Source: a virus
IMG/VR virus record: IMGVR_UViG_3300025131_000422
Location: 1 to 24,172 of that record
Reading direction: 5' to 3' (one strand)
Length of the DNA: 24,172 nt
Shown one piece after another: positions 1 to 24,172 of the stretch. Every line of letters begins with the position of its first letter. The first letter of the stretch is position 1. The notes under the pieces were generated by a model. It did no database searches. It saw only the letters and a list, made by a program, of their open reading frames with translations, and was not told the origin of the DNA. A program made the translations under genes and the position numbers.

Positions 1-51
1 TTAGCAAAGCACATAGGGGATGTTATAAAAAATCAAAATACATACGGTTAA
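1..51 (+). CDS. C-terminal end of an upstream gene (partial)
   Basis: The first 51 bases read as 16 codons followed by TAA, ending in residues HIGDVIKNQNTYG. A second frame also stays open to about base 65, so the choice rests on how protein-like this tail looks and on the tight gene packing downstream. If real, it is the end of a gene in the same tail/baseplate cluster. No function can be given from so little sequence. Confidence 0.4.
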   Translation, partial: LAKHIGDVIKNQNTYG

Positions 52-96
52 GATACTTATTTTAATATAAGACACTACAAAAATTACCTTACAATC

Positions 97-113
97 TATT
101 TATTATAAAAGAA
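97..113 (+). promoter_or_regulatory. Promoter-like motif upstream of the 1029-residue structural gene
   Basis: The 17 bases TATTTATTATAAAAGAA end 7 bases before the ATG at 121. An identical 17-mer sits at 15918-15934 before the helicase gene, and near-identical copies lie at 20248-20264 (minus) and 20296-20312 (plus). The bases CTTACAA at 88-94 precede it, as they also do the copy at 20296. T4 late promoters are a single AT-rich block near -10, so a phage late promoter is one reading. An A-rich translation-initiation leader is another. Confidence 0.5.
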
Positions 114-120
114 TAATAAG

Positions 121-3100
121 ATGTCAATAGGAACAAATACAGGTGGAGTTCAATTTGGTGGGATGCTAGGTCCTTATAAACCTAATGTTAGCTCTACAGT
201 GGCACTCAGAAATTTTCTACTGAGTAGAAACTTACAAAGCTCCTATCTTGCAGACGGTAACTCAATCTCCCCACCCTGGGGAGTCCAAACACCAGGAGGT
301 GAAAAACTAAACCAATTTTACGAATACTCTGTAATAGACCAAAAGACAGTAGAAGAACTAGCACCGCCAGAACTACAAAGTTTATTTTTAAATAATAGTT
401 ATGGACCTGAAGGCGGGTATAGTGATATACAAACTATAAATGTAAGAAAAGTCCTACCTAGAAGAGGTGTAGACTATGTAACCCCTAATACCCTACAACC
501 TAAGTCATTTGTGTCTTCTGAATATACACCTGCGGAAATCCTAGAAACAGTGAATATAACCAACGGTATAGTTAACACACTTAATAGTAAAATTTTAAAT
601 GATAGTGAGTTACAACTAAGGTCTAGTGGTGAATTAAGAGAACAATTAGGGTATAATCAAGGTTGGTCTGAAAAAGATTTAACTGAAGATGGGTCTTACA
701 TGTTTAATGTAAGCTCAACTCCAAACGAAAAAGAATTAGACGGCACGGATTATTTATCCAGAATTACAAATTTATATTATGGTTATTCTAATATACCTGG
801 ATATTATTTTGAAGGTATCTTTGTACCTGATATTAATTATTTGAGTAAGAACGGTATTAGTATGACAGGTACTTTTGGTAATATACAAGCTACTGCTAAC
901 GCTTTAGTAAATATTCTGGGTGGAGGAAATAATATCCCTACAAATCCTACATCCACACCAAAACCTAGTGATAATTTTATAAATTATATGGGTTATGCAC
1001 AACAAAGAACACTTTTTACATCTTTAAGTTATAATATATATAGACCGGATTATTCTAGAGTACAACTACGTTCCGGCGTAGAAAATGTAACCCCATATTA
1101 TTATGTAGGGTCAAAATCTTCAGACCCCACACATATACAATCCCCTATGGGAGCTATCCCACATGATGAGTTTGGAAGACCTATAAATGCTTTAGTTTAT
1201 GGCCCTTCTACATTAGCTAAACAATTAGAAACAGTAGATGGTCAAGCTTTATGGCCTTATTATATATTTGGTGTACAGGGTTATGCATATACTGACGGTG
1301 GTAGTTTAGCGGGAGGATGGACATGGATGGGAAATCAATCATTTGCTTCCACAAATGCCCCGTTCGATTTATTAGCAACGAGGTCATTCCAAAAACCAAA
1401 AAGAAAAGGAGGACTCTTAGACGAAACTCAAAAACTTATTGATTCAGCACCATTAATGGGGGGTGCAAGAAGAAAACATGCTGGACACGCTATAGACCAA
1501 ACTTCTAAACGATTTGATGATGGTTATAAAGAAATATCTAAAGGGTCAGGTGTAAGATTTGTTGATGAAACTAATGGTGTATTTGGTATCGGTGCAGGAT
1601 TAGCTGCAAGAGAATTTTGTAGAACTTGGACTAAAGATAACCCATATTGGAAAATGGATAATCTTCAGAGTTATAAAGGTAATCATTTAAAAAACGATTC
1701 TTCTGTATTAACTAATACTTTTAATTTAAATATAGCACCTATTTTTGGTGTTAATGTTGATGCAAATAAAACAGAAAAGAATGTAAAAAAATATATGTTT
1801 TCTATTGAAAATCTTGCATGGAGAGGGACATCAGAACTTTTAAAATTACCTAAAACTGAGAGAGGGCCTAATGGCGGTAGAGTTATGTGGTTTCCACCCT
1901 ATGACATTCAAGTCGGAGATACAAATTCTGCACAATGGAATTCAGTTAATTTTTTAGGTAGACCAGAACCTATATATACATATAATTATACTGAAAGAAT
2001 TGGTACATTAGGGTTTAAAATGGTAGTTGACCATCCATCAATCTTAAATACTATAGTAGAAAATACATTAAAAGGAATACCAGATTATATAGCTGACCAA
2101 GCATTAGAGGCATTTTTTGCTGGTTGTAAGGAATATGATATTTATGATTTAGCTTCTATGTACCCTAATTTATCTGTTGATGATATTATTAGTTTACAGA
2201 ATGATGTAACTGCAGAATATGAGGCAGACGCTGAGGGAACTTTAAAGGATAATACTAATGTGGTAAATTCAGCGGTAAACCCAAATGGAGAAGAAGGAGA
2301 ATTTAATACTTCCGATGGTGGTACTGGTGACAATGAAGGTGTGTTTAACACGGAGAACAATAATAATAATAACGCTAATAACACCACTGAGAATACTTCT
2401 TGGGGCGACAAGTGGAATTCCTTCTGGGGCAAGAAGGAAAATGTAGGAGAAAATCCTAACGATGAAGAACAAACTGCCGCAAATAATCAAAGTAAGACAG
2501 AGAAAAAATTAGATACAGCAAAAATATTAGCTAAATTATTAGGAGAAGAAAATTATTTTAATGCCTTGAAAGAGGACGATGAATTTATATTTAATTCATT
2601 AAAAAGACAATTACAACATTTCCACCCAGCATTCCATTCTATGACCCCTGAAGGTCTAAATAATAGATTAAGCTTTTTATTACAATGTACCAGACCAGGA
2701 AATACCATACCAACAGTAAATAAAGACGGTAGTATAGATACAGAAAGAGATGTTGATAACACAGCATTTGGAGCCCCTCCAATTTGTGTGTTAAGAATAG
2801 GAGATTTTTACCATACTAAAATTGCAATTGATTCGGTAAGTTTTAGTTATGACCCATTAGTATATGATTTAAATCCAGAAGGGATTGGAGTACAACCTAT
2901 GATAGCCACAGTTTCTATGAACTTTAAATATATAGGAGGACAAGGATTAGAAGCACCAGTTTCTGAGTTACAAAATGCATTATCTAATAATTTCTTTGCT
3001 AATACCGAAATGTATAACAATAGAAGTATAAAAACTACAACGGGTGAAGAAAAAAGTCTTACCGACGAACAAGAGATAATAGCAGAATTAGAAGCAGAAC

Positions 3101-3210
3101 AAGCTAATGCTGCAAATGGAAGTGGAGATGGTACTGATAATAAAGGTGGTAGTTCAGATGGAGACCAAAAAGGAAAAGGCTGGAAAGAATTTTGGGGTAC
3201 AGGCCCATAA
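121..3210 (+). CDS. Large tail/baseplate structural protein with W-rich linker motifs
   Basis: This 1029-residue protein is probably a virion tail or baseplate component, judged by its position before gp53-like and hub-like genes; no enzymatic motif is visible. It has a long Tyr/Asn-rich N-terminal part. A central segment near residues 555-645 includes MWFPPYDIQVGD and FLGRPEPIYTYNYTERIGTL. An acidic, Asn-rich low-complexity linker follows at about 705-800, with six Asn in a row at 746-751. A C-terminal folded segment at about 880-990 includes ICVLRIGDFYHTKIAIDSVS. I recognise the last two folded segments as the kind seen in large uncharacterised tail proteins of giant phages, but I cannot assign a T4 counterpart. 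A tail-tube/baseplate junction role is inference. A W-x-x-F-W-G motif occurs twice, at 765-770 and 1021-1026, each next to a flexible linker. The start is the first ATG after the promoter-like motif. Confidence 0.8.
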   Translation: MSIGTNTGGVQFGGMLGPYKPNVSSTVALRNFLLSRNLQSSYLADGNSISPPWGVQTPGGEKLNQFYEYSVIDQKTVEELAPPELQSLFLNNSYGPEGGYSDIQTINVRKVLPRRGVDYVTPNTLQPKSFVSSEYTPAEILETVNITNGIVNTLNSKILNDSELQLRSSGELREQLGYNQGWSEKDLTEDGSYMFNVSSTPNEKELDGTDYLSRITNLYYGYSNIPGYYFEGIFVPDINYLSKNGISMTGTFGNIQATANALVNILGGGNNIPTNPTSTPKPSDNFINYMGYAQQRTLFTSLSYNIYRPDYSRVQLRSGVENVTPYYYVGSKSSDPTHIQSPMGAIPHDEFGRPINALVYGPSTLAKQLETVDGQALWPYYIFGVQGYAYTDGGSLAGGWTWMGNQSFASTNAPFDLLATRSFQKPKRKGGLLDETQKLIDSAPLMGGARRKHAGHAIDQTSKRFDDGYKEISKGSGVRFVDETNGVFGIGAGLAAREFCRTWTKDNPYWKMDNLQSYKGNHLKNDSSVLTNTFNLNIAPIFGVNVDANKTEKNVKKYMFSIENLAWRGTSELLKLPKTERGPNGGRVMWFPPYDIQVGDTNSAQWNSVNFLGRPEPIYTYNYTERIGTLGFKMVVDHPSILNTIVENTLKGIPDYIADQALEAFFAGCKEYDIYDLASMYPNLSVDDIISLQNDVTAEYEADAEGTLKDNTNVVNSAVNPNGEEGEFNTSDGGTGDNEGVFNTENNNNNNANNTTENTSWGDKWNSFWGKKENVGENPNDEEQTAANNQSKTEKKLDTAKILAKLLGEENYFNALKEDDEFIFNSLKRQLQHFHPAFHSMTPEGLNNRLSFLLQCTRPGNTIPTVNKDGSIDTERDVDNTAFGAPPICVLRIGDFYHTKIAIDSVSFSYDPLVYDLNPEGIGVQPMIATVSMNFKYIGGQGLEAPVSELQNALSNNFFANTEMYNNRSIKTTTGEEKSLTDEQEIIAELEAEQANAANGSGDGTDNKGGSSDGDQKGKGWKEFWGTGP
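2356..2382 (+). repeat. AAT trinucleotide tract coding for an Asn run
   Basis: Four consecutive AAT codons flanked by AAC give six Asn (residues 746-751), followed by Ala and more Asn. The tract lies in the acidic low-complexity linker. Because the unit is three bases, slippage would change linker length without shifting the frame. Confidence 0.7.
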
Positions 3211-3221
3211 AAATATAAAAT

Positions 3222-4301
3222 ATGGCACAAATATTAAATTATAAAAACTTATTAAATACTTTTGTAGATGAAAGTAAGGCATATTCTTTAGATGTTAAAA
3301 ACAGACTAAGTGATTTATTCTTATACCACAGTATGGGAGCAGTAGAAGAAGTAATGTCTTCTAGAAATTTCTATAGTGGTGCATTTGGAAGTAGTCCTGG
3401 TAATTTAGTAGGGATACCTAAAAAAGTTATCAGTCGAGTAAGTACCTATTATACTACTCTTAAAGAAAATATAAGTGCAGAAACCACATCAATACAAACC
3501 CAATTTAATACATGTTCACCATCGGAGTATGAAAAATTATATGTAAAGAACTTATTATATGATACTTTAGAACAACAACTATCTGAAACAATGGCTCAGA
3601 CACTTAAAGTTGTTAATAGTTTTAGAGATTCACAAAATAAAGTTGCCACAACAATAGACAAACTAAATTTTGTAACCTCAGATAGTTATGATGGTCAATA
3701 TATTAATCCTAATGGAGGAAGAGTAGTGGCATTTCAATTAACAGGGATAACATCTACAACATTAGTTAATAGTTATATTTCTAGCACTACTTATTTTAAC
3801 ACTTATATTACAAATAATGTAAATACTGCTTTTACAAAAAATTATCCAGGAAGTGAAGAATATCTTTTCTTTAGTCCACTTATGTACACAAATGAAGTAA
3901 CCCTATTTACATTTAGTTATAGGACACAATTAAAAGAATTATTAAAATATAGAAAAAGTACTTTATATGATAATCTTTTAAATAATGACCCACACGGAAT
4001 AACAGGTTTAAGTACTAGCACTAAATTGAGATTTAAACAAAAATTAAATAATATAATTATACCATGGATAAATTATGATACTAGTTTAATGACACAAAGA
4101 CTTACAAATAATTTAGAGGGTGGGTATGAAACATTAGAAGGTGTCCTAAATAGATATTATTCTGACTTTGATGTAGGATACAGTATTAATACTGGTACTA
4201 CAGCAGAAAATTTGGTTAGAATTAATTTACGTGATAAAAATATTGGAATTTCTGATTCACTGTTTAATTTCAAAATATTATCACAATTATATGTTAGTTA
4301 A
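3222..4301 (+). CDS. Putative baseplate/tail protein of unknown function
   Basis: I do not recognise this 359-residue protein. It begins 11 bases after the preceding structural gene and ends 5 bases before the gp53-like gene, so it is almost certainly co-transcribed with baseplate genes. The N-terminal 150 residues look helical, with charged and heptad-like stretches around residues 85-140 (LKENISAETTSI, ETMAQTLKVVNS). The remainder is rich in Thr, Asn and Tyr, as usual for phage structural proteins. There is no signal peptide or membrane segment, and only a single Cys. The start ATG follows an A/T-rich leader without a Shine-Dalgarno sequence. A baseplate wedge or tube-adaptor role is inferred from context only. 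Confidence 0.75.
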   Translation: MAQILNYKNLLNTFVDESKAYSLDVKNRLSDLFLYHSMGAVEEVMSSRNFYSGAFGSSPGNLVGIPKKVISRVSTYYTTLKENISAETTSIQTQFNTCSPSEYEKLYVKNLLYDTLEQQLSETMAQTLKVVNSFRDSQNKVATTIDKLNFVTSDSYDGQYINPNGGRVVAFQLTGITSTTLVNSYISSTTYFNTYITNNVNTAFTKNYPGSEEYLFFSPLMYTNEVTLFTFSYRTQLKELLKYRKSTLYDNLLNNDPHGITGLSTSTKLRFKQKLNNIIIPWINYDTSLMTQRLTNNLEGGYETLEGVLNRYYSDFDVGYSINTGTTAENLVRINLRDKNIGISDSLFNFKILSQLYVS

Positions 4302-4306
4302 GAGAG

Positions 4307-4624
4307 ATGAGTTACTATAATAGATATAATGAATTTGTTGTAAGTGGAGATTTTATTATGGTTCCAAGCATAAGATTAACACCTAAATCTAGTGATAGAA
4401 AGATAGTTTATAAATTAGGGCAAACTAGATTTGATAAATTATCGGAACAATTTTATAGTTCACCTTATTATGGATGGCTAATAATGCAGGCCAACCCGGT
4501 ATATGGTGGACAAGAGTGGAATATACCAGACGGAACAATAATTACAGTACCATTTCCATTAATGCAATCACTAGAGGACTATAAATCAAAACTAGACCAA
4601 CACTTCCTCTATTATGGCAGATAA
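4307..4624 (+). CDS. 53: Baseplate wedge protein, gp53-like (LysM-like fold)
   Basis: This 105-residue protein matches the small gp53-type wedge component of contractile tails. Visible features are LGQTRFDKLSEQFYSSPYYGW at about residues 37-57, then LIMQANP, then DGTIITVPFP at about 75-84. That order (start-up helix, aromatic YYGW segment, Asn-Pro turn, DGT-I-x-I/V-P-F-P strand) is the LysM-like pattern of this family. T4 gp53 is nearly twice as long (196 residues), so this is a compact version reduced to the core. Its end overlaps the following giant hub gene by 11 bases, which suggests coupled translation. In T4, gp53 helps join wedges around the hub, in keeping with a hub gene next door. 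Confidence 0.8.
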   Translation: MSYYNRYNEFVVSGDFIMVPSIRLTPKSSDRKIVYKLGQTRFDKLSEQFYSSPYYGWLIMQANPVYGGQEWNIPDGTIITVPFPLMQSLEDYKSKLDQHFLYYGR

Positions 4625-7600
4625 TTTAAATTCAGGAAACATATTAACCCAACAAATAGGGGGAAACGTTGTTTCAATAGACCCCAATAGGTTAGTTGCA
4701 CCAGATGGGAAAATAACAGATAGGTTAGTTAATCACGAAGACTTAGTAATGTATGCTAATCTTACTGCTATGATTATTCCACGTAGTAAATTATTAATAG
4801 GTGCAGCAGCAGGAGATGAAATAAGAATAGAGATTGCAGATGGTGAATTAAATTTTTTAAAACCAAAAGGTAAAACTTCTTTTGACTCAGATTGGACAGA
4901 AGCGTTTACAAATCCCGATGTAAACAAACAGATTAAAACAACAACTAAAGAAGGGGTAACCATATCAAAGGAAATCAAAAATCAAAATGATTTTCAAGGA
5001 TTTGGAATAACTTCCATAAGTATTAAAATAAACTCATCTTATATACCACAAGTTACTATAAATTTTACTGATGTTAGGGGAAAAACATTATTTGAACAAG
5101 CGAGAGTTAATACTCCTTATACTGCTTTTTTTCACCTCCCATACCCTACTTTTTTCTTAACCATAAAAGGTTTTTACGGTAAAGCAGTACAGTACCAACT
5201 GACCATGGAAAAATTTGTAGCTAGATTTGACCCAAGTAGTGGTGATTATTTAGTTACTTGTGATTTTAAAGGCAATCATATTGCAATGTTAAGAGATATA
5301 AATATGCATGAGATAGTTACCGCTCCATATATGTATCCTACCCGCACAGATGCTGATAGTGGTGATATAACAATGACCAAAGGAAGACAGTATTTAGAAG
5401 AAGTTTATGGTGAATATTATTCTAAAAAGTTAATTGGTGATGATATTTTCGATAAAAAATATACCGTAGTTGAATTAATAGAAAAAATACAGGCAATAGA
5501 TAATGATATGTCCAATGTATTCGGTAAAGCACCGATGGAAGCTACCACTCATAAATTAGAATATGCAGAAACACTTAAGAAGTTTAGAGAAGCTGTTACT
5601 GGTAATAAAGGTTGGGCTGGCAAGTACTTGGACACAAGAACTGTAATGAGAAGAAATTTAACAGTAATAGAACCCCCAATCCCATCTCCAGGTATTCCTG
5701 GGAGTGGAAGTGGTGTTAATACGGGAAGAACTATAACAACCGCCGCATACCCATTAAAAGGAATGTCAGCAGCAACAATGGAAACGGACCCAACAAAAAA
5801 ATTAGCAAATAAGAAACGAATTGTAGATTCCGCTAAAAATGCTTTAGCTGTTATCGTTAATAAATATAAAAAATTACTTAGTGAAAATCCTACATTTAAT
5901 TCACGAAGTAAAGAAATGGACGGTAAATACAGAGTACAAACTAAATTCAATGATAATACTTATGACATCTATGAGAGTTCAAAAGTAGAAGGAATGCAAA
6001 AAATTGATGGTATAACTGCCTCGTTAAAACAATCCTTAGCACCTTGGTTTGCATTTGAAGGGAAACCAGAGAGCTTTATGACTGAATGGTTGACAACAAA
6101 AAATATATTTAATGATAAAGCTAAAACTTTAGCAGAAGATTTAAGTGTAATATTAAATACTAGACTAATGGCTGAAATAGGTTTTAAACCTACAATTAGA
6201 AATGTTTTTGCTATAATTCTAGCTGGTGCAGATACATTTCTTAGATTGTTAGATGATGTACATACTGATGCTTTTGCACAAAGACAAAACCCCCAACGAT
6301 TAGCCGTAGCAATCGACTCAAATGATACTGCTCCGACCACAGCTAAAGCCAATCAAATAGTATATCCCTGGCCACAATATTATAATGTTGAAGAACAACC
6401 AAAAGGTGAAGGTGGATGCAGTGTCACATCTTCAGTTTTAACTTATCCTGGAGCTTCAAACGTAATAGCAACTACCTTAGCTAATGATAGTACAATCTGG
6501 CCTGAAGTTAAATTTGTAGAAGAATATACTAAAACTACAAATTATAAATATGCTTCTTTTACCCCACCAATAAATAATGAAGGTATTAATAAAGATTTTA
6601 CACCCATAACTGTTTATGATTGGACGCCTACCTTAACTCCTTATGATAGTATGGAAGATTTAGATGTGTGGTATGAAATATTAGATAGAGCACAAATTGC
6701 TGTATTAAGAGGGGGACTAATGACCAGATATCAAGGAATAACTAATACGGCACTTGGACAAGCGATAACTGAATTAGCAAAATATGACGCATTAAATTTG
6801 TATCAGAGATTAAAACCATTCGCAGCTAGAAAACAAGTTTTTTTAGATTTAGGAGGTATGGCAGAAATGTTGGGGATACTCTCTGAAGCCGATTACGGAA
6901 GATTCTTTACTTATCAACAATATGGAACCATTACGCCATTTAATAATAGACCAACTTATGACATAAACTTTAAACCAAATCCTTTTACTGTTAGAGCACA
7001 ACAATTCGAAGAAAATACTAGAGCACTACAAATAGGAAAAACAAATAGTCTATATGATTTAGCCCCTACTATTTTTGGCCCATGGGTAAGTCTGAATTTT
7101 GCTAATGGTGAAACCCTAACACAAAATGATTTTTATGATATATCTAAGAATTTAATGTATGATATAAACGATAAAAATGTTTTAGCAGATGTGTGGACAA
7201 CAACTTATCTAACAGATGGAAAATACTCTTCTTCATTATTTATAGATGAAGACCAAGAATTACTAATAGAAAGAAAAAATAACTCTAATGCTTTAAATAC
7301 TGTAGGCACCGTTGATGAGGCTTATGCATCCTATTCCGAAAATAAATTTCTTACAGAAGGAGATATCATATTTAATTCCCAAGTTACAGTTATTCCTGGT
7401 GGCGGGACTAATACCCAAGCTACACCACTCAGATTAACTTCTATGTTGAATACCCCTTATTTTATAAATTCATTAATTATGGGGGTAGATGCTGAGAAAA
7501 ATAGTTTGAATTCCAATCCATATACTCACGCAGCATATTTACTTTTAAATTCTTTACCACTACCAACATTCAGAGAAAAAGCTTTAGGAAAAATTTCCAA

Positions 7601-10600
7601 CGAAACAGAAGTTTCAGAAGACGTTGAATTTGGTAACTACCTATCTCAAATATTTAACCAAATGCCTGCAGTACATAAGGTACCTACATCTCTTTTATTA
7701 AGAATAGGGTCTGTATGGTGGAGATATAAAAATGAAGTACAAACAACAGTTGACCCTCTTGATGCTATATGGGGAAATTTAGGAAAAGTAAGCACACTAT
7801 CATGGTCTTCGCCAAAAGATGTGTATGATGATGTAACAAATAATATAAACATCACATATAATCTTGTAGAAAATGGAACTTCATATGCGTATAATGCTGA
7901 GCTAGCCACTCCACGAGTTATGCAGGTGGGGGTTTATCCAGCTTTAATAGATACACTCCACTATATTGTTACAGGGAATGATAGTTACACTAATGGTGGG
8001 GCAGGATTTACTTTAAATGATTTAATTGGTGGTCCAGGAATGGCACCTTTAACAATAACACAAAATTCTTCTATCGGTTATACTTCCACTGATGATAATA
8101 CAGAAGTAAAATTTTATAATGTTTTTCTAGATTCTGCAAATATAACTAATACTGCGGTAGGAGTTACTAATGTCAATCAACCGTCAATAGGGCACTATTA
8201 CGTTCTTTATCCTTCTTCAGGTGGTTTAAATCAGACAGATGCAAGTACTTATGATAATCCCACATTCATGAATCCTGCTTTACATAATGGAGCGGCTAGA
8301 ATTTTATGGGGAGCTTCTAATTATGGTTATTTTGAACATAATGCCTCCTACCAGTCTACCGCTTGGGAGTATTTCAAGAAAATTGACCCAACCCAAGATA
8401 AACAAGAAGCTTGGCAATTTAAAGCAGATAGTGATTATTCTACAATACAAGTATTACGTGCAGTATTTAATACGGAACAATTAGATGCTTTTGAACAACA
8501 ATTTTTAACTTTTAGTACACCATTAGGAGATAGTAATCTTGGTGGTTCTTTAAAGGAATTAGTTAAGGAATTATGTGTGGTGGAACAAGATTGGATAGAC
8601 ATGGTAGCTACTAACATAACTTCTGCCCCAATAAGTAGTAAGATTTTAGCTGAAGCACAGTTAATAAAATTTAATACTTCCATGTTCCACTTCTTAAATA
8701 AAAAAGTAGAATATATACACAGAACGACCACCAATATAGACTTAGTAATTGGAGGGGCTCCACTGCTAGAAAGATTAAATTTTATTCATAGTATAAATCA
8801 TGGTGAAGGCGTCAGTGTAGCAAATCTTACCGACCTTTATGGTTCGTATACCTCAGGAGTACAGATTCCAACAGCAGGAAACGTTTTTGTTGGAAACCCA
8901 GTGGAGTACCAAGCGGTCAGAATCAATATTGGGGAATACTACGCAGGAGAAGGAGACCCACAATTTCAAAATCTTGTACCACAGGATATAACTAATCCTA
9001 TATATAACTTTTTTACAACACTCACACCTAATGGATTACCAGACGGAATACAGTTTGATGTAACAAATATAACACTTTTTGCACCGTTTATTAGATTATA
9101 TGCCTCTTATTGTACCTTAAATACACCTATTACAGCAGCGGAGTTTTTAAACATTTTGATGGCTGATATTGATGGATTACAGAACACACAAGAACTCTAT
9201 ATAGGTAATTTATTAGAGGAAACTCAGAAATTAATAAAAAAGCATATAGAAGATGATGATACAACTGTGAAAGTTAATCCTGTTGATGAAAGACCTGAAG
9301 TTACAGGGGATGACCTTAAACTAGAATTATATACTCAGTTTAAAGTATTAAATGACAGATGGATAGCTGGAACTAATGTAATGAACAACACATTATTTGA
9401 GAAATTTGTATTCTTAGATAGAGGAAATCAGGATATTGGAGATGAAGCAATTATTAATATTTGGGATATTCTACTATTAGATTCACCTTTCTCAGAGACA
9501 AATTCTAAAACCTTAACACAAAGTGTAGCCAGTTATTTAAGTACAATATTAGGAAATAATTATTTTAATTTTATTCCTTTACCTTCATATATTAATTTCT
9601 TTAATATGGAAAAGAAAGGAGTAGACACCACCCAAATGGGAAATGCACTATTTGGAACATTTAAGACAGTAGACTATATAGATTCTAGTCCAGCATTTTT
9701 ATGTCAATATGTTGGAAAACCATCAACTCAATTATCAATTAAAACTCCTAATAATGGGTATGATAATGATGCTTTTGATTTTAATTCTCCAAATTCTCCA
9801 TTAGTCACAGAAGATTGTGGAAATAAACATCTATCAAATAAAGTAATTGGGTTTAGTGTGGATTTCGGGCTACCAAATCAAAATATTTTTGAATCAATAA
9901 CACTAGACCAATCACAATATCAAAATACATCTGAAAGTTTTAAAATATTACAAAGTATGGCAGATTCAGGAGGTGGAGGAGCAACTTCTATGGCATCTGT
10001 ATCTCTTTATAATATTTATGCGAGCAGGTCTTATACAGCAAAAGTAACATGTGTGGGAAATGTAACAATCCAGCCTACCCAGTATTTCCAATTAAGATAT
10101 CTTCCAATGTTTAATGGACCTTACTTAATTATTAATGTAGACCATGAAATAAGACCTAATAATATCGAGACTACATTTGAAGGTATCAGAGTTCCTAGGC
10201 CATCTTTACCACCTATTACTGATTTAGTACAGAGAGTAAATAAAAAATTATATGAAACAGCAGAGAAAAGATTAGGTGAATTGCCTATAGATTTATATTT
10301 TGACGGTTTAAGCTCAACAGAATCACAGAAAAAATTAGCCTCAATACAAAATGGTTATATAGAAACTGGAACTACTTGGCAAACACAATATGTTTTAGAT
10401 GATAATGTTAGTTGGGAAGATGTTACTTTTAGTGGAGGCACATTCGTAGTTACACCAAATGAAGACCCAGAAAAAGGACATCTCGGTATAGATATAGTAG
10501 TAGCATCAGATAATATAGAGCAAGCCAATGACCCAAATGGTGGTATATTAATTTATCCTACAATTTATGGTACTGTTACTAAAGTTGTGGATGGGTGTAA

Positions 10601-10934
10601 ACCATTACAAAAAGAAAATGATTGTGGAAAATATGGTAATTATATAGAAATTAAGACACTACTTCATACTAATCCTAATGAAGGGGATACTTCTTATTAT
10701 CTTACCCGTTATACGTTTTTAAGAGAAGATTTATCTGTAAATAAGGGAGATGAGGTATTAAGAGGAGAGGTAGGGCCTGGGACAGGCAATAAAATTTTAG
10801 GTAAAATGGGTAATAGCGGCTTATCTAAAGAGATACATTTACATTTAGAAATACTGAGAGGGGTAATGAAAGAGGGTAAAATAGTAGAACATTATTTAAA
10901 TCCAGCACAATTTTTACCTAGGACCAGGACATAG
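4614..10934 (+). CDS. Giant baseplate hub-like protein with C-terminal M23 peptidase-like domain
   Basis: At 2106 residues this is the largest gene in the window. The N-terminal ~230 residues hold a segment typical of large-phage tail hubs (FGITSISIKINSSYIPQV, FHLPYPTFFLTIKGFYGKAV). The middle ~1500 residues are not recognised. Residues about 1741-1865 (QYFQLRYLPMFNGPYLI, then INVDHEIRPNNIETTFEGI) resemble the last domain of hub/late-control-D-type proteins. Residues about 1945-2106 resemble an M23 lysostaphin-type peptidase: H1956-x3-D1960, a GKYGNYIEI strand, and H2075-x-H2077 in HLHLEI. The usual Y-x-H-L histidine is replaced by Phe (F2035 in YTFL), so activity is uncertain. By analogy with T4 gp5, which carries a lysozyme at the tail tip, this domain may act on host peptidoglycan during entry. 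The start overlaps the gp53-like gene by 11 bases; the stop is TAG. Confidence 0.85.
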   Translation: MADNLNSGNILTQQIGGNVVSIDPNRLVAPDGKITDRLVNHEDLVMYANLTAMIIPRSKLLIGAAAGDEIRIEIADGELNFLKPKGKTSFDSDWTEAFTNPDVNKQIKTTTKEGVTISKEIKNQNDFQGFGITSISIKINSSYIPQVTINFTDVRGKTLFEQARVNTPYTAFFHLPYPTFFLTIKGFYGKAVQYQLTMEKFVARFDPSSGDYLVTCDFKGNHIAMLRDINMHEIVTAPYMYPTRTDADSGDITMTKGRQYLEEVYGEYYSKKLIGDDIFDKKYTVVELIEKIQAIDNDMSNVFGKAPMEATTHKLEYAETLKKFREAVTGNKGWAGKYLDTRTVMRRNLTVIEPPIPSPGIPGSGSGVNTGRTITTAAYPLKGMSAATMETDPTKKLANKKRIVDSAKNALAVIVNKYKKLLSENPTFNSRSKEMDGKYRVQTKFNDNTYDIYESSKVEGMQKIDGITASLKQSLAPWFAFEGKPESFMTEWLTTKNIFNDKAKTLAEDLSVILNTRLMAEIGFKPTIRNVFAIILAGADTFLRLLDDVHTDAFAQRQNPQRLAVAIDSNDTAPTTAKANQIVYPWPQYYNVEEQPKGEGGCSVTSSVLTYPGASNVIATTLANDSTIWPEVKFVEEYTKTTNYKYASFTPPINNEGINKDFTPITVYDWTPTLTPYDSMEDLDVWYEILDRAQIAVLRGGLMTRYQGITNTALGQAITELAKYDALNLYQRLKPFAARKQVFLDLGGMAEMLGILSEADYGRFFTYQQYGTITPFNNRPTYDINFKPNPFTVRAQQFEENTRALQIGKTNSLYDLAPTIFGPWVSLNFANGETLTQNDFYDISKNLMYDINDKNVLADVWTTTYLTDGKYSSSLFIDEDQELLIERKNNSNALNTVGTVDEAYASYSENKFLTEGDIIFNSQVTVIPGGGTNTQATPLRLTSMLNTPYFINSLIMGVDAEKNSLNSNPYTHAAYLLLNSLPLPTFREKALGKISNETEVSEDVEFGNYLSQIFNQMPAVHKVPTSLLLRIGSVWWRYKNEVQTTVDPLDAIWGNLGKVSTLSWSSPKDVYDDVTNNINITYNLVENGTSYAYNAELATPRVMQVGVYPALIDTLHYIVTGNDSYTNGGAGFTLNDLIGGPGMAPLTITQNSSIGYTSTDDNTEVKFYNVFLDSANITNTAVGVTNVNQPSIGHYYVLYPSSGGLNQTDASTYDNPTFMNPALHNGAARILWGASNYGYFEHNASYQSTAWEYFKKIDPTQDKQEAWQFKADSDYSTIQVLRAVFNTEQLDAFEQQFLTFSTPLGDSNLGGSLKELVKELCVVEQDWIDMVATNITSAPISSKILAEAQLIKFNTSMFHFLNKKVEYIHRTTTNIDLVIGGAPLLERLNFIHSINHGEGVSVANLTDLYGSYTSGVQIPTAGNVFVGNPVEYQAVRINIGEYYAGEGDPQFQNLVPQDITNPIYNFFTTLTPNGLPDGIQFDVTNITLFAPFIRLYASYCTLNTPITAAEFLNILMADIDGLQNTQELYIGNLLEETQKLIKKHIEDDDTTVKVNPVDERPEVTGDDLKLELYTQFKVLNDRWIAGTNVMNNTLFEKFVFLDRGNQDIGDEAIINIWDILLLDSPFSETNSKTLTQSVASYLSTILGNNYFNFIPLPSYINFFNMEKKGVDTTQMGNALFGTFKTVDYIDSSPAFLCQYVGKPSTQLSIKTPNNGYDNDAFDFNSPNSPLVTEDCGNKHLSNKVIGFSVDFGLPNQNIFESITLDQSQYQNTSESFKILQSMADSGGGGATSMASVSLYNIYASRSYTAKVTCVGNVTIQPTQYFQLRYLPMFNGPYLIINVDHEIRPNNIETTFEGIRVPRPSLPPITDLVQRVNKKLYETAEKRLGELPIDLYFDGLSSTESQKKLASIQNGYIETGTTWQTQYVLDDNVSWEDVTFSGGTFVVTPNEDPEKGHLGIDIVVASDNIEQANDPNGGILIYPTIYGTVTKVVDGCKPLQKENDCGKYGNYIEIKTLLHTNPNEGDTSYYLTRYTFLREDLSVNKGDEVLRGEVGPGTGNKILGKMGNSGLSKEIHLHLEILRGVMKEGKIVEHYLNPAQFLPRTRT

Positions 10935-10935
10935 A

Positions 10936-10990
10936 TAATAATCTTGACTATTAATGATTTTACATATATTTATAGGTATAAAGATTATTA
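10936..10990 (+). promoter_or_regulatory. Promoter candidate inside a perfect 10-bp inverted repeat
   Basis: The gap after the hub gene holds TAATAATCTT (10936-10945) and its exact reverse complement AAGATTATTA (10981-10990). Between and overlapping them are TTGACT (10944-10949), a 17-base spacer, and TATTTAT (10967-10973). The next ATG is at 10995. This could be a promoter with a flanking operator, or an AT-rich stem-loop separating the hub transcript from the next genes. The stem is all A/T except one pair, so a strong terminator is unlikely. Confidence 0.45.
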
Positions 10991-10994
10991 AATT

Positions 10995-11234
10995 ATGATT
11001 ACAGAAGAACTTAAACAAAAACTAGAGAATTTTTTAGGCAAAAAAACTGATAATGTTGTAGATAATGGACAAACAGACGAAGGGCAACAAGTTTGTGATT
11101 TAGATACAGGGATTTGTTACACAATTAAAAGTAGAGACGGTTTAATAGAAAGAGTAGAAAATAGTATTAGAATAAATAGAAAAGTACAAGTAGAATCCCC
11201 ATCAGGACAAGTAAAACAATTATTAAATGGCTAA
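10995..11234 (+). CDS. Small protein of unknown function
   Basis: This 79-residue protein is not recognised. It starts with a probable helix (EELKQKLENFLGKK), followed by an acidic/Gln turn and a C-x6-C pair (C34 and C41 in CDLDTGIC). The C-terminal part is mostly beta-like and basic (IRINRKVQVESPSGQV). There is no signal peptide or membrane segment. It overlaps the next gene by 8 bases as ATGGCTAA, so the two are probably translated together and may interact. The start follows an A/T-rich leader with TATTTAT 22 bases upstream. Placed between hub and replication genes, it could belong to either module. Confidence 0.65.
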   Translation: MITEELKQKLENFLGKKTDNVVDNGQTDEGQQVCDLDTGICYTIKSRDGLIERVENSIRINRKVQVESPSGQVKQLLNG

Positions 11235-12021
11235 TAATATCGAAAAAGAACTCTTAGACGAACTTAAGAGATTTAATCAGATAAAACACAATAGTGAAAA
11301 TCTGAACGAACAACAGATTGCTGCTATGGGTGGAATTGCCAATTTAGGTATGGGAAGTCATGTAGAAAGACTTTTAAAACGCGCAAAAGCTATGGAGATG
11401 GCTGAACAAGAAGGTGAAGAGATGGACATTGACGATGTAGAAATCCCTACTGACCCAGAAGCAGAGGGAGAAGAATCACCTATCGGTGATGAAATAGAGA
11501 TGGATATGGGTGATGAAGAAATAGAGATGGATATAGGAGATGAAGAAGTGGATGTTGGAGATGAAGCAGCTGTAGAAGATATAGGAGATGAAGATACCAA
11601 AGAACTTGATGTTACTGACCTAGTAACCAAACAAGACGAAGTAAATACTGAATTATCTGACCAAAAAGATATATTACAGAAGAACACACAAAGTTTAGAT
11701 GACTTAATGACCAAATTAGATGACCTAGAAACACATCTAGCATCAATGGACGATATGGTTAATAAAATAGAACAGTTAGAAGATAAACTTGAAGAATATA
11801 GACCTAGAACTCCAGAAGAAAAAATAGAATTAAGAAAACACGATAGTGGCCCATATAATAAAACACTTAGTGACTTTTTTACTGACAAAGAAGAAATTTT
11901 TGACAAAACAGGAAAAAAACAATATATTTTAACTCAAGACGAAGCGGAAGATTTCAGTGATAGTGATATCGGAAAAAGTTTTGCAGACCCCGAAGAAGAA
12001 GAAGAAAATTTCACTTTTTAA
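11227..12021 (+). CDS. Highly acidic coiled-coil protein with short repeats
   Basis: This 264-residue protein is not assigned to a family. The first ~60 residues are mixed-charge and helical, with a Gly/Met-rich turn (AAMGGIANLGMGSH). Residues about 60-130 are extremely acidic, with GDE-x-IEMD-like repeats. Residues about 135-190 form a likely coiled coil (LQKNTQSLDDLMTKLDDLET). The tail is basic then acidic, ending EEEEENFTF. Such architecture occurs in phage scaffold, core and chaperone-like proteins, and acidic tracts can also mimic DNA; I cannot choose between these. It shares an 8-base overlap with the 79-residue gene upstream, and is followed by about 96 bases carrying a promoter candidate for the ssDNA-binding protein gene. 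It may therefore end the preceding transcription unit. Confidence 0.7.
   Translation: MANNIEKELLDELKRFNQIKHNSENLNEQQIAAMGGIANLGMGSHVERLLKRAKAMEMAEQEGEEMDIDDVEIPTDPEAEGEESPIGDEIEMDMGDEEIEMDIGDEEVDVGDEAAVEDIGDEDTKELDVTDLVTKQDEVNTELSDQKDILQKNTQSLDDLMTKLDDLETHLASMDDMVNKIEQLEDKLEEYRPRTPEEKIELRKHDSGPYNKTLSDFFTDKEEIFDKTGKKQYILTQDEAEDFSDSDIGKSFADPEEEEENFTF
11485..11595 (+). repeat. Degenerate tandem repeat coding for GDE-acidic units
   Basis: Five successive units begin with GGT/GGA-GAT-GAA and code for GDEIEMDM, GDEEIEMDI, GDEEVDV, GDEAAVEDI and GDEDTKELDV. Unit length varies from 7 to 10 codons. The first two are nearly identical at DNA level, pointing to recent duplication followed by drift. Confidence 0.75.
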
Positions 12022-12044
12022 ATAAAAATTAGACATCTCCTTTA

Positions 12045-12076
12045 TTTGACATCCCCCAATTATATTAGTATATTTA
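12045..12076 (+). promoter_or_regulatory. Promoter candidate for the ssDNA-binding protein gene
   Basis: TTGACA at 12046-12051 is followed by a 17-base spacer and TATATT at 12069-12074, a good vegetative-sigma layout. The same bases also fit the Bacteroidota pattern: TTTG at 12045-12048 and TATATTTA at 12069-12076, against TAnnTTTG. About 41 bases of A/T-rich leader separate it from the ATG at 12118. A host-type promoter would suit early or middle expression of the replication block. It differs from the TATTTATWATAAAAGAA motif elsewhere. Confidence 0.5.
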
Positions 12077-12117
12077 CCAATATGTTTATTAATTAATAAT
12101 ATTTAAAAAAAAAATTT

Positions 12118-12987
12118 ATGAGTAATAGTTTAGATGCGGTTTTAGCCCAATACGAAAAAAACAAACAAAGTGGTGGTTCAACAAAATCACAAATGACATC
12201 AGAAGAAAGAATGAAACAATATCTTTCACTAATGTTACCACAAGGAACCAAACAAGGAGAAAAAAGAATTAGAATTATACCAACAACAGACGGTACATCA
12301 CCATTTAAAGAAGTATATTTCCATAACACACAAGTACAAGGAAGGTGGATAAAACTTTATGACCCAGGAAAAGATAATGAAGGAAAACCATCAGGAGAAA
12401 GAAGTCCTTTAAATGAAGTAGAAGAAGCTTTAAGATTAGCGGGTGATGTACAATCAAAAGAATTAGCACGCTCTTATCGTTCACAAAAATTTTATATTGT
12501 AAAAGTTATTGATAGAGATAATGAAGAAGATGGTGTAAAATTTTGGAGATTTAAACATAATTGGAGAGGAGATGGACCAATTGATAAAATTATCCCAATA
12601 TGGAGAAATAAAGGGGATGTAACTGATATTAATGAAGGAAGAGACTTAATTCTTGTTCTTCAAAAAGTTCCATTAGCAGGTGGTAGAGGTGAATACACAA
12701 CAGTAGCTTCTGTTATGTACGAAGACCCAGGAAAATTATCTGAAGACGAAGGTAAAGTAAAAGAATGGACAGAAGATGAAAGAACATGGAAAGATGTTTA
12801 TTCACAAAAACCAGTTGAATACTTGGAAGCAATATCCAAAGGATTAGACCCAGTATGGGATTCTGAACTTAAAAAATATGTTTATGATGACCCGACAGCG
12901 GTTAAAAATACTACCACAACAAGTACATTAGGTGGTACTACTGACCCACAAGCAAACGACCCACAAGACGAAGACTTACCATTTTAA
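12118..12987 (+). CDS. 32: gp32-like single-stranded DNA-binding protein
   Basis: This 289-residue protein binds ssDNA during phage replication and recombination. Support comes from the pattern of the gp32 family in large myoviruses: an N-terminal basic/Gln/Ser segment, then a central OB-fold-like region rich in aromatic and basic residues (RIRIIPTTDGTSPFKEVYFH, SQKFYIVKVIDRDNEEDG, FWRFKHNWRGDG). A flexible Thr-rich linker follows at about 265-275, then the acidic tip DEDLPF. It lies directly before uvsX, its usual partner. Unlike T4 gp32, it contains no cysteine, so the zinc site is absent. The ending resembles the DDDIPF-type tip of bacterial SSB, which recruits partner proteins. It starts at the first ATG after an A-rich leader. 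Confidence 0.85.
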   Translation: MSNSLDAVLAQYEKNKQSGGSTKSQMTSEERMKQYLSLMLPQGTKQGEKRIRIIPTTDGTSPFKEVYFHNTQVQGRWIKLYDPGKDNEGKPSGERSPLNEVEEALRLAGDVQSKELARSYRSQKFYIVKVIDRDNEEDGVKFWRFKHNWRGDGPIDKIIPIWRNKGDVTDINEGRDLILVLQKVPLAGGRGEYTTVASVMYEDPGKLSEDEGKVKEWTEDERTWKDVYSQKPVEYLEAISKGLDPVWDSELKKYVYDDPTAVKNTTTTSTLGGTTDPQANDPQDEDLPF

Positions 12988-12997
12988 TTATAGGATT

Positions 12998-14002
12998 ATG
13001 GGATTGAAAAAAAGAACATTTTCTGATTTGAAAGATAAATTTTCTAAAAAGGCTAAATTTAAACAAGAAAGATTTTTTGATTTAGGTGAGGCCTTTCTTG
13101 ATGCAACAGGTTTACCAGGTCCTGCTATGGGCCATTTACAAATGTTTTTGGGTCATTCTGATACAGGGAAAACTACAGCTTTAATTAAAACAGCAGTAGA
13201 TGCACAGAAAAAAGGAATTCTTCCTGTTTTAATTATCACAGAACAAAAATGGGATTTCTCATATGCTAAATTATTGGGTTTAGACTGTAAAGAAGTTGTA
13301 GATAAAACAACAGGTGAAATTGATTGGGATGGATTCTTTTTATTTAATAATGATTTTGAATATATAGAACAAATAACGGATTATATAAATCATTTATTAG
13401 ATGCACAACAAAAAGGTGAAATACCATATGATTTATTATTTATGTGGGATTCCGTAGGGTCTATACCATGTAAAATGACTTATGATGGTAAAGGAGGTAA
13501 AATGCATAACGCAGCAACTTTAGCCGATAAAATAGGTATGGGATTGAATCAAAGAATAGGAAAATCTAGAAGAGAAGACTCCAACTATACCAATACATTA
13601 GTAGTAATAAACCAACCATGGGTAGAATTACCAGATAACCCATTTGGACAACCAAAAATTAAAGCTAAAGGAGGAGAATCACTTTGGCTAAACTCAACGT
13701 TAGTATTTAGATTTGGTAACCAAAAAAATGCTGGCACAACACACATTTCTGCAGTAAAAGAAAAAAGGAAAGTAAAATTTGCTACCAGAACTAAAATAAC
13801 TATAATGAAAAATCATGTGAATGGTTTAGGTTATGAGGACGGTAAAATTTTAATTACCCCACACGGATTTTTAGCTGGAAGAGAATCCACTGAAGAAAAG
13901 AAATCAATTGAAAAATATAAACAAGAATACGCCACCTTTTGGTCCGACCAATTAGGAACTGGTGGTGAGTTCGATTTAAAAATAGATAAAGAAAATGACT
14001 AA
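12998..14002 (+). CDS. uvsX: UvsX, RecA-like recombinase
   Basis: This 334-residue RecA-family recombinase forms filaments on ssDNA and drives strand exchange, supporting recombination-dependent replication with the gp32-like protein upstream. Visible elements are Walker A GHSDTGKT at 52-59 (K58, T59), a probable catalytic Glu at E82 in IITEQKWD, Walker B LLFMWD ending at D151, and the VINQPW segment at 203-208. The frame is open further upstream, to an ATG at 12932 inside the ssDNA-binding gene, but that extension is just the other frame of its C-terminus. The ATG at 12998, 10 bases after that gene stops, gives the natural N-terminus. It overlaps the prolyl isomerase gene by 8 bases (ATGACTAA). 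Confidence 0.92.
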   Translation: MGLKKRTFSDLKDKFSKKAKFKQERFFDLGEAFLDATGLPGPAMGHLQMFLGHSDTGKTTALIKTAVDAQKKGILPVLIITEQKWDFSYAKLLGLDCKEVVDKTTGEIDWDGFFLFNNDFEYIEQITDYINHLLDAQQKGEIPYDLLFMWDSVGSIPCKMTYDGKGGKMHNAATLADKIGMGLNQRIGKSRREDSNYTNTLVVINQPWVELPDNPFGQPKIKAKGGESLWLNSTLVFRFGNQKNAGTTHISAVKEKRKVKFATRTKITIMKNHVNGLGYEDGKILITPHGFLAGRESTEEKKSIEKYKQEYATFWSDQLGTGGEFDLKIDKEND

Positions 14003-14432
14003 ATTAAAAACAGGAGACAAAGTAAAAGTACATTATATTGGTACCCTTCTTAAAGATGGTTCACAATTTGATAATTCTCGAGATAGAGGAGAGGGCTTAG
14101 AATTTGCTATTGATAGCGGCCAATTACTTAAAGGATTTAATGATGCAGTAAAGACTTTAGATGTGGGGGGTACAGCTACAGTAGAATTAAAAGCATCAGA
14201 AGCTTACGGTACATACATCACCGAAGCAGTAATAACAGTTCAAAAAAGTGAATTCCCAAAAGATATGAAATATGACCTTAACGGGTTCATACAAGGTAAA
14301 GATAACGAAGGAAGACCAGTTCAAGGACAAGTTATTAAAATAGAAGAAAATAGTGTAAATTTAGATATGAATCATCCTCTAGCTGGAGAAGATTTAAAAT
14401 TCGAAATTGAATTATTAGAAGTAGTAGAGTAA
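13995..14432 (+). CDS. FKBP-type peptidyl-prolyl isomerase, SlyD-like
   Basis: This 145-residue protein should catalyse cis-trans isomerisation of prolyl bonds and probably act as a chaperone. The FKBP half reads VKVHYIGTLLKDGSQFDNSR, then GQLLKGFNDAVKTLDVGG and EAYG. A chaperone-type insert follows at about residues 72-125, with FPKDMKYDLNGF. The chain closes with NHPLAGEDLKFEIELLEV, the hallmark ending of SlyD-like proteins. Binding-pocket aromatics are present (Y14, F25-D26, Tyr of AYG, Phe of LKFEIEL). The His-rich metal-binding tail of E. coli SlyD is missing. No signal peptide is present, so it acts in the cytoplasm. Its start overlaps uvsX by 8 bases, which places it firmly in the replication operon; a role in folding or assembling a replication protein is inference. 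Confidence 0.9.
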   Translation: MTKLKTGDKVKVHYIGTLLKDGSQFDNSRDRGEGLEFAIDSGQLLKGFNDAVKTLDVGGTATVELKASEAYGTYITEAVITVQKSEFPKDMKYDLNGFIQGKDNEGRPVQGQVIKIEENSVNLDMNHPLAGEDLKFEIELLEVVE

Positions 14433-14439
14433 AAAAATT

Positions 14440-14455
14440 GTTTAACCCTTTAAAC
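14440..14455 (+). repeat. Short inverted repeat before the 5' nuclease gene
   Basis: GTTTAA (14440-14445) and TTAAAC (14450-14455) flank CCCT in the 30-base gap between the prolyl isomerase and nuclease genes. It lies 8 bases before the TTG start. It could be a weak RNA hairpin affecting initiation, but six mostly A/T pairs are easily found by chance. Confidence 0.3.
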
Positions 14456-14462
14456 GTGTGTC

Positions 14463-15470
14463 TTGACAAGAACATTATTAGTTGACGGAAATTCCTTATT
14501 AAATACTGGTTTTCACGGTATAAAAAATATGTATAATGGTACAGACCATATAGGTGGGCTCTACCATTTTCTTAATGCCCTTAGAAAACATATAGACGGC
14601 TATTTAATCACCAAGATAGTAGTATTTTGGGATGGAGAAGAAAACACACATCCACGACTAAAATTATACCCTGATTATAAGTTAAATAGAAGATTAAAAA
14701 AGAAATCTGAAGATGACTTACAATCTTACGCTAAACAACAATTACGTATACAAGAGTATCTAGAAGAACTTTATGTGAGACAGTCAACTTTTAAGTTATG
14801 TGAAGCAGATGATTGCATAGCCTATTATTGTGAAAAATCCCAAGAGGAAGAAATTATAATTCTTACATCTGACAGAGACTTATTACAATTAATATCTAAT
14901 AATGTGTCCTTACACATTATTTCACTAAATAAGTTATTTAAATCAGGTGATAAAGTACCGTTAAATGGGGTATATATCCCATCAAATAATGTTAGAGTAG
15001 TTAAAACTATTTGTGGTGACTCTTCCGATAATATAGATGGTATAAAAATGGTAGGGATAAAATCATTAGTAAAAATAAAACCAGAGTTATTGGAAGAAAA
15101 AGTAACCTTAGATGATATAATAAAAACAATAAAGTTAAAAGATAAAATTACGAATAAGGAAAAAAATATTATAGAAGGAATAACTAAAAAAGAACAAAAA
15201 AATGAGTCAACACTAGAAATTAATTATAATATTATAGGTGTTGGAAAACAATTTTTAACCAAAGAAGCGATAAAAGGAATAAAAGACCTATCAAAAAAAG
15301 CGATAGACCCAGAAGGCAGACATTGGAAAAACGCTTTAGACTTGATGATGTCAGATGGAATTCTTAATATTTTACCTAAGAAAGATGATGCATGGGTAGA
15401 TTTTGTAAGACCATTTTTAAGATTAACAAGAATAGAAAAAGATTTTTATAAAAATAAAAAAGATGAATAA
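14463..15470 (+). CDS. 5'-3' exonuclease / RNase H (FEN family, T4 Rnh-like)
   Basis: This 335-residue FEN-family nuclease would remove RNA primers and flap ends during lagging-strand synthesis. The metal-binding acidic residues stand in the expected order: D8 in LLVDGNSL, D57 in VFWDGE, E114/D116/D117 in CEADD, D137/D139 in TSDRD, and D186/D189 in GDSSDN. A helix-turn-helix segment (GIKMVGIKSL) follows. Basic bridge-region residues lie at LYPDYKLNRR (about 68-77). The start must be TTG at 14463: an in-frame TAA lies at 14451, no ATG or GTG lies between, and the next Met would remove the first catalytic Asp. It overlaps the 150-residue gene by 8 bases (ATGAATAA). The C-terminal ~120 residues are Lys-rich, resembling the DNA-binding lobe of T4 RNase H. 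Confidence 0.85.
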   Translation: MTRTLLVDGNSLLNTGFHGIKNMYNGTDHIGGLYHFLNALRKHIDGYLITKIVVFWDGEENTHPRLKLYPDYKLNRRLKKKSEDDLQSYAKQQLRIQEYLEELYVRQSTFKLCEADDCIAYYCEKSQEEEIIILTSDRDLLQLISNNVSLHIISLNKLFKSGDKVPLNGVYIPSNNVRVVKTICGDSSDNIDGIKMVGIKSLVKIKPELLEEKVTLDDIIKTIKLKDKITNKEKNIIEGITKKEQKNESTLEINYNIIGVGKQFLTKEAIKGIKDLSKKAIDPEGRHWKNALDLMMSDGILNILPKKDDAWVDFVRPFLRLTRIEKDFYKNKKDE

Positions 15471-15915
15471 AATGAAACAAAAAATAGATAACACACAAAA
15501 ATGTGAATTTGTATTAAAATTAGAAAATAATATAGTATGCCAAAGGTTCTTTTCAGTAAGGAATTTTAATAATTTAGCGACATATTCTTTAGACTTACAT
15601 TACACCATAAGTGACATTGTAGATGACATAATTAGAGATTTAAAACTTAAAACATTATTTTTATTTGATAGGGATTATAAAGAAAGTCCTAATGAACTAC
15701 AACAAGAATCGGAACATTTTACGATAACATTGAAAAAAGGTAATCACATAATTTACGATAGAATTATACGTGCCGATGTCTACCCCCCAAAAGTAAGATA
15801 CACAGTAGATATAAGACCACAAATATCTTATATTTTAAGAGAGCTAACCCAAGTACTGTCACAGAAAAAAATTGTTACAAACTACCAAGATTATGATTTA
15901 ATTGTCAACCACTAA
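15463..15915 (+). CDS. Conserved-looking small protein of unknown function in the replication operon
   Basis: I do not recognise this 150-residue protein. It has alternating beta-like and helical stretches (FVLKLENNIVCQRFF, DIVDDIIRDLK, FTITLKKGNHIIYDRII) and many charged residues. No nuclease, ATPase or zinc motif is visible (two Cys only). It starts inside the nuclease gene with the 8-base overlap ATGAATAA; a second ATG at 15472, just after the nuclease stop, is an alternative that shortens it by three residues. It sits between the 5' nuclease and the replicative helicase, so a replisome accessory role such as loading factor is possible, but nothing in the sequence shows it. Confidence 0.7.
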   Translation: MNKMKQKIDNTQKCEFVLKLENNIVCQRFFSVRNFNNLATYSLDLHYTISDIVDDIIRDLKLKTLFLFDRDYKESPNELQQESEHFTITLKKGNHIIYDRIIRADVYPPKVRYTVDIRPQISYILRELTQVLSQKKIVTNYQDYDLIVNH

Positions 15916-15917
15916 TG

Positions 15918-15934
15918 TATTTATTATAAAAGAA
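15918..15934 (+). promoter_or_regulatory. Promoter-like motif upstream of the helicase gene
   Basis: The bases TATTTATTATAAAAGAA are identical over all 17 positions to those at 97-113 and end 8 bases before the helicase ATG at 15943. They fill most of the 27-base gap after the 150-residue gene. Their presence before a replication gene as well as structural genes means that, if this is a promoter, it is not restricted to virion genes. Confidence 0.5.
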
Positions 15935-15942
15935 ATTAAGAT

Positions 15943-17322
15943 ATGAGAGACAATAAAAATTTTGGTTACCTAGGATATAATTTCCAACTTAAACTATTAA
16001 ATTTAATAATAACAGATAATACATTTTTTCAATCAATAATTGATGCAATATTACCTAAATATTTTGATAACCAGTATTTTCGATTAGTAATGCAACTAAT
16101 TAAAGAATATTATGAAAAATATCAAATAGCACCGTCATTTGATGCTTTAGACCAACTTACTAGAATAGAAATTAGTTCAGAAATGGCTAGAAAAAATATA
16201 TTTGATATGTTAAAAGATATTAAAGAAGTTTCTTTTGAAGACCATTTATTTATTAAAGAAAAATCTATTAAATTTTGTAAACAACAAGAGTTAAAAAAGG
16301 CAATCCGAAAGGTGGAAACGATAATGGAAAAAGGTGATTTTGAAAGTTATGATAAATGTGAGGAGTATATTCGTGACGCTATTAAGATTGGGGATGGAGA
16401 TATAGGTAGTTTTGAGATTTTTACTGAACTTGAAAAATTACTTGAAGAGGATTATAGACACCCTCTACCGACAGGAATAGATGGTTTAGATAATATTTTA
16501 AATGGTGGACTAGCAAAAGGAGAGATTGGTGTTGTATTAGCCCCTACAGGGGTAGGAAAAACTACAATGTTAACTCGTTTCGCAAATACTGTATTTAATA
16601 TGGGATATAATGTCTTACAAATATTTTTTGAAGATAACCCAAAGATAATCCAAAGAAAACATTTTACATGTTGGACTGGTATCCCTAATGATGAATTAAG
16701 TAATCATAAGGAAACAGTATTGGATAAAGCTGATGAAATGAAAAAAACTGGTGGCAAGTTAATATTAAAAAAATTACCATCTGACCAAATGACCATGTTA
16801 CAAATTAAAAATCAGATAAGAAAAATAATATCTGAAGGAAATAAATTAGATATTGTATTAATAGATTATATTGATTGTATATTAACGGACCGTCATTTTG
16901 ATGATGAATGGAAAGGTGAAGGTTCTACTATGAGAAAATTTGAAGCAATGTGTAACGAATTAAATTTAGTAGGATGGACAGCGACCCAAGGAAACAGAAC
17001 TTCTATATCTTCGGATGTAGTAACAACTGATATGATGGGAGGGTCTATTAAAAAGGCACAAGTAGGACATGTAATAATATCAGTGGCAAAAACATTGCAA
17101 CAAAAAGAAATGGGACTCGCTACCATAGCCATAGTAAAATCTAGATTAGGTAAAGACGGTATTATTTTTGAAAATTGCAAATTTGATAATAGTACGTTAG
17201 AAATAGATACAGAAACTACACAAACATTCCTAGGTTTTGAGAAAGAAAAAACCGATAGAAATAGAGAAAGGGTTGCTCAAGCTCTACAAAGAAGGCAACA
17301 AGTAATAAATAAAAATAATTAA
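15943..17322 (+). CDS. 41: Replicative DNA helicase, gp41/DnaB-like
   Basis: This 459-residue protein is a RecA-fold hexameric helicase that unwinds the fork. The first ~170 residues form a helical N-terminal domain like that of gp41/DnaB. The ATPase domain shows PLPTGIDGLDNILNGGLAKG leading into Walker A APTGVGKTT (200-208, K206), a Glu at E230 in IFFEDN, Walker B IVLIDYID (D308), a sensor Gln at Q349 in TATQGNR, and the basic finger KSRLGKDG (K399, R401). Each is where the DnaB superfamily (family 4) expects it. Length is close to T4 gp41 (475). It is preceded by its own promoter-like motif and ends in tandem stops (TAATAA). The reductase gene follows 13 bases later. No primase gene lies in the window. 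Confidence 0.9.
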   Translation: MRDNKNFGYLGYNFQLKLLNLIITDNTFFQSIIDAILPKYFDNQYFRLVMQLIKEYYEKYQIAPSFDALDQLTRIEISSEMARKNIFDMLKDIKEVSFEDHLFIKEKSIKFCKQQELKKAIRKVETIMEKGDFESYDKCEEYIRDAIKIGDGDIGSFEIFTELEKLLEEDYRHPLPTGIDGLDNILNGGLAKGEIGVVLAPTGVGKTTMLTRFANTVFNMGYNVLQIFFEDNPKIIQRKHFTCWTGIPNDELSNHKETVLDKADEMKKTGGKLILKKLPSDQMTMLQIKNQIRKIISEGNKLDIVLIDYIDCILTDRHFDDEWKGEGSTMRKFEAMCNELNLVGWTATQGNRTSISSDVVTTDMMGGSIKKAQVGHVIISVAKTLQQKEMGLATIAIVKSRLGKDGIIFENCKFDNSTLEIDTETTQTFLGFEKEKTDRNRERVAQALQRRQQVINKNN

Positions 17323-17335
17323 TAAAAATAAAAAT

Positions 17336-19255
17336 ATGGAAGTATCGAATAAGATTCTATCGGATATAACTGTTTATATGAAATATGCAAAATATATTGC
17401 ACAATTAAATAGAAGAGAGACTTGGGAAGAATTAGTAACTAGGAATAAAAATATGCATATGAAAAAATATCCTCATATTAAGGAGGAGATTGAAGAAAAA
17501 TATAAAATGGTGTACGATAAAAAAGTACTTCCATCAATGAGAAGTATGCAATTTGGAGGAAAACCAATTGAAATATCTCCAAATAGAATATATAATTGTG
17601 CATATTTACCGGTTGACCATATTGATTCATTTAGTGAAACAATGTTTTTATTATTAGGAGGGACGGGAGTAGGATACTCTGTTCAAAAACATCATGTAGC
17701 TAAATTACCACCAATACAACACCCCTACCCAAAAAGAAAAAAGAGATTTCTAGTTGGAGATTCAATTGAAGGATGGGCTGATTCAATTAAAGTTCTTATG
17801 AAATCTTATATGAATGGTGGCGGAAGTAGAATTGAATTCGATTATTCAGACATTAGACCAAAAGGTGCTAGATTAATAACCTCAGGAGGTAAAGCTCCAG
17901 GACCACAACCACTTAAGGAATGTTTGGTTAAAATAGAAGGTATTTTATACCATAAAGAAAATGGAGAACAATTAACAACATTAGAGGTTCATGATATTGT
18001 TTGCTATATAGCAGATGCAGTATTGGCGGGTGGTATTCGTAGAGCTGCATTAATTAGTTTGTTTAGTGCAGATGATGATTCTATGATATCTTGTAAAACA
18101 GGTAAATGGTGGGAATTAAATGCACAAAGAGGTAGAGCAAATAATTCTGCCTGTTTAATGAGACATAAAATAACAAAGAAGTTCTTTATGGATTTATGGA
18201 AACGTGTAGAACTTTCAGGAGCAGGAGAACCCGGAATTTATCTAAATAATGATAAAGATTGGGGAACTAATCCTTGTTGTGAAATTGCTCTTCGACCTTA
18301 TCAATTCTGTAATTTATGTGAAGTTAATGTATCTAATATTGAATCACAAGAAGATTTAAATGACCGTGTAAAAGCAGCAGCATTTATTGGAACACTACAA
18401 GCTGGGTACACCGCATTTCATTATTTAAGAGAAATATGGCAAGAAACCACAGAGAAGGATGCATTGATAGGAGTATCAATGACAGGTATCGGTTCAGGTA
18501 AAGTATTAAAATATGATATGAAAAAAGCTGCAAGTTTAGTTAAAAGAGAAAATACTAGAGTAGCAAAACTAATTGGAATAAATAGAGCAGCAAGAACAAC
18601 AACAGTAAAACCTGCAGGAACAACTTCTTTAGCTTTAGGCACATCATCTGGAATTCATGCATGGCATAATGATTATTATATTCGTAGAGTTAGAGTAGGT
18701 AAAAATGAAGCAATATATCACTATCTAAGGGCCAATCATTCAGAATTGTTAGAAGATGATTATTTTAGACCACATGACACAGCTGTAATTATCATCCCAC
18801 AAAAAGCACCAAAAGGGGCTATTATGAGAACCGAGTCCCCGTTCCAACTACTAGACAGGGTTAAAAAAGTTGCTAGTGAATGGGTTAGACCAGGACATAG
18901 AAAAGGTTCAAATAGTCACAACGTTTCAGCAACAATATCATTAAAAGAAAATGAATGGGATTTAGCTGGAGAATGGATGTGGGAAAATAGAAAATTTTAT
19001 AATGGTTTATCAGTTCTTCCTTATGATGGTGGGTCGTACATTCAACCACCATTTGAAGATTCTACTAAAGAAATTTATGAAGATATGATGAAAACTCTTA
19101 CTGAAATAGATTTATCTAAAGTAGTTGAATTAGACGATAATACAGATTTATCAGGTGAATTAGCATGTGCAGGAGGAACTTGTGAAATAGATGTAGATTT
19201 AAAATCTATAAGTTTAAATGGAAATGGTAAAACAAAAGAAGTTGAATTAACATAG
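17336..19255 (+). CDS. nrdJ: Class II (adenosylcobalamin-dependent) ribonucleotide reductase
   Basis: This 639-residue enzyme reduces ribonucleotides to deoxyribonucleotides using a cobalamin-generated thiyl radical, supplying precursors for phage DNA. It resembles the monomeric Lactobacillus RTPR type. The active-site signature NPCCEI (312-317) places the radical cysteine at C314 and the general acid at E316; C325 lies 11 residues on, and C88 in YNCAYLP is its expected redox partner. The C-terminal shuttle pair is C611/C616. FDYSDIRPKGARLITSGGKA and VKPAGTTSLALGTSSGIH are family hallmarks. It is about 100 residues shorter than RTPR (739), with most of the loss before C314, where RTPR carries its effector-binding insertion. 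There is an extra ~23-residue tail after C616. The stop is TAG. Confidence 0.92.
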   Translation: MEVSNKILSDITVYMKYAKYIAQLNRRETWEELVTRNKNMHMKKYPHIKEEIEEKYKMVYDKKVLPSMRSMQFGGKPIEISPNRIYNCAYLPVDHIDSFSETMFLLLGGTGVGYSVQKHHVAKLPPIQHPYPKRKKRFLVGDSIEGWADSIKVLMKSYMNGGGSRIEFDYSDIRPKGARLITSGGKAPGPQPLKECLVKIEGILYHKENGEQLTTLEVHDIVCYIADAVLAGGIRRAALISLFSADDDSMISCKTGKWWELNAQRGRANNSACLMRHKITKKFFMDLWKRVELSGAGEPGIYLNNDKDWGTNPCCEIALRPYQFCNLCEVNVSNIESQEDLNDRVKAAAFIGTLQAGYTAFHYLREIWQETTEKDALIGVSMTGIGSGKVLKYDMKKAASLVKRENTRVAKLIGINRAARTTTVKPAGTTSLALGTSSGIHAWHNDYYIRRVRVGKNEAIYHYLRANHSELLEDDYFRPHDTAVIIIPQKAPKGAIMRTESPFQLLDRVKKVASEWVRPGHRKGSNSHNVSATISLKENEWDLAGEWMWENRKFYNGLSVLPYDGGSYIQPPFEDSTKEIYEDMMKTLTEIDLSKVVELDDNTDLSGELACAGGTCEIDVDLKSISLNGNGKTKEVELT

Positions 19256-19259
19256 AATG

Positions 19260-20243
19260 TTAAGGATTCAAGATACTATCTTTAATAATTTTAAAATCTG
19301 TTATCTTATCTTCTAAGTATAACATAACGTTAGAATCACACTCATCAGGTGTAGGTGGACAACATGGTTTATATGGTGGATTGAAAGAATTCGTTATGTG
19401 GTGATTTAAATGTCCACAATCAGGATATTTTTGTACTGGGTCAAATGTTATGGAAATTGCATATGGACCAAATAAACTAGTAGGGTCAACATGCTCCAAA
19501 TGCCAACACAGTGGCATTGGGTTTGGTACCCCACCAACATATACCACATAAGCTCTAAATGCTTGTTGGTAATTATTCACACCTAATTGACCAGGTCCAG
19601 TACCTGTAATTGCTTGCCAAACACTTGTATACATAAGTGGGTCCAGCTGGTACCTTACACTAGGGTCACAACAATTAACAATCATGTTAGGTGCAAATGA
19701 TGGAGGGACATGTCCCGTACAATCCTCACAATTAGATGATATCCAAGCTGTATATGTATAAGTTGGGTTGCCATATACACCAAGGGAACCTATAGGAAGA
19801 CCACCAGGATTTATAATATTATTATACCGACATCCGTTTGGGTCACCTGGTAATGGGGGAACTGTAATAAAAACATCTGAACACTGTCCACCATAACCAT
19901 GATTATAACAAGAAGTACAAGTTCCGACATTAAAGGTTGCTTCATCTACTATTTCCAATAATTTATAACATAAAATATAACTATGTGGTACTAGTGGTTG
20001 GACGATTTCCACACTTACCCAGTCACCTATACTTGGGAAAATCCCATTCAATGGACCATATCCTCCTCCTTGCCAAGAGTCTTGTGGTGAACCTTCACCG
20101 AACAAATAATGACACTCCCATATACCGGAACCTAACTGATTAGGTTCACATAGCAAACCCTGTTGCATATAAGTACACCAGATATAAGCTCTATATCCTA
20201 CTCCTGGTATTAATGTTTTTACTTGGTCGAATGTTATTGCCAT
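19260..20243 (-). CDS. Cysteine-rich protein of unknown function, isolated on the minus strand
   Basis: This 327-residue protein is not recognised. It has 17 Cys (23, 32, 44, 92, 109, 112, 121, 138, 172, 175, 191, 192, 246, 276, 294, 295, 302) plus many Pro, Gly, Tyr and Trp. Pairs include C109-x2-C112, C172-x2-C175, adjacent CC at 191-192 and CC at 294-295. Two stretches look related: LCYKLLEIVD (91-100) and LCWHLEHVD (245-253), each followed by a further cysteine-bearing segment, suggesting an internal duplication. No signal peptide or membrane segment is visible. Metal-bound knuckles or a disulphide-stabilised virion protein both fit. It is the only minus-strand gene, converges on nrdJ with a 4-base gap, and diverges from the gp25-like gene with its own promoter-like motif, a layout typical of inserted single-gene cargo. 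Confidence 0.75.
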   Translation of the reverse strand: MAITFDQVKTLIPGVGYRAYIWCTYMQQGLLCEPNQLGSGIWECHYLFGEGSPQDSWQGGGYGPLNGIFPSIGDWVSVEIVQPLVPHSYILCYKLLEIVDEATFNVGTCTSCYNHGYGGQCSDVFITVPPLPGDPNGCRYNNIINPGGLPIGSLGVYGNPTYTYTAWISSNCEDCTGHVPPSFAPNMIVNCCDPSVRYQLDPLMYTSVWQAITGTGPGQLGVNNYQQAFRAYVVYVGGVPNPMPLCWHLEHVDPTSLFGPYAISITFDPVQKYPDCGHLNHHITNSFNPPYKPCCPPTPDECDSNVMLYLEDKITDFKIIKDSILNP

Positions 20244-20247
20244 AATT

Positions 20248-20264
20248 TTCTTTTATTATAAATA
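20248..20264 (-). promoter_or_regulatory. Promoter-like motif for the cysteine-rich minus-strand gene
   Basis: Read on the minus strand this is TATTTATAATAAAAGAA, differing by one base from the copies at 97 and 15918. It ends 4 bases before the ATG. Its bases 20251-20264 form a perfect 14-bp inverted repeat with 20296-20309, the copy serving the gp25-like gene. Confidence 0.55.
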
Positions 20265-20295
20265 TTACAATTTTAAAACAAAGTAATCTTACAAG

Positions 20296-20312
20296 TATTT
20301 ATAATAAAAAAG
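20296..20312 (+). promoter_or_regulatory. Promoter-like motif for the gp25-like gene
   Basis: TATTTATAATAAAA at 20296-20309 is followed by AAG and then the ATG at 20314, closer to the start than any other copy. CTTACAA at 20288-20294 precedes it, as before the motif at 97. With the gene this close, the motif would leave a leaderless or nearly leaderless message if it were a -10 element. Alternatively, part of it serves as an A-rich translation leader. Confidence 0.5.
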
Positions 20313-20313
20313 A

Positions 20314-20781
20314 ATGCCCACACAAAGATACGGTATAACATTTCCATTTGTAGATAGCTCCGAAGGGTTTTTTCTCGGGCTAAATACGAATACAGAGAGT
20401 GAGGTAAGGTCTAATCTCATACATTTGATACTTACTCGTAAAGGTTCTAGATATTTTTTACCTGATTTTGGTACTAATTTAACTACTTATGTGTTTGAAC
20501 AAATGGACACAACCACTAAATTAGCTATTGATGGTGAGATACGTGAAGCGGTCAATAAGTTTATTCCTAGTTTGATAATTAATAGTGTAGAAGTAAAAAC
20601 ATTAGAAGATTTAAAAGCAGAAGAAAAAATTAATGAACAAACAACTGATTTATCTATGGACGACGGAAATATGAGTTTTGTAGGAGAAGCTCAAAGGGAT
20701 TATTCTATAAGGGTAAGAATTGATTATACTGCTGGAGACGGTGTATTTGAGACTAAAGATTTTGTTATAATAGATTTATAA
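20314..20781 (+). CDS. 25: Baseplate wedge protein, gp25-like
   Basis: This 155-residue protein belongs to the gp25/GpW-gp25 family, the wedge component that contacts the sheath and starts its assembly in contractile tails. The core signature is clear: a short N-terminal strand (YGITFPFVDS), then EVRSNLIHLILTRKGSRYFLPDFGTNL at about residues 30-56, containing the family's conserved helix, Arg-Lys-Gly turn and P-x-FG motif, then a helix ending in an amphipathic C-terminal sheet (YSIRVRIDYTAGDGVFETKD). An acidic insert at about 100-122 is longer than in minimal members. Its stop is one base from the gp6-like start, so the two wedge genes are a tight operon, as in many contractile systems. Confidence 0.9.
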   Translation: MPTQRYGITFPFVDSSEGFFLGLNTNTESEVRSNLIHLILTRKGSRYFLPDFGTNLTTYVFEQMDTTTKLAIDGEIREAVNKFIPSLIINSVEVKTLEDLKAEEKINEQTTDLSMDDGNMSFVGEAQRDYSIRVRIDYTAGDGVFETKDFVIIDL

Positions 20782-20782
20782 A

Positions 20783-22621
20783 ATGGCAGAGAAAAAAATA
20801 GCATATACCGAAAGAGATTTCTTGGGTATTAGAAATGAACTTTTAAGATTAACAAATACCTATTATCCGGATTTAATTAAAAATGCTAATGACGCTTCTA
20901 TATACTCAGTATTTTTAGACCTCAACGCTGCAGTAGCAGATAACCTAAACTTTCAGATAGATAGAACTTTCCAAGAAACTGTACTACAATATGCTCAAGA
21001 AAGAAGTTCTTTATATAATATCGCTAAAACATATGGGTTAAAGATTCCTGGTAATAGACCGTCAGTTGCATTAGTAAATTTATCTATTATAGTTCCGGTT
21101 CTAGGTGATAAAGAAGATTTTAAATATCTTGGTAAAATAAGAGCGGGTGCACGATTCCGAGGAGCGGGTCAAATATTTGAGTTAATAACAGATTGTGATT
21201 TTTCATCTCAGTATAGTGCAGAGGGAATACCAAATGAAACTATAATACCTAATTATGACGCAAATGGAATTATTCAAAATTATACTATAATAAAAAAAGA
21301 AGTTGTCGTTAATGGAATAACCAAGGTATTCAAAAAAGAAATAAATGATGCCGACAGCAAACCATTTTTTAAAATATTCTTACCAGAAAAAAATGTAATT
21401 GGAGTTACCAGTCTTATTCAAAAAGAGGGATTAGGTTATCAGACAATACCTGCTAATACAGAGTTTATATCTAGAACAGCCAATAAATGGTATGAAGTGG
21501 AAGCTTTAGCACAGAATGAAGTATTCATAGAAGACCCTTCGATACCAGCAGATGCACCAGGCATTAAAGTAGGTAAACATATAACAGTACCTCAAAGATT
21601 TATTACTGAATTTACACCGGAAGGGTTTTTTAATTTAACTTTTGGAAGTGGTAATCAAACCTCCCAAGATTTATTAGACGGGTTTGCATCAAAAGGAGTA
21701 AAGTTAAATATGTCCCAATTTATGAATAATATAGCATTAGGTAACACAGTTAAGGCTAATACTACACTATTCATTCAATATAGAATTGGGGGCGGAAAAT
21801 CTGCAAATATAGGAGCGGGGGCAATAACTACAGTAGGAAATATAGATTTTGTTGTGGCAGGACCAAGTCAACAAATAAATCAAACAGTAAAAAATAGTTT
21901 AGCAGTAACAAATACGACACCAGCTATAGGAGGAGCAAATCAAATGACACCTGAAGAGATAAGAAATTATATATCTTATAATTTTGCAGCCCAAAATAGA
22001 GGAGTTACTATAAATGATTATGTGTCTAAATTAAGAACAATGCCCGCAATCTTTGGAGCACCTGCTAAAGTAGGTGTTACAGAAATAGAAAATAAAGTTA
22101 ATTTAAATATTTTATCATATACACCAGATGGTAAATTAACTTCTTTAGTAAGTGAAACTCTTAAAAGGAATATTGCAAATTATTTATCTAATTATAGAAT
22201 GTTAAATGACTATATTTTAGTTGGAGAAGCAAGAGTAATAGATATTGCTTTATCTATAGATTTAATTTTAGAAGAAGCAGCAAATGAAGGCAGTATAATA
22301 ACTAATATAATTACACAAATTAGTGATTATTTTGCGGTAGACAAATTGGAATTAGGAGAAGATTTAACATTAGGAAGGTTAGTAAGTTTTATTATGACAC
22401 AACCAGGAGTATTAAATCTTGTGAATATAGAAGTCTTTAATAAAGTAGGTGGAAATTACTCTCAATCGATGTCTACACAACCATATATAAATGCAACAAC
22501 CAAGCAAATTGGGTTGATAGATGATACCATTTATGCACAACCTAATGAAATATTACAGATTCGTTATCCCGACAAAGATATTTCTATAAGATTTAAAAAA
22601 CCAAGCAAACCAGTATTTTAA
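20783..22621 (+). CDS. 6: Baseplate wedge protein, gp6-like (baseplate J family)
   Basis: This 612-residue protein is the gp6/BaseplateJ-type wedge subunit, which forms the inner ring around the hub. The N-terminus carries the typical entry (YTERDFLGIRNELLRLTNTY, then DLNAAVADNLNFQIDRTFQE at about residues 48-67). The middle is beta-rich. The family core at about 385-460 reads TPEEIRNYISYNFAAQNRGV and TINDYVSKLRTMP, then VNLNILSYTPDGKL. Length is close to T4 gp6 (660). It begins one base after the gp25-like stop and is followed by a 118-base gap with regulatory-looking sequence. The gp25-gp6 adjacency is a well-known marker of contractile baseplates. Confidence 0.9.
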   Translation: MAEKKIAYTERDFLGIRNELLRLTNTYYPDLIKNANDASIYSVFLDLNAAVADNLNFQIDRTFQETVLQYAQERSSLYNIAKTYGLKIPGNRPSVALVNLSIIVPVLGDKEDFKYLGKIRAGARFRGAGQIFELITDCDFSSQYSAEGIPNETIIPNYDANGIIQNYTIIKKEVVVNGITKVFKKEINDADSKPFFKIFLPEKNVIGVTSLIQKEGLGYQTIPANTEFISRTANKWYEVEALAQNEVFIEDPSIPADAPGIKVGKHITVPQRFITEFTPEGFFNLTFGSGNQTSQDLLDGFASKGVKLNMSQFMNNIALGNTVKANTTLFIQYRIGGGKSANIGAGAITTVGNIDFVVAGPSQQINQTVKNSLAVTNTTPAIGGANQMTPEEIRNYISYNFAAQNRGVTINDYVSKLRTMPAIFGAPAKVGVTEIENKVNLNILSYTPDGKLTSLVSETLKRNIANYLSNYRMLNDYILVGEARVIDIALSIDLILEEAANEGSIITNIITQISDYFAVDKLELGEDLTLGRLVSFIMTQPGVLNLVNIEVFNKVGGNYSQSMSTQPYINATTKQIGLIDDTIYAQPNEILQIRYPDKDISIRFKKPSKPVF

Positions 22622-22662
22622 AAATCTTTACTATACAATTATCTTAAGTACTTTTAATTTTA

Positions 22663-22698
22663 ATGGTGGAACTATTTATTTTATAAACACCATAAATA
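22663..22698 (+). promoter_or_regulatory. Stem-loop and late-promoter-like sequence before the last gene
   Basis: ATGGTG (22663-22668) and CACCAT (22688-22693) are exact reverse complements and enclose an inner TTTAT-TTT-ATAAA hairpin (22675-22687). TATTTAT at 22673-22679 echoes the motif upstream of other genes. CATAAATA at 22691-22698 differs in one base from the T4 late promoter TATAAATA. The ATG follows at 22740. Either the hairpin ends the gp6 transcript, or the block controls the next gene; the sequence alone does not decide. Confidence 0.35.
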
Positions 22699-22739
22699 TA
22701 ATAAAATTATTTTATGGGGTATAATTAAGAAGATAAAAT

Positions 22740-24172
22740 ATGGCCAAATCATTTAGAGTAAGAACTGATGTTAGAACTAGTGGTGCAAAAGATAAGAATA
22801 TAACTTTTGAACTTAATCAGGACTTTGATTTATTAGAAATTCTTAGTCTTTCTTTAACACAACAAGATGTTTATACACGTATGTGTGCAGATTTTGGTGT
22901 AGTTGTAGGAAGAGTAACTACAAATGCTGGATTCGGTATACCCAATGCAAAAGTTTCTATATTTATACCTCTAGATGATGCCGATGAAAAAAACGAAGTA
23001 ATTAAGTTTTTATACCCTTATAAACAACCTTTCGATACAGATGAAGATGGCAGAAGATATAATTTACTTAGTAGTGAAAAAACCTTTGATTGCCATGTAA
23101 ATGTAGGAACCTTCCCAACACTAAATAATGTATTAAACAATCAAGAAGTTAAATATGTTTATGACAAATATTACAAATATACAGTAAAAACTAACGAAGC
23201 CGGAGATTTTATGATATATGGTGTACCAGTGGGTGACCAAACCATTATTATGGATGTGGATGTTAGTGATATTGGTTGTTTTTCGTTATTACCAGAAGAT
23301 TTTAAAATAAAAGGTTATCCAGAGTCAGATTTTGATGGACCCAGGTTTAAAGATGACCGTACTATAGATAGTCTACCACAAATAATAAATTTACAAAAAT
23401 CTATAGATATTAGACCATTTTGGGGTGATGAAGAGTTTTGTAGAGCAGCAATTACAAGAGTGGATTTTGATTTGTCCGCAACAGGGTTTAAATTAGAACC
23501 TACAGCTGTTTTTATGGGGAGTACTGCAACTGATACTGGTAAAGATTCTGTGAATAATAATTGTCGTCCTAAAGCACATATGGGCGACCTATGTAGCTTA
23601 ATTACTAAACCAGGTATAATAGATTGTATAAGGTATACACCATTTTTTGAAAATGACCCCAATGCTTATCCTGATTGGGCACCAGGAGGCTGGAACCCAT
23701 CAGGTGGTGGGGAAGTTCCTGTATTAGAAAGATATTATCTGGAAGATGGTGGTAGAGTAATTGATAATACGGGAGCATTTTTAGTTCATATGCCGATGAA
23801 TTTAGATTATATGATAACTAATGAATTTGGTGATATGGTATTATCCGAAGACCCTACTAAGGGGGTCCCAACTAGAACTAGATGTAGATTTAGAGTAAGA
23901 GCTGAACAAGCAACTGGAAGTGCAAGACTAAGGAGAAGGGCATCCTATTTGGTACCAAATATTAGAGAATATTATAAACATTGGGAAGGTAATGATAATG
24001 GTGATTGGCCTGGGATTGAAGCAAGTTCATACGCTTTTTCCATACACTATAGTGATTATCATCCATGGGCACAAAAAAATATGATTCCGGCAGCAAAAGA
24101 CGTATTCTATGATATGACCTTTAATAGGGTTTATACTTTTTCACAATTTCATGACCATATTAAACATGGTGG
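22740..24172 (+). CDS. Large baseplate/tail structural protein with a CarboxypepD-regulatory-like domain (partial)
   Basis: The frame is open from the ATG at 22740 to the window edge, giving at least 477 residues with no stop, so the C-terminus is missing. Residues about 52-180 look like a carboxypeptidase-regulatory-like beta-sandwich: VVVGRVTTNAGFGIPNAKVS opens it and TNEAGDFMIYGVPVGDQTI closes it, with a ~65-residue insertion between. The rest (DSLPQIINLQKSIDIRPFWG, VLERYYLEDGGRVIDNTGAF, TRCRFRVRAEQATGSARLRR) is not assigned to a family. It directly follows the gp25- and gp6-like genes, where T4 carries the long wedge protein gp7. A wedge or peripheral baseplate role is a positional inference. 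The start follows an AAGAAG-containing A-rich leader. Confidence 0.8.
   Translation, partial: MAKSFRVRTDVRTSGAKDKNITFELNQDFDLLEILSLSLTQQDVYTRMCADFGVVVGRVTTNAGFGIPNAKVSIFIPLDDADEKNEVIKFLYPYKQPFDTDEDGRRYNLLSSEKTFDCHVNVGTFPTLNNVLNNQEVKYVYDKYYKYTVKTNEAGDFMIYGVPVGDQTIIMDVDVSDIGCFSLLPEDFKIKGYPESDFDGPRFKDDRTIDSLPQIINLQKSIDIRPFWGDEEFCRAAITRVDFDLSATGFKLEPTAVFMGSTATDTGKDSVNNNCRPKAHMGDLCSLITKPGIIDCIRYTPFFENDPNAYPDWAPGGWNPSGGGEVPVLERYYLEDGGRVIDNTGAFLVHMPMNLDYMITNEFGDMVLSEDPTKGVPTRTRCRFRVRAEQATGSARLRRRASYLVPNIREYYKHWEGNDNGDWPGIEASSYAFSIHYSDYHPWAQKNMIPAAKDVFYDMTFNRVYTFSQFHDHIKHG

Follow-up and report, generated by a model that had tools for sequence, protein, structure and literature searches.

A SlyD-like FKBP gene within a phage replication operon

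The window analysed here (24,172 nucleotides, the whole stretch) is a 24-kb IMG/VR virus fragment in which large hub- or tail-like genes are followed by gp79, gp264, gp32, uvsX, an FKBP gene, a 5' nuclease gene, gp150 and a gene for a DnaB-like helicase. 3' of the helicase lie a B12-type ribonucleotide reductase gene, an ORF on the minus strand and the baseplate wedge genes gp25 and gp6/J. The central features are the following:

12118-12987 (+): gp32-like single-stranded DNA-binding protein (Pfam gp32, 3.5e-15)
12998-14002 (+): uvsX, divergent RecA-family recombinase (PHROG UvsX, 5e-16; 43% to the recombinase of Flavobacterium phage immuto)
13995-14002 (+): overlap of the uvsX stop and the FKBP start, 8 nt, ATGACTAA
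13995-14432 (+): SlyD-like FKBP prolyl isomerase/chaperone, 145 aa (ORF, Pfam FKBP_C, AlphaFold2 model, invariant active site, dN/dS)
14001-14222 (+): first part of the FKBP (prolyl isomerase) domain, residues ~3-76, with Y14, F25, D26, R31, F37, F48 and Y71 (alignment to FKBP12)
14223-14375 (+): insert-in-flap (IF) chaperone domain, residues ~77-127 (SlyD/SlpA structure match; alignment)
14376-14429 (+): last strand of the FKBP domain with F136, and the end of the chain without a metal-binding tail
14438-14453 (+): motif TTGTTTAACCCTTTAA (TTGTTTAACCYTTTAA-like) between the FKBP stop and the 5' nuclease start, kept in relatives
14463-15470 (+): 5' nuclease (5'-3' exonuclease), TTG start (Pfam 5_3_exonuc_N, 6e-28; present in relatives)
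15463-15915 (+): gp150, conserved operon protein with no assigned family, in relatives with and without FKBP (AlphaFold2 pLDDT 87)
15943-17322 (+): DnaB/gp41-like replicative helicase (PHROG DnaB-like helicase, 6e-60)

The FKBP ORF runs from an ATG start to a TAA stop. That it is embedded between uvsX and the 5' nuclease and overlaps uvsX by 8 bases, as the original prediction had it, proved exact, and the overlap measures exactly 8 nt in 53 of the 64 uvsX-FKBP junctions counted. Homology places the start of uvsX at 12998; in the ORF list the frame opens further upstream, at a GTG (12932). The best named NCBIfam match of the 5' nuclease is DNA polymerase I. The motif that precedes the nuclease gene occurs only once within the window and is found in nearly all FKBP-carrying phages, with GTTTAACC and GTTGAACC variants in many FKBP-less phages, and could possibly act as a promoter or a translational operator. 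Profile searches of Pfam, PHROG and NCBIfam gave no family match for gp150, and one close match to it is an uncharacterised Caudovirales protein (A0A6J5L9R9).

The operon (12118-17322) is preceded by very large tail/hub-like genes and followed by baseplate wedge genes (20314-22621), an arrangement that is kept in relatives. It is closed by an adenosylcobalamin-type (class II, B12) ribonucleotide reductase (17336-19255), in place of which immuto encodes alpha and beta subunits separately. On the opposite strand, 19260-20243 holds a Cys-rich ORF of 327 aa, for which we found no NCBIfam match and no counterpart among the relatives examined.

The FKBP has two domains and a conserved active site

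Pfam FKBP_C matches the ORF with E=3e-19 and 69.5 bits (cut-off 21.1). An AlphaFold2 model built with 22 homologues (pLDDT 90.9) aligned in a structure search end to end with FKBP12-IF(SlpA), FKBP12-IF(SlyD) and Thermus SlyD (TM 0.84-0.89), and E. coli SlpA was a further match over the whole length. Because the model matches SlyD and SlpA structures from end to end, we conclude that the IF chaperone insert (residues ~77-127) is present, and the FKBP domain plus chaperone insert anticipated at 13995-14432 were right in both coordinates and domains. The protein thus combines an FKBP_C domain, the active-site residues and an insert-in-flap domain, as SlyD-like two-domain proteins do. With the SlyD/SlpA (FkpB) family (E. 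coli, Thermus; Methanothermococcus FKBP17) it shares the whole-length fold, the catalytic pocket and the NHPLAG flap signature, but it differs in being phage-encoded, in forming a lineage of its own with a best cellular identity of 46-47%, and in having no metal-binding tail. It scored below the curated NCBIfam cut-offs for both FkpB (PRK15095; 58.9 versus 125 bits needed) and SlyD (PRK10737; 46.2 versus 174 bits needed), and on these profile scores is placed in the same superfamily as FkpB and SlyD rather than among those named equivalogs.

The chain stops at residue 145 and lacks the His/Cys-rich C-terminal metal-binding tail of E. coli SlyD, as had been pointed out; since none of the 74 closest cellular homologues has such a tail either, its absence is not unusual. 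The FKBP of the window carries one extra Leu compared with its relatives (L18/L19, in an in-frame CTT repeat).

Across 64 distinct phage FKBPs, the residues aligned with Y26, F36, D37, A81, Y82 and F99 of FKBP12 are invariant (64/64), the W59 position is always Phe (64/64), as in cellular relatives, and the insert domain is conserved as well. The dN/dS ratio of the FKBP gene is ~0.22, with values of 0.036 for uvsX, 0.16 for the 5' nuclease and 0.23 for gp150, which points to purifying selection on the FKBP at a level similar to that on the neighbouring 5' nuclease. This ratio, the retention of the ORF in more than 100 contig loci and the invariant active-site residues argue that the gene is real and not a chance reading frame. 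The type of protein is ordinary; what is new is that phages repeatedly carry it among their genes for DNA replication and recombination.

The position next to uvsX is old and, among the carriers in the phage family, without exception

The FKBP carriers are a group of large marine phages. With the FKBP as query against IMG/VR, the order uvsX-FKBP-5'nuclease was found in every related contig that holds both flanks, and with UvsX as query it was found at 124 loci (overlapping fetches of one contig counted) encoding 64 distinct FKBP proteins. At 42 further IMG/VR loci, and in immuto, uvsX lies directly next to the 5' nuclease gene. Exactly one FKBP is present in each of ten FKBP-carrying contigs of 72-211 kb, and none was found in the FKBP-less contigs searched or in the complete immuto genome; sister phages without FKBP carry a UvsX of 74-85% identity. 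Presence of the FKBP is clustered on the UvsX tree, with ~4 changes as against 25 for shuffled labels, which suggests one old gain and few losses and not a recent capture. In addition, FKBP distances track those of uvsX (r=0.75) and of the 5' nuclease (r=0.86). The adjacency of uvsX and FKBP, whose recurrence in other large phages had been left to be checked, therefore has no exception among the carriers of this family (IMG/VR contigs) and is old. A random location of the gene and a very recent capture, the outcomes that would have spoken against the prediction, were looked for within the family and not found, and random placement was rejected, since no carrier has the gene anywhere but between uvsX and the 5' nuclease.

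By UvsX, the nearest cultured phages are Flavobacterium phages 'immuto' (43%), and from this kinship only, a Bacteroidota host may be proposed. A search for contigs of these phages in Bacteroidota genomes, run with no positive control, matched 0 of 395 sampled genomes.

Phage FKBPs form a lineage of their own in several gene contexts

When the first uvsX-linked FKBPs were placed in a tree with cellular homologues of many phyla, they grouped as one lineage (support 100/95), and the FKBPs of two huge phages and of a faecal contig branched outside it; the cellular sample of this tree consists of pattern-matched loci, and its alignment has few columns. The most divergent FKBP members then served as seeds for a further search that brought in wider phage groups, and in the widened set all phage contexts (A to E) fall into one phage clade (support 99/92) apart from the sampled cellular FKBPs. 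The supported phage lineage and a cellular identity of at most 46-47% led us to reject recent capture from a host.

Context A is uvsX-FKBP-5'nuclease, and its two subclades may represent one insertion or two. Context B has the order gp32-FKBP-uvsX-5'nuclease-DnaB, to which some members add small genes, and its UvsX is a different, more RecA-like one (Pfam RecA, 1e-34 to 1e-36). In context C the FKBP is flanked by genes for a RuvC-like resolvase and for DnaG primase, in context D it adjoins a phage HSP70, and in context E it lies among various accessory genes, such as those for a carbamoyltransferase and a PP-loop protein. Contexts A, B and C are thus replication and recombination operons, and D is a chaperone neighbourhood; the contexts do not come from random sampling, and we therefore give no enrichment statistic for them. 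At locus L316 (2096-4423) and similar loci, the phage HSP70 gene (DnaK, Pfam 1e-253) lies directly upstream of the FKBP of the same lineage.

SlyD-type FKBPs also occur in huge bS21-encoding phages (LR745206, LR756502), but these sit on a separate branch of the tree and have no homologue of the window uvsX within 10 kb. No bS21 was found in the FKBP-carrying contigs studied here, and membership in the bS21 phages was accordingly rejected. A search with the FKBP of LR745206 found no relatives. Bacteroidetes bS21 phages, a different phage group, transcribe an FKBP isomerase gene at a level that ranks within their top 100 genes (PMC9723584). The viral structure library BFVD gave no match to the FKBP fold at E <= 0.001, nor are FKBPs of the SlyD type mentioned in a review covering 224 jumbo phages (PMC7824862), so that phage-encoded proteins of this type appear to be almost undescribed.

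A probable role in the folding of phage proteins

We believe that the FKBP is probably a general folding helper of the phage that is expressed together with the replication and recombination genes, with RecA-fold and other such proteins as plausible, non-exclusive clients. On this view the gp32-uvsX-FKBP-5'nuclease-gp150-helicase operon would give rise, by translation coupled to that of UvsX, to a catalytically competent SlyD-type helper of the phage FKBP lineage. The FKBP domain of this helper would speed prolyl cis/trans isomerisation and the insert domain would hold partly folded chains, so that more of the phage proteins made at the replication and recombination stage would fold correctly. 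Isomerase and holdase activity are implied by the conservation of the active site and by the presence of the chaperone insert, and translation alongside UvsX by the overlap, which is usual at these junctions. The likeliest clients would be RecA-fold and other replication and recombination proteins encoded around the FKBP. E. coli without six cytosolic isomerases shows aggregation of RecA, RecB, DnaE, GyrA and RuvB, and co-purification of RecA with PpiB is seen mainly if the active site of PpiB is intact (PMC7353009); by analogy, RecA-family and replication proteins are credible clients of the phage FKBP. A general role is also favoured by distant phages, which place the gene beside HSP70 or accessory genes. 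Against this reading it may be said that related phages do without the gene, that the conserved UvsX prolines hardly change with its presence, that a shared operon may mean only shared timing and that some distant members lie in accessory gene regions.

A narrower role, in which the FKBP is a dedicated partner of UvsX (or of the 5' nuclease or gp32) that controls folding or filament assembly as a true recombination accessory factor, seems doubtful to us, although it fits the strict adjacency and the usual 8-nt overlap, the position of the lineage just before uvsX elsewhere, so that two arrangements keep FKBP and uvsX together, and the co-inheritance seen in the distances that track uvsX and the 5' nuclease. 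The UvsX proteins of the sister phages remain 74-85% identical without an FKBP and immuto likewise has none, which indicates that UvsX does not need it; UvsX also evolves far more slowly (dN/dS 0.036 versus 0.22), and the FKBP lineage occurs away from uvsX as well. Moreover, no proline of UvsX separates carriers from secondary losers, none does so convincingly in the 5' nuclease, gp32 or the helicase, and the conserved prolines of UvsX hardly differ between phages that have the FKBP and phages that lack it (8 of 9 the same); a client proline tracking FKBP loss in these four proteins was therefore rejected. It is conceivable, if on the whole improbable, that a prolyl isomerase/chaperone has by now become a dedicated part of phage replication and recombination modules and that assembly of a RecA-like filament or of the replisome depends on it. 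Such a dependence might be why the FKBP is kept by the recombinase in two arrangements and by a resolvase and a primase in another, an explanation that we consider rather unlikely. We prefer the general helper to a dedicated UvsX partner because close relatives lack the FKBP and the UvsX prolines are nearly unchanged.

To our knowledge, phage T4 has no FKBP, and the original statement that none belongs to its replication set is true for FKBPs as such; however, T4 has a chaperone gene, gene 40, directly after uvsX, in the order uvsX-40-41 and with an overlap of 8 nt (ATGAATAA; T4 uvsX-40: L280 4050-5562). The resemblance to the phage FKBP lies in this position, with gene 40 preceding the helicase gene 41. 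Gene 40 encodes a portal-assembly (head-vertex) chaperone; the portal protein gp20, which depends on gp40, forms crosslinks with trigger factor, and trigger factor is also a prolyl isomerase (PMC9958956). T4 gp40 matches PF11113 (Phage_head_chap)/phrog_999, whereas the FKBP matches FKBP_C and not those profiles, and neither FKBP nor gp150 found support as a gp40 homologue. No gp40 homologue was found in the FKBP-carrying contigs searched, in FKBP-less relatives or in immuto, and since gp40 is missing in carriers and non-carriers alike, gp40 and FKBP are a positional parallel and not a replacement. That the FKBP serves head or tail assembly despite its place in a replication operon, as gene 40 does in T4, is thus very unlikely: the same 8-nt overlap in T4, the gp20-trigger factor crosslink, the lack of gp40 in the carriers and the baseplate genes that flank the operon (gp25 and gp6/J follow) would agree with it, but gp40 is equally absent where there is no FKBP to replace it, the two families are unrelated, 8-nt gene overlaps are common in compact genomes, and the RuvC-DnaG context involves no head genes. 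Least probable in our judgement is an action on a host protein, for example by taking the place of host SlyD or trigger factor or by competing with them, with the operon only setting the timing. Phage lysis protein E does use host SlyD (the solved complex 8g01 was among the structure matches) and conservation within the phage lineage fits a constant host target, but no such target is indicated, the gene is repeatedly placed beside phage replication genes, and the hosts can be assigned only tentatively.

The general folding role retains part of the earlier proposal of a folding or assembly function for a replication protein: the adjacency is recurrent and old and is joined by two further replication or recombination settings. 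The part that was weakened is a tie to a single such protein, as the FKBP is not needed for UvsX, no proline tracks it, and HSP70 and accessory contexts occur. The takeover of a host prolyl switch, also suggested at first, may hold but gained no support. A phage FKBP lineage tied to recombination genes offers a concrete, testable case of a virus with its own folding catalyst for DNA-replication proteins.

A candidate phage origin for an ocean RecA group

The RecA branch known as 'Unknown 1' has in the past been discussed as possibly stemming from a fourth domain of life. The window UvsX is very distant from that of T4, to which it has no significant blastp match, and its similarity to E. coli RecA is only weak. 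The genes that adjoin uvsX in this phage family are gp32 (SSB), FKBP or, in FKBP-less members, the 5' nuclease gene. A literature match for uvsX with FKBP is Wu et al. 2011 (PMC3060911), in which the 'Unknown 1' RecA subfamily of the Global Ocean Sampling has SSB, an FKBP-type isomerase and a DNA polymerase I-like gene as neighbours. A later study placed this group as the most basal of the RecA groups (PMC3637515). Because its three reported neighbour types are the gene types that adjoin uvsX here, a comparison of neighbours and not of sequences, 'Unknown 1' is likely to be this phage recombinase, and the operon offers a candidate phage origin for this orphan RecA branch.
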